Positions 1 through 64,000 of a DNA stretch of 64,000 nucleotides are shown in pieces. Under the pieces are notes generated by a model. That model was given only the letters and a program-made list of their open reading frames with translations. It had not been told where the DNA came from and did no database searches. Position 1 is the stretch's first letter; each line of letters begins with the position of its first letter. Location of the stretch: contig NZ_FODZ01000003.1 in NCBI RefSeq assembly GCF_900110505.1, positions 167,062 through 231,061 on the forward strand, in the 5' to 3' direction. This DNA comes from Luteibacter sp. UNC138MFCol5.1 (GTDB lineage: Bacteria; Pseudomonadota; Gammaproteobacteria; Xanthomonadales; Rhodanobacteraceae). A program made the translations under genes and the position numbers.

Positions 1-16
1 GTCAACTGTTGGCCAC

Positions 17-42
17 GCGCCGCGGGCATCCACCCGCGGCGC
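17..42. other. GC-rich hairpin after dnaK
   Basis: A perfect 10-bp inverted repeat (17-26 with 33-42) with a 6-base loop lies just downstream of the dnaK stop codon. No T-run follows on either strand, so it is not a standard terminator. It may protect the 3' end of the dnaK mRNA or attenuate read-through into a downstream gene (dnaJ would be expected, but is outside the window). Confidence 0.5.
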
Positions 43-62
43 TTCGTTGCTGATCGGACGAC

Positions 63-1988
63 TTACTTGTGGTCGTCCTTGACCTCGGTGAACTCGGCAT
101 CGACCACGTCGTCCGGCTGGGCCGAACCGCCGCCCGGCGCCGACTGCTGCGCGGTGTCCTGCGCGCCGCCCGACTGGGCTGCCGCCGCGAGCGACTGGGC
201 CGCCTGCTCGAGGTTCGCGATCTTCGACTCGATGGCCTCCTTGTCCTCGCCCGTCAGCGCCTTCTCCAGGTCGGACACGGCGCCGTCGATGGTGGCGAGC
301 TGGTCGGCGGGAATCTTGCCGCCGTGCTCCTTCAGCTGGCTACGCGTGGCGTGGACGAGCTGGTCGCCACGGTTGCGCACCTGCACGAGGTCGTGGAACT
401 TCTTGTCTTCCTCGCGATTCGCCTCGGCGTCCGCGACCATGCGCTGGATCTCGTCTTCCGAGAGGCCCGAACCGGCCTTGATCTCGATCTTCTGTTCCTT
501 GCCGGTGTCCTTGTCCTTCGCCGACACGTGCAGGATGCCGTTGGCGTCGATGTCGAAGGTCACTTCGATCTGCGGCGTGCCGCGCGGCGCCGGGCGGATG
601 CCCTGCAGGTCGAACTTGCCGAGCGACTTGTTGGCGTTGGCGCGCTCGCGCTCGCCCTGCAGCACGTGCACGGTGACCGCGGTCTGGTTGTCATCGGCCG
701 TGGAGAAGACCTGCGAGGCCTTGGTCGGCACCGTGGTGTTCTTCTCGATGAGCTTGGTCATCACGCCGCCCATCGTCTCGATACCGAGCGACAGCGGGGT
801 CACGTCGAGGAGGAGGACGTCCTTGACCGAACCGCCCAGCACGCCACCCTGGATCGCGGCGCCGACGGCGACGGCTTCATCCGGGTTGACGTCCTTGCGC
901 GCTTCCTTGCCGAAGAAGTCCTTCACGGCTTCCTGCACCTTGGGCATGCGGGTCTGGCCACCGACGAGGATCACCTCGTTGATGTCCGATACGCGCAGGC
1001 CGGCGTCGTTCAGCGCGGTGCGGCAGGGTTCGATCGTGCCCTTGACGAGGTCTTCCACCAGCGACTCGAGCTTGGCGCGGGTCAGCTTGATGTTGAGGTG
1101 CTTCGGACCCGAGGCATCGGCCGTCACGTACGGCAGGTTGACGTCCGTCTGGTGCGCCGACGACAGCTCGATCTTCGCGCGCTCGGCGGCGTCCTTCAGA
1201 CGCTGCAGCGCGAGCTGGTCCTGGCGCAGGTCGATGCCCTGCTCCTTCTTGAACTCTTCGACGAGGTAGTCGATGACGCGGTTGTCGAAGTCTTCGCCAC
1301 CCAGGAAGGTGTTGCCGTTGGTCGAGAGCACTTCGAACTGCTTCTCGCCGTCGACGTTGGCGATCTCGATGATCGAGACGTCGAACGTACCGCCGCCGAG
1401 GTCGTACACCGCGATCTTGCGATCGCCCGTGGCGGTCTTGTCGAGACCGTAGGCCAGCGCGGCCGCGGTCGGCTCGTTGATGATGCGCTTGACGTCGAGA
1501 CCGGCGATCTTGCCGGCGTCCTTGGTCGCCTGGCGCTGGCTGTCGTTGAAGTACGCCGGGACGGTGATGACCGCCTCGGTGACGGCCTCACCGAGGAAAT
1601 CCTCGGCCGTCTTCTTCATCTTCATCAGCACCTTCGAGGAGATCTCCTGCGGCGCCATCTTCTTGCCGTCGGCCGTCTGCACCCACGCGTCGCCGTTCTC
1701 ATGCGCGACGATCGCGTACGGGACGAGCTTGATGTCCTTCTGCACTTCGGCGTCGGTGAACTTGCGGCCGATGAGGCGCTTCACCGCGTAGAAGGTGTTC
1801 TTCGGATTGGTGACGCTCTGGCGCTTGGCCGGCGCACCGACCAGGACCTCGTTGTCCTTGGTGAACGCGACGATGGACGGCGTGGTGCGATCGCCTTCCG
1901 CGTTTTCGATGACGCGCGCGGTCGTACCTTCCATCACTGCGACGCAGGAGTTGGTCGTACCGAGGTCGATGCCGATGATCTTGGCCAT
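63..1988 (-). CDS. dnaK: Molecular chaperone DnaK (Hsp70)
   Basis: ATP-dependent cytosolic chaperone that works with DnaJ and GrpE in folding and in control of the heat-shock response. The 641-residue length is normal for the family. The N-terminus carries the phosphate-1 motif [14 protein letters not shown], followed by the [12 protein letters not shown] and [13 protein letters not shown] motifs of the actin-like ATPase domain, then the substrate-binding domain and a lid. The C-terminus ends in the typical [16 protein letters not shown] tail. The start is set by GGAG about 8 bases upstream. It lies downstream of hrcA and grpE on the same strand and has its own sigma-32-like promoter in the spacer. 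Confidence 0.99.
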
Positions 1989-2038
1989 TGAAGTTACTCC
2001 GTATTCCTAAGCGGCCCCCGCGGCCGCGGCTGTTTGTG

Positions 2039-2067
2039 AAGTGGGGCCCGGCCCCATCGATTCAATA
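2039..2067 (-). promoter_or_regulatory. Sigma-32-type heat-shock promoter of dnaK
   Basis: Read on the minus strand, TATTGAA (2067-2061) is followed after 14 bases by CCCCACTT (2046-2039). This matches the RpoH consensus (CTTGAA, 11-16 bases, CCCCATNT) closely. It sits about 50 bases upstream of the dnaK start, between grpE and dnaK. Confidence 0.75.
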
Positions 2068-2117
2068 CCTTGTGAGACTCCCCGGCGGCGCGGAACACGC
2101 GACGCGCGGGACTTCGT

Positions 2118-2651
2118 TCAGTTGTCGCGCACCACGGCGACGAGCGCCGGACGCAGCAGACGATCGTTGAGCACGAACCCCTTCTGGACGACGGCCACCA
2201 CGGTGCCCGGCGCGTGCTCGTTCGACTCGACCGAGCTGATCGCCTGGTGGTGTTCCGGGTTGAACGGCTGGTGCAGCGGATCGACCACGCTCAGGCCGTT
2301 GCCCTGCGTGACCTTCTCCAGCTGCTTGAGCGTCAGCTCCAGGCCTTCGCGCAGCGTCTTCGCATCGGCCGACTCGTTGGTCAGGCCGAGCGCGATGCCG
2401 TCGTACACCGGCAGCAGCTCGCCGAGCAGCTTCTCGTTGGCGAAGCGACGGGCCTGGTCGAGGTCGCGCTGCAGGCGACGGCGCTGGTTCTCGATCTCCG
2501 CCCGCTCGCGCAGCACGGTCTCGCGCGCGCTGGCGAGCTCGGACTCGAGGGCGCCAAGCTTCGCGGTGAGCGCGTCGAGATCGGCATTCATGCCTTCGGC
2601 CGCGCCGCCGTCCTGCGCCGGATCCGGCACGTGGGGATCGTTGTTCTGCAT
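2118..2651 (-). CDS. grpE: Nucleotide exchange factor GrpE
   Basis: Co-chaperone that releases ADP from DnaK; a cytosolic dimer. The 177-residue protein has an acidic, disordered start, a long coiled coil (about residues 25-80, rich in Glu, Ala and Arg) and the C-terminal beta domain with the family signature LLPVYDGIALGL and the later GNGLSVVDPLHQPFNPEHHQ. ATG is preceded by GGAG at good spacing. It lies between hrcA and dnaK, the usual order in gammaproteobacteria that keep hrcA. Confidence 0.98.
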   Translation of the reverse strand: MQNNDPHVPDPAQDGGAAEGMNADLDALTAKLGALESELASARETVLRERAEIENQRRRLQRDLDQARRFANEKLLGELLPVYDGIALGLTNESADAKTLREGLELTLKQLEKVTQGNGLSVVDPLHQPFNPEHHQAISSVESNEHAPGTVVAVVQKGFVLNDRLLRPALVAVVRDN

Positions 2652-2674
2652 GCTTACTCCAAATGTCAGCTTAC

Positions 2675-2736
2675 CGGCCGCTCCATGGAGCGGCCGAACA
2701 TTCGCGGGAAATTACTAAACCCGCCTCCCGAGGCGG
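2675..2736. repeat. Two hairpins in the hrcA-grpE spacer
   Basis: A perfect 22-bp palindrome (2675-2696) and a 7-bp stem with a 2-base loop (2721-2736) lie between the hrcA stop and the grpE start. The second begins directly after the hrcA stop codon on the minus strand and is followed by a weak T-rich stretch. They probably mark partial termination or RNA processing between the two genes. Confidence 0.5.
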
Positions 2737-2737
2737 T

Positions 2738-3796
2738 TTATGAGGTCGCCGCGGCGCGATTCAAGGCGTCGCTGAGCAATCCCGCCGTGGCCTGGACCAC
2801 CGGAATCACCCGCTCATATGCCATACGCGTCGGTCCAATAACTCCGATCGCGCCGAGCATGCGGCCGTTCGTGCCGTAGGTGGCGGTGACGATGCTGCAT
2901 CCGTCGAGGGCGGAGAAACCGGACTCCTCGCCGATGAACAGGCGCACGCCGGGCGCCTTGACGCACATTTCCATCAGCTGGAGCAGGTCGCGCTTCTGCT
3001 GGAAGGCGTCGAAGAGGTCGCGGAGCCGGTCGATGTCGGCCAGCTCGGAATAGCCCATCAGGTTCGTCTGCCCGCTGACGAGGACGTCGTCGGCGTCATC
3101 GCTCGCGAACGAGGCGGTGGCCAGTTCGACGGCGGCCGCCAGCATGCGGTTCAGCTCGCCACCCGCCTCGCGCAGTTCGGAGGCCAGGTGGGCGCGGATG
3201 TCCGCCAGGCGGAAGCCGGCGAACTGCGCATTGAGGTAGTTGGCCGCCTGCTCGAGCTCGCTGGCGTCGATCGGCCGGGCGAGCTGGACCACGCGGTTCT
3301 GGACCTGGTTGTCGGAGAACACCAGGATCACCAGCACGCGGGCGTCGGGCAACGAGACGAAATCGATGTGGCGCAGCGGGAAGTCGCCCTGGCGCGGCAC
3401 GGTGACCACGCCGGCGAAGTGGGTCATCGCCGAAAGGAGGTTGGAGACGTTGCCGAGCAGGTCGCGCGTGGTCGTCTGGTGCGGCGGCAGTCCGCCCTGC
3501 AGCCGGGCCATCTCGTCGCGCGGCAGCGGCTTCAGTTCCAGCAGACTGTCGACGAACAGGCGCAGGCCGCGCGGCGTCGGGATGCGGCCCGCCGACGTGT
3601 GCGGCGACGCGACCAACCCGGCGTCCTCGAGGTCGGCCATGATGTTGCGGATGGTCGCCGGGCTGACTTCCAGGCCGGAGGACCGCGCCAGCGTGCGCGA
3701 GCCGACGGGTTCGCCGTCGGACAGGTATTGGGAGATCAGGGTCCGCAGCAGCCGGCGCGCGCGAGCATCGATGTCGTGACCGGAGAACGGATTCAT
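2738..3796 (-). CDS. hrcA: Heat-inducible transcription repressor HrcA
   Basis: Repressor that binds CIRCE operators in front of heat-shock genes and depends on GroEL for activity. The N-terminal winged helix contains LISQYLSDGEPVGSRTLARS and SPATIRNIMADLEDAGL, followed by the conserved SPHTSAGRIPT; the remainder is the GAF-like and dimerisation region with the conserved IGEES. The ATG at 3796 is chosen because the family starts just before the helix; an upstream in-frame ATG (3865) would add 23 residues of no family character. 352 residues. First gene of hrcA-grpE-dnaK. No CIRCE inverted repeat is visible in front of it, so the target is probably elsewhere (groES). Confidence 0.97.
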   Translation of the reverse strand: MNPFSGHDIDARARRLLRTLISQYLSDGEPVGSRTLARSSGLEVSPATIRNIMADLEDAGLVASPHTSAGRIPTPRGLRLFVDSLLELKPLPRDEMARLQGGLPPHQTTTRDLLGNVSNLLSAMTHFAGVVTVPRQGDFPLRHIDFVSLPDARVLVILVFSDNQVQNRVVQLARPIDASELEQAANYLNAQFAGFRLADIRAHLASELREAGGELNRMLAAAVELATASFASDDADDVLVSGQTNLMGYSELADIDRLRDLFDAFQQKRDLLQLMEMCVKAPGVRLFIGEESGFSALDGCSIVTATYGTNGRMLGAIGVIGPTRMAYERVIPVVQATAGLLSDALNRAAATS

Positions 3797-3931
3797 GCGC
3801 CTGGGCGGGTGGTGGAGGGATCGGATCGTCGCGCTATCAATAAGGTCTGGGGCTCCGGCTTGCAAGTCTCGGCTTCTGCGACGCCGCTGCCGCTACAATC
3901 GGCGCGATTCCATCCGCCACCACCGGTGCCC

Positions 3932-5602
3932 ATGCTCACCTCGCTCTACGTCCGCCAGTTCGCCGTCGTCGAAGAAGCCGAGGTGGCCTTCGGCCCGGGC
4001 CTCACCGTGGTCAGCGGCGAGACCGGCGCCGGCAAGTCGCTGCTGGTGGACGCCCTGATGCTGCTCGCGGGCGCGCGCGCCGACAGCGGCATGGTCCGCG
4101 CGGGCTCCGATCGCGCCGAGCTGGCCGCCGAATTCGACCTCGCCGGCCTGCCCGAAGCGCTCGACTGGCTGCGCCAGGAAGAACTGGACGACGGCGAGAC
4201 CTGCCAGCTGCGCCGCGTGATCCGCACCGAGGGCAGCTCGCGCGGCTGGATCAACGGCCGCCCGGCGAGCCTCGCGCAGATGTCGGCACTGGCGGCGCTG
4301 ATCGTCGAGATCCACGGCCAGCACGAACACCAGGCGCTGCTCTCGCGCCAGCACCAGATGGCGCTGCTCGACGCCTACGCGGGTAACGAGGCCCTGCTCG
4401 CCGACGTGCGCGAGACCGCGCGCGCCTGGCGCGAGGCCGTGTCGCGCATCCGCGCGCTGTCGGGTGGCGACGATCGCGAGCACCAGATCGACCTGCTCAG
4501 CCACGAACTCGAGGAACTGGACCGCTGGGCGCTCGCGCCCGCCGCGCTGGAAGACCTCGAGACGCAGCATCGCCGCCTCGCCAACGCGGGTCGCCTGGCC
4601 GAGGGCGCGAACGGCGTGGTCGAGATGCTCGACGGCGAAAGCGAGTTCGCCATCGGCCGCGCCCTGCTCCGCGCCCACGCCGAGCTCTCGCGGCTGGCCG
4701 AGCTCGATGCCACGCTCGCCCCGACGCTGGAACTGCTCGACAGCGCGCAGATCCAGGTCGGCGAAGCGGTCGACGGCCTCAGCCGCTACGCGCAGGACGT
4801 CGAACTCGACCCCGAGCGCCTCGCCGAGGTCGACACCCACCTCACCCATCTGCACGATCTCTCGCGCCGCTACCGGCTGCCGATCGAGGAACTGACGGCG
4901 AAGGCCGAGGAACTGCGCGGGCGCCTGACCGAGCTCGAAGGCGCGGGCGACGCGCTCGAACGCCTCGGGCGCGAGCGCGACCGCCTGCGCACGGCGTGGG
5001 ACACCGCCGCCACCGCCCTGTCGACCGCCCGCCGCGACGCCGCCTCGCGCCTCGGCACGGCCGTCGCATCGCTGATGGGCGAACTCGGCATGGCCGGCGG
5101 CCGCCTGGAGGTCTCGCTGGAACCGGCCGAAGCCGACGATCCGGATCCGCAGGGCCGCGAGCGTTGCGAGCTTCTGGTCAGCGCCAATCCCGGCCAGCCT
5201 CCGCGTCCGCTGCGCAAGGTGGCCTCCGGCGGCGAACTCGCCCGCATCAGCCTCGCGATCGAAGTCGCCACGCTGGGCAACGACAACATCGGCTGCATGA
5301 TCTTCGACGAGGTCGACACCGGCATCGGCGGCGCCGTGGCCGAAGTGGTCGGCCAGAAACTGCGGGCGCTCGGCGAGCGCGTGCAGGTGCTGTGCGTCAC
5401 GCACCTGCCACAGGTCGCCGCGCAGGGTCATTCGCACCTGAAGGTCGCCAAGGAGAGCGACGGCGAAGCCACCCGCACGCGCATCCATTCGCTGGACGCC
5501 GCCGGCCGCCGCGACGAACTCAGCCGGATGCTCGGTGGCGTGGAAATCACGAAGGAAACCCGCGCGCACGCGAAGAAGATGCTGGACAAGGCGCAAGGCT
5601 GA
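3932..5602 (+). CDS. recN: DNA repair protein RecN
   Basis: SMC-like ATPase in recombinational repair of double-strand breaks; cytosolic, on DNA. 556 residues, the family's usual size. Walker A GETGAGKS is near residue 30, two coiled-coil arms fill the middle, and the C-terminus has the ABC signature ASGGELARISLA, Walker B CMIFDEVDTGIGG and the switch motif VTHLPQVAAQG. The ATG at 3932 gives the canonical MLTSLYVRQFAVVEE start; longer in-frame extension upstream overlaps hrcA and looks non-coding. Divergent from hrcA, with a possible -10 box TACAAT at 3894-3899. No obvious LexA box was found. Confidence 0.97.
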   Translation: MLTSLYVRQFAVVEEAEVAFGPGLTVVSGETGAGKSLLVDALMLLAGARADSGMVRAGSDRAELAAEFDLAGLPEALDWLRQEELDDGETCQLRRVIRTEGSSRGWINGRPASLAQMSALAALIVEIHGQHEHQALLSRQHQMALLDAYAGNEALLADVRETARAWREAVSRIRALSGGDDREHQIDLLSHELEELDRWALAPAALEDLETQHRRLANAGRLAEGANGVVEMLDGESEFAIGRALLRAHAELSRLAELDATLAPTLELLDSAQIQVGEAVDGLSRYAQDVELDPERLAEVDTHLTHLHDLSRRYRLPIEELTAKAEELRGRLTELEGAGDALERLGRERDRLRTAWDTAATALSTARRDAASRLGTAVASLMGELGMAGGRLEVSLEPAEADDPDPQGRERCELLVSANPGQPPRPLRKVASGGELARISLAIEVATLGNDNIGCMIFDEVDTGIGGAVAEVVGQKLRALGERVQVLCVTHLPQVAAQGHSHLKVAKESDGEATRTRIHSLDAAGRRDELSRMLGGVEITKETRAHAKKMLDKAQG

Positions 5603-5614
5603 AGCCCCTCCCTT

Positions 5615-5707
5615 GTGGGAGCGGCCTTGGCCGCGACAGCTTTTCGCGGAGCGCTTCAGGGCCTGTTCCGTTCGGCGAAGAGCGGTCGCGGCCAGGTCCG
5701 CTCCCAC
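5615..5707. repeat. REP-like inverted repeat
   Basis: GTGGGAGCGGCCTTGGCCGC (5615 on) reappears as its near-perfect reverse complement at 5685-5707 (two mismatches in 23 bases), with each arm itself a short palindrome. It fills the space between two convergent genes. This pattern is typical of the REP/BIME elements of Pseudomonas and Xanthomonadales chromosomes. Confidence 0.7.
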
Positions 5708-5714
5708 ATGGTGG

Positions 5715-6344
5715 TCAGGCGCGGATCAGGCCGCGCTCCTGCGCCATCCGGTACAGATCCAGCTCCGACCCGGCGTTGAGCTTGTTCATCACCGCCGCAC
5801 GGTGGATGTAGATCGTCTTCTGGCCGATCCCGAGTTCGGCCGCCACCTGCTTCGGCGCGCGGCCGGCCGCCAGCAGCAGGAACACCTCGCGCTCGCGCGC
5901 CGTGAGCCGGTTGAACGGATCGAGGTCGGCGGTGGTGCGGCCCGAACGACGCTCCCGCAGGTCCGAACTCAGGTACTGATCGCCCCCGAGCACCGAGCGT
6001 ACGGCCGCCACGAGTTCCTCCGGCGCGACGCCCTTGGTCACGTAACCGCGCGCGCCGCGACGCAAGGCCTCGGACACGTAAGGCTCGCCGTCGTGCATGC
6101 TCAGCACGACGATCTTCATGCCCGGCGCGATGCTGCCCAGATGCTCGATCAGCGGGAGGCCGCTGCCGTCCGGCAACGAGAGATCCACCGCGACCAGATC
6201 CGGCCGGTGCTGGGTGACCGCGTCGACCGCCTCGTCGGCGTTGCGGGCTTCGGCGACGACGTCCAGATCGGGTTCCAGCTCGATGAGCCGCTTGAAACCC
6301 TCTCGAACGATGGCATGGTCATCTACAAGGACGATTCTTGGCAT
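5715..6344 (-). CDS. NarL/UhpA-family response regulator
   Basis: Transcription factor of a two-component system. The receiver domain has the acidic pair at residues 8-9, phospho-acceptor Asp54 in VAVDLSLPDGSG and the conserved Lys in GYVTKG near residue 105. The C-terminal LuxR-type HTH reads LTAREREVFLLLAAGRAPKQ and continues to QKTIYIHRAAVMNKL. 209 residues. It is divergent from the sensor kinase at 6432, and both resemble UhpA/UhpB. No UhpC or UhpT gene lies nearby, so the target is unknown. Confidence 0.9.
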   Translation of the reverse strand: MPRIVLVDDHAIVREGFKRLIELEPDLDVVAEARNADEAVDAVTQHRPDLVAVDLSLPDGSGLPLIEHLGSIAPGMKIVVLSMHDGEPYVSEALRRGARGYVTKGVAPEELVAAVRSVLGGDQYLSSDLRERRSGRTTADLDPFNRLTAREREVFLLLAAGRAPKQVAAELGIGQKTIYIHRAAVMNKLNAGSELDLYRMAQERGLIRA

Positions 6345-6431
6345 GGACAGAATGTAGCAGGCTCTCCCGACGCGTGCGTATGGGCTCGCCCGATGCGTCA
6401 GCCCGCCTCATGCGCCGTGTAACATTCTGGA

Positions 6432-8051
6432 ATGCGCTTACTCGGCCCCTCCCGCTTCGCCGGCCCCCTCTTCGCCATCGCCTATGCGCTCGCCTGGGTG
6501 ATGCTCTGGCCGACCGAGCAGCCCTACTGGGTGCTGCCGTTCGGCCTTCGCTTCGGCGCCCTGCTGCTGATGCGCACGCGGGACTGGTTCTGGATCCTCG
6601 GCGCCGAGATGTTCGCCAGCGCGTTCTGCGAATGGCGCAGCGGCCTGCCCATCGGCGGCGCGGGTTTCGTGCTCGGCGACGCGCCGGAGCCGCTGATGGT
6701 GGCCGCCTGCCTCTGGCTGCTGCGGCGCGCCCACCTGCACGCCAGCCTCAACACCCCCGAGGACGTCGCGCGCCTGCTGCTCTCGGCGATGGTCACGGCC
6801 ACGGTCGCCACCGCGGGCAACGCCGCGATGATGGCCTCGATGCACCCGGCCGCCCCGGTGGAGATGCTCGGCACCACCTTCGGCAGCGACCTGCTCGGCG
6901 ACTATCTCGGCGTGCTGCTCGTCGTGCCGGTCATGGTGCTGGTGTTCCGCGAGCGGCCGACGCAGACGGCCATGGCGGAACTGCTGCTCGACGGCCTGCT
7001 GGTGATGCTGCCCTCGCTGGCGATCCTCATCACGCTGGCCGAGTATTCGCCGCAACCGCAGTTCGCCCGTGTGCTCTCGCTGGCCCCCGTGCTGTTCTTC
7101 GCCTTCCGTCACGGCTGGCGCGGCGCGGGCCTGGCGATGCTGATCACCAGCGTGGGCCTCAACGTCACCGAGGACATGATCGGCCGGGGCGCGCCCACGG
7201 CCGCCGCCCACCTGTTCCTCGCCGTGGCCGGCACCGGCACGCTGATGCTCGGCGCCGCCACCGACGCCCTCCGCCGCAGCAGCGAGCGCGTGGCCCAGCA
7301 GAACACCCACCTGGCCGCCGCCAACCAGCGCCTCGACCAGCTGGCGCGCCAGCTGCGCGATGCCGCGCGAGGCAACCTCCAGGCCGAGGAAAACCTGCGC
7401 AGACACATGGCGGCGGAGCTGCACGACGAGCTCGGCCAGAACCTCACCGCCATCCAGACCCATCTGAAGCTCGCGCAGAATCGCCTGGGCAACGCGGGCC
7501 TGGACGACATCGGCACGTCCATCAACGGCATCCTCGGCCATATGCGCCGGGCGCTCCACAAGATGCTCGACAGCCTGCGCCCCTCGGTGCTGGACGAGTT
7601 CGGCCTGCTGCGCGCGCTCGACGAGGGCCCGATCCGCGACATGCTCACCGCCGCAGGTATCCACTACGTGACCGACCTGCGCGGGGACCCCCGCCTGCTC
7701 GACGACGACACTCTCACGGCGATCTACCGTGTGGTCCAGGAGAGCGCGACGAACGTCGTCCGCCACTCGGGTGCGCGTCGGATGATGTTGCGCCTGCGCA
7801 TCGGGCTACGCGACAGCGGGCCCGTCGCCATCCTCGACATTCGTGACGACGGCGCAGGCCTTCCGTCAACGCCCCGACCCGTCAGAACCGATGGCGGAGG
7901 CCGGGGACTGCAGGGAATGAGCGACCGGATCACCGCCCTCGGCGGGCTGTTCAGAATCCGCCCGGAGCCCGTGGGGCTTCACCTGCGGGTGCTGCTGCGC
8001 AGCACAAGTATCGGTTCTGACATAGGAAATTTTCCGATACCGGGGGCATGA
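6432..8051 (+). CDS. UhpB-like sensor histidine kinase (MASE1 + HisKA_3 + HATPase)
   Basis: Membrane sensor kinase, the probable partner of the divergent regulator at 5715-6344. Residues 1 to about 280 form a MASE1-like membrane region with several hydrophobic helices. A short coiled coil leads to the HisKA_3 dimerisation domain with phospho-acceptor His331 in AAELHDELGQNLTAIQ. The ATPase domain shows the N box VVQESATNVVRHSG, the G1 box IRDDGAGLP and the G2 box GGGRGLQGMSDRI. 539 residues. The start codon is about 88 bases from the regulator's, so the promoters face away from each other in that gap. The signal is unknown. Confidence 0.9.
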   Translation: MRLLGPSRFAGPLFAIAYALAWVMLWPTEQPYWVLPFGLRFGALLLMRTRDWFWILGAEMFASAFCEWRSGLPIGGAGFVLGDAPEPLMVAACLWLLRRAHLHASLNTPEDVARLLLSAMVTATVATAGNAAMMASMHPAAPVEMLGTTFGSDLLGDYLGVLLVVPVMVLVFRERPTQTAMAELLLDGLLVMLPSLAILITLAEYSPQPQFARVLSLAPVLFFAFRHGWRGAGLAMLITSVGLNVTEDMIGRGAPTAAAHLFLAVAGTGTLMLGAATDALRRSSERVAQQNTHLAAANQRLDQLARQLRDAARGNLQAEENLRRHMAAELHDELGQNLTAIQTHLKLAQNRLGNAGLDDIGTSINGILGHMRRALHKMLDSLRPSVLDEFGLLRALDEGPIRDMLTAAGIHYVTDLRGDPRLLDDDTLTAIYRVVQESATNVVRHSGARRMMLRLRIGLRDSGPVAILDIRDDGAGLPSTPRPVRTDGGGRGLQGMSDRITALGGLFRIRPEPVGLHLRVLLRSTSIGSDIGNFPIPGA

Positions 8052-8078
8052 ACGCTTCGTTAGCATCCCATTATCGAT

Positions 8079-8272
8079 GTGGGGGAGCCGCCGTCGAGAG
8101 ACGGTGAGCCCAGGTCGGTCGTGGGGACGATCGGCCTGATGAGGCGACAGGATGTCGGCCTCGCCGGTGCGACATGGCACCCCGTGTACCAGCGAGCAAC
8201 TCGCGGTCCACGGGCCATGGAAACGCCGGATCAAGCCGCCGGTGGACAGGAGTCCACCGGCGGCGTTTTTAT
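8079..8272 (+). ncRNA. Candidate CsrA/RsmA-binding small RNA
   Basis: There is no convincing reading frame here, but the RNA folds into a row of strong hairpins: 8091-8104 with a GAGA tetraloop; 8113-8136, a fully paired 10-bp stem closing a GGGG loop; 8141-8162 with loop AGGAT; 8166-8181; 8181-8214 with an inner stem; then a terminator hairpin with loop AGGA. GGA triplets occur seven times (8084, 8125, 8150, 8219, 8228, 8244, 8249), three in or at hairpin loops. That is the hallmark of RsmX/Y/Z and CsrB-type sponges. It follows the sensor kinase gene by 27 bases, so it could also be a processed 3' product of that mRNA. A weak -10 CATTAT lies at 8069-8074. Confidence 0.6.
8235..8270 (+). terminator. 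Rho-independent terminator
   Basis: A perfect 13-bp stem (8235-8247 with 8252-8264) has a 4-base AGGA loop and is followed by TTTTT. It ends the candidate small RNA and/or the sensor kinase transcript. Confidence 0.9.
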
Positions 8273-8284
8273 GTGCGCTACCAG

Positions 8285-8331
8285 TAGGAGCGCGCCCTGC
8301 GCGCGACATCTTCTCGCGACCCGCTCCCCGG
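8285..8331. repeat. REP-like element
   Basis: TAGGAGCGCGCCCTGCGCGC is followed by TCGCGACCCGCTCC, which is close to its reverse complement. It resembles the short palindromic repeats of Pseudomonas and Xanthomonadales and lies between a terminator and the fur terminator. Confidence 0.5.
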
Positions 8332-8346
8332 ACCGGCTCGGCCCAC

Positions 8347-8368
8347 AAAAAAGGCCCCGAAGGGCCCT
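8347..8368 (-). terminator. Terminator of fur
   Basis: On the minus strand a GC stem (GGGCCC with GGGCCT) closes a TTCG tetraloop and runs into TTTTTT. It starts about 25 bases after the fur stop codon. Confidence 0.85.
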
Positions 8369-8391
8369 CTCGTCTTCAATGATTCCAGCGC

Positions 8392-8805
8392 TCAGCGCTT
8401 CTTCTTCGGCCGCACGTAGAGCACCAGGCTGTGATCCTCGATCACATACCCGTGCCGGTCGGCGATCTCGTGCTGGAGACGCTCGATCTCCTCGCTGATG
8501 AACTCGATCACCTTTCCGCTGTCCACGTCGATCATGTGGTCGTGGTGCTTGCCGCGGTCGAGCTCGTAAACGGCCTGCCCGCCCTCGAAGTTGTGCTTCA
8601 TGACGATGCCGGCGGCTTCGAACTGGGTCAGCACGCGGTACACGGTGGCCAGCCCGATGTCTTCCTGATGGGCGAGCAGCCGCTTGTAGATGTCTTCAGC
8701 CGTAAGGTGGGGCTGGTCGGCCTCCTCGAAGATCTGGAGGATGCGCATCCGCGGATGCGTGACTTTCAGGCCCGCCTTGCGGAGCTCTTTGGTTTCCTGG
8801 TCCAT
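8392..8805 (-). CDS. fur: Ferric uptake regulator Fur
   Basis: Iron-responsive repressor of iron-uptake genes; a cytosolic dimer. The winged helix includes LKVTHPRMRILQIFE and IGLATVYRVLTQFEAAGI; the metal-binding HHDHM motif and the C-terminal dimer domain follow. 137 residues. The usual CxxC after HHDH is replaced by DVDS, and the whole protein has no cysteine, so the structural Cys4 zinc site is absent. GAGGGG precedes the ATG. Divergent from bamE, the arrangement known as fur-omlA in Xanthomonas and Pseudomonas. Confidence 0.97.
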   Translation of the reverse strand: MDQETKELRKAGLKVTHPRMRILQIFEEADQPHLTAEDIYKRLLAHQEDIGLATVYRVLTQFEAAGIVMKHNFEGGQAVYELDRGKHHDHMIDVDSGKVIEFISEEIERLQHEIADRHGYVIEDHSLVLYVRPKKKR

Positions 8806-8877
8806 GTCAGACCCCTCGCGGTGCCATAAGGCGCTTAGTGTATCATCACAGGCTTCACGATCCGGACGTTACTACGC

Positions 8878-9339
8878 ATGCATAAGCTCATCCGCACGCT
8901 GGGTTTGGCCATGATGGCGACCGCCATCGCGGGCTGTGGCCTCGTCTATACCCCCGACGTGCAGCAGGGCAACCTGCTCGACAAGAAGAACGTCGACCAG
9001 CTGCAGCCCGGCATGACCAAGCGCCAGGTGCTCGTGCTGCTGGGTACCCCGTCCGTCATCTCGCCCTTCGACCAGGATCGCTGGGACTACGTGTCCACCT
9101 TCTCCCATCGCGGCAAGAAGATGACCACCCGCACGCTGACCCTGACCTTCAACAACGACACCCTGGTCCGCACCGAAGGCGATTTCTTCGCCGAGGACGC
9201 CAAGGAGCTGCTGAAGGATTCGGAGAAGTACAAGGCCAATCCGACGGGCGGCGCCGAAGGCGACAAGAACACCAGCCCGAAGAAGGACGCCGACGACGGC
9301 GGCATCTTCGGTGGCGGCTCGTCCGACGACAAGAAGTAA
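8878..9339 (+). CDS. bamE: Outer membrane assembly lipoprotein BamE
   Basis: Small lipoprotein of the BAM complex that inserts beta-barrel proteins into the outer membrane. The signal peptide ends in the lipobox IAGC, with Cys20 as the lipid-bearing residue. The BamE/SmpA/OmlA fold follows: QGNLLDKKNVDQLQPGMTK, then VLLGTPSV and DRWDYVSTF. The last 40 residues are a charged, glycine-rich tail longer than in E. coli BamE. Divergent from fur. Confidence 0.95.
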   Translation: MHKLIRTLGLAMMATAIAGCGLVYTPDVQQGNLLDKKNVDQLQPGMTKRQVLVLLGTPSVISPFDQDRWDYVSTFSHRGKKMTTRTLTLTFNNDTLVRTEGDFFAEDAKELLKDSEKYKANPTGGAEGDKNTSPKKDADDGGIFGGGSSDDKK

Positions 9340-9349
9340 GAACGGGCAA

Positions 9350-9628
9350 TCAGGCACCGCGCGCCGCGCGGCGCCGCCTGGCCTCCATGGGATCGAGGAT
9401 CAACGGGCGGTAGAGCTCCAGACGATCGCCCTCCTCCATCACCCGGTCGGCCGCCACCTTCTTCGCGAAGACGCCCAGCCGCGCCGGATCAGGGGACACG
9501 CCCGCCGGCAGCGCGGGCAACGCCAGCTCCACGGCCTGCCAGGCCGTCGTGCCCGCGGGCACCGTCAACGGCAGCACCACCTGCCCTTCCGGCCCGGCGT
9601 AAGCCACCTCGATCGCGACATCAGCCAT
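9350..9628 (-). CDS. rnfH: RnfH family ubiquitin-like protein
   Basis: A 92-residue beta-grasp protein of the RnfH (YfjF/PF03658) family, named for association with rnf operons; its exact role is unsettled. The family features VEVAYAGPEGQ at the start, VELALPALPAG and the ending DRLELYRPLILDPMEARRRR are clear. It overlaps the ratA stop by 8 bases, the usual ratA-rnfH pair, which sits next to bamE and smpB in many gammaproteobacteria. Confidence 0.93.
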   Translation of the reverse strand: MADVAIEVAYAGPEGQVVLPLTVPAGTTAWQAVELALPALPAGVSPDPARLGVFAKKVAADRVMEEGDRLELYRPLILDPMEARRRRAARGA

Positions 9629-10049
9629 ACTGGCGGCGCGCCTCGTCGCAGAAGTCGTCGACCATGCGGTTGGCCAGCTGCTGGAAGCCCATCTTCAGCA
9701 CGCTGCCGCCCAGGCCCGCGTAGTCGAAATCCAGCGCGAGGGCGATCTTGCAGCCGATGTCGCCGAGGGCCTGGAAGGTGAAGACGCCATCGAGCGAGCG
9801 GAACGGCCCCTCCACGAACTTCATCGTGAGCCGTTCCGGCCGCTGCATCGTGTTGCGGGTGGTGAAATGCTGCTTCATGCCCGCGAATTTCAGATCCAGC
9901 CGCGCGACCAGTTCGTCGTCGGTCCGCTCCACCACCGTGGCGGCGTCACACCAGCCGAACCGCTTTGGGTATGCTTCCACATCGTTGACCAGGTCGAACA
10001 TCTGCGCGGGCGTGAACGGCACGATCGCACTGCGGCGGATTTCAATCAC
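9621..10049 (-). CDS. ratA: RatA/coenzyme Q-binding START-domain protein
   Basis: START-like (polyketide cyclase/Coq10) protein; E. coli RatA was reported as a ribosome association toxin, while the fold suggests lipid or quinone binding. Conserved features are [20 protein letters not shown] near the start, [26 protein letters not shown] and LDFDY. The GTG at 10049 is chosen because it gives the family's normal start and has GAGGT about 7 bases upstream; an ATG at 10067 would add six residues. 142 residues. Translationally overlaps rnfH. Divergent from smpB. Confidence 0.92.
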
Positions 10050-10129
10050 GTGAAGACCTCGTCTCATCTCGCCGGCGCATGGATACGCCGGGCTTGTATC
10101 AGGGACCCGATAGACCGATTTTAACGGAC

Positions 10130-10630
10130 ATGGCAAAACCGAAAGCAAAGGACACGGAAAAGGAAGGTCGCGGCACCATCGCGCTGAACAAGCGCGCGCG
10201 CCACGAATACCACATCGACCAGCGCTTCGAGGCCGGCATGGCCCTGCAGGGCTGGGAGCTGAAATCGCTGCGTGCCGGCCGGATCAACTTCGGCGAAGGC
10301 TGCTACGCGATCATCCAGCACGGCGAGGTGTTCCTCGTCGGCGCCCAGATCCCGCCGCTGATCAGCGCCTCCACCCACGTGGTGGCCAACGACCGGCGCA
10401 CGCGCAAGCTGCTGCTCCACCGCGAGGAGATCGACCGGCTGATCGGCGCCGTCGAGCGCAAGGGTTACACCCTGGTGCCGACCGCCCTCTACTGGAAGAA
10501 CAACAAGGTCAAATGCGAAATCGGCCTGGCCAAGGGCAAGCAGGATCACGACAAGCGCAACGCCGAGAAGGAGCGCGAGTGGGCCGTCGACAAGCAGCGC
10601 GTCATGCGCGCCCACAACAAGCTCGGCTGA
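10130..10630 (+). CDS. smpB: SsrA-binding protein SmpB
   Basis: Binds tmRNA and delivers it to stalled ribosomes in trans-translation. 166 residues: the OB-fold core has [20 protein letters not shown] and [12 protein letters not shown], and the tail [18 protein letters not shown] is the part that enters the mRNA channel. The ATG at 10130 matches the family start; upstream in-frame sequence does not. Its RNA partner ssrA begins 81 bases downstream. Confidence 0.98.
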
Positions 10631-10654
10631 CCTGAACACCGGGCAGGCCGCCCA

Positions 10655-10683
10655 TTGTGGCGCCCTGCCCCCGACCCTATACT
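10655..10683 (+). promoter_or_regulatory. Sigma-70 promoter of ssrA
   Basis: TTGTGG (10655-10660), a 17-base spacer and TATACT (10678-10683) form a good promoter. Transcription would start near 10690, leaving a short 5' leader to be trimmed from pre-tmRNA. Confidence 0.7.
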
Positions 10684-10711
10684 GGGAAGGTAGTCACACA
10701 ACGTTTTCCCC

Positions 10712-11065
<354 letters not shown>

Positions 11066-11070
11066 ATATG

Positions 11071-11108
11071 GCCATCTAAGTCACTGAAAAGGCTTAGGTG
11101 GCTTTTTT
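11071..11108 (+). terminator. Phage-supplied terminator for ssrA
   Basis: Ten paired bases (11071-11080 with 11093-11102, one G-T pair) enclose a 12-base loop and are followed by TTTTTT. It starts 5 bases after attL, so the prophage restores termination of ssrA. Confidence 0.85.
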
Positions 11109-11180
11109 GTATGTTGGTCTGGATTGGTCTGTTTTGGGCTGGGTTTGGTCAACATTTGGTCACGCGGAAATATCCCTTTT

Positions 11181-11504
11181 TCAGGAGCGGTCTTCCGCTC
11201 CCTTCGGCTTCCGCGGCGGCAGCCCCTGAGGCGTCACACGGCGCGTCCGGTCCATCGCCTTAGGCTCGATCCGCCGGCAGGCGGCCCACCGCTCCACCAT
11301 GCGTTTTGCTTGCCGCTCCGAGCCCACCCGCGCCTCGATCGACGCGTCCCGATCCCCGTCCGGGAAAAGGCTCACGCGCCACTGCGTCCCATGCGCCAGC
11401 TCGCGGATCATCACGAACGGCACGCCGTTCTCCGCCGCGCCGTAGATCTGCGGCAGCGGCGCACTTAGGGCGTCGGACGGCTTGTACCAGGTGACGGAGG
11501 ACAT
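11181..11504 (-). CDS. Hypothetical prophage protein
   Basis: 107 residues, soluble, no recognised family. The sequence has ordinary coding character (SSVTWYKPSDALSAPLPQIY, ENGVPFVMIRELAHGTQWRV) and a basic C-terminus. It is the first gene inside attL and is separate from the late operon, so it is probably a cargo gene. Confidence 0.6.
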   Translation of the reverse strand: MSSVTWYKPSDALSAPLPQIYGAAENGVPFVMIRELAHGTQWRVSLFPDGDRDASIEARVGSERQAKRMVERWAACRRIEPKAMDRTRRVTPQGLPPRKPKGAEDRS

Positions 11505-11605
11505 GGCGCGGGACGATACGCCGGCCGAATCTCAGAAATGTGGACGGCGCGCACCGGCTACGCGAGGACTCGGCCGTAAGGCCTGACGGCGGCTACACTT
11601 CGCGA

Positions 11606-11887
11606 ATGACGCTGCGGGAAGAACACGCCCTCACCATCGCCGAGATCGTTCGCGACGCAGTCGCCGCGGGCGACGCCGCTCTCGCGCGCGACTTCGAAGA
11701 GGCTCGATTCCGCACCCAGCTGGCTGCAGCGAAGGCTGACCGTGCCGGATTGGCTGGCGTAGCCTTCGCCGCTGCGCTTCTCCTTGAGGCCTTGGGTGAT
11801 CCAGGCAGCATTCCAGAACCAGGGTACGGGGAGGCCATGAACCGCCTCGCGATCGCTCTCGACGCGGTCGGCTTCGATCCGCTCTGA
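11606..11887 (+). CDS. Hypothetical small protein
   Basis: 93 residues from the ATG at 11606: a helical, alanine-rich protein with charged segments (TIAEIVRDAVAAGDAALARD). No recognised domain. It stands alone on the plus strand in the cargo region between attL and the tail genes and is convergent with the gene at 11894. Confidence 0.5.
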   Translation: MTLREEHALTIAEIVRDAVAAGDAALARDFEEARFRTQLAAAKADRAGLAGVAFAAALLLEALGDPGSIPEPGYGEAMNRLAIALDAVGFDPL

Positions 11888-11893
11888 CGACCG

Positions 11894-12106
11894 TCAGGAG
11901 CGCAGGACGCTCCAGGAGCCGTCCGCCTGCTCCGACTTCACGATCACTTCCTCGCCCGCGCTCTCGAAGAACTGCGCGAGAACCACGGCCGCGGTGATCG
12001 CGTCGTCCTCGGACGCGTAGAAGTGCTCGGCGCGCTTGTTCATCGTCACCCGCCATAACCCTCGATCCGTCGTGGGACGAGCCACGTAGATGACTACGTC
12101 CGTCAT
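11894..12106 (-). CDS. Small hypothetical protein (DUF2188-like character)
   Basis: 70 residues: a beta-rich start (VVIYVARPTTDRGLWRVTM) and an alpha segment with EDDAITAAVVLAQFFESAGE, ending in a beta strand of the VIVKSEQADGSW type. This pattern is like small DUF2188-type proteins, but the assignment is weak. Its start overlaps the stop of the DUF3606-like gene upstream by 4 bases, so the two are co-transcribed. Confidence 0.65.
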   Translation of the reverse strand: MTDVVIYVARPTTDRGLWRVTMNKRAEHFYASEDDAITAAVVLAQFFESAGEEVIVKSEQADGSWSVLRS

Positions 12107-12282
12107 GCCTTGCCGAGCGCCTTCCGCACGTCCGCAGCCATGACTCCGACCCGCTTCACGACCGCGCGAAGCTCCTCTCCCGATACGTCGAGCACGCGGG
12201 TCCAGTACTGGACCTCGTAGTCCTCGTTCACGTTGATGCGCTGCGCGTCGGCGGGCCCGCGGTTACTCTTGTCGTCGCTCAT
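12103..12282 (-). CDS. DUF3606 family small protein
   Basis: 59 residues: SDDKSNRGPADAQRINVNED, then YEVQYWTRVLDVSGEELRA and VVKRVGVMAADVRKAL. The R-I-N-V-N-E-D-Y-E-V-Q-Y-W core is the DUF3606 signature; function unknown. It ends in an ATGA overlap with the next gene. Such proteins are common on proteobacterial chromosomes and mobile elements. Confidence 0.85.
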   Translation of the reverse strand: MSDDKSNRGPADAQRINVNEDYEVQYWTRVLDVSGEELRAVVKRVGVMAADVRKALGKA

Positions 12283-12346
12283 GATGACCTCTCCCGTAGT
12301 GGTCCTGAGCGTCCCGATCCAGCCGTCGACTCTTCGCGAAAGTTTT

Positions 12347-13036
12347 CTAAAGGTTGACTGGCCTTACCAACTCCGGACCTTTGTTCTTCGGGGAGCCCAC
12401 GGCCTTCGGCACGGGGTAGTAGACGAGGTCGGCCTCAGGGGCCGCAGCCAGCGTTGCGCTGGCATCCTCAGGCGAGCCGTCCATCCACACCTCCCAGAGG
12501 TCGGGCGGGAGGATCACGGGCTGCCGGTCGTGGATGTCGCCGGAGACCTTTCCAGGCTCGCCGGTGATGATGGTGAAGGTGTGGGACCAGTCCTCGGCGT
12601 CCGAGGCGCGCCAGCCCTCCCACAGCCCGGCGAACATCAGCAGGTGGCCGGCGGGGTCGTGGATGAAGTACGGCTGCTTGTTCGGCGACTCCCCTTTCCA
12701 CTCGAAGTAGCCGCTCGCCGGCACCAGGCACCGGCGCTTCTTGAACGCGTTCCGGAACGAGGGCTTTGTGGCCACCGTCTCGGCGCGCGCGTTGATCGTC
12801 TTCGCGCCGAGCTTCAGGTCCTTCGCCCAGGACGGGACGAGGCCCCAGCGGAACGCCTTCGCCTCGTAGCCGTGCCGGCCGTGCGCGACCACCAGCGCCT
12901 TCTGGGTCGGCGCGATGTTGAACTGGTCCTCGCGTAGGTGGATCTCGCTCATGATGTCCAGTTCGAGCTGGTCCAGCACCTCGCGAGCCTCACGGCTCAG
13001 GCTGACGGGTCCGAAGGTGGCGTAGCGGCCGCACAT
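12347..13036 (-). CDS. SRAP-domain abasic-site protein (YedK/HMCES family)
   Basis: Forms a covalent thiazolidine crosslink with abasic sites in single-stranded DNA, protecting them from cleavage. The start MCGRYA places catalytic Cys2 at the mature N-terminus, which fixes the start codon at 13036. Also visible are FNIAPTQ (active-site Asn), NARAET (Glu) and GDIHDRQPVILPPD (His). 229 residues, normal for the family. It sits between cargo genes at the tail end of the prophage, and phages often carry it near recombination or cargo genes. Confidence 0.95.
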   Translation of the reverse strand: MCGRYATFGPVSLSREAREVLDQLELDIMSEIHLREDQFNIAPTQKALVVAHGRHGYEAKAFRWGLVPSWAKDLKLGAKTINARAETVATKPSFRNAFKKRRCLVPASGYFEWKGESPNKQPYFIHDPAGHLLMFAGLWEGWRASDAEDWSHTFTIITGEPGKVSGDIHDRQPVILPPDLWEVWMDGSPEDASATLAAAPEADLVYYPVPKAVGSPKNKGPELVRPVNL

Positions 13037-13070
13037 GGGCGCAGCATACCGCCGCGCCGTGACGGCGGCG

Positions 13071-14246
13071 TCAGGCCGTCTGCTCGACCGGCGCCTCACG
13101 CCTTGCCGCGGAACTGTTCGCCCCGATGAGCTTCGACAGCCGAATCCCAAGCCGGTCCACGTAGCGATCAAAGGCCATCGCCACCAGAAGCACGACCGGG
13201 ATCGTGATGGCCATAGCGATGGCCGCTACGGCGACTCGCGGAAGTCCGGCATGCCACAGCCCTACGATCAACGCCGAATACACGGTCAGAAGAATCGGTA
13301 GGTGCACGAGGTACACCGAATAGGAGATCCGCCCAAGGAACTGGGCGCCACGACTTAGAAACACGGCGTCGAAAAAGCCACATCGCACCACATACAGCAG
13401 CAGCGCGCCGGCGGCCACATGGAACACCGACTCACGCGGCACGACGTCCAACGGGATGATCAACGTCCAGTCGTACAGCGGCGACAGATCGAACGAGCCG
13501 CCGATGACCACTCCCAACAGGCATAGCGCGATCACCCAAGGCGAGCGTGTCGTTTGCGCCACGCCGACGTGACTGCCGATCAGGAACGCCATGTAGTAGG
13601 GCCAGTCGGCTGGGAAAACTTGAAAAAGAAGCGCTGACACCACCGCGAACCAGATCCATCCGCCGATACCCGAAAGTCGGAGCGCCACATAGGCAAAGAC
13701 AATCATGGAGCCGATGAGCTCGATCTTCATAGTCCAGAGCGACATGTTGTACAACGACGTTCCGGTGAGGATCGCACCGTAGGCGCCGTCAGCTATCGCT
13801 GATGGAAAGTGCGGATCGAAGTGCCAGAAGAAACCCAACCACGACGACCGCGTCAGCTCGGAAGCGACATGCCCCCACGATGCATGAATCGACATGCATG
13901 CATAGGCAAATAGTACGCTTCCCAATATCGGCACACCGAGACGGACATAGCGGCGCGCCGCTCGCAGCTTGAGAATATTGAGGTCGCCAGTTACCAGGAA
14001 CTTCTTCGTCAGAACGTAGCCGCTGAGCACGAAGAACACACAAACCGCGAAGTGCCCGTTAAGGAAAATCGGAACGATCGGCATCGCAAGAATATGCTCG
14101 GCGCGACCGTTCGGCGCGCCCGGCAAAGCCGTTCCCGGATACATGGCGGCGAACCCCAAGGGGAAGATCGCGATGAGCATGTGGCACAGCAGCACGTTAA
14201 GTGCGGCTATGCCACGAAGGCCATCGGCTGCTTTGTCCTTCTGCAT
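13071..14246 (-). CDS. Acyltransferase-3 family membrane protein (probable O-antigen acetylase)
   Basis: 391 residues from the ATG at 14246, with about ten hydrophobic helices. The N-terminal DGLRGIAALNVLLCHM matches the R-G-x-A-x-x-x-V-x-x-H motif of OafA-type acyltransferases, and the FVLSGYVL segment is also typical. This family adds acetyl or succinyl groups to surface sugars in the inner membrane. It lies just after the tail fibre cluster and is less GC-rich than its neighbours. By analogy with Shigella and Salmonella phages it probably changes the lysogen's surface polysaccharide and blocks infection by related phages. Confidence 0.9.
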   Translation of the reverse strand: MQKDKAADGLRGIAALNVLLCHMLIAIFPLGFAAMYPGTALPGAPNGRAEHILAMPIVPIFLNGHFAVCVFFVLSGYVLTKKFLVTGDLNILKLRAARRYVRLGVPILGSVLFAYACMSIHASWGHVASELTRSSWLGFFWHFDPHFPSAIADGAYGAILTGTSLYNMSLWTMKIELIGSMIVFAYVALRLSGIGGWIWFAVVSALLFQVFPADWPYYMAFLIGSHVGVAQTTRSPWVIALCLLGVVIGGSFDLSPLYDWTLIIPLDVVPRESVFHVAAGALLLYVVRCGFFDAVFLSRGAQFLGRISYSVYLVHLPILLTVYSALIVGLWHAGLPRVAVAAIAMAITIPVVLLVAMAFDRYVDRLGIRLSKLIGANSSAARREAPVEQTA

Positions 14247-14345
14247 TTCTGGCTCCCGAGCTTCGGCAGAGTATACCGAGAGCCGAACGCCTGGCACCTC
14301 AGAGAGCCACATCCTGCCGGATCTGTTCGACTTCGGGATCACCCC

Positions 14346-14798
14346 TCACGCTGATTGTTCGGGGAGCGTGTTCATCGCATACGACGGGTCCGGAAACGCC
14401 GGCCATTCCGGGTCTGCAGCATCAAGGGGCACACGACTAACGGCGACTCGAAACTGCCTCCAGCGGGTCAAAAGCGCGCTTTCGGCTTCGGTTGCCTCGC
14501 CCAATTCCACGGCATCCTGAAGAGGTGCCATCGCCAGGGCCGCTCGCGCGAGAAGTTCGTTCCGGCGAGCAATGTTTGCCGCTCGAATCTCCTCGTGAGT
14601 GGGCTGATATGGAACCGGCGGCGAGAGTATCCACTCGCCGCTATCATTCGTTGCAGACCAGCCCTCAACGGGCTCCGGCTCCATAGACGTCACGTCCACC
14701 CACGTGATCGAAGGGTGGAACATTTCGGAGATGTCCCCGTCGGTAGTGATGATCTCGACGACCTGCTCGCTGTCGATTCGCGCATACGTCTTCATCAA
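14346..14798 (-). CDS. Tail fibre assembly protein
   Basis: 150 residues. Chaperone needed to fold or attach the tail fibre. The C-terminal half has the family pattern ALLTRWRQFRVAVSRVPLDA followed by WPAFP. It overlaps the tail fibre gene by 4 bases, the usual place for such chaperones. Confidence 0.85.
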   Translation of the reverse strand: MMKTYARIDSEQVVEIITTDGDISEMFHPSITWVDVTSMEPEPVEGWSATNDSGEWILSPPVPYQPTHEEIRAANIARRNELLARAALAMAPLQDAVELGEATEAESALLTRWRQFRVAVSRVPLDAADPEWPAFPDPSYAMNTLPEQSA

Positions 14799-15814
14799 GC
14801 AAACTCCTCCACAATGACGATTCCCGATGCGCCATTACCACCCGCTTGCGCTGCGGCACTGTTCGACGCGACTGCACCGCCGCCGCCGCCGCCGGCGGAC
14901 GCTCCGGCGATGCCAGCGAAGCTCGTTCCACTTGCCACCGCACCTTTACCCTGAGTGTTTCCGCAGAAGATCGACGATCCACCGTACCCAGCAATGACGG
15001 CAATCGATGTAACGGAGAACGCGAACCCGCCTGTTCCGCCCTCGCCGTTCACAACATTGCCGCCGACGCCGACGCCGCCGCGCAGGCCGCCGACGATGCC
15101 AGAGGCTGCCGCAGCGGATGCCAGACCGCCCGGACCACCAGTTGCAGATAGCGCGGCACCGAACGACGAGGTCCCACCGGCCGATCCACTGTTGGTGCCA
15201 GCGGCCCCTCCCGATCCGCCGGCTCCGACGACTACCGTTGCACCTGCGAATCCAGCGGACAGAAGGCTTTGTGCGAAGCCGCCTCCCGATCCACCAGACG
15301 CGGACGCCACCTGCCCGGATCCAGTGGCGCTTACGCCCCCACCACCACCGCCGCCGCCTACGACAGTAACCCGCACCCGCTTGGTGCTGGCCCCAGGGTT
15401 GAAGGTGAACGTACCAGCGGCTGCGAACGTTTGGATACTCAGCAGACGTCCCGTCGTGCTGGCGTCGAATTCGTCGCGAGTGACCGACCAGCGACCCCAG
15501 TCGTTTGCGTTCGCATTCGGTGCCTTATTCGTGTTCGCTCGCTTCGAGAGGTACGCGCCCCCTGCATATTGAACGTAAGCACCCTGCGGGTAATCCTCGG
15601 TATCCGACCACTCCGGAAGTCCGCGCTGCATGAAGTATCGAATCGCTCGGTCGGCACGGCGATGCAGGCCGTTGACCCACTCGACCGGCGGAATGCCGCC
15701 AGTCTGGTCGAACGCAATTCCCCATCCACGCAAGATGTCGGGAAAGTCCAGAACTTCACCCGCATGGGCGCCTTCCGCCGTGACCTTCTCGTCGGGGCGG
15801 TCGTAAATCGTCAT
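14795..15814 (-). CDS. Tail fibre / receptor-binding protein with polyglycine C-terminus
   Basis: 339 residues from the ATG at 15814. Residues 1 to about 135 are a virion-attachment part; a short carbohydrate-binding-like segment YPQGAYVQYAGGAYLSKRAN lies near residue 80. From about residue 150 it is glycine-rich (RVTVVGGGGGGGGVSA and many GG runs) and ends GIVIVEEFA. Glycine-rich tips of this kind are seen in phage adhesins such as S16 gp38, where polyglycine-II helices present receptor loops. It lies between the baseplate genes and its assembly chaperone. Confidence 0.85.
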   Translation of the reverse strand: MTIYDRPDEKVTAEGAHAGEVLDFPDILRGWGIAFDQTGGIPPVEWVNGLHRRADRAIRYFMQRGLPEWSDTEDYPQGAYVQYAGGAYLSKRANTNKAPNANANDWGRWSVTRDEFDASTTGRLLSIQTFAAAGTFTFNPGASTKRVRVTVVGGGGGGGGVSATGSGQVASASGGSGGGFAQSLLSAGFAGATVVVGAGGSGGAAGTNSGSAGGTSSFGAALSATGGPGGLASAAAASGIVGGLRGGVGVGGNVVNGEGGTGGFAFSVTSIAVIAGYGGSSIFCGNTQGKGAVASGTSFAGIAGASAGGGGGGAVASNSAAAQAGGNGASGIVIVEEFA

Positions 15815-16464
15815 AGGAACCTCGCGAATTTGCCGCTGTTGAAACCGCGCGCACCGGGCACGCCGTAGAACCCGAACGGGTTGGCGTCGGCGGCGAGGAC
15901 GAATCGGATCCGGACCCCTGCCGGCCTCGGCAGGATGTCCAGCGTTGTGATGGCGTGCCGCTTGAAGTCGGTGATGGCGACGTCGCGAAGCACCACGGTG
16001 AACGACATGTCGAACTGGTCGTATGCCTCGGCGCCCTGACCGAAGATGAAGGCAAGCGCGTCCTCGACGTTCGGCATTGTGCCGACGGTGTAATTCCGCG
16101 TGACACGGCACCGGATGAGGAAGCGATAGTCGTCGTCGTTCAGCACGACCGAGTCCGCGATCGGGTCACCGAGCCGATACCATCGGCCGCCACCATCGCC
16201 GCCGAGGCTGAAACCCTTCGCACCTTCCGCCCCTTCAAACCCGAACAGACCACGCGGCGTGATCATGGGCAGTATCCGCGACTGGCCGACGTGCTTGCCG
16301 ACCAAGTCGAGGTTGATACCGGCGGCGGTGTCGATGTCGAGCACACCGCGAAGGGCGGAAAGTCCCGCCCAACCGTCCCCGAACGTCGAGGCGAGGAGAT
16401 CGGCCGTAGCGGTCGCGCGCGGCTTGCCCTGGTATTGCCAGATAAGGAGGTCGCGGTAACTCAT
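15811..16464 (-). CDS. DUF2612 baseplate/tail protein
   Basis: 217 residues. Starts with YRDLLIWQYQGKPRATATAD, then a region FGDGWAGLSALRGVLDIDTA continuing to LVGKHVGQSR that is typical of DUF2612, the counterpart of tail protein I in this myovirus group. It probably links the baseplate wedge to the fibre. Overlaps both neighbours by 4 bases. Confidence 0.8.
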   Translation of the reverse strand: MSYRDLLIWQYQGKPRATATADLLASTFGDGWAGLSALRGVLDIDTAAGINLDLVGKHVGQSRILPMITPRGLFGFEGAEGAKGFSLGGDGGGRWYRLGDPIADSVVLNDDDYRFLIRCRVTRNYTVGTMPNVEDALAFIFGQGAEAYDQFDMSFTVVLRDVAITDFKRHAITTLDILPRPAGVRIRFVLAADANPFGFYGVPGARGFNSGKFARFL

Positions 16465-17606
16465 GGCGCGATCACCACCTCGATATCTTCAACGCCGAAC
16501 CGTGCCAGACCGCGGGCGTCGACATCGATGTTTGCCGTACTGAGCGCCCCTCCGACAGGACCGATCAGCAACTCCTGCACCCAGAAGCCGGGAACCGTGT
16601 TGATCGGCGTGTACAGGCGGCTCAGGAGGACGTCCTCGCCTATGACGAACGGCTCGGCCGCGATGGCCGCCTTGATGCCTTCCGCGTCGATGGCGGTGAA
16701 GTTGGCGGCACGCTTCACCGTCACTTTCGCCGCGCATGCCTTGATCGTCGGCCGATCGAATCGAATCGGCCGCGTTCCGGTGCCTACCGGAACGTTCACC
16801 ACCACCAGGCCGCGCATGTTCGTGCCCGCCGGCTTGTTCTGGCGAATCACCAGCGCAATCGCATCCTCGTCGCCGCCGTCGACCACCACATTGATGCCGT
16901 GCGCCGGTACGCCGTCTGCATCGACGACGTCGGTGTAGTTCTCAAGGCAGACCACCTCGCGAACGTCCGGGAGCTCCCCGACCCGCGCCTCGATCGCTTC
17001 AGCGCTGGCCGTGGCCGGCCGTGCGCGACTGCGGAAGAACCGTGCGCGCAGTTGCGGATCCGTCTCTTCCTCCGTGCCGATCTCCGCCGCCGTGAGGGTG
17101 GTTGCCGATTGCCAGCCGAGCACGACCGTCTGGATCGCGAGAATCGTCGCCTCGGGCACCGCAAAGGCACCCAGATCCTCGCTTCGGAAGTCGGCCCGCG
17201 CCGAGCCGTCGCTGTTCAGCACCGCGTCGGACACGGCGCGCCAACGAATTCCGTTGGCGTCAGCGACGATCGAGCCCGCCGGGATGATCGATCCCGGACG
17301 GCCACTGAGGATCACGTCGCGAAGATAGCTGTAGCTGGCCAGCCGGCGGAGAAGCCCGGCGTAGGCCGCCCGCTGCTCGAGCCAAGCTCCGGCGGCATAG
17401 TCGGGATCGAGTGCCCGGTAGACCTGCTCGCCGAGCTCCTCGATGTCCGTTCGAATCTGTACCAGAAGTCCGATCATCTGCCCGTCCGGGCTGTCCGGCG
17501 CGATGTCGATGTCGTTTCCGTAGATGCTCCGGAAGCCGTCGTCCAGCTTCGCCTTGATGGCGTCCAGCCGGTCGGCGACATAGCCGGCCGCCGTTACTTG
17601 TCCCAT
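16461..17606 (-). CDS. Baseplate J-like protein
   Basis: 381 residues from the ATG at 17606. The N-terminal IDIAPDSPDGQMIGLLVQIR and AAGAWLEQRAAYAGLLRR, and the middle EEETDPQLRARFFRS, are hallmarks of Baseplate_J (T4 gp6/P2 gpJ). It forms the baseplate wedge that opens when the sheath contracts. Preceded by the gp25-like gene and followed by DUF2612, the normal order. Confidence 0.95.
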   Translation of the reverse strand: MGQVTAAGYVADRLDAIKAKLDDGFRSIYGNDIDIAPDSPDGQMIGLLVQIRTDIEELGEQVYRALDPDYAAGAWLEQRAAYAGLLRRLASYSYLRDVILSGRPGSIIPAGSIVADANGIRWRAVSDAVLNSDGSARADFRSEDLGAFAVPEATILAIQTVVLGWQSATTLTAAEIGTEEETDPQLRARFFRSRARPATASAEAIEARVGELPDVREVVCLENYTDVVDADGVPAHGINVVVDGGDEDAIALVIRQNKPAGTNMRGLVVVNVPVGTGTRPIRFDRPTIKACAAKVTVKRAANFTAIDAEGIKAAIAAEPFVIGEDVLLSRLYTPINTVPGFWVQELLIGPVGGALSTANIDVDARGLARFGVEDIEVVIAP

Positions 17607-17608
17607 GG

Positions 17609-17962
17609 TCAGGCTCCGGTGCTGATTTGTGTTTCGATGCCGTAGATGTCGACGATCGAGGTGGTGATGGCCATGGCTCGCGTGCCGGGGTCGACTGACA
17701 TGGAGAAAGCGGTAATGCGGCGAACGCCGTCGGTCCGCAGGATTTGCGCTTTCACGGCCCGCTCCACCTTCGCGAGGTCGGCCGGTCGCTCGATGAGGTC
17801 GAACCACGGCAGGCCATGCGACAGGTCGAGGAACCAGTCGCCCTGCAGCGAGAGCAGACGGGTCTTGACCCGCTGCGCTACCGACTCCGTGCGGTCGGCA
17901 TAGCTGGCCCGGCCGGCGCCGAAGGTCCAGTCGCCATCGCTGTCGATTCGACGGACCCTCAT
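17609..17962 (-). CDS. gp25/DUF2634-like baseplate wedge protein
   Basis: 117 residues with RVKTRLLSLQGDWFLDLSHG followed by LPWFDLI, then an EIKAQILRT-like helix (VKAQILRTDGVRRI). This is the gp25/XkdS-type wedge family that nucleates the sheath. Overlaps the spike gene by 4 bases and precedes baseplate J by 2 bases. Confidence 0.85.
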   Translation of the reverse strand: MRVRRIDSDGDWTFGAGRASYADRTESVAQRVKTRLLSLQGDWFLDLSHGLPWFDLIERPADLAKVERAVKAQILRTDGVRRITAFSMSVDPGTRAMAITTSIVDIYGIETQISTGA

Positions 17963-18600
17963 GGCACCGGCTCCTGTGTCGTCGTCGAGCCGGCCGCGAC
18001 CCCGCCGTGCTTGTGATGCTTCAGGCTGACGGTGTCAGCCACCACGTCGCCGATGCCAGTAATCCCGCCCGCATACTCGATGGGGCAGTCGACGACGAGC
18101 TTCGTGCCCGCGATACGAACCACGCCGGCGGCGTCGATCTTCACGAATGCCGACCCGTCGAGCTTGCGAAGCGCTGTCGCGCCACCGTCGAAGGCGGGCA
18201 CAACGTTCGGCAGGGATGAGATGCCCACCCTTGCCGTCGCGTCGGAGAGGTCGTGGATTCGATAGTCGAGCGGCTCGGAGGCGTCGCCGGAAGCCCACCA
18301 TCCATCAATGCAGCGGTCGTGAAACGTCAGCTCGCACTCATCGCCCTCGGCCACCGGAAACGTCAGGACGAACCCACCGCCACGCGGGAAGCTCACCGGA
18401 ACGTCTTGCAGCACCGGCAGCAGCCGCGTCGTTCCGTCCGCCATTACCTGCTTGATCAGCGGCTGGACCGTCGCCGTCTGCGCGTCCTTGTCGAAGGACA
18501 CGATGACGCCCGGCATGGCGACACGAAGCCGCTTCGCCGACTCGTCGGCGAACGCCGCGGCGGCGTTGCCTAGGTCAGCGTTGTTCCATTCATTCGCCAT
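17959..18600 (-). CDS. Membrane-puncturing spike (Gp138-like)
   Basis: 213 residues. The N-terminal OB-like part (AMPGVIVSFDKDAQTATVQP, then VSFPRGGGFVLTFPVAEGDE) matches the phi92 Gp138 family. The C-terminus is a beta-helical needle ending in HHKHGG, a likely metal-binding tip. It forms the central trimeric spike at the baseplate. Overlaps the hub gene by 11 bases. Confidence 0.9.
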   Translation of the reverse strand: MANEWNNADLGNAAAAFADESAKRLRVAMPGVIVSFDKDAQTATVQPLIKQVMADGTTRLLPVLQDVPVSFPRGGGFVLTFPVAEGDECELTFHDRCIDGWWASGDASEPLDYRIHDLSDATARVGISSLPNVVPAFDGGATALRKLDGSAFVKIDAAGVVRIAGTKLVVDCPIEYAGGITGIGDVVADTVSLKHHKHGGVAAGSTTTQEPVP

Positions 18601-19423
18601 CGCGCTTCACCTTCTGGAAGGCCCCGCCAACGCAGGTCACCTTGCTGAACCATTCGCTGCCGGCGAGGTCGCCGCTGTATTCGATGGACGTCACCTTGAA
18701 GACGCCGTTGTATGCGGAGACGATGGAGTCGACCTTGACCAGCCCACCGATACGCAGGTCGGGATTCACCAGCGAGGTGATTTCCAGTCCATCGTCGGTC
18801 GCCTCGGGCGATCCGATCATGCCCGTGTCTTCCGAGAGAACGACGGCTTCATCAGAGAGGACCTGGCTCGCCGGTAGCATCACGAGCTCGCCGTCCTGAA
18901 TCGACCACTCTGCATCGTGGTTGGCGGCGAGCGCGCCGAGGTGGTCACGCGTGTTGCCAGAGAGAACCTTTCCCCTCGGCAGCGCCCGCTTCCTGCTGAA
19001 CCCCGCGGTGCCGGGCCCAACTCCCTGCATCGTCTTCGCGAGCTCGCCGAAGACCTGCTGGTCGGTCGCGCCTGCCGCGAGCGACAGCGAGACGTGGGAG
19101 TTCTTGTAGGCGGCGTCGCCATCACCGCATTCCAGCTCGGTGATGAAATCGAGGTTGTCCCGCACCGCCGACGCATGAATGATGTCGCCGACGAAGATCT
19201 GTCGTAGCTCGCTGTATCCGACGAAGAGACGTGCGCGCGTGTACTGCTTGCTCACGAGCAAGTTCATATGCTCTCGGGACAGGTTCCAGACCCGAATCTT
19301 TCCGGGGTTCGGCTTTGCGTCGCTGGTCTTCTTGATGTCCCACGCAACGCGTAGGGCATCGATCTCGATCCCCGCCGAGGCCGTCCCCAATTCCAGGCGG
19401 AACCGGCGACCGAACTGCTTCAT
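18590..19423 (-). CDS. Baseplate hub protein (gp27/gpD-like)
   Basis: 277 residues. IRVWNLSREHMNLLVSKQYT and ARLFVGYSELRQIFVGDII are typical of tail hub proteins with the gp27-type fold; the middle contains a lysozyme-like gap region of the NHDAEWSIQDGELVML type also seen in hub domains. It carries the spike and closes the tail tube. Confidence 0.8.
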   Translation of the reverse strand: MKQFGRRFRLELGTASAGIEIDALRVAWDIKKTSDAKPNPGKIRVWNLSREHMNLLVSKQYTRARLFVGYSELRQIFVGDIIHASAVRDNLDFITELECGDGDAAYKNSHVSLSLAAGATDQQVFGELAKTMQGVGPGTAGFSRKRALPRGKVLSGNTRDHLGALAANHDAEWSIQDGELVMLPASQVLSDEAVVLSEDTGMIGSPEATDDGLEITSLVNPDLRIGGLVKVDSIVSAYNGVFKVTSIEYSGDLAGSEWFSKVTCVGGAFQKVKRDGE

Positions 19424-19737
19424 GGAACCACCTCAGCCTTGGGCCCGACGTACACCAAACAGCGCGTCCCGAGGTCCGTCTGGACCATGGGGTCGAGGTC
19501 GACGCCGCTCTCGTCCGTGAGCCAGAAGAAGAACGGGACCGGCGAGCGCCACAGGATGGGCACGCCCACGCAGAGGGCCACGCCTTGGGCGACCCACGCA
19601 CCGTCCGTGACGCTGTAAACGTCGGCAGCCCAATGCTGACCCACCGAGTTCCAGCGCAACGTCAGCCGGAGGGACTGATCGCCCACGTCGAACGTCTGCT
19701 CCTGCAGCGACGCCTGATCGGTCGGGATTAGCCACAT
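19420..19737 (-). CDS. Baseplate plug protein (Pam3 gp18-like, DUF6983)
   Basis: 105 residues: an all-beta small protein with SLRLTLRWNSVGQHWAADVY and GVPILWRSPVPFFFWLTDES. This pattern belongs to the small plug of simplified contractile baseplates such as cyanophage Pam3. Position between the Dit-like protein and the hub agrees. Confidence 0.75.
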   Translation of the reverse strand: MWLIPTDQASLQEQTFDVGDQSLRLTLRWNSVGQHWAADVYSVTDGAWVAQGVALCVGVPILWRSPVPFFFWLTDESGVDLDPMVQTDLGTRCLVYVGPKAEVVP

Positions 19738-20504
19738 CAGAACAGCCCTCCCAACCTTTTCAGCAACGACTGGTTCTTCTCCCCAGCATCCTCGGGCGAC
19801 GTCTTGCCCTTCTGGGACTTCGCATCGCCCTGGGCTGATGCCCTGCCCCTCTTCTTCGCCGGTAGCGAGACACCCTTGATCGTCTTCGTCTCGACGACGA
19901 ACAGCTCCCGCAGCGTGATGACGAACTCGGCGGAGCCGTCCATGGTCTGCCGCGCCGCGATAGAGGTGATCAGCATGCTCTCGTACAGCTGCAGGCCGGT
20001 CTGTACGTCGATGGTGCCGCCGGCCTTCTGCAGGGCCTTCAGCTGCGCGTGGATGCGGCTCACGCGGTCTTCGCTCGACGATGCATCAGCGGCACCGGCG
20101 CCGCCGCCTGGTAGCCACTCCGCGATCGCGCGCGCCGCGCTCTGGGCGCGGTACTGAAGAATCCTCGCCTGATCGACGTAGGAACTCAGCTCCCGCTGCG
20201 CCCTCACCAGCGTCTGCGGAGTGAACGCCGCCACGGGCCCCGGGAGATCCGCGCGATCAATGAGCGCATCCGCCTCCCCGATCAACGAGTCATCCCCCGG
20301 AACAGGAGACAGGACGGGGGGCTCGTAGTCGACGACGACGCCGGCGACCGTGATCTGCTGCGGATCGAGCACCGCGTGATCGGCCACAAGCGCGCCTGAC
20401 TCCACGGGGTTCTCCGTTACCGCCAGGTCCGACTGGTGGGTCTCTTCCGTCACAGCGTCCAGCGTGATGGTGCCGATCCGTCGGCTGGTGAGGGTCGTCG
20501 CCAT
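19737..20504 (-). CDS. Dit-like baseplate/tail protein
   Basis: 255 residues. The first 75 residues (RRIGTITLDAVTEETHQSDL, then VTENPVESGALVADHAVL) are the conserved Dit-like domain that joins tube and hub. The C-terminal 60 residues are charged and low-complexity. Sits directly after the tape measure gene, as in related myoviruses. Confidence 0.8.
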   Translation of the reverse strand: MATTLTSRRIGTITLDAVTEETHQSDLAVTENPVESGALVADHAVLDPQQITVAGVVVDYEPPVLSPVPGDDSLIGEADALIDRADLPGPVAAFTPQTLVRAQRELSSYVDQARILQYRAQSAARAIAEWLPGGGAGAADASSSEDRVSRIHAQLKALQKAGGTIDVQTGLQLYESMLITSIAARQTMDGSAEFVITLRELFVVETKTIKGVSLPAKKRGRASAQGDAKSQKGKTSPEDAGEKNQSLLKRLGGLF

Positions 20505-20505
20505 A

Positions 20506-22308
20506 TCAGTATGCCACCGCGCCGCGTGCGTTTCTGGAGGCGAACTGCGCCTCGCGCTTGAGGTTGTTCGCCGCTGTGTTGCCGGCGAGCGTGGGGTCGT
20601 CCGTGCGAACGTCCATCTTGACGTCCTGCTGGACGGTCACTGTCGTGTTTCCGCCCACTGGCACGGCGCCGTTCGCCGCGGCTTGAGTCGCCACCGTGGA
20701 CGCGCCGGCGACCTTGTCGTTGACCGCCTGGGTGACGCCAGCGACATCCTCATTCACCACGCCGAGCGTCTTGCCGATCGACCGGAAGAAGCCCTTCACG
20801 CGCTCGACGCCAGCCATGATCCGGCCAACCGTGCGCTGCCAGAACGCCTCGATCTTCTCGAAGGCGCCCGAGAAGTTCCCGGTCAGGACGTCTGCGACGA
20901 CACCGAAGAGCGTTTTGAAGTAGTCGATGGTGGGCGCGAACACCGCGAGCATGGCGTCGAACGCCGCCTGTGTGCGCTCTGATATCCAGTCCCACGCCGC
21001 GCCGATCCACTCCTTGATCTTGTCGAAGTTCTCGTAGATGACGTAGGCGAGCAGCGCCACCAGCGAGATGATCAGGCCGATCGGGTTCGACGCGAAGGCG
21101 GCGCGGAACACGAGTGCAGCCGTGCGGATGGCGGCGATCAGGGGTCCAGTAAGCACGCCGATGAGCTTCGCCACGACGATGATGATCGCCTGGTAGCCGG
21201 CCACCACCTTGCCCAGCGCGAGACCCGCGAGGACGACGCCCAAGGCCTTGAAGGCGCCCGCGTTGCCGTCGATGAGGTCCTTTGCCTCGCGGGCGAAGGC
21301 GATCAGTTTCTGCCAGAACGGCCCGAACTGGGACTCGCCGCCGTCCATGTACGTCATGAAGTCGTCGACGAGCGCCACGATCCCGGCCAGCGCCGCTGCG
21401 AACAGCACCACGGGGTTGGTGGCGAAGATAAGGCCCAGCGTGACCGCCAGCGCGGTCAGAGCGGCCTTCCATCCCACCGTTTTCGAGATCACCCGGTCGA
21501 TTGCCCGGAAGAAGTTCCAGAGCGCCGTCCCTGCCGACACGAGGATCGCAACCAGTCGGCTGACGCCATCCCTGATCACGTCCTTGTTGGTGATCAGGAA
21601 CGCCTTCAGGGTGTCGATCAGGTGGATAAAGGTCGGCGCCAGGCCGACGGCGATGTTCGTGCGCAGCGCGCTCTGCACCATCCGCAGCCGGTCCATGGCG
21701 TCGTTGTAATCGCCGGCGGCGTCGGCACCCTCGGCCGTTATCAGGCCGAGGTCGTGCGCTTCCTGATAGAACTTCGCCAACTCGTCGCGCCCGAGGCGCA
21801 GCGTCTGGATCATCGACTGGTCGATGCCCAGCTTCGAGAGGATCGACAGCTGCTGCTGCGCGGACAAGGCCTTGATCTTGTCCTGCACCTCGCCGATCAC
21901 CTGGCGCACGGTCTTGACCGATCCATCGGCGTTGCGGGCCGACATGCCGAGCTTTTCGAAGGTCATGGCGCCGCGGCCAAGGCCGTTTGCCGCCTCACCG
22001 ATCACCTGCGAAAGGCCCTCGATCGAGGCGTTGGCCTTTTCTACCGAGGAGCCGTTCAGCTGCGCGGCGTAGCCGAACTCCTGCACGAACTCCAGGCTCT
22101 GCCCGGTCCTGTCGGCCAGGTCGTTGAGGTCGTCGAGTCCACCCAGAGCGTCGCCGACGAAGTCGTTGATCTTCGCCAGCGCGCCGCCGATCGCCGCGCT
22201 CGCCGCGGCAGCGACGCCGCCGAGACCGGCCAGACCACCGGCGAACTTCGCGATGCCGGAGTCGTCGACCAGCGCACCCAGCCGAACGAGAAACTCATCG
22301 ATGATCAT
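20506..22308 (-). CDS. Tail tape measure protein
   Basis: 600 residues. The start MIIDEFLVRLGALVDDSGIA and the segment DRTGQSLEFVQEFGYAAQLN are typical of tape measure proteins in this group. Several hydrophobic helices occupy the middle (around residues 270-420), fitting membrane insertion at DNA ejection. It sets the tail length; 600 residues implies a tail of roughly 90 nm by the usual 0.15 nm per residue rule. Its start overlaps the end of the chaperone frameshift product. Confidence 0.92.
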   Translation of the reverse strand: MIIDEFLVRLGALVDDSGIAKFAGGLAGLGGVAAAASAAIGGALAKINDFVGDALGGLDDLNDLADRTGQSLEFVQEFGYAAQLNGSSVEKANASIEGLSQVIGEAANGLGRGAMTFEKLGMSARNADGSVKTVRQVIGEVQDKIKALSAQQQLSILSKLGIDQSMIQTLRLGRDELAKFYQEAHDLGLITAEGADAAGDYNDAMDRLRMVQSALRTNIAVGLAPTFIHLIDTLKAFLITNKDVIRDGVSRLVAILVSAGTALWNFFRAIDRVISKTVGWKAALTALAVTLGLIFATNPVVLFAAALAGIVALVDDFMTYMDGGESQFGPFWQKLIAFAREAKDLIDGNAGAFKALGVVLAGLALGKVVAGYQAIIIVVAKLIGVLTGPLIAAIRTAALVFRAAFASNPIGLIISLVALLAYVIYENFDKIKEWIGAAWDWISERTQAAFDAMLAVFAPTIDYFKTLFGVVADVLTGNFSGAFEKIEAFWQRTVGRIMAGVERVKGFFRSIGKTLGVVNEDVAGVTQAVNDKVAGASTVATQAAANGAVPVGGNTTVTVQQDVKMDVRTDDPTLAGNTAANNLKREAQFASRNARGAVAY

Positions 22309-22884
22309 GGGGCTTCTCGCTCGCTACGCGCTGCATCTCGTCCCACTCGGCCATCGCCGTGTGGAAGTCGCAGAGGTCGGAAAGGCTGTAGACGGTCCGC
22401 AGCTCGTGCGGCGTACAGTGGCGCCGCATCACGGGCGCCCAGATGAACCAGTCGGTGTCGTGCTCGGTCGTCAGGCCTGCGCCGGCGAAAGAGCCTTGAG
22501 CGCCGCCATGGCGCCACCGAAAAAATCGGCGTACTGGTACTTCACCCCCTCCACCAGCACCTTGAGGAGGTGCGCACGGTGCTGGTTGAAATGGGCGTCG
22601 AGGCTGTCGGACAGGCGGAATGGCGGCTGACCGGTCACCTGCACGGCGGTGCTGGAGAACACGATCGCCTCGATGTCGGCGACGGCCGGCTCGCCAAGGT
22701 TCGAGAGGAGCGTGCCGATCGCGATGGAGGTTCGGCCTTCCTTACCGCCGCTCTTCACCTCCTCGATATCCACGCCCTTGAACAGCGAGGCCGCGCCCTT
22801 CAGGGCCTTCCACGACGCCATCGCGTTGGCCGGCGTCATCACGTACTGCACGCCGTCGATGCTGAACTTCAGTTCGCGATCCAT
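22295..22884 (-). CDS. Tail assembly chaperone, -1 frameshift product
   Basis: Slippage at T TTT TTC (22525-22519) moves ribosomes from codon 122 of the chaperone gene into a frame that stays open for 74 more codons to TGA at 22295, giving a 196-residue fusion. The extension reads RWRHGGAQGSFAGAGLTTEH, then DTDWFIWAPVMRRHCTPHEL and CDFHTAMAEWDEMQRV, with clear coding character and no start codon of its own. This is the gpG/gpGT (lambda) and gpE/E' (P2) arrangement: the long form binds the tape measure protein, which begins 14 bases before the fusion ends. Confidence 0.85.
22471..22884 (-). CDS. Tail assembly chaperone, short form
   Basis: 137 residues: LKFSIDGVQYVMTPANAMAS, a central IAIGTLLSNLGEPAVADIEA, and a C-terminal helix with YQYADFFGGAMAALKAL. 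Gene size and position between tube and tape measure identify it as the G/E-type chaperone. The slippery heptamer lies in the codons for Asp-Phe-Phe. Confidence 0.85.
   Translation of the reverse strand: MDRELKFSIDGVQYVMTPANAMASWKALKGAASLFKGVDIEEVKSGGKEGRTSIAIGTLLSNLGEPAVADIEAIVFSSTAVQVTGQPPFRLSDSLDAHFNQHRAHLLKVLVEGVKYQYADFFGGAMAALKALSPAQA
22519..22525 (-). promoter_or_regulatory. Programmed -1 frameshift slippery site
   Basis: The minus strand reads GAT TTT TTC in the chaperone frame, giving the canonical X-XXY-YYZ heptamer T-TTT-TTC. It is 46 bases before the zero-frame stop codon. P2 uses the almost identical T-TTT-TTG. Confidence 0.8.
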
Positions 22885-23318
22885 CAGTTACCGAGCCCCC
22901 TCTCGAGCTTGATGTCCAGCTGGACGAAAACCATCGTCCAGACTTCCGGGTTGTGGCCGTTGCCTCGGGTGTAGCCAGGCGGGGTCGTGAAGTAGCCTTC
23001 CGCGCCTGTCACGACGTCTTCGTTGAGCAGGTCGCGGATTTCCAGCGTGAGCGGCGTGAAGGCCTTCAGCGAGTTACGCTGCTGCGCCATGAGGCCGGCG
23101 AGGTACTTGTTGTTGGCGGAGTGCTGCTTGATCTTCAGCGCGGCCGTGCCCGACTTGTCGGGGTTGGCGACGAACACGCCGGTTCCGTTGGCGCCCACCG
23201 TGAGGGCGCCGGCGTCGGTGGCGTTCTTGACGTCGATCACGTCGGAGCCGTCGGCCCAGTCGTCGATCAGCACGCCATTGATCAGCACCGAGACCTGCTT
23301 GGGGTCGAAACGAGACAT
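22884..23318 (-). CDS. Tail tube protein (DUF3277)
   Basis: 144 residues: FDPKQVSVLINGVLIDDWAD and GTAALKIKQHSANNKYLAGL are typical of DUF3277 (KPP10-like structural protein), the inner tube of this contractile tail group. It lies next to the sheath gene and overlaps the chaperone start by one base. Confidence 0.88.
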   Translation of the reverse strand: MSRFDPKQVSVLINGVLIDDWADGSDVIDVKNATDAGALTVGANGTGVFVANPDKSGTAALKIKQHSANNKYLAGLMAQQRNSLKAFTPLTLEIRDLLNEDVVTGAEGYFTTPPGYTRGNGHNPEVWTMVFVQLDIKLERGLGN

Positions 23319-23328
23319 GCGGTGCTCC

Positions 23329-24825
23329 TTAGCGGTCGAAGTTCACCAGCACGTCCACCGAGTGGATGGCGCTGGCAAGTTTCAGGGCGACCTGAATCGG
23401 GGTCGTGCGGCGGGCCTCGCGGTCCGACGTGGAGAGGTTGTCGACGGTGTTCGCCCATACGTAGAAGCCGTCTTCCAGGCGATCACCGGTGGCGAGCGCG
23501 CCGAAGCCGTCGCCGTTCCAGACGCCGGGTGCGAACGCACCGTTCTTGACGCCTTCCCGGCAGACCTTCTGGACACGAGCGATCAGCACGTGGTTGCCTG
23601 CATCGGTCAGGGGCACCTTCGTGGGACTCGCATAGAGCGCCGAGAAGACCTCCTTCTGTGCCGCGTCCACGAACCAGTCGAGGATGTGCACCTCGTCGAA
23701 GAAGCGGCCGCCGATGACCGTTCCCTCGGCCACCATCGGCGACTCGTCGAAATAGGCGTAGTAGTTGATGCCGAGCGCCGTGCACTTCGCCGCCTCGGTC
23801 GACGTGAGCTCGTCGGCTGCCACACCGGGCAGCTGCTTGAACTTCATCGTGATCGTCGAGTTGTTCGCCGCGAAATTCACCGACAGCGCGCGGGCGAGGT
23901 ACGAGAGGATCCCGTAGGAATCCGTCTTGTCGTAGATCGCTACCGTACGGTCGTTGCGCTTGTCGAAGAGCTGCCGATAGACGTTCGCCGGAACATCCTC
24001 GATCTGGTCCGCGTTGGTGATGGTGAAACCGATCACCTTCCCAGCCGCGGCCTGAATCCAGTCCGAGGCCGCTTCGATCTCGTCGTCGGTCAGGCCCGGA
24101 TCCGCGACAGCGGCCGCGTACCAGCCCGGCACAACGTCCTGCAGGGCGGCAAAGGCCGCCGGCAGGGTTTCTGCGGCGATCGTGACGGCGGCACTTCCCG
24201 GCGTCGCCGACGCCTGCCCGTCCTGCAGCATGGCCGTGGAGCCGATGTACGTGCCGGCGCCACCCTGGTCGGTGGCGAAACCGATGTTGCTGGCGGTTCC
24301 CGCCGCGGTCGCGGTGACCACGAAGCGCTTACCGACGGCATCCCACGTGATCGTGGTGCCGGCGACCTTGGCCGAGATCAGCGCGGCGACGGCGGCCATG
24401 TCAGCAGCACCGGAGAAGTCGATGGCGCTCGCGTTCACCGTGTTGGCGCCGACGGTGATGCGGAACCGGCCGTCCGTGATCGCCTTGAAGGCAGCGAGCG
24501 TCGCGGTGACGATGCCGCCGCGCAGGACCGATGCCGTGGCAGCGATGTTGCGCTCGGCCTTGTTCCACCGCGCGATGAGCATCTGTTTCGGCTTCGGCGT
24601 CTGCGCCCAGAACCGGCGAGCCGCCGCCGCGGTCTGTGAGTTCGTGCCGAACAGGCTCTCGACCTCGGCCTGCGAGGCAGCGTAGACATATCGGCCGGTG
24701 GCGCCGGCGAACGGGCTACTGATGTCGGGCGTGAAGAGCGCGAGCAGTCCGAAGTCACGCCGCGCCGCAGACACGGGCGGGACGTTCAACTGCACGTTGA
24801 CGATCTTGGAAAGGGGCAGCGACAT
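23329..24825 (-). CDS. Contractile tail sheath protein (DUF3383)
   Basis: 498 residues. LPLSKIVNVQLNVPPVSAAR at the start, RFWAQTPKPKQMLIARW and a C-terminal region with RRTTPIQVALKLASAIHSVD match DUF3383, the sheath of KPP10-like myoviruses. Its presence shows that the phage has a contractile tail. Starts 1 base inside the upstream gene's stop codon. Confidence 0.92.
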   Translation of the reverse strand: MSLPLSKIVNVQLNVPPVSAARRDFGLLALFTPDISSPFAGATGRYVYAASQAEVESLFGTNSQTAAAARRFWAQTPKPKQMLIARWNKAERNIAATASVLRGGIVTATLAAFKAITDGRFRITVGANTVNASAIDFSGAADMAAVAALISAKVAGTTITWDAVGKRFVVTATAAGTASNIGFATDQGGAGTYIGSTAMLQDGQASATPGSAAVTIAAETLPAAFAALQDVVPGWYAAAVADPGLTDDEIEAASDWIQAAAGKVIGFTITNADQIEDVPANVYRQLFDKRNDRTVAIYDKTDSYGILSYLARALSVNFAANNSTITMKFKQLPGVAADELTSTEAAKCTALGINYYAYFDESPMVAEGTVIGGRFFDEVHILDWFVDAAQKEVFSALYASPTKVPLTDAGNHVLIARVQKVCREGVKNGAFAPGVWNGDGFGALATGDRLEDGFYVWANTVDNLSTSDREARRTTPIQVALKLASAIHSVDVLVNFDR

Positions 24826-25364
24826 TACGTGCTCTCCATGGGGATGATGTCCACCGAGCGGGTGAGCCCGGTGTTGGTGGTGGTGTCGACCTCGACCTCG
24901 TCGATACGGGGCTGGTCGGTGACCACGGTGTGCGTGTGGGAAATCTGCAGTTCGACGCGCGCTCGCTCCTCGTAGCCAGCGCCGACGATCGCGCTCAGGT
25001 CGATGACCTCGCCGGCGACGACAACGCCGGCACCCAGCGCCTTCATGCCGGCGATACCGGCCGACGAAGCCAGCACGGAGCGAAGCTTGAGGAGAAGCTC
25101 GTACGCCTCAGTGCCGAAGGCGTTGATGCTCACGGTGGAAAGGTAGGAGCTGTGGATGAACTCCTTCTCGATGCCGCCGTCGAAGGCGCGCGTCTCGGCG
25201 CCGGCCGCAGTGGTTCGAGTTCGATTCACCGTGACGAAGGGCTCGCGGCCCGTCGGCGCTGGCTGATTCGCCGGACGGACAACGCCGTCAGGTAACGCCA
25301 AAAGACGGCGCACCAGGTTGCGCAGTTCCTTCATGTCGAACCGCGATACCGTTGTAGTAGCCAT
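24825..25364 (-). CDS. Neck/tail terminator protein (gp12-like)
   Basis: 179 residues; VNRTRTTAAGAETRAFDGGI and VELQISHTHTVVTDQPRIDE give the pattern of the phage neck terminator family placed just before the sheath gene. It caps the tail tube at the neck. An alternative ATG ten residues in (25334) would shorten the large overlap with the upstream gene. Confidence 0.7.
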   Translation of the reverse strand: MATTTVSRFDMKELRNLVRRLLALPDGVVRPANQPAPTGREPFVTVNRTRTTAAGAETRAFDGGIEKEFIHSSYLSTVSINAFGTEAYELLLKLRSVLASSAGIAGMKALGAGVVVAGEVIDLSAIVGAGYEERARVELQISHTHTVVTDQPRIDEVEVDTTTNTGLTRSVDIIPMEST

Positions 25365-25656
25365 ATTCGGACCAGTCGGATAACTGCGAGAGCCGCCAGG
25401 TGTGGCCCTGGTACTCGATGAGGTCGCCGATCGCGACCGGGTCCTGGCTCATGACCTTCTTGCAGGGCAGATGCCGCTCACCCTCCGGGAGGAGCTGGAG
25501 GTCGTCCGGCTTCACGGGATGCACGATCGCGGTGAGCGTTCCCGCCAGATATCCCTGCGACCACGTGCCGTCCGCAAGGTAGGCGCCCTGCCCTCGCTGT
25601 ACGGAGACGGCCTGAGCGAACTCCGGGTCCGCGAAGATCTCGCTTACATCAAGCAT
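25288..25656 (-). CDS. Head-tail connector protein
   Basis: 122 residues, beta-rich (AYLADGTWSQGYLAGTLTAI, then IGDLIEYQGHTWRLSQLSDW). The fold pattern and position between the gp10-like gene and the neck terminator suggest a head closure or stopper protein. Overlaps the downstream gene by 77 bases if the longer start there is used. Confidence 0.65.
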   Translation of the reverse strand: MLDVSEIFADPEFAQAVSVQRGQGAYLADGTWSQGYLAGTLTAIVHPVKPDDLQLLPEGERHLPCKKVMSQDPVAIGDLIEYQGHTWRLSQLSDWSEYGYYNGIAVRHEGTAQPGAPSFGVT

Positions 25657-26125
25657 CGCGAACCTCGAACGTGATGGACTGGATCACCTGACCGGTATCG
25701 ATCAGCGGTTTGCTCGATCCCTTCCGCCGGATCGTCTCCGGCTTCAGCGGCGCGAGGTCGGCGTTGCGGATGGTGAGCTGCACATCGCCAGCCGCGACCG
25801 CGCCGAGGATGCCGAGCGCTTGCGCGACTGACATCTCGCCCCGGACGACCTTCCGCAGGTTCTGCAGGTTGAGCTTCCGGTACTTGCCGACGTTCTCGCG
25901 GATCGACCGCCGCACGACTGACCGCTCAGGGATACCCATCTCCGGCGCGCCGAACTCGTGGACGGCGAGGATCCCGGCGGAGCCGATCTCTCCCTCGTCC
26001 GTGCGGCCATTCTCGGCCTCCGGAATCCCGACCATCACCGAGTGCCCGGCCAGCTCCGCGAAGCGACGCGTAAGCGCCTCGAACTTCTTCGGGTCGATGT
26101 CCCGAAGGATCGTGACCGGCTTCAT
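25649..26125 (-). CDS. HK97 gp10-like / virion morphogenesis protein
   Basis: 158 residues from the ATG at 26125: FAELAGHSVMVGIPEAENGR, then ILAVHEFGAPEMGIPERS and RSFIRE-like SVVRRSIRENVGKY, ending LIDTGQVIQSITFEVRD. The V-H-E-F-G and P-x-R-S/P-F-x-R-x-x motifs define this family of neck or tail completion proteins. Overlaps both neighbours by a few bases. Confidence 0.85.
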   Translation of the reverse strand: MKPVTILRDIDPKKFEALTRRFAELAGHSVMVGIPEAENGRTDEGEIGSAGILAVHEFGAPEMGIPERSVVRRSIRENVGKYRKLNLQNLRKVVRGEMSVAQALGILGAVAAGDVQLTIRNADLAPLKPETIRRKGSSKPLIDTGQVIQSITFEVRDA

Positions 26126-26496
26126 GGCGCGACCACCGCGCCCATGCCAGCGAGCCGGCGCAGCGCGAGGAAACGCTGGCCGTAAGCGCTGGATGCCAGC
26201 CATACGTCAGCGGCGTCGCCAGCCGCCGGCGTCGCATACGTCAGCTGGATGTCGCCCGCCCTTTTCGAGGTGACCGCGCCGGCCGCGCCCGACTGACCGC
26301 GGCCCGACGCAACCGAGCCCTTCAGGAAGTGCGCCGCCAGCGCGGCCAGGCCTTGCGTGTAGAACGCGCCCCAGCGCGTGACCGATAGCCATGGGACGGC
26401 GTCATCGATCGCAGTCTGCACCTGGGTATCCGACGCCGCCGGCGGGGCGAACTCGGGGTATCGGGCCCGGAACGCCTCCACCGTCAGCGTCGCCAT
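26122..26496 (-). CDS. DUF4054 head-tail adaptor
   Basis: 124 residues. VEAFRARYPEFAPPAASDTQ, followed by TQGLAALAAHFLKG and YGQRFLALRRL, is typical of DUF4054, a connector subunit next to the portal (gp6/gp15-like). Confidence 0.88.
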   Translation of the reverse strand: MATLTVEAFRARYPEFAPPAASDTQVQTAIDDAVPWLSVTRWGAFYTQGLAALAAHFLKGSVASGRGQSGAAGAVTSKRAGDIQLTYATPAAGDAADVWLASSAYGQRFLALRRLAGMGAVVAP

Positions 26497-26498
26497 GG

Positions 26499-26798
26499 TC
26501 AGGTGCTCGAGCCGCTACCGGACCCGCCGTTCGAGCCGGCCCCGGAATTCGAGTGGCTGCCCGAGCTGCCGGAGCTGCTACCGGCGCCAGCACCCGAAGC
26601 GCCGCCACCGGTTTCGGGCTTGTCTTCCTTCGAGGAGACGAGCCAGCCGTACTTGAACCACTCCTTGACCGCCGGGTTCTTCTTGGCTTCCTTCAGCGCT
26701 TCGACGTCGATCTCGGCGGTGCCTCCGTCTCGCGGGATGATCACGTCGCCGACGATCAGATCGCCGAGGCGGTTGTTACGCAGGGTCACAGTTGCCAT
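26499..26798 (-). CDS. Hypothetical head-region protein with Gly/Ser tail
   Basis: 99 residues. The first 60 residues are ordered (LRNNRLGDLIVGDVIIPRDG, then EALKEAKKNPAVKEWFKYGW); the last 37 are almost only Gly, Ser and Ala. Similar small proteins between capsid and DUF4054 genes are found in related phages; a capsid decoration role is possible but unproven. Confidence 0.7.
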   Translation of the reverse strand: MATVTLRNNRLGDLIVGDVIIPRDGGTAEIDVEALKEAKKNPAVKEWFKYGWLVSSKEDKPETGGGASGAGAGSSSGSSGSHSNSGAGSNGGSGSGSST

Positions 26799-26861
26799 TT
26801 CGATGCTCCAGAGACGACGAAGGCGGCCGGAGCCGCCTTTCGTCGCATCGTTGTGGTGGGT

Positions 26862-27839
26862 TTACAGGCCGTCGGCGTAGAGCGCGGACTTCGGGTAGAT
26901 GAACTCGACGCCGCTGTACTTGTACTCGCCGGGCACCTCGAACAGCAGGCCGTTCGCCTGCGGCGGGAGGAACTTGATCGGCATCGGCAGGTGCATCTTC
27001 AGCTTGCTCGGGTTCTTCGTGTAGACCATCGCGCGCTTCGTACCACCGGCGCCTGCCGTGTCCAGGTCGTAGCCGGTGCGGATGTCGAGATCGATGTTCT
27101 TCTCGGACTTCGCGATGTTGTTGGCCTTGATGTACTGGAGCAGGTTCATCGTGGTGTTCGGCACGCGGGTCGACACCATCCACGCCATCACCGTGCCCGG
27201 CAGGAGGACCGTGGTGGGCATCTCGACGTACTTGCTGTTCGTCCAGACCTGCGTGATGAGAGCACTGAACGCGGCGTTGACCACATCCGGATCCTTGCCG
27301 ATCCATCCGGTCACGCTCGGCGCCACGACGGGGACGTACGGGTTGTTGAAGAGACCCGTCAGCTCATTCTCGCCGAACAGCGCCACGTCGTTGATGTGTC
27401 GCTCGTAGGCGTCCATCGCGGCTTCGGCGCGAGCGGTGTCGAGCGGCTTGCGGAGGAACGCCGACTGCCGCAGCTCTTCGGTCGAGTAGTCGTAGCCGAT
27501 GACACCCAGCACGACCGGAACGGTCTTCTGCGCGTAGGCGACGTCGACCTTCGGGATGTCCTTGCCACGGCCGCTATGGCGCTTGCCGCGGCCGGCGTAG
27601 TCGTACATCTCGTAGACCACGGAGGTCGCGTAGTCGCCGGCCGACGTGTCGATCGGCACGAGCTCTTCGTACTGGAGCGGCTGGTGTTCCCGCTTGTAGA
27701 CGGTGGACTCGACGTGCGCGAGCTGCGAAACGACGAAGGCCATGGCCTCCGGCGCGTCATTGGTCAGGCCAGGCGAGCCAGCGAGAGCACGCGCGACCGC
27801 ATCGGTCACCTGCCGGCGGCGGAGTTCGAGGTGGTTCAT
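26862..27839 (-). CDS. Major capsid protein (DUF2184)
   Basis: 325 residues. The DUF2184 capsid family is indicated by AFVVSQLAHVESTVYKREHQ, the MYDYAGRGKRHSGRGKDIPK segment, DAYERHINDVALFGENELTG and FEVPGEYKYSGVEFIYPKSA. HK97-fold shell protein. Flanked by the Gp24-like cement gene and the small head protein. Confidence 0.93.
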   Translation of the reverse strand: MNHLELRRRQVTDAVARALAGSPGLTNDAPEAMAFVVSQLAHVESTVYKREHQPLQYEELVPIDTSAGDYATSVVYEMYDYAGRGKRHSGRGKDIPKVDVAYAQKTVPVVLGVIGYDYSTEELRQSAFLRKPLDTARAEAAMDAYERHINDVALFGENELTGLFNNPYVPVVAPSVTGWIGKDPDVVNAAFSALITQVWTNSKYVEMPTTVLLPGTVMAWMVSTRVPNTTMNLLQYIKANNIAKSEKNIDLDIRTGYDLDTAGAGGTKRAMVYTKNPSKLKMHLPMPIKFLPPQANGLLFEVPGEYKYSGVEFIYPKSALYADGL

Positions 27840-27852
27840 GGGCAGGTTTTCC

Positions 27853-28335
27853 TTACTTCAGGATGCGGATGACGCCGAGGCCACCGGCGGCGGTCGTGCT
27901 GACCCACTCCGCGTTGGTGAAGGCGACGGTTTCGTTGGCGACGGTGACCGATCGGGCCGCGCCGAGCGTGCCGGTGCCCGCGTAGCGGACGAACACCGGA
28001 TCGCCCGGGTTGCAGCCGTTCTCGCAGACCACGCGGATGCGGCCGATCTCCAGCGCCGGAACCATGGCGTTCTGGAGATAGAGCACGTTGCCCGAGATGT
28101 CGGCGACGCCCACCGAATGACGGACGCTGACGCCAACGATCTTGTCGGCAGCGGAGCCGGGCAGCTTGCAGGTATCGGCAGCGGCACCGCGAGCGACGAA
28201 CAGGCCGAAGTCGATGCCTGCGGCGCCTTCGTTCCGGTAGTTGAAGATGCTGTGCGTGTTGAGGTCGAGGACCTGACCGGCGTAGCCCTCGTCGAGGAGG
28301 CGACCGCCGTAGGTGTTGAGATCGGGACGAGCCAT
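27853..28335 (-). CDS. Capsid cement/decoration protein (Gp24-like)
   Basis: 160 residues, beta-rich: FNYRNEGAAGIDFGLFVARG, VGVSVRHSVGV and GDPVFVRYAGTGTLGAAR. These match the structural cement proteins encoded between the scaffold and capsid genes. Likely binds at capsid three-fold axes and stabilises the shell. Confidence 0.78.
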   Translation of the reverse strand: MARPDLNTYGGRLLDEGYAGQVLDLNTHSIFNYRNEGAAGIDFGLFVARGAAADTCKLPGSAADKIVGVSVRHSVGVADISGNVLYLQNAMVPALEIGRIRVVCENGCNPGDPVFVRYAGTGTLGAARSVTVANETVAFTNAEWVSTTAAGGLGVIRILK

Positions 28336-28347
28336 GGTGGTTGCTCC

Positions 28348-28974
28348 TTACTTGCCCTTGTAGGCGGTGGTCAGGCGGTTGGCATACGCCGCGCGCGGGT
28401 CTTCCGCATCGGCGGTGGCGTGCTGCTGGCTGGCGAGAGCCCGGGCGACGGCGTCACCGGCGTCGTCCGTGTGCGCCGCCGAGGCCGGAGCGGCTGCCGC
28501 GAGCACGTTGAACGCGGTGTCGATATGCGCCTGGTCGGCGTCGGCCGGCGCCTTGCCGCCGAGCAGTGCGTCGAGCATCGGCTTCTGCGTGCCGTAGGCG
28601 CCGACGACCACCTCACGGCGGATCGCCGCCAGGGGCTTCCCATCGGTGACGACCGCGGGCAGCAGGCGCTTGGCGTCGCCGATCACCTTGGCAGCGGCCG
28701 CGATCGCGGCGTCGCGCATGGCCGGGTCTTCGTCGGTCGCGTTGGCCTTGGCCAGTTCGGCACGAAGCTTCGTGATCTCCGCCGCCATCTGCTGCGGGGT
28801 CATCTGCGTGCCGTCGACATCCGTCGGCGCGGTGGCCGTCTCGAGGTCGGACTCCAGCTGGCCCACCTGCGCGTTGGCGGCCTGAAGCTTGCTGGCGATG
28901 CTTTCGACGGCGCTGGCCTCGGTCTCTTCGAGCTCGAGGTTGATGCCGTCCACGGTAATGCGGCGCTTTGCCAT
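28348..28974 (-). CDS. Probable nested scaffold protein (internal start)
   Basis: An in-frame ATG at 28974 (codon 186 of the protease gene), giving AKRRITVDGINLELEETEAS, has GGAG 8 bases upstream. It would make a 208-residue scaffold without the protease, as lambda Nu3 is made within gene C. The domain boundary falls exactly at this ATG. Confidence 0.6.
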   Translation of the reverse strand: MAKRRITVDGINLELEETEASAVESIASKLQAANAQVGQLESDLETATAPTDVDGTQMTPQQMAAEITKLRAELAKANATDEDPAMRDAAIAAAAKVIGDAKRLLPAVVTDGKPLAAIRREVVVGAYGTQKPMLDALLGGKAPADADQAHIDTAFNVLAAAAPASAAHTDDAGDAVARALASQQHATADAEDPRAAYANRLTTAYKGK

Positions 28975-29529
28975 GGGTGGTTCTCCCGTTCGGGGTTGTG
29001 GTTTGCTGTCCGACACCCGGCAAGCAGGGCCGCAGCGACCGGCGTCCACGATGGCGACGTGGTTGCCGCGGATGTCCGCCTGCTGCGCGTCGAACGGCTT
29101 CCCGTCCGGCGTGACGCCAGGCTCGTCGATATAGGCGGCGCTGTAGCCAGCGGAGAGCTCGGCCTTGCCCGCCTTGATCTTGTCGATCGCGCTCCGGCGC
29201 GTGATGTAGAGGTCGCAGACGAGGTAGTCGCCCTCGCGGCGCGGGTTGCGCACGAAGCCGACGGCGTACTGCCCCCAGTTCTCAGCCGTGACCGACTCGC
29301 CGGGATGGTCGTCGGTGATGGGCATGCCATCGAACGACGCCATGGCGGCGGGGTTGAAGACCTCGGCCTCGGAGCGGTAGACGAGGACCAGCCGGTCCGG
29401 GTCACCTTCGAGCCCGATCTCGCCGGCGAGGTACTCCTGAATGCCCACGCGCGCGACGCGCGCCGGCACGACCAGGTAGCCCTCGGCCGTCATCCGGCGA
29501 GCGCTGAGAAGATCGAGGGTCAGCTTCAT
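28348..29529 (-). CDS. DUF2213 prohead protease-scaffold fusion
   Basis: 393 residues from the ATG at 29529, which overlaps the upstream stop as ATGA. Residues 1 to about 170 are the DUF2213 protease: YLVVPARVARVGIQEYLAGE, then KAELSAGYSA (Ser126 region) and GNHVAIVDAGRCG (His157 region). Residues 186-393 are a coiled-coil scaffold with VESIASKLQAANAQVGQLES and an alanine-rich end. The protease matures the capsid and destroys the scaffold. An internal start within the gene could give the scaffold alone. Confidence 0.9.
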   Translation of the reverse strand: MKLTLDLLSARRMTAEGYLVVPARVARVGIQEYLAGEIGLEGDPDRLVLVYRSEAEVFNPAAMASFDGMPITDDHPGESVTAENWGQYAVGFVRNPRREGDYLVCDLYITRRSAIDKIKAGKAELSAGYSAAYIDEPGVTPDGKPFDAQQADIRGNHVAIVDAGRCGPACRVSDSKPQPRTGEPPMAKRRITVDGINLELEETEASAVESIASKLQAANAQVGQLESDLETATAPTDVDGTQMTPQQMAAEITKLRAELAKANATDEDPAMRDAAIAAAAKVIGDAKRLLPAVVTDGKPLAAIRREVVVGAYGTQKPMLDALLGGKAPADADQAHIDTAFNVLAAAAPASAAHTDDAGDAVARALASQQHATADAEDPRAAYANRLTTAYKGK

Positions 29530-30377
29530 TCGTCGTCTTCGATCTTCACGTAGGGAATCGCCACGCACCGGCAGTTGAAGTCTTCGCCGGGGTGTCCCGT
29601 TTCCTTCGGCGGGTCGTCCCACCGGTAAACCTTGCCGTCGTGCTCGGCATGAGAAGCGCGCACGCGCTCATCGCCGGACGTCTGCCACGTGTACTCCGTC
29701 AGCCCCAGCTCAACGTGCCGCGCCTTGGTGATGGCGCTATTCATCTTCGCCGTCTGATCCCGGGCGATGAACTTCGCCCGGGACTCCGTGACGTCGGTGA
29801 TCCGCTGGATCTCGTCGGCGAGGTCTGACGCCCGCCTGCCCTGCGTTACACCCGACAGCACCGCGCTGCCGATCCGGTCGAAATACGTGCTCTGCACCGA
29901 CTTGATCAGCTGGACGTTCGCCGCCTTCGCCAGGTTGATCGTGGCGCGCACGTCTGACATGGCCATCATCGGGCCGATGTCGATGCCGAACGCGCTACGC
30001 ACGGAGCTGACGATCGTCCCGGTGGTCTGCTTGTCCACCCGGCCAGCCGCCGCAGCGGCTACGCGCGAGGCCCACTGGTCGATGCCGCCGAACCGGCGCG
30101 ACGCCGCGGTGAGCGATCTCTCGACCGCCTCGGCAAAGCTGATCCCGAAGGTTCCGCCACCATCCGCTGGAGCGTCGCGCGTTAGCGCGGGCTCCGCGCG
30201 GAGCACTGGGAGCACCTCCGCGTCAACTGCCGTACGCATCTGCGCGACGAGCGCGAGGAGGTCATCCCGGTAAGCCGCCTCCGCCGCCCGATTGGGTCGG
30301 GTCGGCCGCAACTTGCGACGGCGGATCCTGCGCCCCCGATACTTCAGCAGTTGCGGCAGGGTCAGCATGGGGATCAT
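29526..30377 (-). CDS. Phage head morphogenesis protein (SPP1 gp7/Mu F-like)
   Basis: 283 residues. DRIGSAVLSGVTQGRRASDL, FIARDQTAKMNSAITKARHV, TWQTSGDERVRASHAEHDGK and HPGEDFNCRCVAIPYV are the signature blocks, including the Cys-Arg-Cys near the end. A minor capsid protein packaged with the genome. The ATG at 30377 or 30368 is possible. Overlaps the portal gene by about 116 bases. Confidence 0.9.
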   Translation of the reverse strand: MIPMLTLPQLLKYRGRRIRRRKLRPTRPNRAAEAAYRDDLLALVAQMRTAVDAEVLPVLRAEPALTRDAPADGGGTFGISFAEAVERSLTAASRRFGGIDQWASRVAAAAAGRVDKQTTGTIVSSVRSAFGIDIGPMMAMSDVRATINLAKAANVQLIKSVQSTYFDRIGSAVLSGVTQGRRASDLADEIQRITDVTESRAKFIARDQTAKMNSAITKARHVELGLTEYTWQTSGDERVRASHAEHDGKVYRWDDPPKETGHPGEDFNCRCVAIPYVKIEDDE

Positions 30378-31728
30378 CCAGCGGGCCGGCCAACTGCTTG
30401 GCCAGCTCCACATCCTTCGCGGTCATCTTCGAGTACGTGCCGTTTTCCATCAGCTCGGCAGCGACCACGCCCTCGGTGACGACGCCGTTCGTCAGGTAGA
30501 CGGCGTCGCGCTCCGCGCGCGTCTTCTCCAGGGCCGCCTTTTCCGGGTCCGACATCTGCCAGAGCGGGTTGAACGTCAGTTCGAGATCGTCCGGGTACGT
30601 GCCGATGCTGGCCCGCATCAGGATCTCGTCGAGCCGTTCCAATGGCGGCCGCACCTGGTCCTCCTGATCGGAGCTGATCCGGTCGTAGTAGTTGCGCGTG
30701 TCGCTGTCGCCGGAGGCATTCATGCCGTCCGGCGACTTGCCGAACAAGCGGGTTGCCGGGATATCTGCGCCGCCAGCGATGTCGCTCATGAATTGCTGGA
30801 TGACGTCCTTGACACCCGAGAAGCTGTTCGTCTTCTGGCTGTGGTCGTCGTCGCCGTCGAGCAGCAGCACGCGGTTGAAGGACTTCATCACTGCCGCGAG
30901 GCCGAAGCGCTTCTTGACGAGCTCGGTGCCCTCGTCGGTCGCGAGCATGTTGCCCAGACCGGCCACCTTCAGCACGTCGACCACCGCCTCGAAGAACATC
31001 GAGGCCGTGCCCTGCGTGACGGTGTCGTAGCGCGTCAGCGAGTCGTAGAGGCGCTGCAGGACCGAGTCGTGCCAGTAACCGTTGCTGACAAACTGCTGCC
31101 ACGGCAATTCCGCGCCGCTGAACTGGATCATGCGGGTGTGGTGGACCTGCAGCGGAGTGCCAGCGATCTGGAAGTTATCCGGCTGGCCGAACATCTCGCT
31201 GATAGGATCCTGCACCACGGCGCCCGCGCCACGCGGTGCGCGGTAGCGATCGAAGACGTGCAGCGATATCTGCGCACGCTGCTGGACGGTTGCCGGGTCC
31301 AAAGGCAACTTCGGATCCTGCCCCTTCACGTGAATGAAGATCGCGGCACCACCGTAGAGCCTGCCCCAAGCCAGCGCGTCCCTGACCTTCGCCTTCAGCT
31401 TGAGCTTCTTCTCCAAGGCGTAGAACGGCTTCATCTGCTCGTCGGTCAGCGCGGTTTTGCGCGTAACCCACGCCCGCGTCATGTCAGACGCCGGGATGTC
31501 CACGACCTTGCCGGCGAGCCAGTTCGTCCGGTAGAGCGTCTCCAGCTCGGACTGGTCGATGACCCGACCCATGACGTAGCGGCTGTAGCTCGCCTTGTCG
31601 CGCGCGTCGCCGAGGCCGGCCACAAGGTTCTGCAGGCTGTCCGCAGCTGAAGTCCGGCGCTTGTCCGTCGTCGATGCCGACGGCGCCGCAGCGGCTTTCT
31701 GTCCGCCACGGCGGTTGCGTCGGCTCAT
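30262..31728 (-). CDS. Portal protein (DUF1073 family)
   Basis: 488 residues from the ATG at 31728. [46 protein letters not shown] and [20 protein letters not shown] are DUF1073 features; [20 protein letters not shown] follows. Forms the dodecameric DNA channel at the capsid vertex. The N-terminus is basic and the C-terminus ends in a glycine stretch. Confidence 0.93.
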
Positions 31729-33302
31729 ACCCAACTCCAGTTCTTGCTGCCGTTTGCCAGCATGTCGTTGATCGCGTCGGCCAGCGGGTCGATCTGGTCG
31801 TCGTGCTCGTGCGTGTCGTCGGCGGTGAATGCCTCGCACTCGGCGAGGAAGTCGCTAACCCACTCCGCGTCAGCGGGCACCAGCACGAACCCCGAGTCGA
31901 TGTAGGACACCACGTCCATGACGCGGGTCAGCTTGTCTTTCGCGCGCTGAATGCCCTCGACCGGGATCGGACCCTTGCCCGGCTCGCCCTTCTTGATGTC
32001 CTGAATGAGGCCGGTGCCGCTGGCCTTGTCCTCGATCATCATCTCGCGCAGCGGCGCGCCGACCTTGTGGTCATAGGGCTTGTGCTTGGCCCAGAAGTCG
32101 AAGGCGCGACGCCGAAGCTCCGGCGCCTCCCACTTGCCGCGTATCAGGTCGAGCAGGTACAGCTTCCCGTCGTCGCCGAGCCCAACGCAGAGGAACACGC
32201 TGAAGTCGTTCCGCTCCGCCGTCTTCTGCGCCGTGTCGGCGAAGATCTTGCGGGAGACGATCCGGGGCAGGACCGTCCAGCGCCCGAACCCGGACGTCTT
32301 GATGATGTCGCCACCCAGCGCGGTGGGCCGCTGCTGGTACTGCGCATTGAAGACGAAGCGCGAGACCTTCGCGCCGTCCTGGTCCGCGCCTGTGCCCTTC
32401 TCCATCGCGAGCAGGTCGGCCAGCGGCTCCTTGTAGGGCCAGTAGCTGAAGCGCCCCTTCTCGTCGCGCTCGCTGCTGTCGACCAGCTCCCGGATGTGCT
32501 CCGGCAGGTCGGCGACGTAGGCGTCGTCGATCAGGGCCGGGATGACCACGTGCCGCCAATCGCCCGGCAGGTTGCCAGCGGCGATGAAGCCCGAGACGTC
32601 CTGATCGGCCAGGCGCTGCATGATCACGATGATCGGCGTGCGCGGGTTCGCCTTTCGGCTCTTCACCGTGGATAGCAGGCGGCGGTTGGCCGCGCTGCGC
32701 TTCGGCTTGCTGTAGGCATCCTCCGGCTTCAGCGGATCGTCGATGACGATGGCGCCCTGCCAGCCGTCATCCATATGTCCGGCGCGGAAGCCGGTGATCT
32801 GACCGCCAAGGCTCACCGCGTAGACGCCGCCGGCCTTCTTGCCATCGACCACCACGTTCCAGCGCTTCTTCGCCTTCGCGTCGTCGGCGATTGCCAGAGG
32901 CCACAGCGCCTGGAACTCATCCGACTGGACCAGCTCCTTGGCCGTCTGCGAGTTCAGCAGCGCCAGGTCGTCCGAGTAGGAGATGTGCAGGAAGCGCGCC
33001 CGATGGTTCCGCGCGATGCCGCGCGCCATCAGGTTGATCGCCACCATCTCGGTCTTCGACGAGCCCGGAGGCACGTTGATGACCAGGTTCAGCGTCTCGC
33101 CGGTGATGACCTTCTCGATCTCGTCGGACAGCAGCACGTGGTGCCAGTTCACGCGGAACTTGATGCCCTGCCGGTGCTTGAAGAACACCCGGGTGAACAT
33201 CAGGTGGTCGCGCTCACACTCCTGCTTGAGCACCTCCCGGAAGACCGGGTCGTCAGAACTCGGATCGGAGCCGGGCGAGAGCGGTAGCGACTTGCTGCGC
33301 AT
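31725..33302 (-). CDS. Terminase large subunit
   Basis: 525 residues. DNA-packaging ATPase and nuclease. Walker A-like VPPGSSKT is at about residues 77-84, Walker B with catalytic acids in GAIVIDDP near 183-190, and the nuclease domain in the C-terminal half contains [20 protein letters not shown] and [12 protein letters not shown], ending [18 protein letters not shown]. The ATG at 33302 lies inside the small subunit gene (50-base overlap). 4-base overlap with the portal gene. Confidence 0.96.
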
Positions 33303-33912
33303 CGACTGCCACCACCTGACCACCACCCGCCGGAGCATCGCCGGCGGAGCTTATGTTGTAGGCGTCTCGCTCCAGCCCGATGAGCTTGTGCAGCGTGTCG
33401 CCCAGATCCTTCATGGTCTTGGTGCGGCCCGGCAGGCTGGTCACCGCCCGGTACACCTCGATCATCTTGTCGGGCAGGGCCAACGAGTCCTCGTCGCTAC
33501 CCTTCCCTGCCAGAAGGTCGGCCACGTGGGCGAATAGCGCCCGGTCCACCGTTTGAGTTTCCAGCTCAGCCAGCAGGCCCATGGCGAGCGCCCGGGCCCG
33601 GCCAATGTCCTGCCGGTGCTGGATACGGACGTTGGCGATGACCTCGGCGTTGGCCTCGATGATCGCCCGGTCGGTTGCCACCCGCTCCGTGGAAACTTCC
33701 TTGGAAACCTCACGCTTGGAAACCAGCGCGTCGGCCTTGGCCTTGATGGCTGCCGAGAGGTCCCGCTCCCATCCGTAGGTCCTGGCGCGCTTGTTGATCG
33801 CCGTGTGGCTGATCCCGTGCTCGCCTGCAATCTCTCGGACCGAGAGGAGCCCCGCCCTGTAGTCGGACTCGATGCGCTCCCAGTCAGGCATCTTCCTAGT
33901 TTCTTGTGCCAT
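33253..33912 (-). CDS. Terminase small subunit-like protein
   Basis: 219 residues from the ATG at 33912, which has GGTGG upstream. The N-terminal HTH ([20 protein letters not shown], then [16 protein letters not shown]) is typical of small terminases that recognise pac or cos DNA. It is first in the packaging operon. An ATG six codons earlier (33930) is also possible. Confidence 0.85.
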
Positions 33913-34002
33913 GCCAAAACCACCAGCCATTTACGGATGCTCTACGGTGCACTGCCTGCTATCGTCCCGTCCGATCTAGCCGACATGCGACCGGAGAGGA
34001 AC

Positions 34003-34572
34003 ATGAAGTTCAGCGAGATGCCAGATGACTACCGCAAGTTCACGCATGACTTTTGCCAAGCGAGATCGACTCAGCTGATCGCCCTCACCAAGGAAGCAAC
34101 GGACGCCGTTATCAAGCAGGTCTTTTTGGTGAACGCGGGGGGAGCCGTCGCAGTGCTGAGCTTCATGGGTGCTTCGCCCGAAGCACGGGAGCTGTTACTG
34201 GCTAAGTGGGCTCTGGTGTTCTTCGGGGTGGGTATAACACTGGTTATCGTGCTATCCATCATCCGATATCACTTTTTCGCTGGCCTAGCCCTCGGCTACA
34301 ACGCTGATCTTCGTCGCTTCTTCGATGATGAAATCGACGAAGACGAGCTCCTTAGCAATGACTCGAACCGGGTAGACAACAAGACAAGGGATCGCCTCAT
34401 GCACGGAGCCGGATACCTTGCAGTCCTAGCCTTCGTCGCTGGCGCGATCGTTGGCGCTTGTTCCCTCTTCGTACCATCTAAGGTCCGCGCGACGGCCCCG
34501 ACTGTGTCTCAGGCGCCGCTTCTCCTGGAGCCATGCATTCGCCGGGGGCAGCCTCTTTTCCCGCCGTCCTGA
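34003..34572 (+). CDS. Three-helix membrane protein, cargo gene
   Basis: 189 residues with a strong ribosome site (GGAGAGG, 6 bases before the ATG). Three hydrophobic segments: about 38-55 (QVFLVNAGGAVAVLSFMG), 69-94 (WALVFFGVGITLVIVLSI and on) and 137-158 (AGYLAVLAFVAGAIVGACSL). A very acidic loop DDEIDEDELLSNDSN lies between the second and third. No family recognised. It is the only plus-strand gene among the late genes, between terminase and lysis genes, and is less GC-rich than they are; so it is probably expressed independently in the lysogen. Its last 95 bases overlap the Rz1 gene on the other strand. Confidence 0.8.
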   Translation: MKFSEMPDDYRKFTHDFCQARSTQLIALTKEATDAVIKQVFLVNAGGAVAVLSFMGASPEARELLLAKWALVFFGVGITLVIVLSIIRYHFFAGLALGYNADLRRFFDDEIDEDELLSNDSNRVDNKTRDRLMHGAGYLAVLAFVAGAIVGACSLFVPSKVRATAPTVSQAPLLLEPCIRRGQPLFPPS

Positions 34573-34834
34573 TCCACCAGACCAGGCAGCGCATTCGGGC
34601 CGCGCACTTGTCGTAGGCGACCTCGGCCCGGAGCTTGTTCTCCTGGATATCTCCCACCACCAAGGTGGGCTTGAACACCGGCGCCTCGCACAGCTTCAGG
34701 AGGCCATCACCTGGCTTGGCGGTTTCCACCACGGTCCGGCTGATCACCTGCGGGTCCGGCGCACGGGGAGCCGTCGAGCACGCAGGCAAGAGCAGGAGGG
34801 ACAGCAGTGTCCAGTAGGGCTTTTGCGTCCGCAT
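34478..34834 (-). CDS. Outer-membrane spanin Rz1 (lipoprotein)
   Basis: 118 residues. The signal sequence ends in the lipobox LLPAC (Cys19), followed by a proline-containing start to the mature protein (STAPRAPDPQVI). It begins inside the Rz gene in another reading frame, with 128 bases of overlap. Together Rz and Rz1 fuse inner and outer membranes at lysis. Larger than lambda Rz1 because it extends 76 codons beyond the Rz stop. Confidence 0.85.
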   Translation of the reverse strand: MRTQKPYWTLLSLLLLPACSTAPRAPDPQVISRTVVETAKPGDGLLKLCEAPVFKPTLVVGDIQENKLRAEVAYDKCAARMRCLVWWIRTAGKEAAPGECMAPGEAAPETQSGPSRGP

Positions 34835-35201
34835 TGCTCTTCTCCAGCTCGGCGAGCTTCCGGCGAACCGTCTCGCCCTTGGTATCGGCCTTCGCCAGTT
34901 CGCCCTGCAACTCGTTGAGGGCCTTGCTGTCGATCGCGCGAAGCCGCTTGAGCTCCGCGATCGCGTCGTCCTGGTCCTTGTTGGCGTTCACCGCGGCCTG
35001 TAGGTCGTGGCTGACACCACCGAGGCGCCCGGAAAGGTCGGTGACGTTCTCCGTCAGGCCCTGCACCGTCGCCCGGTTCTGCCACCAGGTGGCCACCGAC
35101 CAGCTGCCCAGCGCCACCACGGCGATGATGAGCCCGTACTCCAAGAACAGCCGCGCTTTCGAGGTCACGAAGGCCCAGCCCTTAGCCAGGAGGGTTGTCA
35201 T
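34707..35201 (-). CDS. Inner-membrane spanin Rz
   Basis: 164 residues: one N-terminal membrane helix (FLEYGLIIAVVALGSWSVAT) followed by a long periplasmic coiled coil (LTENVTDLSGRLGGVSHDLQ through VRRKLAELEKSNADAKALLD). Classic i-spanin shape. It overlaps the holin gene by 20 bases and contains the Rz1 start in another frame. Confidence 0.9.
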   Translation of the reverse strand: MTTLLAKGWAFVTSKARLFLEYGLIIAVVALGSWSVATWWQNRATVQGLTENVTDLSGRLGGVSHDLQAAVNANKDQDDAIAELKRLRAIDSKALNELQGELAKADTKGETVRRKLAELEKSNADAKALLDTAVPPALACVLDGSPCAGPAGDQPDRGGNRQAR

Positions 35202-35520
35202 TGTCTCGACTCCGGTTGAGGCCCAGCTGCTTCCAGACGAGGCGCTGGATGACCTGTATCGACGCTTCCGCGCCGAGCCACCCGCTGACCCCGACCGTCA
35301 CGGCCGTCCACTGCAGGCTGAGTCCCGCGATCTGGCATAGCCACATCACGAGGAGCCCTACGAAGCCAGACGCGAGCCCCTGCACGCACGTCGGCCAGAA
35401 TTTCACGGGGTGGTTCTCGTTCATGTCGCGGACGACACGGCCGAGCACGCCGGCGAGCATCGCGAACGCGGCGAAGGCCACGCCCTGCAGCCATCCCTGG
35501 TTCGGATCCTCCGGGCCCAT
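35182..35520 (-). CDS. Holin
   Basis: 112 residues from the ATG at 35520. Hydrophobic helices lie at about 12-27 (VAFAAFAMLAGVLGRV) and 47-66 (GLASGFVGLLVMWLCQIAGL), with further hydrophobic sequence to about 85 and a charged tail. Size, topology and position between endolysin and spanins identify it as the holin (LydA-like family suspected). Confidence 0.85.
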   Translation of the reverse strand: MGPEDPNQGWLQGVAFAAFAMLAGVLGRVVRDMNENHPVKFWPTCVQGLASGFVGLLVMWLCQIAGLSLQWTAVTVGVSGWLGAEASIQVIQRLVWKQLGLNRSRDNDNPPG

Positions 35521-36155
35521 CACACCACCACCGCGCTGTAGGTCTTCGGCGTGTAGACCGCCATGGCGGGAGCGACGACCGCCCCGCCCTTCGCCATCGC
35601 CGCGGCGCGGTCGATGACACCGGTATCGTCGAACTGGCGACCGGCGAGCAAGCCCATGACGCGAGCCGTCCAACCCTTACCGAACGTCGGAAAGGTGTCG
35701 AGGCTCCGGAGGAAAGCCATGCGTGCGTTGCAGACCGAATCCGAGAGCATCACGCCGCCGTAGGCCGCGACGAACTCCTGCACAGCCGCGACTGTCTTCG
35801 GACCGATCACGCCGTCCGGCTTTGCCTGCACGATCTCCTGCAGCTTGCGGGACGCCGTCCGGACGCCGGAATTCACTGCGAAGTCGAACACCGCGTAGTC
35901 GCTGCCGATCGGCAGATCGTCGCCGTGCACGAGGTCCCAGTAGCGGCGCCTGTAGATGGCGTCGATCTCGGCGGAAGTGATCATCCGGACGTCGCGTGTC
36001 GGCAGCCGCCGATCGCGCCGATCCTCGTCGTACACGACCTGGGTCACGCCGCGCATCGTCGCGGCGCCCGGGTCGAGCGGGTGATTCGAGTAGCCGCCCT
36101 CGTACGCCAGCGTGAGCTTCAGGCTGGCGGGGAAGTTCGAGGCGGTCATCGGCAT
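35520..36155 (-). CDS. Endolysin (GH108 N-acetylmuramidase)
   Basis: 211 residues. LTLAYEGGYSNHPLDPGAAT has the catalytic Glu of the GH108 E-G-G-Y motif, followed by MRGVTQ; the C-terminal peptidoglycan-binding part has QAKPDGVIGPKTVAAVQEF. Cuts the cell-wall glycan at lysis. No signal peptide is visible, so it relies on the holin. ATG at 36155 or 36149. Overlaps the holin start by one base. Confidence 0.93.
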   Translation of the reverse strand: MPMTASNFPASLKLTLAYEGGYSNHPLDPGAATMRGVTQVVYDEDRRDRRLPTRDVRMITSAEIDAIYRRRYWDLVHGDDLPIGSDYAVFDFAVNSGVRTASRKLQEIVQAKPDGVIGPKTVAAVQEFVAAYGGVMLSDSVCNARMAFLRSLDTFPTFGKGWTARVMGLLAGRQFDDTGVIDRAAAMAKGGAVVAPAMAVYTPKTYSAVVV

Positions 36156-36331
36156 CACGTGCGAAATGGGCCCGCGCCATGCGCTGCGGCCCGTTGTGTA
36201 AGGTGGTCAGGCACGGCCGGCCGTGTCCATGGAGTGGAGGCGCGCCAGGGGAGTAGCGCGCACGACGGCAGCACCGCAGCGGCTCACGCCGGAGCGTCCG
36301 AGTGCATGTAGCGGGCCTGACCAGGGGAAAC

Positions 36332-36360
36332 AAAAAAGCCCGGCGGTTGGCCGGGCTTTT
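36332..36360. terminator. Bidirectional terminator between early and lysis genes
   Basis: A 7-bp GC stem (36338-36344 with 36350-36356) and a 5-base loop are flanked by AAAAAA on one side and TTTT on the other, so it works on both strands. It would stop the leftward early transcript before the lysis genes unless antiterminated. The remaining 36156-36412 interval has no convincing gene; the late promoter probably lies here. Confidence 0.85.
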
Positions 36361-36412
36361 CTTCGGTGGGATTCCGAGGTGTAGCGAAATCTACGCATTT
36401 ACCCCCTTGACG

Positions 36413-36946
36413 TCAAGCGGCTTGTGGCGACATTTTCGCGTGCGCGCGCGATCCCACTCGCGCCGGTCCGCGCAGCGCATGTTCCGCGCGCTCGACCGCC
36501 GCCTCCATGGTCATCCACAACCAACCGACCCCGATGTTGACCAGAAGGTCGAAATCCTTCGCGCCCTTCTTCGGCGCGTCGTACCGCGACTCGTTACGGA
36601 TCACGTTGCGGTAGCAGACCGCGGAGATGATCAGCATGCGGTCCTTGTTCCTCGCGCCGATGTGCTGGGTGCCGGCGACGAGCTTGTCCGCGAGCCACGT
36701 GATGATGTCGCCGGCGTGATCTTCGACGCCCGTGGCCATCGCGTACGCGACCCAAGGGCCCACGTCTCGCTCGTTCTTCCTGGCCATCGCCAGCGCGAGC
36801 GCGAGCGAGTTCTCGGTTGTCATCCCGCGTGCCGCGTACGGCGTGCCGCCTCCCACCTTGCCCGGCTCACGCCAGGCCGTGGTGCCCGCCAGCTGTCCGA
36901 GGCGCTCGAGGAACCCGGCGCGGTCTTTCTGGATTGCCTTATTCAT
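36413..36946 (-). CDS. Hypothetical protein, last early gene (possible late regulator)
   Basis: 177 residues from the ATG at 36946. No family recognised. Visible are MNKAIQKDRAGFLERLGQLA at the start, a helical centre (ENSLALALAMARKNERD; VGWLWMTMEAAVERAEHAL) and a conserved-looking NKDRMLIISAVCYRNVIRNE. It lies just before a strong terminator and the lysis genes, which is where lambdoid phages keep antiterminator Q; that role is a guess from position only. Confidence 0.75.
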   Translation of the reverse strand: MNKAIQKDRAGFLERLGQLAGTTAWREPGKVGGGTPYAARGMTTENSLALALAMARKNERDVGPWVAYAMATGVEDHAGDIITWLADKLVAGTQHIGARNKDRMLIISAVCYRNVIRNESRYDAPKKGAKDFDLLVNIGVGWLWMTMEAAVERAEHALRGPARVGSRAHAKMSPQAA

Positions 36947-36963
36947 GATTCCCCTTCTCTCGG

Positions 36964-37146
36964 TCAACGGGTGGTGTGCTTCTTTCGACGCTTCAACTCG
37001 CGGCGGATCAGATCCGCGCGGCTCTGGGCGCCCTTGATGTCGTTCTTGGCTTTTGTGAGGAGGTCGCCGAGGAGGCCGGTGGGGACACCCTCGAATCCGG
37101 TGAGCGGGCGGGGGCGAGGAACATGCGCGCATGCTCCCTGAGCCAT
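36964..37146 (-). CDS. Small basic protein, or 3' half of a split gene
   Basis: 60 residues from the ATG at 37146. The second half, LTGFEGVPTGLLGDLLTKAK followed by NDIKGAQSRADLIRRELKRR, has strong coding character. It overlaps the gene at 37008-37265 in the -1 frame over most of its length. It may be a separate gene or the true C-terminus of that gene reached by a frameshift near 37107. Confidence 0.5.
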   Translation of the reverse strand: MAQGACAHVPRPRPLTGFEGVPTGLLGDLLTKAKNDIKGAQSRADLIRRELKRRKKHTTR

Positions 37147-37265
37147 GGGCGGCACTCCGCCTGTTGCTCCTCCGTCAGCGCATCCAGCAGCGGCCCCCAT
37201 TTCCTGTAGTCCGGCTCCTGCTGCATGATCCGCAGCGCGTGCGAGAGGTGGTTGTATACGGTCAT
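37008..37265 (-). CDS. Small hypothetical protein
   Basis: 85 residues. The first half (YNHLSHALRIMQQEPDYRKW, then GPLLDALTEEQQAECRPWLR) looks like a real phage protein and its start overlaps the upstream gene as ATGA. The second half is Ser/Pro/Arg-rich and looks like an out-of-frame tail, while the frame at 36964-37146 looks coding there. Confidence 0.6.
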   Translation of the reverse strand: MTVYNHLSHALRIMQQEPDYRKWGPLLDALTEEQQAECRPWLREHARMFLAPARSPDSRVSPPASSATSSQKPRTTSRAPRAARI

Positions 37266-37396
37266 CCATTGCGCCTCCGCATCTCGTTGAGGAGGAAGAA
37301 GCCGACGATGTACACCGCTGCGGCGACGCGGTCAGCGGACGTCGATCCGAACCAGTTCAGAAACACCCCGACCGCGAGCATCAGGAAGCGGATCAT
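37262..37396 (-). CDS. Tiny membrane protein (44 aa)
   Basis: Reads MIRFLMLAVGVFLNWFGSTS, then ADRVAAAVYIVGFFLLNEMR and a short basic end: two short hydrophobic helices joined by a polar turn. It overlaps both neighbours by 4 bases (ATGA junctions), which supports translation. Function unknown. Confidence 0.7.
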   Translation of the reverse strand: MIRFLMLAVGVFLNWFGSTSADRVAAAVYIVGFFLLNEMRRRNG

Positions 37397-37707
37397 GCTG
37401 CTGCCCTCGCCGTCCCGATGCTACCGACCAGCCTGATCGCCTGGTCCACCGTCTCGATGACGTGGACCTTGCAGCCCTTGGCGACCGCCTCCGCATGGAA
37501 GATCGTCTGTGCCGGCGTCAGCTTCCGGCGCGATGGCGGCTTCGCCCCGTCCTTGATCTCGATCAGCGTCCAGCGGCCGCGGTACGCAATGAGCAGGTCC
37601 GGGAAGCCGGCGCCGACGTGCGAGCAGTCGATCACATAGGCGCCGATGCGTGTCAGCGCGCGCACGATCTCGGCGTGGTTGTCGTCGACGCGGGCGGCGT
37701 ACCTCAC
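37393..37707 (-). CDS. VRR-NUC domain nuclease
   Basis: 104 residues. The PD-(D/E)xK-type core is visible: GAGFPDLLIAYRGRWTLIEI followed by KDG, with an E-x-K and downstream KLTPAQTIFHAEA. Matches the VRR-NUC family found next to phage replication genes, where it may act on Holliday junctions or replication forks. Confidence 0.9.
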   Translation of the reverse strand: MRYAARVDDNHAEIVRALTRIGAYVIDCSHVGAGFPDLLIAYRGRWTLIEIKDGAKPPSRRKLTPAQTIFHAEAVAKGCKVHVIETVDQAIRLVGSIGTARAAA

Positions 37708-38240
37708 GCGGCCTCCTGGCGGCCGGCCAGAAGCTCGGCCTGACGATCTTGGAACCGCATGTGCAGCACGCGCCGGAACTCGCCGTCGCCCATGCTGATG
37801 CGAATCCGGTTCAGGCCGGATAGCAACATGGAGGTCTCGCAGTCGGTGGCGCGCTGGTCATGCCAGAACTCGCTGCGGCTTGCGTCCCACCTGCGCGGAT
37901 CGGGACCCGCCGACATCATGACGCGGCGCCCATTCACTTCGAGAAGCCCCCAACGATCGGGAAGCTCCTCGACCTTGATGAGTCCAGCCGGCGCCATGTA
38001 GTACCGCAGCGCGCCCATGCCCCGCGAAGGGTCCCGACGGAAGGCTTTGTTGCGGTCCGCGAGGAAGTCGCCCCTGCTTGCCTTCGCTTCGACAAGCACC
38101 GTTCCGGCCTCACGCCAGCCGATGGCGTCGGGTATCTCGCCCGACCGGCACACAGCCGAGAGTTCGGTCATGACGACCTTGCATCCGGCGACGCGGCGCA
38201 GCCAGCCTCCCGCGCGCTCTACCAACTCGTCGTGCGTCAT
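37704..38240 (-). CDS. MmcB-like PD-(D/E)xK protein
   Basis: 178 residues from the ATG at 38240. IPDAIGWREAGTVLVEAKAS has the D...E-x-K nuclease core (approximately Asp38, Glu52, Lys54), and RRDPSRGMGALRYYMAPAGL follows, as in phage and chromosomal MmcB-like DNA repair proteins. Probable DNA nuclease or DNA-binding protein. Overlaps both neighbours by 4 bases. Confidence 0.75.
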   Translation of the reverse strand: MTHDELVERAGGWLRRVAGCKVVMTELSAVCRSGEIPDAIGWREAGTVLVEAKASRGDFLADRNKAFRRDPSRGMGALRYYMAPAGLIKVEELPDRWGLLEVNGRRVMMSAGPDPRRWDASRSEFWHDQRATDCETSMLLSGLNRIRISMGDGEFRRVLHMRFQDRQAELLAGRQEAA

Positions 38241-38716
38241 ACCGCAATCCCCTTCACCGTAATGAGCCCCTTCGCCACCATGCGCAGCTGCGTGCGCACG
38301 AGGGCACGGAGGCAATAGAAATCCCGCTCCGCCTCGTAGGCGGCGCGGTCTGCCGTCTCTGCCGGCGTTGGGGAGTCCGTCCAGCGGTTGCATCCGGAGC
38401 AGGCATACACGGCCTGCAGGTCGGTCGGCTTCAGCGAGCCGCCGCAGTCGCCGAGCCAGCGCATGTGCACGAGAACCACGGTCTTCGGGTCATGCAGGCA
38501 CGCGCCGACCTTTTGAATCGTGCATCCCTCACCCTGTGCGGACTTCCGCAGCGGGGTCATCACCGAGCGCGACCGCTTCATCGACTTGCGCTTCGGGAAG
38601 GCCATGGCCTCGATCGCCTCGCGCGCGCCGTCGGCGCGGCCCATCTTCGGCACACGGCCGAGAGCCGATCGCCGGACCAACCCCGAACCGCGCTGCAACT
38701 CGCCGCCCCGCTTCAT
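38237..38716 (-). CDS. YbcO/DUF1364-like HNH nuclease
   Basis: 159 residues from the ATG at 38716. The C-terminal 95 residues align in pattern with E. coli prophage protein YbcO: LRKSAQGEGCTIQKVGACLH, VVLVHMRWLGDCGGSLKPTD and AVYACSGCNRWTD with paired Cys for metal binding. The first 55 residues are basic and unique. Adjacent to NinB as in lambdoid nin regions. Confidence 0.85.
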   Translation of the reverse strand: MKRGGELQRGSGLVRRSALGRVPKMGRADGAREAIEAMAFPKRKSMKRSRSVMTPLRKSAQGEGCTIQKVGACLHDPKTVVLVHMRWLGDCGGSLKPTDLQAVYACSGCNRWTDSPTPAETADRAAYEAERDFYCLRALVRTQLRMVAKGLITVKGIAV

Positions 38717-39174
38717 GCGAACCTCCGGCGCGGCCGCGCGTCTTCCGGGAACTCGAGCATGACGCCACGTCCCGCGTACTCGCGCTGGACATCTTCGAGG
38801 TACTGGCTCAGCTGCGAAGTCGTCATCAGCGACGTCACCGGGATGAATCGCATCGCCTTGAGCTTCTGCTCGTACGACAAATGGCCACGGATCGAGGCGT
38901 CGTACATCTCGCGGAATTCTTCGTCGCCAGCGCGCAGGATCGGAACACCGAAGCGGAGCTTGCACTCCGCCTTGACGCCCTCGGCGGTGTCTTCGCGAAG
39001 CTCACGCGCGATCTGCTCGTACCAGGCGTGCGAGATCGCGTTCTGATCGAGCGTGCGGTCCTTCCCTGTCTTGATGGTGACACGCAGGTAGTGGTGCTTC
39101 CCCCATGCCTCACGAATGTCACCGAGGATGGACTGCAAGCGCTCCACGCTGTTGACCACGACCGCGCCCGTCAT
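38713..39174 (-). CDS. NinB-like recombination protein
   Basis: 153 residues from the ATG at 39174. KTGKDRTLDQNAISHAWYEQ is the NinB (Orf) hallmark, followed by KAECKLRFGVPILRAGDEEF and PVTSLMTTSQLSQYLEDVQR. Lambda Orf binds single-stranded DNA and SSB and helps load recombinases. Confidence 0.93.
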   Translation of the reverse strand: MTGAVVVNSVERLQSILGDIREAWGKHHYLRVTIKTGKDRTLDQNAISHAWYEQIARELREDTAEGVKAECKLRFGVPILRAGDEEFREMYDASIRGHLSYEQKLKAMRFIPVTSLMTTSQLSQYLEDVQREYAGRGVMLEFPEDARPRRRFA

Positions 39175-39383
39175 GCGGCCCTCCACAGATACGGCGTGGT
39201 GCCGCGACGCGACGCCTTGGCACCGAAGCCCGCGCGCATGAGGCGGCCGTCGGCCTCCATCTTCAGCACGGACAGGCGGACACGTTCGTCCGTCGCCGAG
39301 AGAGCGCACGCGATCTCGCGCACAGTCATGGGCCGCAGCTGAACCGCGGCGAGGATCCGGATAGGCATGTTCTCGGCGCGCAT
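39171..39383 (-). CDS. Small winged-helix protein
   Basis: 70 residues: IRILAAVQLRPMTVREIACA and TDERVRLSVLKMEADGRLMR form a compact wHTH. The ATG at 39383 overlaps the upstream TGA (TGATG). Possibly a regulator or part of the replication complex. Confidence 0.75.
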   Translation of the reverse strand: MRAENMPIRILAAVQLRPMTVREIACALSATDERVRLSVLKMEADGRLMRAGFGAKASRRGTTPYLWRAA

Positions 39384-39787
39384 CACGCGGCCCTCGGCGG
39401 TTCGGGTTCGTCGTCGGGCTCGGGGATGCCGAGCTTCCGACGGACCTCGGCGAAGGACTGCATGCGTGCCTGACGCGTTCCCTCGTGCTCAAGGCGCGGT
39501 CCGGCACGGAACGGGACCACCGAGCTCGGCAGCGCATCGAGGAACTTCTTCGGCGAAGGCCAGCGCTCACAAGTCGTCATTAGCGTACGGAACGCCTTGC
39601 GGAAACGAGGCACATCCCGCTTCTCGTCCCACACGCGGTCCACGCACAGAGCTTCGGTCCACGTAGCTAGCGTGGGACCGGTCACGTCATGCGCCGGCTG
39701 CCCATCCAAGCTCAGCGTGAGGAGCTTCATCAGGCCCGTGTTGATTTCCCTGATGAGCCAGGGCGGTGGCGCGTTGGATGAGGGCAT
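39383..39787 (-). CDS. Replication-linked hypothetical protein (lambda P position)
   Basis: 134 residues: LIREINTGLMKLLTLSLDGQ, then TLATWTEALCVDRVWDEKRD and FRTLMTTCERWPSPKKFLDA. No ATPase motifs. It begins inside the initiator gene and follows it, the place of helicase-loader genes; similar helical W-P-x-P-x-x-F-L proteins occur in replication modules. Role inferred from position. Confidence 0.7.
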   Translation of the reverse strand: MPSSNAPPPWLIREINTGLMKLLTLSLDGQPAHDVTGPTLATWTEALCVDRVWDEKRDVPRFRKAFRTLMTTCERWPSPKKFLDALPSSVVPFRAGPRLEHEGTRQARMQSFAEVRRKLGIPEPDDEPEPPRAA

Positions 39788-40547
39788 CGGCGGTCTCCTG
39801 CATGTTCTGGGCGGCGCGGTTCGTTCGGGACTGCGGTGCGTTCGGCGGCGGCTGATCGCCGTGCCCTGCCCGCTTCGGCTCTAGCCATTCGGCCTTCAGC
39901 GCCTGCCAGTTCCGCAGGACGCACTCCGTCAGGCACTCGTCGACGGACCAGCCCATCGCGGCGGCCAGCCGAAGCTGCTTCGCCATCGCTGAGATCACGA
40001 TCTCGGATACGTCGGCACGCTTGGCCTTCCGGACCTTCAACCAGCCGTTGACGAGGTCGGGGTTGGGGGCCTCGGGCCACGAGCTCAGGTCGAGCGACGC
40101 GGCGGTCATCGGCGCGGCCTTACGGTTGCTTCTCTTGACGGTTACTGACGGTTCTTGACGGTTAGTGTCCGCCTCCCGGACTTCGTCGTCCGGCTGCCGG
40201 ACTTCGTCGTCCGCCAGACGGACTAGTACGCCGTCATCCGAACTAGTACGCCTGCCGGACTGGTTCGCCTCGCGAACTAGTTCTCCTGCCGCATAGTTGG
40301 CGGGTGTGACGACGTACGTGGTGCGGTATCGATCGCTCCGATCGCCGCGAACGGCGCCGTGCGCTTCGAGCCACTTCACGGCCTCGATGACCGCGGTACG
40401 GCCGAAACAGGTGCGCTCGCAGATCTTCGTGAGGGACGGCCAGCAGTACCCGTGATCGTTCGCGTTGTCGGCGAGCGAGATCAGTACGGCCTTCGGCGTC
40501 GGAGGCATCTGGAGGGGCCAGCAGAGGGCCATCAGCGCCGTGCTCAC
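39687..40547 (-). CDS. Phage replication initiator (lambda O/helix-turn-helix type)
   Basis: 286 residues from the GTG at 40547, which overlaps the upstream stop as GTGA. The N-terminal wHTH (TPKAVLISLADNANDHGYCW, then PSLTKICERTCFGRTAVIEA and VKWLEAHGAV) is the classic phage initiator domain. A low-complexity linker of repeated acidic blocks (residues about 100-140) leads to a C-terminal domain. Probably binds an origin within its own gene: 40138-40300 has repeated GACGGTTA and TAGT/GGACT-type blocks. Confidence 0.85.
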   Translation of the reverse strand: MSTALMALCWPLQMPPTPKAVLISLADNANDHGYCWPSLTKICERTCFGRTAVIEAVKWLEAHGAVRGDRSDRYRTTYVVTPANYAAGELVREANQSGRRTSSDDGVLVRLADDEVRQPDDEVREADTNRQEPSVTVKRSNRKAAPMTAASLDLSSWPEAPNPDLVNGWLKVRKAKRADVSEIVISAMAKQLRLAAAMGWSVDECLTECVLRNWQALKAEWLEPKRAGHGDQPPPNAPQSRTNRAAQNMQETADALIQRATALAHQGNQHGPDEAPHAELGWAAGA

Positions 40548-40912
40548 GTAGAGGGCCACCACGTCATGGCGAGCGTTCCGTTCTGCGCGCAACGCCGCTT
40601 CTCGCCGCGGCGCAGCGCACCTGCCTCTTCCGCCTCCGGCAGCCGGCGCGCGATCTCGTGGCGCGTCAGCGCCGAGTGGCGTGCGAGTTCGGCGCTGGTG
40701 AGCCCTGGGAGTCGGCGTACGAGGTCGATGACGAGACCGACGTTTGTTCCGCGCTTGCCGCTCGCGGTGTGCTCAGCGGCAGCGATATGCGATGTCTCGG
40801 GGTCGTTCGAACGCGCGGCCGGAATGCGGGCGACCGCGCGATCCCACGATGCTTCTTGGCGAATTACGTCGACCACGTCAGACCCCGGCAGCGTTCCGCG
40901 AGGTCTTCGCAT
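40544..40912 (-). CDS. Hypothetical wHTH protein
   Basis: 122 residues from the ATG at 40912. The C-terminal half reads VIDLVRRLPGLTSAELARHS and LTRHEIARRLPEAEEAGALR, a winged-helix pattern; the N-terminal half has SNDPETSHIAAAEHTASGKR, a motif common in phage-encoded HTH proteins. Lies between the CII-like gene and the initiator. Confidence 0.75.
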   Translation of the reverse strand: MRRPRGTLPGSDVVDVIRQEASWDRAVARIPAARSNDPETSHIAAAEHTASGKRGTNVGLVIDLVRRLPGLTSAELARHSALTRHEIARRLPEAEEAGALRRGEKRRCAQNGTLAMTWWPST

Positions 40913-41360
40913 GCTCGTCGCGCAGGCGACGCAACAGTCCGATGAGCGTCCCCTGGTAGGCGAGCGCTGCCTTGCCAAGCCCGGACATCTCGTTGTCGGT
41001 GATCACGCCATCGAGGAGCGCATCGTGCAGCTCGCGCGAGAACTCCCCTTCCGCTACGCCCAGGTCGAGCATGCCGTGAAGCACGCCCTTCGCCTGGTCC
41101 GGGTTTTCGATCTTCACGAGCGCGTAGCCGTGCTCGGACGCCAGCGCCTGTAGCACCGCGTGATCGCCGGTTACCGTCATGATCCTGTTCGCCTCGACGA
41201 GGCTGAGGTGATTCGTCGAGCAGTTCGGATTGACCTTGTTGCTGAGGATGCCCGCCGTCAGGCCTACGCGCGGTGCAAGCGACGCGGCGCCGCCCGGGTA
41301 GTCGGTGACGGTCTGGAGCGCGGCGTCGAGGATGTGCATGAGATCAGCCCTGGTGTTCAT
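40878..41360 (-). CDS. CII-like regulator (Phage_CP76 family)
   Basis: 160 residues from the ATG at 41360. DYPGGAASLAPRVGLTAGIL followed by SNKVNPNCSTNHLSLVEANR is the CP76/CII signature. By family it is a transcription factor for lysogeny or early control. Positioned right after the Cro-like gene, as cII is in lambda. Confidence 0.88.
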   Translation of the reverse strand: MNTRADLMHILDAALQTVTDYPGGAASLAPRVGLTAGILSNKVNPNCSTNHLSLVEANRIMTVTGDHAVLQALASEHGYALVKIENPDQAKGVLHGMLDLGVAEGEFSRELHDALLDGVITDNEMSGLGKAALAYQGTLIGLLRRLRDEHAKTSRNAAGV

Positions 41361-41436
41361 GAAGATTCGGCGGTGATTCGCCGGTAAGGTGTGCGCCATG
41401 GAGACAGGGACGCAGGGGAAAACTGGTGCAGCGAAG

Positions 41437-41694
41437 CTAGGCCGCCTTCTTCGTGGGACGCGTGCGGGTCGGGGCGTCCCAGCGAAACGTCGGAAGGGTG
41501 ACGCGACGATCGACCTGGCCGTGCGTCGCGTGCTCCAGGTTGGCCGCCAGCTCTGGGCTCGGATGCTTGTGACCCGTCACCACCATGTAGAGGTAGTACG
41601 GAGAGACCTCGCAGAAGTCCGCGACGCGGCGGAGCTCTTTCCCCTCGCGGGAGAGCCGGCCGTCCTGTTTCACGAAGTAGGTTTTGGCGTCCAT
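41437..41694 (-). CDS. Cro-like repressor
   Basis: 85 residues with a compact HTH (EGKELRRVADFCEVSPYYLY, then VVTGHKHPSPELAANLEHAT), the pattern of short Cro/YdaS-type proteins that diverge from a CI gene. The leftward promoter inferred at 41702-41730 would start transcription within a base or two of its ATG, so the mRNA may be leaderless. Confidence 0.85.
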   Translation of the reverse strand: MDAKTYFVKQDGRLSREGKELRRVADFCEVSPYYLYMVVTGHKHPSPELAANLEHATHGQVDRRVTLPTFRWDAPTRTRPTKKAA

Positions 41695-41701
41695 GCGCGC
41701 A

Positions 41702-41768
41702 AACTTACCTCAAAGGTATACTTACCGCAAGGGTATAGATACCCCGGCGGATATTTACCGTGGTGGTA
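41702..41768. promoter_or_regulatory. CI/Cro operator array with leftward early promoter
   Basis: Four copies of TACC-N5-GGTA lie at 41706-41718, 41723-41735, 41740-41752 (right half GGAT, imperfect) and 41756-41768, spaced 16-17 bases apart, so they face the same side of the helix only in part. On the minus strand TTGCGG (41730-41725), 17 bases and TAAGTT (41707-41702) form a promoter for the Cro-like gene, with one operator in its spacer and one over its -35. The stretch is notably AT-rich. Confidence 0.88.
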
Positions 41769-41789
41769 ACTCCATTCACCATTGCGGTC

Positions 41790-42530
41790 ATGGACGTCTA
41801 CGAAGTTCGCTACCGCAACCTGAGATCGCTCATCGCGCAGATGGAGCGCGAGGCCGGCCGTTCTGGCGCGCGCGCCGGCGGACTCGTGATGCTTGCAGAG
41901 CGCTTGGGCAAGCAGCCTGCGCAGGTGAATCACTTCGCCAGCGAGAAGCGCGTCAAGAACATCGGCCCGAAGATCGCCCGCGAGATCGATGCGGCGTTTG
42001 GGCATCCAGAAGGATGGCTCGATCAGCCGCACTGGCCTGCGGACGAAGACGCGACCCAGCCAGACCCGTCGACTCGATCTCAGCAAGTACCGAGATTTGA
42101 GACTGACGGGAGCTATGTTCGATTCCCACTTCTGGAGGGATTCGCAGGCATGGGAAAGGGCGACTACGTAACGGACTACCCCGAAGTAGTCGAGAGCCTC
42201 CGCGTGTCGCGCGAGTGGGTCGAGCGCAAGCTGCCCGGCGTGCCCCCTGAAGCGATCCGCGTCATCACCGGCCGCGGCGACAGCATGCGGGGCCAGTACA
42301 ACGACGGCGATCTGATTTTCATCGACACCAGGATTCGCACCTTCGACCAGGACTCCGCGTATTGCTTTCGCTGGGAGGGCCGCGTGCTGGTGAAGCGGCT
42401 GCAATTCGTAGGGCGCGGGATGCTGCGCATCCTCAGCAAGAATCCAGACTATCCCTCGATCGATGCACCAATCGACGAGATCGAGATCGGCGGGCGCGCA
42501 CTTGCCGCGTGGACGCTCAGAGAGTTCTGA
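41790..42530 (+). CDS. CI-type repressor with S24 autocleavage domain
   Basis: 246 residues from the ATG at 41790. N-terminal HTH region about residues 5-75 (GGLVMLAERLGKQPAQVNHF). The cleavage site Ala119-Gly120 is in EGFAGMG; catalytic Ser165 is in GRGDSMRGQYNDGDLIFID and Lys202 in RVLVKRLQF. This is the LexA/lambda CI peptidase, so the prophage should be induced by RecA during DNA damage. Divergent from the Cro-like gene across four operators. No ribosome site is seen before the ATG. Confidence 0.95.
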   Translation: MDVYEVRYRNLRSLIAQMEREAGRSGARAGGLVMLAERLGKQPAQVNHFASEKRVKNIGPKIAREIDAAFGHPEGWLDQPHWPADEDATQPDPSTRSQQVPRFETDGSYVRFPLLEGFAGMGKGDYVTDYPEVVESLRVSREWVERKLPGVPPEAIRVITGRGDSMRGQYNDGDLIFIDTRIRTFDQDSAYCFRWEGRVLVKRLQFVGRGMLRILSKNPDYPSIDAPIDEIEIGGRALAAWTLREF

Positions 42531-42542
42531 CGAGGATCCGGC

Positions 42543-42917
42543 ATGGGCCTGCTTGACCTGCTCAACATCAGCACGAAGACGGCAGTCGAGGACATCGCCA
42601 AGGAGTTAGAAGCGGTGCTGTCCCCGAACGAGACGATCGCGCACGCTTACAAGATGGTTCGCGACTATTTCGTGTTCACCAACTGGCGGCTGCTCATGGT
42701 GAACAAGCAGGGCGTCACCGGAAAGAAGGTGGAGTACCACTCTGTACCCTACCGATCCGTGACCCACTTCAGCGTCGAAACCGCAGGACATTTCGATCTG
42801 GAGGGTGAATTGAAGATCTGGGTCAGCGGGCGCGAACTGCCCTTCGAGAGATCATTTAGCGCGGGCACGAATATCCTCGAGGTTCAACGAGCGCTCGCAA
42901 CGCATATCGGAAGCTGA
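42543..42917 (+). CDS. Bacterial PH-domain protein (bPH/DUF1696-like)
   Basis: 124 residues: LSPNETIAHAYKMVRDYFVF and TNWRLLMVNKQGVTGKKVEY, then IPYRSI-like VPYRSVTHFSVETAG and LKIWVSG. The F-T-x-x-R-L and Y-x-S-x-P-Y-x-S-V pattern is the bacterial PH domain. It starts 12 bases after the repressor and ends before a terminator, so it is made in the lysogen. Role unknown; such genes are candidates for cargo with a host-directed or anti-phage function. Confidence 0.85.
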   Translation: MGLLDLLNISTKTAVEDIAKELEAVLSPNETIAHAYKMVRDYFVFTNWRLLMVNKQGVTGKKVEYHSVPYRSVTHFSVETAGHFDLEGELKIWVSGRELPFERSFSAGTNILEVQRALATHIGS

Positions 42918-42939
42918 TGCTCCGAATCCCGCGAACCTG

Positions 42940-42965
42940 AGCCCCGCCGAGCGGGGCTTTTTTTT
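42940..42965 (+). terminator. Terminator of the repressor operon
   Basis: An 8-bp stem (42940-42947 with 42951-42958) with a CGA loop is followed by eight Ts. It ends the cI-PH transcript. Confidence 0.92.
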
Positions 42966-43195
42966 CAAGCGAGGTCGGGAACGGTTCCGTGCTGCTCAAG
43001 CACAATTGGATCCGCGTACTCCCCTGCCTCAGGGTCCGCCGTCTGCGCGAAGGCAATTACACCTAGGCACGTCTCGCCGAGCTTGGTCGCGCGGCGCCGC
43101 GCCTCCTCCTCCGTCTTGTATGCAGCTGGCGGGAGTGCCTCAACCCTGCCCCGCTTTCCCGCCGTGAAGCCCTGAACGATGTAGTGCGTTTCCAT
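42965..43195 (-). CDS. Small hypothetical protein
   Basis: 76 residues from the ATG at 43195 with a perfect AGGAGG site: METHYIVQGFTAGKRGRVEA, then YKTEEEARRRATKLGETCLG. A beta-alpha-beta pattern like small DUF-type phage proteins with A-x-x-R-A-x-x-L. It points back toward the repressor operon. Confidence 0.75.
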   Translation of the reverse strand: METHYIVQGFTAGKRGRVEALPPAAYKTEEEARRRATKLGETCLGVIAFAQTADPEAGEYADPIVLEQHGTVPDLA

Positions 43196-43269
43196 GCTGC
43201 CTCCTAGGTGGAAGCCAAGCATGCCGTGGCGACGTCTCAGATCGCGCGACCAAAGAGGTAATTTAAATT

Positions 43270-43311
43270 TACCTTCCGGGTATTGACATGGTTATACCTC
43301 CGAGGTAACTT
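43270..43311 (+). promoter_or_regulatory. Rightward early promoter with two CI-type operators
   Basis: TTGACA (43283-43288), 17 bases and TAACTT (43306-43311) form a strong promoter. TACC-N5-GGTA operators lie at 43270-43282, directly before the -35, and 43295-43307, within the spacer. These are the same palindromes as at 41706-41768, so the repressor should also shut this operon. Confidence 0.9.
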
Positions 43312-43348
43312 TATCTCCAACGCCGGACCTCCCGGCTTGGAGAGCACC

Positions 43349-43657
43349 ATGTCCCTCACCTTCGTCAGCGCCAACAGCCCGGCCTTCGCCGCCGGCGTGC
43401 GCATCGGCGGCCAGGCGGTCAAGGTCAACGACCTGCTCGCCGAGCTTGAGGCCGATACGGCTACGCCCGATTCCGTCTTGGTCAACGTGCGCTTGGCCTA
43501 CGAGCTGCTGAATCAGGCTTCGCTTCACCTCTTCGAACGCGCTATCGACGTCGCCCGCGCCAAGGGCCACTACACGGCCATGGCCGCTGAAGCCGCCGGC
43601 GGCGTGCTTCCCCTCGACAGCATGCTCGATGCTGCCCACAACGGCGGTGCCGCATGA
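43349..43657 (+). CDS. Hypothetical early protein
   Basis: 102 residues from the ATG at 43349 (GGAGAG upstream). FAAGVRIGGQAVKVNDLLAE, VLVNVRLAYELLNQASLHLF. First gene of the rightward early operon, 38 bases after the promoter's -10 box. No family recognised. Confidence 0.8.
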   Translation: MSLTFVSANSPAFAAGVRIGGQAVKVNDLLAELEADTATPDSVLVNVRLAYELLNQASLHLFERAIDVARAKGHYTAMAAEAAGGVLPLDSMLDAAHNGGAA

Positions 43658-43971
43658 GCGCCTATACCGACCAGCAGCGCGAGGATGCCATCGAGGAAAT
43701 GATGGGCATGCACCGCTACGTCGAGGACTTCCTGTTCGAAGGGGAAGCCGATCCGACGCAGCTGGTCAGCCTCCTGATGGTGCGCGACCTCCCGCTCCGC
43801 ACCCGCGACCACCGCGACGACGCACTCGCTGACGCCTACGACGCGCAGCGCGAGATGTTCAGCGACGCCTTCCGCGCCTTCGCCTACCGCACGCAGGCCG
43901 GTCAGCCGCACAGCCGCGTCGACATGTTCCTCGACCACCAGCACGCCATCCACATGGAGTACGCCGCATGA
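43654..43971 (+). CDS. Hypothetical early protein
   Basis: 105 residues, acidic: YTDQQREDAIEEMMGMHRYV, FSDAFRAFAYRTQAGQPHSR. Overlaps the genes on both sides by 4 bases. Unknown function. Confidence 0.75.
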   Translation: MSAYTDQQREDAIEEMMGMHRYVEDFLFEGEADPTQLVSLLMVRDLPLRTRDHRDDALADAYDAQREMFSDAFRAFAYRTQAGQPHSRVDMFLDHQHAIHMEYAA

Positions 43972-44174
43972 GCACCGTCGTCCCGCCCACCCACATGCAG
44001 TACGCCCGCCGCATCCGCCGCTACGGCCGCCAGAACGGTGTGACGGAGGCCGAGATGCGCGCCGCGATTAAGTCAGGCATTCCGCTTCTGACGGAACGCA
44101 CGCCCGAGTCGGTGTCGTACGAGTACGGCCGTCGCTTCCGCGACTTCGTGCCGACGGGGAGCACTGCGGCATGA
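43968..44174 (+). CDS. Hypothetical early protein
   Basis: 68 residues, basic: MQYARRIRRYGRQNGVTEAE, MRAAIKSGIPLLTERTPESV. ATGA overlaps at both ends. Possibly DNA- or RNA-binding judging only from charge. Confidence 0.7.
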   Translation: MSTVVPPTHMQYARRIRRYGRQNGVTEAEMRAAIKSGIPLLTERTPESVSYEYGRRFRDFVPTGSTAA

Positions 44175-44479
44175 GCGACGTCATCGACAAGATGCCGGTG
44201 CGCTGCATGCGCATCCACGCCCCGCGCCTCGACCCCGTTGTCGTGGTGTGGATCAACGAGGAACTGGGCAAGGGGCGCGTGATCGTCCAGTGCTACGACC
44301 AGGCGTGGACGGCCTACTGGGGGGCGATGGGCAACTGCACGTTGGAGCAGTTCTTTCTCGCCTGCGATGTCGACTACCTGACCGGTCGCTTCGGCCCTAA
44401 GCGGAAAGATGAGAGCTACCTCGAACGCATCGTCACTGCGATCCGGGAAGCGCTCAAGTCTCAGCAGGTTCCCGAATGA
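44171..44479 (+). CDS. Hypothetical early protein
   Basis: 102 residues: CMRIHAPRLDPVVVVWINEE, GNCTLEQFFLACDVDYLTGR. The pattern W-x-x-x-x-G-x-C-T-x-E-Q-F-F-x-x-C-x-x-D-Y-L resembles short phage proteins of unknown role. Overlaps both neighbours. Confidence 0.75.
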   Translation: MSDVIDKMPVRCMRIHAPRLDPVVVVWINEELGKGRVIVQCYDQAWTAYWGAMGNCTLEQFFLACDVDYLTGRFGPKRKDESYLERIVTAIREALKSQQVPE

Positions 44480-44622
44480 GCAACTACGACGACTACATGG
44501 CGCACATCCGTGCGGCAGCGAATGCGCGGAAGCCTCTCACGCGCGCCGAGTTGCAGTGCATCGGCGTTTACCTCGGCCTGGTTGCCGTCGCCGCGCTGAT
44601 CGCGCTGGCGACCGGTCACTGA
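44476..44622 (+). CDS. Tiny single-span membrane protein (48 aa)
   Basis: Reads MSNYDDYMAHIRAAANARKP, then TRAELQCIGVYLGLVAVAAL with a hydrophobic end (IALATGH). Its ATG overlaps the preceding stop as ATGA. One membrane helix at about residues 29-45. Confidence 0.7.
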   Translation: MSNYDDYMAHIRAAANARKPLTRAELQCIGVYLGLVAVAALIALATGH

Positions 44623-44658
44623 TCTCGTAACGCCGGCAGCGCCGGCAAGGAATTCGAC

Positions 44659-44922
44659 ATGACGACGAACACCCGCATTGCCCTCAACCCGGTGGAGTCC
44701 TCGCAGATCCACAGCATCGGCCACGACGCCGCGACGAACACCCTCGCGATCCGCTTCAAGAACTACAAGGGCGAGGCGTCCTCGCTCTACCACTACAGCA
44801 ACTTCACCGCCGCCGACTTCGCCGCGTTCCGTGACGCCGAGTCCATCGGCAAGCACTTCGGGCAGCACATCAAGCCCGCCACCGAGAAGCACCCGTATCG
44901 CCGGGTCGACTTCGAAGGCTGA
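44659..44922 (+). CDS. KTSC-domain protein
   Basis: 87 residues: LNPVESSQIHSIGHDAATNT, LAIRFKNYKGEASSLYHYSN and GKHFGQHIKPATEKHPYRRV. These are the KTSC hallmarks (V-x-S-S-x-I, Y-x-Y, G-x-x-F-x-x-x-I). KTSC proteins occur in phages and near lysyl-tRNA synthetase; function uncertain. Confidence 0.85.
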   Translation: MTTNTRIALNPVESSQIHSIGHDAATNTLAIRFKNYKGEASSLYHYSNFTAADFAAFRDAESIGKHFGQHIKPATEKHPYRRVDFEG

Positions 44923-44974
44923 CCGCTCCTACCCCTCTCACACCATGCCGGTGCTCGCCGGCGAAGGAATACAG

Positions 44975-46045
44975 ATGAACGCCCAGGCTAACGCCATCGC
45001 CGTTCGCGAAGACTTCGGCGGTTCCAGCACGACGCTCGCCGCCCCCGAAACCGCATCGTCCGCCGTCGCCGCGCAGGCGAAGGCCATGGTCGAGGCGCGC
45101 TACGTGATGGCGCTCCGCCGCCCGCGCCAGTGGGATCAGGTGCGGCAGGACCTCCTCAAGGAGTGCCGCCGCCCCAGCTTCGCGCACAACAAGTCGGCCT
45201 ACTACCGGAAGCCAATCGGCCAGGGCGTCGAGGGGCTGGGCATTCGATTCGTCGAGGTGGCCCTGCGCTGCATGACGAACGTGCTGGTGGAAACCAGCAT
45301 GATCTTCGAGGACGAATCCAAGGAAGTGCACCGCGTCTCGGTCACCGACCTGGAATCGAACGTCACGTACCCGCTCGACGTTCGCGTGACGAAGACGGTG
45401 GAGCGCGCCAAGCCCGATAGCGACGGCAGCTACATCAGCATGCGCAAGAACAGCTACGGCAAGAACGTCTACACCGTTCTGGGCACCGAGGACGACATCC
45501 TCAACAAGCGTGCCGCCCAGGTGTCCAAGGCGATTCGCACCCTCGGTCTGCGCATCATCCCCGGCGACCTTCAGGACGAAGCCGAGGAGATCATCAAGTC
45601 GATCCGCCTGGACGAAGCGGCGCGCGATCCCGACGCCGAGCGGAAGCGCATGGCGGACGCCTTCGCCGAGATCGGCGTGAAGGCCGCTGATCTCGCGAAC
45701 TACCTCGGCCACTCCCTCGACACCTGCTCCCCCGCCGAGCTCGTGGACCTGCGCGGCATCTACGGCGCCATCCGCGACGGCGAGTCCTCGTGGAAGAGCG
45801 TCATGGACAACAAGGCCGAGCAGGCGGGCAAGTCGAGCGGCGGCGAGACGACCGCGCGGGCCAAGGAGCTTCCGACCTGCAGCGACGAGACGTTCGAGAA
45901 GAAGAAGACGGCGTGGCGCATGGCCGTGGAGACCGGCAACAAGTCGGTCAACGACCTCATCGCCATGATCGAAACGAAGGAACAGCTCACCAGCGACCAG
46001 AAGATGGAAATCGCGTCGTGGGCCACCGACGGGAGTGCCGAATAA
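44975..46045 (+). CDS. Probable recombination partner of YqaJ exonuclease (unknown family)
   Basis: 356 residues from the ATG at 44975. The core (RRPRQWDQVRQDLLKECRRP, AYYRKPIGQGVEGLGIRFVE, then VALRCMTNVLVETSMIFEDE and NVYTVLGTEDDILNKRAAQV) is highly conserved in appearance, and the C-terminus has a helical TWRMAVETGNKSVNDLIAMI-like segment. It overlaps the YqaJ exonuclease gene by one base, the usual place of a RecT/Erf/Redbeta annealing protein. It matches none of these families by eye. Confidence 0.75.
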   Translation: MNAQANAIAVREDFGGSSTTLAAPETASSAVAAQAKAMVEARYVMALRRPRQWDQVRQDLLKECRRPSFAHNKSAYYRKPIGQGVEGLGIRFVEVALRCMTNVLVETSMIFEDESKEVHRVSVTDLESNVTYPLDVRVTKTVERAKPDSDGSYISMRKNSYGKNVYTVLGTEDDILNKRAAQVSKAIRTLGLRIIPGDLQDEAEEIIKSIRLDEAARDPDAERKRMADAFAEIGVKAADLANYLGHSLDTCSPAELVDLRGIYGAIRDGESSWKSVMDNKAEQAGKSSGGETTARAKELPTCSDETFEKKKTAWRMAVETGNKSVNDLIAMIETKEQLTSDQKMEIASWATDGSAE

Positions 46046-47802
46046 TGCGCGTCCATAACCTCCAGCAGGGCTCCGACGAATGGGCGGCGTTCCGCCTCAA
46101 CCATCACGGCGCGAGCGAGGCTGCCGCCATGCTTGGCCTCTCGAAGCGGACCACGCGCTCCGAACTGCTGCGCATGAAGCACACCGGCACGCCGAAGGAA
46201 TTCAGCGACTGGGTGCAGGAGAACATCCTCGATTATGGCCACCACGTCGAAGCGATGGCGCGGCCGCTGGTCGAGGAACTGATCGGTGACGACCTCTACC
46301 CGGTGACGTGCTCCGACGAGGACACCGGCGGCCACCTGTCCGCCTCCTGCGACGGCCTGACGATGGCGGGCGAAACCGCCTTCGAGCACAAGCAGTGGAA
46401 CGGCGAGCTCGCCGCGGCCGTCGCCGCCGGCACTGTCCCGGACGACCACATGCCGCAGTGCCAGCAGATCATGATGATCACCGGGGCCAAGCGCGTCATC
46501 TTCACCGTCTCCGATGGAACGCGCGACAACTTCGTTTCGACGGAGGTGTGGCCTGATGCCCGCTGGTTCGAGCGCATCCGCGACGGCTGGGCCCAGTTCG
46601 ACCGAGACCTCACCGATTACACGCTGCCCGAGCAGAAGCCGATGCTCGTCGCCGAGGCCGTGCAGGACCTTCCGGCCGTCGCCGTGCAGGTCATCGGCCA
46701 GATCTCCGTGCGCGAGAATTTCCGCGTGTTCGAGAGCGCCCTGCGCGACTTCCTCGACAACAAGCTGATCCGTGAGCCGCAGACGGATCAGGACTTCGTG
46801 GACCTCGACCAGCAGATCAAGGCCATGAAGAAGGCCGAAGACACGCTCAACGCCGCCGAGGCAATGATGCTCGCCCAGGTCGAGAGCATCGACCAGGCGA
46901 AGCGCCAGAAGGACATGCTCGCCAAGCTGGTGCGCGACAACCGCCTGATGGCCGAGAAGCTGCTGGAGAGCGAGAAGATCCGGCGCCGGCAGGAACGCAT
47001 CGAAGCGGCTCGCAAGGCCTTCTCGGCGCACGTGGCCGATCTGCAAGGCTCCATCACCGGCCTGCGTCTCGACGTGGTGATGCCCGACTTCGCCGGCGCC
47101 ATCAAGGGCCTGAAGACGCTCACCAGCATCGACGACAAGCTCGACACGGCGCTCGCGAACGGGAAGATTGCCGCCGACCGCCAGGCCAACGACTTCCGCG
47201 CCAAGCTGGCGTGGGTGGCGGAGCTCGCCGGGGAACACCGCGCGCTGCTCGCAGACCTTCAGCAGCTGGCAGTGAAGCCGATCGACGACTTCAAGCTCGC
47301 GGTGCAGTCCCGTATCGCCGACCACCTGCGCCGCGAGGAAGCTCGGCAGGAGGCGGAGCGCGAGCGGATCCGTCGCGAGGAGCGAGAGAAGATCGAGCGC
47401 GAGCAGGCGGAAGCCGAACGGGAGCGTCTGGCCGATGAGCGCGCGCGTGCGGAAGCCGAGGCAGCCGCAGAACGTGAACGCGCCGCCGCCGAGCTCGCGC
47501 CGGACGAGCCCACGCCCGATCCGGTCCACTCGGTTACCGCCGAACTGCGGGCGCTCGAAGAACCGATGCACTTCGATACGGCGCCCGCGGCTGGCCCGCG
47601 CCGCACGGTGAAGCTCGGCGACATCAACGCCCGCATCGCCCCGCTCTCGATCTCGGCCGACGGCCTGGCTTCCCTCGGCTTCCAGCCGGTCGGAACCGAG
47701 CGCGCCGCGAAGCTCTACGCCGAGGACGACCTGCTCGCGATCTACCGCGGCCTGTACGCCGTGATCCAGAACGCGGCCGGCGAACTGAAGAAGGCGGCAT
47801 AG
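46045..47802 (+). CDS. YqaJ-family viral exonuclease with long coiled-coil extension
   Basis: 585 residues. Residues 1 to about 190 are the lambda-Exo-like YqaJ nuclease: ASEAAAMLGLSKRTTRSELL, Glu69 in GHHVEAMARPLVEEL, Asp103 in SCDGL, and Glu114-His-Lys116 in FEHKQWN. Residues about 240-500 form coiled coils (EEARQEAERERIRREEREKI and on), and the last 80 residues are a small separate domain (AGPRRTVKLGDINARIAPLS). 5'-to-3' exonuclease that makes single-stranded tails for recombination. The extension is longer than in stand-alone YqaJ proteins. Confidence 0.88.
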   Translation: MRVHNLQQGSDEWAAFRLNHHGASEAAAMLGLSKRTTRSELLRMKHTGTPKEFSDWVQENILDYGHHVEAMARPLVEELIGDDLYPVTCSDEDTGGHLSASCDGLTMAGETAFEHKQWNGELAAAVAAGTVPDDHMPQCQQIMMITGAKRVIFTVSDGTRDNFVSTEVWPDARWFERIRDGWAQFDRDLTDYTLPEQKPMLVAEAVQDLPAVAVQVIGQISVRENFRVFESALRDFLDNKLIREPQTDQDFVDLDQQIKAMKKAEDTLNAAEAMMLAQVESIDQAKRQKDMLAKLVRDNRLMAEKLLESEKIRRRQERIEAARKAFSAHVADLQGSITGLRLDVVMPDFAGAIKGLKTLTSIDDKLDTALANGKIAADRQANDFRAKLAWVAELAGEHRALLADLQQLAVKPIDDFKLAVQSRIADHLRREEARQEAERERIRREEREKIEREQAEAERERLADERARAEAEAAAERERAAAELAPDEPTPDPVHSVTAELRALEEPMHFDTAPAAGPRRTVKLGDINARIAPLSISADGLASLGFQPVGTERAAKLYAEDDLLAIYRGLYAVIQNAAGELKKAA

Positions 47803-47805
47803 GCC

Positions 47806-48012
47806 ATGCCCCGCACCGGCGACCTCTTCGACGGCTGGTTCGACAACCAGCAGACCCAGCAGCGCGAGCTCTGGCTCGACGGGAACCGCGGGCGCTACGC
47901 CCACCGCCGGTGCATCGAACCCAACCACCCATGGCGCGAGATGCGCGCGCCGTGGGGAACCCATCCCGACTTTCCGCAGAACGCCCATCAGGAGCGCCAC
48001 GCACATGGCTGA
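47806..48012 (+). CDS. Small hypothetical protein
   Basis: 68 residues, rich in Trp, Arg, Asn and Gln: GDLFDGWFDNQQTQQRELWL, HRRCIEPNHPWREMRAPWGT. Ends inside the methyltransferase start (8-base overlap). Unknown function. Confidence 0.65.
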   Translation: MPRTGDLFDGWFDNQQTQQRELWLDGNRGRYAHRRCIEPNHPWREMRAPWGTHPDFPQNAHQERHAHG

Positions 48013-49963
48013 CGGCAACCGCCAGACCGGCTTCAACTTCCCCTCGCGCGCGACGCCCTCTCGCCTTCGCCCGGGCGAGATCGTCGTCGACTTCTTTGCC
48101 GGTGGCGGCGGCGCGAGCGAGGCGCTGCGTCAGGCACTCGGCCGCGACCCCGACGTCGCGGTCAACCACGACCCGGACGCGATCGCCATGCATGCGGCGA
48201 ATCACCCGTTCACCCGGCACATGGAGGCCGACGTCTGGGCGGTCGACATCCTGCGCGAGGTTGCCGGTCGGCTCGTGGGCTGGTTCCACGCCTCGCCGGA
48301 CTGCACGCACTTCAGCCAGGCGAAGGGCGGCCAGCCTCGAAGCAAGGCGACGCGCTCTCTGTCGTGGGTCGTGCTGAAGGTCGCTGGCACGCTGGCCCGC
48401 GCCGGTCTCGCGCCGCGCATCGTCAGCCTGGAGAACGTCGAGCAGATCCTGAAGTGGGGTCCGCTGGTCGCGAAGCGCGACAAGGCGACCGGCCGCGTCG
48501 TGAAGCTGGACGGCACGGTCGCCGCGCGCGGCGAGCGCGTGTCGGTCTGGGAGCAGTGCCTCGTTCCCGACAAGAAGCACGCCGGCCGGACGTGGGAGCA
48601 CTTCGTCGGCGCGCTCCGCTCGCTCGGCTACGTCGTCGAGTGGCGGAAGCTCGTCGCGAGCGATTACGGCGCCGGCACCAGCCGTAAGCGCCTGTTCCTC
48701 GTCGCCCGCCGCGACGGCCAGCCGATCGTGTGGCCGGAGCCGACCCACGGCCCGGGCCGCGCCAACCCCTACGTCACCGCCGCCGACTGCATCGATTTCG
48801 CCGTGCCCTGCCCGTCGATTTTCGAGCGCAAGAAGCCGCTGGCCGACGCCACCATGCGCCGCATCGCACGCGGCGTGGACCGCTACGTATTGAAAGCCGC
48901 CGAACCGTTCATCGTGGGCGTCGGCGGGCGGCGCGGCCAGACCGCCGAGAGCAGCGTGCACGAGCCGGGCGCCACCACGACCGCGAAATACGACGCGGCG
49001 CTCGTGCAGCCCACGCTGGCACCGCTGATCACGCAGCACGCCCAGGCGTCGGTCGACACGAACAAGCCGGTCACCCGTCCGATCGGCACGATGTGCGCCG
49101 AGGTGAAGGGCGGCCATTTCGCGCTGATCGCGCCTACGCTGGTCCAGACGGGCTACGGTGAGCGGGCCGGCCAAGCGCCGCGGTCGCTGGACATCGAGAA
49201 GCCGATCGGCGTCGCCCCGGCCGGTGGTGTGAAGCACGCCGTCGCCGCCGCGCACCTGGTGAAGTTCCGTGGCGACAGCACCGGGACCGCAGCGGGCGCC
49301 CCGATGCCCACCATCACGTCAGGCGCGGGCGCTGCGCGGCCCGCCGGTGCGGCGCACGCCATGGGTGTCTCGACGGCGTACCTGGTCCGCCAGTTCGGGA
49401 AGTCCATCGGTGCCGACGCGAACGATCCCGTGGGCGCGATCACGGCGGGCGGCAGTGGCAAGACCTCGCTGGCTTCGGCGCACCTGGCGAAGCTGCGCGG
49501 CACGAGCTCAGCAGCTGATGTCGCCGACGCGCTGCACACCATCAGCGCAGGCGGCGAGCACCACGCGGTCGTCGAGTGCACGCTCAGCCCCGAGCACGAG
49601 GCGGGCGCGCTGCGTGTCGCCGCGTTCCTCATCAAGTACTACGGCACGGCGCGAGGCGTCGACATCGACGAACCTCTCGACACCGTGACCACGAAGGACC
49701 GCCTCGCGCTGGTCACTGTGTGGGTGCAGGGCAACCTGTACGTGATCGTTGACATCGGCCTGCGCATGCTCCGCCGTGAGGAACTTTTCCGCGCGCAGGG
49801 CTTCCCGGCCGACTACATCATCGATCGCACGGCCGACGGGCGGCCGCTGAGCATCAGCAAGAGCGTGCGTATGGTGGGCAACTCCGTGAGCCCGCCGCCG
49901 CTCCGCGCGATCGCTGAGGCGAACCTCGATGCGGCGTACGAAGACATGGCGGTCGCGGCATGA
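48005..49963 (+). CDS. Phage C5-cytosine DNA methyltransferase with internal repeats
   Basis: 652 residues. Motif I VVDFFAGGGGASEALRQAL near residue 28, motif IV SPDCTHFSQAKGG with the catalytic Cys, motif VI SLENVEQI, motif VIII region GAGTSRKRLFLVARR, and motifs IX-X at the C-terminus (REELFRAQGFPADYIID; MVGNSVSPP). Between residues about 300 and 580 it has about seven degenerate repeats of 33-42 residues with a P-x-x-T-I-T-A-G-G core, the probable target-recognition region. Likely protects phage DNA from host restriction. Confidence 0.93.
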   Translation: MADGNRQTGFNFPSRATPSRLRPGEIVVDFFAGGGGASEALRQALGRDPDVAVNHDPDAIAMHAANHPFTRHMEADVWAVDILREVAGRLVGWFHASPDCTHFSQAKGGQPRSKATRSLSWVVLKVAGTLARAGLAPRIVSLENVEQILKWGPLVAKRDKATGRVVKLDGTVAARGERVSVWEQCLVPDKKHAGRTWEHFVGALRSLGYVVEWRKLVASDYGAGTSRKRLFLVARRDGQPIVWPEPTHGPGRANPYVTAADCIDFAVPCPSIFERKKPLADATMRRIARGVDRYVLKAAEPFIVGVGGRRGQTAESSVHEPGATTTAKYDAALVQPTLAPLITQHAQASVDTNKPVTRPIGTMCAEVKGGHFALIAPTLVQTGYGERAGQAPRSLDIEKPIGVAPAGGVKHAVAAAHLVKFRGDSTGTAAGAPMPTITSGAGAARPAGAAHAMGVSTAYLVRQFGKSIGADANDPVGAITAGGSGKTSLASAHLAKLRGTSSAADVADALHTISAGGEHHAVVECTLSPEHEAGALRVAAFLIKYYGTARGVDIDEPLDTVTTKDRLALVTVWVQGNLYVIVDIGLRMLRREELFRAQGFPADYIIDRTADGRPLSISKSVRMVGNSVSPPPLRAIAEANLDAAYEDMAVAA

Positions 49964-51045
49964 CGGTGTCCATCATCACGGGTGACTGCCGCGACGTCCT
50001 TCGCACTCTGCCGGAGGCCTCCGCGCACACCTGCGTCACCAGCCCGCCCTACTTCGGCTTGCGCGACTACGGCGTCGACGGACAGATTGGACTGGAACCC
50101 TCGCCGGAAGAATTCGTGGCCGAGCTCGTAGCGGTGTTCCGTGAGGTTCGGCGAGTTCTAAGGGACGACGGTACGCTCTGGCTCAATCTCGGGGACAGCT
50201 ACGCCGGATCGTGGGGCGCCCAGTCGCGCGGAAACACTGCGGGCGAGGCGTCATCGAAGCTCGAAGGCTCGTCGATGCTGGAAGCGCGCCGCATCAGCGC
50301 ATACCCGCTCGGGACATCGGGCACCGGTAGCCTGAAGCGTACCCCTGGACTCAAGCCCAAGGACTTGATCGGTATCCCTTGGCGCGTTGCGCTGGCCCTT
50401 CAGGCTGACGGCTGGTATCTCCGTCAGGACATCATCTGGCACAAGCCGAACCCGATGCCGGAGAGCGTGCGCGACCGCTGCACGAAGGCGCACGAGTACC
50501 TGTTCCTCCTGAGCAAGTCCGAGCGCTACTACTTCGACCAGGCGGCGATATCGGAAGAACTGGAGCCGTCGAGCGTCGCGCGGCTGGCGCAAAACGTGGA
50601 TGCCCAGATCGGTAGCGAACGCGTCCCCGGCAAGACCAACGGCACCATGCGCGCCGTGGGCGGTAGCCGCCGCAACTCGTTCGCCCGCGAAACGAAAGCG
50701 TCAGCTGGCGATCACGGCCAGAAACCACAGCATCGCCTCGACCGGGACGACGTCGACTATACCGGTCGCCGTAATCGCAGAAGCGTGTGGACGGTGGCCA
50801 CCCAGCCGTTCAAGGAGGCGCACTTCGCGACATTCCCACCCGACCTGATCGAGCCCTGCATTCTTGCGGGCACGCCCGCCGGCGGCGTCGTGCTCGATCC
50901 GTTCGGCGGCGCTGGCACGACCGGGGTGGCGGCCGAGCGCTTGGGGCGAGACTCCCTTCTCATCGAACTGAATCCAGAGTACGCCGCGATCGCGCATCGC
51001 CGCACCATGCAGCGCGGCCTCACCCTGCCGGATCAAGCCGCATGA
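49960..51045 (+). CDS. N6-adenine/N4-cytosine DNA methyltransferase (beta class)
   Basis: 361 residues. Motif IV TSPPYFGLRDYG is near residue 24 and motif I LDPFGGAGTTGVAAERLGRD near residue 308, the beta-class order. The S-P-P-Y form is common in N4-cytosine enzymes, but base specificity cannot be settled. IGIPWRVALALQADGWYLRQ and DIIWHKPNPMPES are typical. Overlaps the C5 enzyme by 4 bases; both are orphan methyltransferases without a nuclease gene. Confidence 0.92.
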   Translation: MTVSIITGDCRDVLRTLPEASAHTCVTSPPYFGLRDYGVDGQIGLEPSPEEFVAELVAVFREVRRVLRDDGTLWLNLGDSYAGSWGAQSRGNTAGEASSKLEGSSMLEARRISAYPLGTSGTGSLKRTPGLKPKDLIGIPWRVALALQADGWYLRQDIIWHKPNPMPESVRDRCTKAHEYLFLLSKSERYYFDQAAISEELEPSSVARLAQNVDAQIGSERVPGKTNGTMRAVGGSRRNSFARETKASAGDHGQKPQHRLDRDDVDYTGRRNRRSVWTVATQPFKEAHFATFPPDLIEPCILAGTPAGGVVLDPFGGAGTTGVAAERLGRDSLLIELNPEYAAIAHRRTMQRGLTLPDQAA

Positions 51046-51209
51046 GCCCGAACGCCTACCGCCCCGAAGCCAGCGCCATCGCCGGCAAGGTCCACACATT
51101 CGTCTGCGGCGGGCACCAGGTGATGTCGATCGCCGCCGCGGAGTCCTACATCCAGAAACTCACCGACGCCGTCGAGCAGGCGAAGAAGCAGGAGGCCGAG
51201 AAGGCATGA
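51042..51209 (+). CDS. Small hypothetical protein (55 aa)
   Basis: Reads SPNAYRPEASAIAGKVHTFV, CGGHQVMSIAAAESYIQKLT and a Lys/Glu-rich end. ATGA overlaps on both sides support translation. Unknown function. Confidence 0.7.
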   Translation: MSPNAYRPEASAIAGKVHTFVCGGHQVMSIAAAESYIQKLTDAVEQAKKQEAEKA

Positions 51210-52168
51210 GCACCGAAAACACCGCCGACGCAATCCTCGCCGCCGTGTGCGACGCCCTGCACATCGGATCGGCTGTCCGATCGATGGATGTCGTCATGAC
51301 GAACATCGGCAACCTGCAGCGCCGTAGCGCATGCCTCGACGGTATCGAGCGCGCGTTCTTCACCGAAGAGGTTCCGGACGAAGATGATCCGAGTGAGTCG
51401 ATAGACGAGTGCTCGCTCTCGTGGGGAGCCACGCCGGAACAGTACGTCGAGACGTTCGGCGAACTGCTGGCCGAGCGCGCGAAATCGGCGCAGCAAGCCG
51501 CCGAGCCTGTCGAGCAGCCGAGGTCGAAGTGGCCGAAAGGCGACGCGGCGTTTGCAGAGTCGACGGCCGCGTTGAACGCATACCTTGACCAACTGAAGCC
51601 CGAGCAGGCGGTGGGCGATGGGGTGACGTGGATCAGCCGCACGGCGTTGCCTATGGTGAATCCGGCGCAGATGGTTCGTATCGCGCAGAACTACGCGCGG
51701 GTGGACACCGATCACGCCTACACCAAGGTTCCGAACTTCATGCCCCACGACTGGGTCGTGGCCGCTATGTGCGCTGCCTACGATGCAGGGCGCCAGAACA
51801 TCATCGACGGTACTCACATTGAGGGTTACACGCCCGAAGCCATCGAGAGCGTGCGCCGTATTTTCGCCCCGCGCCCGGCTGTCGTCACGGCTGGGGATGG
51901 GGTGACGGATGAGATGGTACGGCGTGCTACGGCGGCTTATGTCGATGCAGCGCCTAGCGATTGCCCTGTCGATGTGGTTCCTGCACGCATCCGGGCAGCG
52001 ATCATCGCCGCCCACCCGCATACCGGGTATTCGGCGGTGCCGGAGGGGTGGAAGCTCGTGCCAGTCGAGCCGAGCTGGTCGATGGTCAAGGCAGGTAATG
52101 CGTCGGACGGAACGATGCTTGGCATCTACACGGCCATGATCGCCGCCGCGCCGGAGGGGCCGGAATGA
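51206..52168 (+). CDS. Hypothetical early protein
   Basis: 320 residues, no recognised catalytic motif. N-terminal half: AAVCDALHIGSAVRSMDVVM, with acidic linkers. C-terminal half contains GDGVTDEMVRRATAAYVDAA and a GWKLVPVEPSWSMVKAGNAS region of the type seen in phage DUF551-like and Ea-type proteins. Overlaps neighbours by 4 bases. Confidence 0.75.
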   Translation: MSTENTADAILAAVCDALHIGSAVRSMDVVMTNIGNLQRRSACLDGIERAFFTEEVPDEDDPSESIDECSLSWGATPEQYVETFGELLAERAKSAQQAAEPVEQPRSKWPKGDAAFAESTAALNAYLDQLKPEQAVGDGVTWISRTALPMVNPAQMVRIAQNYARVDTDHAYTKVPNFMPHDWVVAAMCAAYDAGRQNIIDGTHIEGYTPEAIESVRRIFAPRPAVVTAGDGVTDEMVRRATAAYVDAAPSDCPVDVVPARIRAAIIAAHPHTGYSAVPEGWKLVPVEPSWSMVKAGNASDGTMLGIYTAMIAAAPEGPE

Positions 52169-52446
52169 ACCAGGTGATCGTATTCCCGCGCGGCCAGCTA
52201 TCGGCCGAGGACAAGGCCAGCATGCGCGAGATGGGCATCGCCGTCGTCGAGGCCGACGATCCGTCGAAGGTGGTCACCGTGATTCCGGTCGCGCCATCGG
52301 CGCCGGTCGCCAATCCGGACGACCTGACGATGGCGCTTCTGCACGGCCTCTCCGTCTCGAATTGGGACGAGCCGAAGGTGCTCTTCGTCAAAGAGCTGCA
52401 CCGCCGAATGCTGGCCCGCGAGAAGACCAAGGCGGTGCAGTCGTGA
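52165..52446 (+). CDS. Hypothetical early protein
   Basis: 93 residues: VIVFPRGQLSAEDKASMREM, GIAVVEADDPSKVVTVIPVA. Compact alpha/beta; unknown family. Last gene before a short minus-strand interruption. Confidence 0.7.
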   Translation: MNQVIVFPRGQLSAEDKASMREMGIAVVEADDPSKVVTVIPVAPSAPVANPDDLTMALLHGLSVSNWDEPKVLFVKELHRRMLAREKTKAVQS

Positions 52447-52451
52447 TTTGC

Positions 52452-52700
52452 CTACCAGGAGACTCCCTCACGGCGCTTGACCGCCTCTTGGGCTTCGAAG
52501 TAGGCCATGGCGTGCAGCGTGCCCTCGTCCCAGCTTCCGACCGGGATTGTCTCGCGTCGGGTACGTCCCGACACGGTCCCAATGGACTTCCCGTTCAATT
52601 CCACCTCCGCCGTCCAGTGGTACTCGCGGTCACCAAGCCTCTCGGTCATCCGGAGAGTGAATTTGCGGCCGTTAGCTTCGAATTCGTGGACCTTTCCCAT
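52452..52700 (-). CDS. Small beta-rich hypothetical protein
   Basis: 82 residues from the ATG at 52700, with GGGAG 7 bases upstream: FEANGRKFTLRMTERLGDRE, YHWTAEVELNGKSIGTVSGR. An antiparallel beta pattern. It is the only minus-strand gene in the rightward operon between 43349 and 54963, and its start codon overlaps that of the divergent gene at 52699. Confidence 0.7.
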   Translation of the reverse strand: MGKVHEFEANGRKFTLRMTERLGDREYHWTAEVELNGKSIGTVSGRTRRETIPVGSWDEGTLHAMAYFEAQEAVKRREGVSW

Positions 52701-53424
52701 GCGTGAACTCCCCATCCTGTTCAGTACGCCGATGATCCGAGCAATTCTCCAGGGCCGCAAGACGGTGACGCGGCGGGTGGTGAAGCGCCAACCTTGGGCT
52801 CATCACTGGGAACACGTGCCAGGATATGTCGGCGAGTTTCGCCACGAAGGTGGCAACCTCTGGCACTTCGCCCACCGCATCCCTCACAACCCGGAATGGG
52901 ACCTCGAACGTCAGCAACGCGCGCCGTGCGCAGTCGGCGATCGGCTCTGGGTACGCGAGGCATGGCGAGCGGCAGCATCGCTCGACGCCCTCTCGGGATC
53001 CGCTATCGCCGACCGATGCATGGAGGCCGGCTACCGCAGGCCGTGGGCTCCAATCCGCTACGAGGCGGATGGCGCACGGAACAGCGCCAAGGACTGGCGG
53101 GAGTTTGGCTCGACGCCTGGCGAGGCCGCGCCGGGGCGCTACCGACATGCCCGCTTCATGCCCCGCTGGGCCAGCCGGATCACGCTCGAGGTAACCGCCG
53201 TGCGCGTGGAGCGGTTGCAGGACATCAGCGAGAAGCAGGCACACGCCGAGGGTGTCGACAACCACATGGCGGCCACCGCCGTGGGAAGCGACGCCACGCG
53301 CGGCGAGCTGCTACCGGCGACGGTCCACGGCTTCGCGCACCTCTGGGAATCGATCAACGGCGCCGGCAGCTGGTCCGCTAACCCGTGGGTATGGGCGGTG
53401 GAGTTCAGGAGGGTCGAACGATGA
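52699..53424 (+). CDS. Phage ASCH-like protein
   Basis: 241 residues: LPILFSTPMIRAILQGRKTV, TRRVVKRQP, CAVGDRLWVREAWRAAA, MPRWASRITLEVTAVRVERL, EGVDNHM and WVWAVEFRRVE. This is a widespread phage family with an ASCH/PUA-like core (S-x-P-M-x-x-A-I-L-x-G-x-K-T-x-T-R-R); RNA or nucleotide binding is suspected. The start has no clear ribosome site. Confidence 0.85.
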   Translation: MRELPILFSTPMIRAILQGRKTVTRRVVKRQPWAHHWEHVPGYVGEFRHEGGNLWHFAHRIPHNPEWDLERQQRAPCAVGDRLWVREAWRAAASLDALSGSAIADRCMEAGYRRPWAPIRYEADGARNSAKDWREFGSTPGEAAPGRYRHARFMPRWASRITLEVTAVRVERLQDISEKQAHAEGVDNHMAATAVGSDATRGELLPATVHGFAHLWESINGAGSWSANPWVWAVEFRRVER

Positions 53425-53624
53425 AGTACATGACCGTCGCCAAGTTCGCGGTCGAATCCGGCTACAGCGAGGAAGCCATCCGCGCCAAGATCAAGAACGG
53501 GGTGTGGCTCGAAGGGATGGTATGGAAGCGCGCGCCCGACGGCCGCGTCCTGATCAGCACAGAGGGATACGAGAGATGGGTGGAAGGGCGAACGGTGTCC
53601 GACCTGCAACGCAAAGCAGCATAG
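53421..53624 (+). CDS. xis: Excisionase-like DNA-binding protein
   Basis: 67 residues from the ATG at 53421 with AGGAGG 8 bases upstream. The winged-helix pattern MTVAKFAVESGYSEEAIRAK, then IKNGVWLEGMVWKRAPDGRV and LISTEGYERWVEG matches small excisionases. It sits directly before the integrase and overlaps it by 49 bases, the usual layout. Confidence 0.85.
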   Translation: MKYMTVAKFAVESGYSEEAIRAKIKNGVWLEGMVWKRAPDGRVLISTEGYERWVEGRTVSDLQRKAA

Positions 53625-54739
53625 CGATCGACTTCTACTACCAGGGCGTGCGATGCCGGGAACGGATCCGGCTTCCGCCCACGAAGGCCAACCAGCGGTA
53701 CGTCGAGAATCTCAAGGCGCAGATCCTAGCCGAGATCGCCCGCGGGACGTTCGACTACGCGAAATACTTCCCCGACAGCAACCGTGCTCGCACGATGGCG
53801 AAGACGCCAGGCGCGGCTATTACGATTGGAGAGGCACTGGATCGCTGGCTCGATGGCCGGCGTGGCGAGCTGACGCACACGACTTTCCGGGACTACGAGC
53901 TGGCTATCGCGAGGGTGTGGAAACCGGCCTTCGGCGCGAAGCGCCTTTCGGAGCTGACGCGCTCCGACCTGAAGGCTTGGGTGGCAGCGCAGACGTGCGG
54001 CCTGAAGCGCATCAGCAATCTGCTCCTGCCGATGCGAGGCATGTACGACGCCGCCATGGATGACGAACTCATCCAGACGAATCCTTTCACGGGATGGACG
54101 CCGAAGAAGGTCGAGCCACCGAAGGAGGAGGACGACGTCGACCCGTTCGACCAGGCGGAAGTGGCGGCGATCCTTGCCGCATGCGAGGGGCAGGTCCGTA
54201 ACCTGTTCCAGTTCGCCTTCTGGACGGGGCTGCGCACGAGCGAGCTCATCGCCCTCCGGTGGGACGACATCGACCTCGCCGGCAGAACGATGACGGTTCG
54301 CCGGGCGAAGGTTCGGAAGCAGGTCAAGGCGCCGAAGACGCGGGCGGGCCGGCGCGTGATCACTCTGCTCCAGCCTGCCTTGGATGCTTTGCAGGCCCAG
54401 CGGGTCCACACCCAGCTTGCCGGAAAGGAGGTGTTCCTGAACCCGCGTACCGGCGAGCCGTGGCTGCACGACGGCCCGATCCGCAAGACGGCGTGGCAGC
54501 CTGCCCTACGCCGGGCGCAAGTGCGTTACCGCTACCCATACCAGACGCGGCACACCTTCGCGTCCACGCTGTTGTCCGCTGGCGAGAACCCCGTGTGGGT
54601 TGCCTCGATGATGGGGCACAAAGACTGGGCTATGATTATCAAGGTTTACGGGCGCTGGATACCATCCATCGCCCCTGACGCGGGGGCAAAGGTAGCAGCC
54701 CTTTGGAATCAAGCATCCACATTAAAGGACGTAAAGTGA
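53576..54739 (+). CDS. int: Tyrosine-recombinase integrase
   Basis: 387 residues from the ATG at 53576. N-terminal arm-binding part (AIDFYYQGVRCRERIRLPPT), core-binding SAM-like domain (residues about 82-170), then the catalytic domain: Arg220 in WTGLRTSELIAL, Y-Q-T-R with Arg325, His348 in MMGHKD and the nucleophile Tyr358 in KVYGRW. The usual His before the second Arg is Tyr322, as in other members of this group. Cuts at the ssrA 3' end. Ends in a GTGA overlap with the next gene, 280 bases from attR. Confidence 0.96.
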   Translation: MGGRANGVRPATQSSIAIDFYYQGVRCRERIRLPPTKANQRYVENLKAQILAEIARGTFDYAKYFPDSNRARTMAKTPGAAITIGEALDRWLDGRRGELTHTTFRDYELAIARVWKPAFGAKRLSELTRSDLKAWVAAQTCGLKRISNLLLPMRGMYDAAMDDELIQTNPFTGWTPKKVEPPKEEDDVDPFDQAEVAAILAACEGQVRNLFQFAFWTGLRTSELIALRWDDIDLAGRTMTVRRAKVRKQVKAPKTRAGRRVITLLQPALDALQAQRVHTQLAGKEVFLNPRTGEPWLHDGPIRKTAWQPALRRAQVRYRYPYQTRHTFASTLLSAGENPVWVASMMGHKDWAMIIKVYGRWIPSIAPDAGAKVAALWNQASTLKDVK

Positions 54740-54963
54740 GCATCGCAAAGTTATCTGTCTACGAGTTGTCCACCCTCGCGCAAGCTGGCGGCGGGTTCAC
54801 CGTAAGCATTGCTGGCAAGAGCGCCTACGAGCTAGGTCTCATCGCAGCGGCAGCGGCAAACGGCGGCGCTCGTGTGACATTCACTGATGTAGGCAGACTT
54901 AGCGCCTACGAACTAGGCACGATCGCCAAGGCTGGTAAGGGCTTGGTTGCGTTCGTCGACTGA
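54736..54963 (+). CDS. Three-repeat micro-protein after integrase
   Basis: 75 residues from the GTG at 54736, overlapping the integrase stop, with AAGGAC upstream. It consists of three copies of a 21-26 residue unit: LSVYELSTLAQAGGGFTV, KSAYELGLIAAAAANGGARV and LSAYELGTIAKAGKGLVAF. The pattern is a helix with Y-E-L-x-x-I-A followed by a glycine turn and a short strand. An upstream ATG (54703) is possible. No known function; it abuts attR and lies in sequence that is less GC-rich than the rest. Confidence 0.7.
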   Translation: MSIAKLSVYELSTLAQAGGGFTVSIAGKSAYELGLIAAAAANGGARVTFTDVGRLSAYELGTIAKAGKGLVAFVD

Positions 54964-55017
54964 CTGGGCGAGTTCTAGTCACTAGTTATATTCAAATCTT
55001 TGATTTGGCTACATGGA

Positions 55018-55048
<31 letters not shown>

Positions 55049-55056
55049 CTCGACGC

Positions 55057-55087
55057 TCGGGCCAGGATTACTCCTGGCCCGATTGCG
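55057..55087 (+). terminator. Original ssrA terminator, displaced by the prophage
   Basis: A perfect 11-bp stem (55057-55067 with 55072-55082) has a TTAC loop and is followed by a T-rich stretch reaching TTTT near 55088. It lies 9 bases after attR, where the tmRNA terminator would be in the uninfected chromosome. Confidence 0.85.
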
Positions 55088-55160
55088 TTTTGCTTCGATG
55101 TCGTCGTGTGCGCGCTGCGGACGTACCGCGGACGCTTCCGCGATACCACGCCGCGGACCA

Positions 55161-58100
55161 TCAGAACACCCAGCTCACGCCTAACCGCGCCGACTGATCC
55201 TTCGCGTGGGTCGCGAACTGCCCCGCGTACGACGCGTCCACCGTGACCGATGCCCACGGTCTGAATCGCAAGCCGAACGTCAGCACGCCCACGTTACCCG
55301 CGATCGGCGTACCGGCCACCGTGAACCCATTTCCGCCCGCGGCGAAGCGCTGGCGGCTCAACGTCTCGGTGTCGCCCCAGGCGTGCTGCCAGCCAAGGCT
55401 GCCGAAGAGGCCTATGTCGCCCTGCGGCGAAAGATCCCAGCGTCCCCGCACACCCGCCGTGCCGAACGTCTGCGCACTCTTCTCACCCATGACGTCGAGC
55501 GCGGCGTCGGTGCCCTGCTCGTGCAGCGCGCTCGTGCGCAGTTGCTGGCGTGCGACGTTGATAAACGGATCGACCGAGCTACGCTCGAAACGGAAGGCGT
55601 AGGCGCCTTCGATATACGCCTGCGCCGAACGCGCACGCTGGCTGCCATTAAGCCGACCCGTTATCGCGTCCACGTCCATCGCGCGATGCGTGTCGATATC
55701 GCGATGGCTGTAAAGGACACCGGCCTGCAGCGACACGTTGCCGTATTGACCGGCGCCATAGACCGCCGCGGTCCGCGTGTCGCCCTGCGCGTCATCCCGG
55801 CCCGCCGATGCCGACACGTGACCCGTGCCCAGAGCGATGCCGATGCGCATGTCGCCCTCAACGCCCGCATCGGCGCCCACCATCAGGCCGCCACCGTTCT
55901 CGCGCAGACGCGAGGCATTGCCGTCGCCCTCGTGGTCGCCCCAGTGGCCCCAGGCGGACGTCCACACCCCTCCCTCGCTACCGCCACCCTCGAGCAAGTG
56001 CTGCCTGATGGCATCGCGCTGGTAGCGGTCGTCCTCCACGATGGCGCCACGGAAGTTGGCGTGGATTTCGCCCGAGAACGCGTCGAACGCCTTTCTCGCG
56101 CCTGCGGCGTTCATACTTACCACCGCGTCGTATGCCGCCACGCCCGCGCCCAATGACTCCACGCCCGCCGCCGCCGCGCGCTGGTTCCGTGTAGCGGCCA
56201 CGTCGGGAAATGCCGTGTCGTTGCGGCTCAGGGTCAGCGCGACCGCGTTGGCCGTGTAACCCAGCGAAGGCGCTAGGAAGGCGAGATTGTTGGAGACGTC
56301 CGCGAACCGGCCGTCCACGCCACCTGCGCTGGTCAGGATGGTGTACGTGGTGTCCGCGCTCCAGCGATTGCCGGTTCCCAGGCTCACGACGGAACCGCCG
56401 CCGAGATGCGCATGGCCGTCGACGGTCACGCGATCGGCCTGCCCCGCGTCGCTCACGTCCACCACGTACCGCGAGCCACTGGCCATGTCGAGATCGCCGT
56501 GGAAGGCGAGCGCGCCTATCGTGCCCTCGCCTCCCGGCGAAAGCTGGGCTCCGACGGCGAGTGCGACCGAGCCGGCCGCACCGACACCGGTGAGCACCGT
56601 GCCAGCGGTCAGGGCAAGGCTGCCGCCCAGCGTTCCGTCGAGCTGGAGGGTACCGCCCTCGATGGACGATGCGCCGGTGAACGCGGCGCTGTCGCCGGTC
56701 AGATGGAGTACGGCATTCCCCAGCTTGCGGAGCGTGCCGTCGCCGGACATCGATCCCGCGTAGCCGACGTCGTCGGCGCGATCGATCACGAGCTCGCCGT
56801 GATTGACGATGGTGGCTGGCAATGTACCGCGCGTGCCACCGTCGCCTACACGCAACGTGCCATCGGCGATGGTCGTAACGCCCGAATAGGTGGTGTTACC
56901 GGTAAGCGTAAGCATGCCGGCGCCTGTCTTGGTGACGCCTCCGGCCGACGCGCCATCGCCGATGTCGCCCGTGAGCGCGGCGGCATTCGCCACGTCGACG
57001 TTCGCGTTACCGGCGACCGACAGCGCGTTGCCGACCGACATGCCGTCCTGCACCAGCGCCAGCGTGCTGCCGTCGTGCAGGGCGACCGTGCCGGTGCCTG
57101 CCGCGCCACCGGCGGCCAGGCGGAGCGTACCCGCGTCGACCTCGGTGCCGCCGGTGTAGGCGCCCGTCGCCGTCAGCGCAAGCGTGCCCGTGCCGGTCTT
57201 CACCAGCATGCCGGGCGCGATATCGTCGGCGAGACCGCCGTTGAACGTCAGCGTGTCGCCGCCGTTCACGGCCACCGTCGCGTGGCCGCCGAGGTTTACC
57301 GTGTTGACGAACGACAAACCGTCGGCTGCGGCTTCGAATGTCGCCCCGTCGCGGATCGCGAGCGCACCCGAACCGATGGCACCGCTGTCGCCCACCCGCA
57401 ACGTGCCCTCCTCGACGACCAGCGGACCGGTGTTCGTGTTGGCGTGGTCGAACACCAGCGTACCCGCGCCCAGCTTGTGCAACGTGCCGGGGCCGCTCAC
57501 GTTGCCGTTCCACGCGAAGGCATTGCCGGAATCCGCGATCTCGATGCCGCCATCGAGCAGCACCGAAAGCGTGCGATCCGTAGCGGAGTAGCCGGTTCCC
57601 GTCACGCGCAGCGTGCCCCCTTGCAGCGCCACGCCGTTGCCGGCCTGACCAAGATTGGCGTCGTCGCTCACCTGCAGATGGCCGCCGCTGATCGTCGTGT
57701 CGCCCGAGTACAGGTTTTCGCCGTTGAGCACGAGGGTACCGGCGTCGGCCTTGGTCAGGCCCTGCGTGCCGGTAAGCGCCGCGTCGATCGTGGCGACGTA
57801 ACCACTGCTGCTTTCGCTGCCGTCACCGACGCGGATGGTCGCCGGGCCACCCGACGCGACGAGTCCAAGCGCGTCGCCCGTCACGCGATACCCGTCGCTC
57901 AGGAACTGCATGCCCGTGGTCGTGACGGCGCCGTTCCCGTCGTCCACGAAGACCGTGCCCGGCGCGCCGCCGAAGATCGCGAAGCCCGGCTGCGGCGTCA
58001 TCGGCGCGGTGACCGAACCCTGCGCATCGGTCCAGGTCGGCGAGGTGACGCTCCATGTGCCGCTACCACCGCCGGCGTGCGCGGCGTCGGCCTGACCGTT

Positions 58101-61076
58101 CGCGTTCCAGTAGTTCAACGTGGCGTTCGTGTAGTCGACGAGGTTGATGCGCTTGTCGCCGGTGAGCACCTGCAACGCCGCCTGATGGTTCGCCGGAAGG
58201 GAATTCAGGATTAGGCCGCCGTTGGCTAGCGTCAGCGAGCCGCCGTAGGAGAAGAGGTTGTAGACGCCCGGGCCCATGCCGCCCGCATCGACCACGTCGA
58301 GCGTGGTGCCGTCGATGGTGAGATTGCCACCGACGACGACGCTGTCGCCGACACCGGCTGCGCCGAGCTCGGCGGTCATGGCGGTGCCCTGCGCCAGCGT
58401 GAAGTCGCCATCGATCGACAGCGTGCCGATGGAATTACCGGGCGACAGCGTCGCGCCGGTCGCGAGGGTCACGTCGCCGAGGATGCGGCCATGGCCGCCG
58501 AGCGCGGCACCCGTGGCGACGTCGACCGGGCCCGCCAGCTTCGCGTTGCTGCCGGCCGTGCTGCCCACCACGAGCTCGCCCGCTTGCACATGCGTCTGCC
58601 CCTGAAACGGCGAGCCGTCTCCATCGAACAGCAGCTTCCCCGCGCCCTGTTTCACGAGGCTGCCGTCGCCGGCCAGGGCCTCGGTGAAGCTCGCGGTATC
58701 GGCGCGGTTGAAGACGAGCGTGCCGTGGTCGATCAGGTCAGCCGTGAACGAACCGCTCGTACCGCCGTTGCCGATGCTGAGCACCGTGCCGGCACCGAGG
58801 GTGGCGACGGTGTTCGCCACGATCGAACCGGTCACCGTGGCGCCGACGTTCGCCGCGAGTTCGAACGTGCCTACCCGCACGTTGCCGGCGAAGGTGACCG
58901 GGACGCCGTCCGCCAGGGAAAAATCGTTGGCGGTAACGTCGCCGACGGTCGCGATGGCATTGGCTGCGCCATTGAGCGTGAGGCTGCCCGACGTGGTCGC
59001 GGTCAGCGTGTTCGCCTGGATCGCACCGGCCACCTGATCGACGCTCGCCGTCGAACCGAGCGAAAGAACGCCGCTCGCCGCGATGTCGTCGTTCAGGGTG
59101 AGCCCGCCAATGGCATTGAGGGACACGTTGCGACCGCTCAGTCGCGCCGAGGTCAGCCGCCCCGACAATGCGATGTCACCCGCGGTCGACACGGGCGACG
59201 CGAACGTAAGCGTGCCGGCGGCGGACAACGCGACGTTGCCGGCTCCTCCGACGTCGATCGCGTTGACCGCGAGGTTGCCGGACGTGGCGACCGCGACGTT
59301 GCGCCCCTGCAGATTCACGGCGCCGCCGAAGGCATTGCCGGCGCTGGTCAGGATGACGTCGCCACCACTGATGAAGCGGCTCACCCCGGACACGTAGAAC
59401 GCGGACGCCTGCGTGATGTCGCCGGTGATGGCCAGCGTGAGCGAGCTCGCGTTGACGGCACCGATGGCGAGCGCGTCCGCCGCCACCGTCAACGACGGCA
59501 GGCTGCCCGGTCCGACCATGTTGCCGAAGGTAACGGCACCCACGGGCGCGTTCACCGTGATGCTGTTCGCGCCGCCCGTGGTGTCGAGCGTGCCATCGAA
59601 AGTCACCGACGACGTGCCGCTGATGAAGTTCGTGTCCTGGGCGACGAGGACGGGCGCGGCGTAGTGCTGCGAGCCGAAGGTCTGCATCGTGCCGTCCATC
59701 GCGAACACCTCGCCCGACGCCGCGAAGTCGGCGCTGCCGTCCAAGTTCAGGCCGCGCAGGTACAGGTCGCCCGTGCCGCTGGTTCGCACGTTGCCGCTGC
59801 CGGTGATCGCCCGGCCCATGTCGAGGGCTCGCGCGAGGTTGAGCGACAGCGAGGCACCGCCACCGTCGAGCGTCGCGCCGTCGATCGCCGACGCCGCCGT
59901 GGACGTGATCGTGGCCGCGGCGCCCGGTGCGAGTTCGACGGCACCCTGCACGACGGAACCGGCGGCAAGAATCAGGGTGCCGCCACCGCCGTTGAAGACG
60001 ACCGACGAGGCGTGGCCGCCGTTGACGATGCCGCCGGAGAGCGTTCCGCTGTTGACGATGGTCGCATTCGACTGCGTGACGATCGCCGAACCCGCCAGGC
60101 CCGCGCCCGTGGCGTCGCCGCCCATGACCGTACCGGCGTTGGTCACCGAAAGATTGGTGCCCAGGGCGCGGATGCCCGCGCCCGCATCGCCGGCCACGCC
60201 GCCACCAGCCCCGTTACCTGCGCCGCCCGCACCACCCGAACCGCCGCGGACGAGACTCGTCCGGTCTGTGAGGTTCACGTTCGCGTTGATGCCGAGAATC
60301 AACAAGCCGTCACCGCCACCGCCACCCCCACCACCCCAGGTCGGTGAGTCGGTGGTCGATTGGCCGCCGCGCCCGCCCGCGCCGCCCGTGAGGCTCGACG
60401 AGATGCCGACGGTGACGCCACTGGCGCCACCCGCGGCGAGGATCATCGCCGCGCCACCGCCGCCGCCACCTCCGCCCCCCGTGCCGGATACCGGCGTGCC
60501 GCCCGCGCCGCCCGCACCCCCGATAATGATCGTTCCCGCTCCCAGGACGACCGGCCCACCGGAGTTATAGAGGCCCGTTCCGCCGCCACCGCCACCACTG
60601 GGCACGTGGACATCGGACGCGCCGTCCGCCCCCTGGCCGCCGGTGGCGACCCCATTGACGCTCGTTCCCAGTCCGCCCCTCGCGCCGCCCGACGGCCCTA
60701 CGGAGCCGCTGACGTCGATGCCGGTCGCGCCGTTGCCGCCTGCTCCGCCCGACGACGATCCGCCGGCGATCTCGACGTGAGGACTGCCCGAGATGTTCTG
60801 CGCCGAACCGCCCTGACCGTTGCCCTGACCGCCGCTGGCCGCGCGGTCGCTGGTGGCGGCGCCTCCGGCCGCGCCGCATTGGGCACAAACCTGCGCCCAC
60901 GTGGGCGACGACATCGAAAGCATCCCGCACGCCGCCAGGGCGAGGCCGAGCGGGTTCAGACGCCAGGTGCGCGGGCGGCTGCCCAGCGACGGCGTTGCCG
61001 TCGCCGACGCGAGCTCGGAGGCGACCTGGACGACGCGCAGCGCGCGGTTCCATACCAGACGGTACGTGCGGTTCAT
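55161..61076 (-). CDS. Giant autotransporter (type Va) with ESPR signal peptide
   Basis: 1971 residues from the ATG at 61076 (GGGGA upstream). The N-terminal MNRTYRLVWNRALRVVQVAS is an ESPR extension; the signal peptide ends near residue 62 (PTWAQ). The first 300 mature residues are glycine-rich with many GGAGG blocks. The middle has at least six autotransporter-associated beta-strand repeats such as GTGTLALTATGAYTGGTEV and GAGMLTLTGNTTYSGVTTI. The last 280 residues form the outer-membrane barrel, ending LGVSWVF. Likely a surface adhesin or biofilm factor. No catalytic motif is seen. Confidence 0.93.
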   Translation of the reverse strand: MNRTYRLVWNRALRVVQVASELASATATPSLGSRPRTWRLNPLGLALAACGMLSMSSPTWAQVCAQCGAAGGAATSDRAASGGQGNGQGGSAQNISGSPHVEIAGGSSSGGAGGNGATGIDVSGSVGPSGGARGGLGTSVNGVATGGQGADGASDVHVPSGGGGGGTGLYNSGGPVVLGAGTIIIGGAGGAGGTPVSGTGGGGGGGGGAAMILAAGGASGVTVGISSSLTGGAGGRGGQSTTDSPTWGGGGGGGGDGLLILGINANVNLTDRTSLVRGGSGGAGGAGNGAGGGVAGDAGAGIRALGTNLSVTNAGTVMGGDATGAGLAGSAIVTQSNATIVNSGTLSGGIVNGGHASSVVFNGGGGTLILAAGSVVQGAVELAPGAAATITSTAASAIDGATLDGGGASLSLNLARALDMGRAITGSGNVRTSGTGDLYLRGLNLDGSADFAASGEVFAMDGTMQTFGSQHYAAPVLVAQDTNFISGTSSVTFDGTLDTTGGANSITVNAPVGAVTFGNMVGPGSLPSLTVAADALAIGAVNASSLTLAITGDITQASAFYVSGVSRFISGGDVILTSAGNAFGGAVNLQGRNVAVATSGNLAVNAIDVGGAGNVALSAAGTLTFASPVSTAGDIALSGRLTSARLSGRNVSLNAIGGLTLNDDIAASGVLSLGSTASVDQVAGAIQANTLTATTSGSLTLNGAANAIATVGDVTANDFSLADGVPVTFAGNVRVGTFELAANVGATVTGSIVANTVATLGAGTVLSIGNGGTSGSFTADLIDHGTLVFNRADTASFTEALAGDGSLVKQGAGKLLFDGDGSPFQGQTHVQAGELVVGSTAGSNAKLAGPVDVATGAALGGHGRILGDVTLATGATLSPGNSIGTLSIDGDFTLAQGTAMTAELGAAGVGDSVVVGGNLTIDGTTLDVVDAGGMGPGVYNLFSYGGSLTLANGGLILNSLPANHQAALQVLTGDKRINLVDYTNATLNYWNANGQADAAHAGGGSGTWSVTSPTWTDAQGSVTAPMTPQPGFAIFGGAPGTVFVDDGNGAVTTTGMQFLSDGYRVTGDALGLVASGGPATIRVGDGSESSSGYVATIDAALTGTQGLTKADAGTLVLNGENLYSGDTTISGGHLQVSDDANLGQAGNGVALQGGTLRVTGTGYSATDRTLSVLLDGGIEIADSGNAFAWNGNVSGPGTLHKLGAGTLVFDHANTNTGPLVVEEGTLRVGDSGAIGSGALAIRDGATFEAAADGLSFVNTVNLGGHATVAVNGGDTLTFNGGLADDIAPGMLVKTGTGTLALTATGAYTGGTEVDAGTLRLAAGGAAGTGTVALHDGSTLALVQDGMSVGNALSVAGNANVDVANAAALTGDIGDGASAGGVTKTGAGMLTLTGNTTYSGVTTIADGTLRVGDGGTRGTLPATIVNHGELVIDRADDVGYAGSMSGDGTLRKLGNAVLHLTGDSAAFTGASSIEGGTLQLDGTLGGSLALTAGTVLTGVGAAGSVALAVGAQLSPGGEGTIGALAFHGDLDMASGSRYVVDVSDAGQADRVTVDGHAHLGGGSVVSLGTGNRWSADTTYTILTSAGGVDGRFADVSNNLAFLAPSLGYTANAVALTLSRNDTAFPDVAATRNQRAAAAGVESLGAGVAAYDAVVSMNAAGARKAFDAFSGEIHANFRGAIVEDDRYQRDAIRQHLLEGGGSEGGVWTSAWGHWGDHEGDGNASRLRENGGGLMVGADAGVEGDMRIGIALGTGHVSASAGRDDAQGDTRTAAVYGAGQYGNVSLQAGVLYSHRDIDTHRAMDVDAITGRLNGSQRARSAQAYIEGAYAFRFERSSVDPFINVARQQLRTSALHEQGTDAALDVMGEKSAQTFGTAGVRGRWDLSPQGDIGLFGSLGWQHAWGDTETLSRQRFAAGGNGFTVAGTPIAGNVGVLTFGLRFRPWASVTVDASYAGQFATHAKDQSARLGVSWVF

Positions 61077-61512
61077 GGATTTTCCCCTGGCGAAAGACAC
61101 CGCGATGGCGGCGCGTCGCGATGGTAGCCGCTACGCTGGGGAAAAGTGTCGACGGCAGGCATCTCCGCTCATGCGCCGGACCGCATCGGTGCGCCAGCCG
61201 GCGAGTTTTGCCAGAGGAAACACCCTAGGGGCTGATCGAGGGATGCGGCCCCGTAAGAAGTTGCCGTTTGCGATGCGCGTCACGGATCACGCGCAATCAG
61301 ACTTCCCCTACATGCGAGAGGTCCTGCGATGCCATAGCGTCCGTATCGACGCTGCATGTGCGGCAAAGGTGGACGCAATGCCTGACGGTCCCGTTTGGGA
61401 TGCTCCCTATTACCAGTATGGATGTAACAAGTTCGGACCGTTCTGGGATATTGGTTCGGCTGTACCGCGCCCCATCAGGTTTACCGGCCGCCGGCACAGC
61501 AACAGCAGTGAA
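61077..61512. other. Intergenic region between divergent secreted-protein genes
   Basis: No convincing gene, RNA or repeat was found in these 436 bases. They must hold the promoters of the autotransporter and of the gene at 61513. GC content falls toward the right end. Confidence 0.5.
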
Positions 61513-62070
61513 ATGAAAAGAATGAAAACGATGAAATCTGGCTCGCTCCGGATGATGCTGCTTTTGTCAGCAACTGCCTGCTTTTCGCCCATCAATGCAC
61601 TAGCCGTCGACAGAAGATCTGCGGCAGGCTCCCTCGATGTGGTCGCTCACCTTTACCGGGACCACGCTTGGGAGGCGATGGCGTCGTCCTCAGGCCCCGC
61701 TGATACGGGCTTCGGGCCAACGATAGCTGAAGCCCCACGGAGCATGCTCGAACGATACTTCGAGCACCATTTAGTGGATCTGTTGCAAGGCGATGCTGAT
61801 TGCCAGGCAAAACACGAGGGTGAGGTGTGCAACCTCGACTTCAACATCCTTTTTTCGTCGCAAGACCCCGCCGCTACCGACTTGACATTGGAAGCCACCG
61901 GAAAAGACCGTGTCATGGTGTCGTTCACTTACCCAAGCGACAACGAAAAGATCCGTATCGAATACATCACGGTCGAAACGCAAGCCGGCTGGCGAATAAA
62001 GGATGTGATTTTTCATAACATGAAGGACTTGAGTCTCGCGGAGATGCTTGGGCGACGTACGCCCCGCTAA
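61513..62070 (+). CDS. Secreted DUF3828-like protein
   Basis: 185 residues with a signal peptide (MKRMKTMKSGSLRMMLLLSA to about Ala-Leu-Ala at residue 31). The mature part has VVAHLYRDHAWEAM at its start, LERYFEHHLVDLLQGDADCQ in the middle and YITVETQAGWRIKDVIFHNM near the end, the pattern of DUF3828 periplasmic proteins. Function unknown. Other ATGs at 61522 and 61531 are possible starts. Confidence 0.8.
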   Translation: MKRMKTMKSGSLRMMLLLSATACFSPINALAVDRRSAAGSLDVVAHLYRDHAWEAMASSSGPADTGFGPTIAEAPRSMLERYFEHHLVDLLQGDADCQAKHEGEVCNLDFNILFSSQDPAATDLTLEATGKDRVMVSFTYPSDNEKIRIEYITVETQAGWRIKDVIFHNMKDLSLAEMLGRRTPR

Positions 62071-62106
62071 ATCGAATGCCGCAACGATGGGCGTCAATCC
62101 AAACAG

Positions 62107-62316
62107 TCAAAGGGACAGGAGTAGCGATGCAATGCTCTTCTGTCCCGACCTTTCTAGCACCGCCCACACCTGGGACCTTCCGGTGCTGATTTTCACGCCC
62201 CGCCGCTCCGCATGTTCGGCCGGACTCGTGCCCGACATCAAGGCGCGGACGAGGGCTTCCTCCGCCGGTGGCAGCCCCCAGCGCCTTGCTGCACTTGGAG
62301 TGCACTGATGAGACAT
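62107..62316 (-). pseudogene. Remnant of a LuxR-type HTH regulator
   Basis: About 69 codons encode WGLPPAEEALVRALMSGTSP, AEHAERRGVKISTGRSQVWA and a final SIASLLLSL, which follow the LuxR-type HTH pattern (L-T-x-A-E...G-x-S...I-A...T-V-R-x-x-L). No sensor or receiver part precedes it; the coding region upstream is occupied by the plus-strand gene at 62308. It is most likely the C-terminal relic of a longer regulator. Confidence 0.5.
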
Positions 62317-62868
62317 GCAACATCGTTCCTGGCGTGCGTCGTCGCAGGCGCGACGCTGTTTTCTGGACACGTCTCGGCGGAACCTTGCAGCGACGCCCTG
62401 CCCTCAGGCTTGGTCAAGCACCTTGTCAAGGAAAGACCGGGCCTTTCTGTGCCGGCCATGAGAAGCCTCGACACCGCCAGCGTCGAGGCCGATGTCAGGG
62501 ATGGAGGCAGCGGATGCTACGTGCTTGCTCACGGTAAATTCGTGGATGCGACGTCCGACGCGTACGCGTTCTACGGCGTTTCCAACAACGGGCACCCGCA
62601 ACTCGTGGTGGCTTTCAAGATAGGCGAAGGGTGGGCCTTGGAAAACCTACCTACGTTCTGTGACGACGTAAAATTCTGCTACGTGCGGAAGGACGGTCCA
62701 GGTTGGTATACGCGCAGCGCGGCGCTCAATTCACCACCAGTCGGAAAAAATGAGCGCGAAGAAGTACGCTCCAGCCACGACGTTGTCGTTGCGGGCCATC
62801 TGGAGTCGACTGCCGTGACTTATGCGAAGCAAGGTGACACATGGGTCTACGTGTGGACTTCTGACTGA
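62308..62868 (+). CDS. Secreted hypothetical protein
   Basis: 186 residues from the ATG at 62308 with GGAG 8 bases upstream. Signal peptide MRHATSFLACVVAGATLFSG ending near Val-Ser-Ala (residue 23). The mature part has two Cys pairs (EPCSDALP; GSGCYVL; FCDDVKFCYV) that could form disulfides in the periplasm, and ends GDTWVYVWTSD. No family recognised. Confidence 0.8.
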   Translation: MRHATSFLACVVAGATLFSGHVSAEPCSDALPSGLVKHLVKERPGLSVPAMRSLDTASVEADVRDGGSGCYVLAHGKFVDATSDAYAFYGVSNNGHPQLVVAFKIGEGWALENLPTFCDDVKFCYVRKDGPGWYTRSAALNSPPVGKNEREEVRSSHDVVVAGHLESTAVTYAKQGDTWVYVWTSD

Positions 62869-63009
62869 GCTACGGCGCATTGCCAAGACTGGCAGGTCGC
62901 TCTTTCTTCCTTTTGCCGGCATGGTGCGCGCTCGATGCCGTCAAGCCGCTTCTCCAGCGCCCGGCCGAGCATTCCGAAGCGGTAACGGTATGACAAGCAG
63001 GGAAACCTA

Positions 63010-63566
63010 ATGACAGCCGAGGAAGCGCACCCTCGTCCGTCATCCAGGCCCTACCGCCCGGCTGAGCAAGTCGAAGAGCCGACGCCGGAGACACCGGTAT
63101 TCCTGAAACCCCTGGTTATCGAGCCAATCGAGCCGATTCCCGCCGCCTTACGAGCCGCCCATCCTCTGAGCCAAGCAATGTCCGACGACACGAACGATGA
63201 CTATTTGAATTACGTGAGCCAATTGAGGAAGACTTTGGAGGTCGCCAGCGCTGATCCCGTCGAACAGTGCGAGATTATGGGCTCCTACAATGCCCCTTGG
63301 GAACTGACGACAGATGCCAGGGACTTCATTGGCTCCGTGGTGTCGTTGCAGCGAGGCCAGCTCAATGCGGCGACTGTCGACCGACTCAACCAGTTCAAGC
63401 ATTTACTGCAAGACCTGCCGGATGCGGCCGTTATCCCCGAAGGCGAAAACATGACGACGTTCACGGCTGTCTTGTTGCATTCAAGCACCCTTCGTGGGTT
63501 CCGGTCCGGCAGTCCGCAAGTGAGCTATTGTCCATCGTGCCGGACCCTTTCGCAGAACGGCGATAG
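63010..63566 (+). pseudogene. Hypothetical protein gene with apparent frameshift
   Basis: From the ATG at 63010 (AGGGA upstream) the frame reads convincingly through DDYLNYVSQLRKTLEVASAD and GSVVSLQRGQLNAATVDRLN to about residue 155. After about 63475 the -1 frame looks coding instead: FKHPSWVPVRQSASELLSIV followed by PDPFAERR and TAG at 63566, while the original frame continues without coding character to 63639. A one-base loss near 63465-63480 is the simplest explanation. Proline-rich start, helical body; family unknown. Confidence 0.6.
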
Positions 63567-63763
63567 GGCATTTTTTCCGGTTGCCGGCCCTTTGTGGCCC
63601 GACAACCGGGCCAATGAGCCCGGTTGGCGCGAGCGATGAGGACGGCCGCAAATATCGCCGCAACACTCAGGAACGCTTGGCCAACCGCCGCCCATGCCTG
63701 GAGCCATGCCGCCGTGACCTGCCCTTCAGCCGCCTGCAACATCAGGTCTGGACCTGGCTCCAT
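63461..63763 (-). CDS. Possible truncated membrane protein
   Basis: 100 residues; the N-terminal part AAWLQAWAAVGQAFLSVAAI followed by FAAVLIARANR is a clear membrane helix of a type common in small envelope proteins. The rest has little coding character and overlaps the plus-strand gene end, so only the first 45 residues may be genuine. Reported with low confidence. Confidence 0.35.
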   Translation of the reverse strand: MEPGPDLMLQAAEGQVTAAWLQAWAAVGQAFLSVAAIFAAVLIARANRAHWPGCRATKGRQPEKMPYRRSAKGSGTMDNSSLADCRTGTHEGCLNATRQP

Positions 63764-63796
63764 GCACGAACTCGCATCCTTAACAATGCGCCGTGA

Positions 63797-64000
63797 GGCA
63801 TTTCACGTCGACGGCCGTAACGTTCCTGAGCCCTGTGCCCAGAACTGCCTCATGGCTGACGCATGCACGTCGCGAGTGTCCGAGAACAAAAGTACCAATA
63901 CCCGACCGGGTATGGCACCTATCAAAACAGTTCGAGCCAGGGGATTGACCCATCTATCGGCCAGACCGTTCCCGATAACTCACCGGTTCGGCACATCGCG
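63797..64000. other. Unassigned right edge
   Basis: No gene, RNA or repeat could be supported. A plus-strand open frame starts at 63912 and runs off the window, but is too short to judge. Confidence 0.4.

Follow-up and report, generated by a model that had tools for sequence, protein, structure and literature searches.

A conserved structured RNA behind a UhpB-like kinase gene in Luteibacter, probably a CsrA-sequestering RNA of Rhodanobacteraceae

The window, a stretch of 64,000 nucleotides from Luteibacter sp. UNC138MFCol5.1, was analysed around an RNA-like stretch flanked by the end of a sensor kinase gene and by fur (8392-8805, minus strand). A response regulator gene lies on the other side of the kinase gene. 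The features of the locus are collected in Table 1. Elsewhere in the window, a tmRNA gene was observed at 10712-11065 (197 bits), just downstream of an ORF (10079-10630) that by eye looks like smpB.

Table 1 Features of the RNA locus (positions in the window).
Feature	Positions	Strand	Observation
NarL/LuxR-type response regulator, divergent from the kinase, proposed activator	5715-6344	-	
Sensor kinase, MASE1-HisKA_3-HATPase, UhpB-like	6432-8051	+	End of the ORF runs into the palindrome at this locus
Palindrome TAGGAAATTTTCCGA (family form TAGGAAN3TTCNNA), proposed response-regulator operator	8023-8037	+	Site plus RNA motif at 148 of 156 loci
-10-like hexamer TAGCAT	8061-8066	+	TAnnnT 31 nt from palindrome centre at 116 of 119 unique loci
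Proposed sRNA gene, about 198 nt	8073-8270	+	44-sequence alignment, covariation, covariance-model searches
5' GUGGGGGAG, GGA 8084-8086	8079-8087	+	Invariant in 44; UGG pairs with downstream CCG (consensus)
Hairpin H1, 7 bp, variable loop without GGA	8089-8106	+	5 of 7 pairs changed on both sides; loop identity 0.804
Hairpin H2, 12 bp, apex CGUGGGGACG, GGA 8125-8127	8111-8138	+	Apex invariant in 44; 9 of 12 pairs changed on both sides
Hairpin H3, loop CAGGAU, GGA 8150-8152	8141-8162	+	4 of 6 pairs changed on both sides
Hairpin H4 GCGAGCAACUCGC, conserved apex without GGA	8192-8204	+	Alignment; motif in 80 of 103 unique RNAs
H5, intrinsic terminator, loop AGGA, GGA 8249-8251	8235-8270	+	Loop CAGGAG in 44 of 44

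The proposed sRNA was predicted to fold at -119 kcal/mol, as compared with -83.9 ± 4.8 kcal/mol for dinucleotide shuffles (z -7.4), and none of the 200 shuffles equalled it. From the 5' end, H1, H2 and H3 are followed by a variable stretch capped by H4 and then by H5, whose 13-bp stem (8235-8264) precedes GTTTTT. An earlier note on this DNA had described five stable hairpins and a terminator in a range of 8079-8272 without a gene. The stable fold and the terminator were confirmed, whereas the hairpins number four besides the terminator, five in total. Structured RNA does occupy that range, but conservation begins further upstream, and the RNA most likely extends from 8073 to 8270, with a start that we infer near 8073 and an end near 8270 set by the T-run of the terminator. 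The promoter-like region at 8023-8072 belongs to the same feature. As to the absence of a gene, the homologues are 188-201 nt long and differ by single-base indels, so that the listed ORFs are not conserved; together with the compensatory changes among the homologues, these indels ruled out a protein-coding reading. A known RNA family was ruled out as well, since the Rfam search returned nothing at the gathering score and only weak matches far below it. The RsmX, RsmY, RsmZ, CsrB and CsrC families did not appear in the 8 hits obtained with E up to 10.

Subsequently, the pairing was examined in an alignment of 44 distinct homologues. Changes on both sides were found in 25 of the 45 pairs, against 12.2 in shuffles, and none of 500 shuffles reached this number. 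The covariation was 0.370 as compared with 0.183 in shuffles, with 98.4% of the 1980 cells paired, and the signal collapsed when the pairing partners were shifted by 1-3 columns. Window positions 8073-8270 encode a conserved, covarying structured RNA. In its consensus fold, a conserved CCG after H3 pairs with the UGG of the invariant 5' GUGGGGGAG, enclosing H1-H3.

Stems vary more than the GGA loops. Identity per element, calculated over 23 rows (one Luteibacter row and 22 others), was 1.000 for the 5' GUGGGGGAG, the H2 apex CGUGGGGACG and the H5 loop AGGA, whereas it was 0.531 for the outer stem of H2 and 0.841-0.905 for the stem of H5. The H3 loop reached 0.917 against 0.752 for its stem. 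In H1, whose loop holds no GGA, stem and loop gave 0.822 and 0.804, respectively; the values for H4 (no GGA), the CGGAUC linker and the remainder were 0.940, 0.681 and 0.444. The usual A(N)GGA rule does not account for the invariant H2 apex, the 5' GUGGGGGAG or the H4 apex. The last of these, CGAGCAACUCG, is well kept despite having no GGA, and its role is unexplained.

We then counted the GGA motifs. There are seven, beginning at 8084, 8125, 8150, 8219, 8228, 8244 and 8249, and three of them lie in hairpin loops, exactly as the earlier note had stated. Their number is not enriched in the window RNA (7 against a mean of 6.2 in 300 shuffles, p 0.42); that of loop GGAs is modestly unusual (3 against 0.72, p 0.027). 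In the SELEX consensus for CsrA, RUACARGGAUGU, the ACA and the GGA show full conservation (PMC7652899), and ACAGGATGT at 8147-8155 is indeed one base short of ACARGGAUGU, which had also been claimed. Three loop GGAs were present in 42 of the 44 homologues and two in the other 2. Among 118 unique RNAs chosen by the 5' motif and the H2 apex, the terminator loop was CAGGAG in 112 and CA[AU]GGAG in 3; it was cut off at the locus end in 2 (L115, L160) and absent in 1 (L070). The H3 loop was read in 103 unique RNAs chosen by palindrome and H2 apex pattern, both of which are fixed by construction in this set, and was CAGGA in 92, CAAGGA in 4, CAGGG in 2, CAAGG in 1 and none of these in 4. The earlier note had proposed a covariance search over relatives and had named loss of the loop GGAs there as a possible refutation; the hairpins covary, and the loop GGAs are kept.

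A DNA search found the sRNA in 44 of 101 relatives. Half of these 44 belong to the genus itself, which is represented by 23 genomes, and the other 22 to further genera of the family; the only genus genome without a match, G007, is 80% complete. The covariance model built from these 44 sequences matched 47 of the 101 genomes. When 398 genomes of the order were searched with stricter filters, under which weak matches such as that of G028 in the 101-genome search were lost, the model matched 96 genomes in 15 of 98 genera and gave no match outside the single family Rhodanobacteraceae. The sRNA is conserved in many soil bacteria among the Rhodanobacteraceae but is not universal there, since both a model match and a kinase orthologue are missing from nine or more near-complete family genomes. 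A pattern scan of named genomes yielded 106 stretches, of which 100 matched the model above 70 bits (74 of 80 and 26 of 26). Most of these are labelled Luteibacter, Dyella, Rhodanobacter, Frateuria, Fulvimonas, Oleiagrimonas or Pinirhizobacter. The remaining six (three Streptomyces, one each from Chloroflexi, Dermatophilaceae and Alphaproteobacteria) had no model match and were regarded as chance. Two matching contigs with distant labels (L116, Thiobacillaceae; L156, Eremiobacteraeota) may be misbinned. Apparent second copies in G250 and G263 (27-30 bits) were rejected on inspection of the DNA, in which the matches end in ordinary terminators and no palindrome is present. The extra matches at 16-20 bits (9 and 6 rows) were set aside, most of them being antisense to the terminator or beside a true match.

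Upstream of the RNA, the palindrome and the hexamer form a promoter-like block. The 156 loci examined include several genomes twice and reduce to 119 unique loci, in 106 of which the palindrome contains TTCC. Eight of the 156 lack the palindrome form, comprising the six chance hits and L099 and L177, which carry TAAGAA variants. The position of TAnnnT differs at L042, L074 and L075, and a scan for consensus promoters reported none on the plus strand at the hexamer region. Since the spacing to TAnnnT is fixed, the palindrome centre would lie near -43, about 43 nt upstream of the predicted start. The distance from the palindrome centre to the RNA motif was 45-48 nt in the 103 unique RNAs. At 123 loci, in turn, the kinase stop and the palindrome were separated by -29 to +179 nt, negative values placing the palindrome inside the kinase ORF, and the two overlap at 63 of these loci. 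With positions this variable relative to the ORF, the conservation of the palindrome does not come from coding constraint. A transcript separate from the kinase mRNA is favoured by this promoter-like block, whose spacing is near-fixed wherever the kinase ORF ends.

We take this palindrome to resemble the boxes of NarL/FixJ-type regulators such as RcsB. Its stricter form, TAGGAANWTTTCC, occurs once in the genome and a looser form, TAGGAANNNTTCCNA, in three places; matches with at most one mismatch numbered 13, as compared with 11 for a reversed control pattern. Outside the window, two perfect TAGGAAN3TTCCTA palindromes lie 3.5 kb apart (L183 and L184; G000:C10:353538-353552 and 357103-357117). 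Both are apparently intergenic, one seemingly beside a TonB-dependent receptor-like gene, and no sRNA-like element was seen by eye behind them. It is possible that they are further targets of the same regulator. Between the regulator and kinase genes, the best match to an autoregulatory site had 5 mismatches, the same as in shuffles.

The linkage of the RNA to the two-component genes was then assessed. With a cut-off of more than 300 bits, which was our own choice, a kinase orthologue was found in 51 of the 101 genomes. The model matches 47 of these, and another 3 carry the palindrome and GGA-bearing DNA behind it, while none of the 50 genomes without the orthologue, the incomplete G007 among them, has a model match, these counts not being independent because the genomes are related. 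The exception is G057, whose kinase is 41% identical; no palindrome was found in the 520 nt read downstream of it, and a regulator match is absent on its fragment. All 21 loci tested have the kinase; 20 of them also have the regulator, 20 have Fur and 19 have RecN, the G057 fragment having the kinase only. The earlier note had called the system UhpAB-like, which is fair as a resemblance, but both proteins fall below the NCBIfam cut-offs.

Diverged members of the family were also inspected. In Oleiagrimonas and one other genus, the loops read ACAUGGAGU (L099), ACAAGGAGU (L093) or ACAAGGACGU (L073, L074), keeping ACA and GGA of the SELEX consensus, and L069 has CAUGGAG. The base inserted between ACA and GGA shifts the site towards the SELEX form ACARGGAUGU. 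Both L073 and L074 contain GGCACAAGGACGUGCC, in which AAGGAC folds as the loop of a hairpin closed by AC-GU. Their CA(N)GGA count exceeds that of shuffles (p 0.005), and loop GGAs on their own do not differ significantly from shuffles (p 0.07 and 0.08). The ends of these most diverged RNAs, L075 included, were set by eye, and no clear terminator was seen in L073 and L074, so that their 3' limits are uncertain. L075 gave p 0.005 for loop GGA and p 0.01 for CA(N)GGA. The better of the two counts beat shuffles in five of six diverged RNAs (L068, L069, L073, L074, L075), at uncorrected p values of 0.005-0.01. The weak case is L070 (G028), in which a single GGA lies in a loop (p 0.49), CA(N)GGA is absent and the terminator holds no GGA. 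A run of GGAs, GGAUGGAUGGAUGG, was noted in its linker, and its CsrA sites have perhaps shifted out of the loops. In three genomes (G023 and G048, which share a genus, and G046), a related kinase is present at 49-51% identity and there is no model match; the palindrome is retained behind the kinase and is followed by GGA-bearing hairpins. In our reading, CsrA sites probably turn over in the diverged members while the promoter stays fixed.

CsrA is encoded in 95 of 101 genomes searched in the order. The single match in the Luteibacter genome (G000) is a standard CsrA that is encoded elsewhere than the sRNA locus and aligns closely to solved CsrA-family proteins. The covarying RNA, the loop GGAs kept while stems change, the promoter-like block, the two-component linkage and the presence of a csrA gene favour CsrA sequestration. 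Taken together, these findings suggest that the locus probably specifies a free-standing CsrA/RsmA-sequestering RNA activated by the adjacent NarL-type regulator, with a logic like that of Gac/Rsm. The interpretation of the earlier note, a probable RsmA/CsrA sponge beside a two-component system, is supported in this respect. The UhpB-like kinase would phosphorylate the divergent regulator, which would then occupy the TAGGAAN3TTCNNA palindrome, immediately ahead of where the polymerase binds, and transcription would start near 8073. The hairpins would then present the loop GGAs of the H2 apex, H3 and the terminator, besides single-stranded GGAs, and the RNA would bind CsrA dimers and thereby free CsrA-repressed mRNAs. 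We infer transcription, CsrA binding, the identity of the activator, and the sign and targets of regulation. Several observations run counter to CsrA binding: the GGA count is no higher than composition gives, L070 has a single loop GGA, loop GGA alone misses significance in L073 and L074, the GGGGA of the H2 apex differs from the usual A(N)GGA, and the conservation of H4 and of the 5' end, for which CsrA binding gives no reason, is similar to that of the GGA loops. Moreover, the H5 stem has 13 pairs, as compared with at most 4 contiguous pairs in most SELEX ligands (PMC7652899). The occurrence of the palindrome class at two other places in the genome counts against the proposed activation.

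An unlikely alternative keeps CsrA sequestration and assigns activation to a GacA-like regulator encoded apart from the locus, or to some other factor, with the two-component system next door linked for a different reason. A GacA/UvrY-like protein is indeed encoded elsewhere (L195:2007-2660, containing G000:C11:460924-461559) and could activate the sRNA, although its 227 bits are below the equivalog cut-off of 280; the neighbouring regulator scored 131 bits against the same equivalog. Inspection by eye of the longer ORFs in 6 kb around the GacA-like gene showed no sensor kinase. The GacA box is TGTAAGN6CTTACA, and its best match upstream of the RNA (7950-8072) had 6 mismatches. Furthermore, GacA-like hits of 230-236 bits were also obtained in family genomes that the model does not match (G026, G030), and the RNA co-occurs with the neighbouring kinase, both of which speak against this alternative. 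Less probable still is a base-pairing sRNA whose G-rich and AGGAG loops would meet C-rich mRNA stretches, with or without Hfq, in place of CsrA binding. The invariant H2 apex GUGGGGAC, the 5' GUGGGGGAG and the well-kept H4 apex would suit seed loops; however, diverged loops mostly keep GGA, also in the form ACANGGA with an inserted base, which a seed would hardly tolerate. Finally, an element cut from, or stabilising, the 3' UTR of the kinase mRNA is very improbable: the kinase gene is co-oriented and immediately upstream, and RsmU of Xanthomonas is processed from a 3' UTR (PMC7694677), but the variable distance from the kinase stop to the palindrome, the near-constant spacing of the palindrome to the RNA and the single position of the hexamer argue against it.

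We found no description of this Rhodanobacteraceae RNA in the open-access literature searched. Known RNAs of the RsmX/RsmY/RsmZ and CsrB/CsrC type have loop GGAs, an intrinsic terminator, an upstream palindrome and a NarL/FixJ-type activator. The CsrA-sequestering RNA proposed here resembles them in its loop GGAs, its terminator, its promoter-like region with a palindrome and its proposed NarL/FixJ-type activator; it differs in matching none of these Rfam families and in that the proposed activator is UhpA/MctR-like and encoded next door, not GacA/UvrY. The MASE1-HisKA_3 kinase and NarL-type regulator are like those of UhpAB and MctR-type systems, whereas the scores below equivalog cut-offs, the divergent genes and an sRNA as the proposed target set the pair apart. 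In the literature searched, the sole RsmA-sequestering RNA of the order was RsmU of Xanthomonas campestris, which binds RsmA, is processed from the 3' UTR of comEA mRNA and is reported to be confined to Xanthomonas (PMC7694677). It shares with the present RNA the order and a place downstream of a coding gene, whereas a promoter-like region and another locus are found here.

Whether many Rhodanobacteraceae possess a self-contained Gac/Rsm counterpart, in which a UhpAB-like pair would have a CsrA-sequestering RNA as its main output and would have evolved separately from the GacA-driven RNAs, is in our view evenly balanced. The covariance model of the family makes the sRNA findable in genome annotation. 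If the proposed reading is true, CsrA in Luteibacter, Dyella and Rhodanobacter would gain a dedicated input signal through a cis-coupled, non-Gac two-component system, and the wiring of a NarL-type regulator to a CsrA sponge would appear to have arisen more than once.
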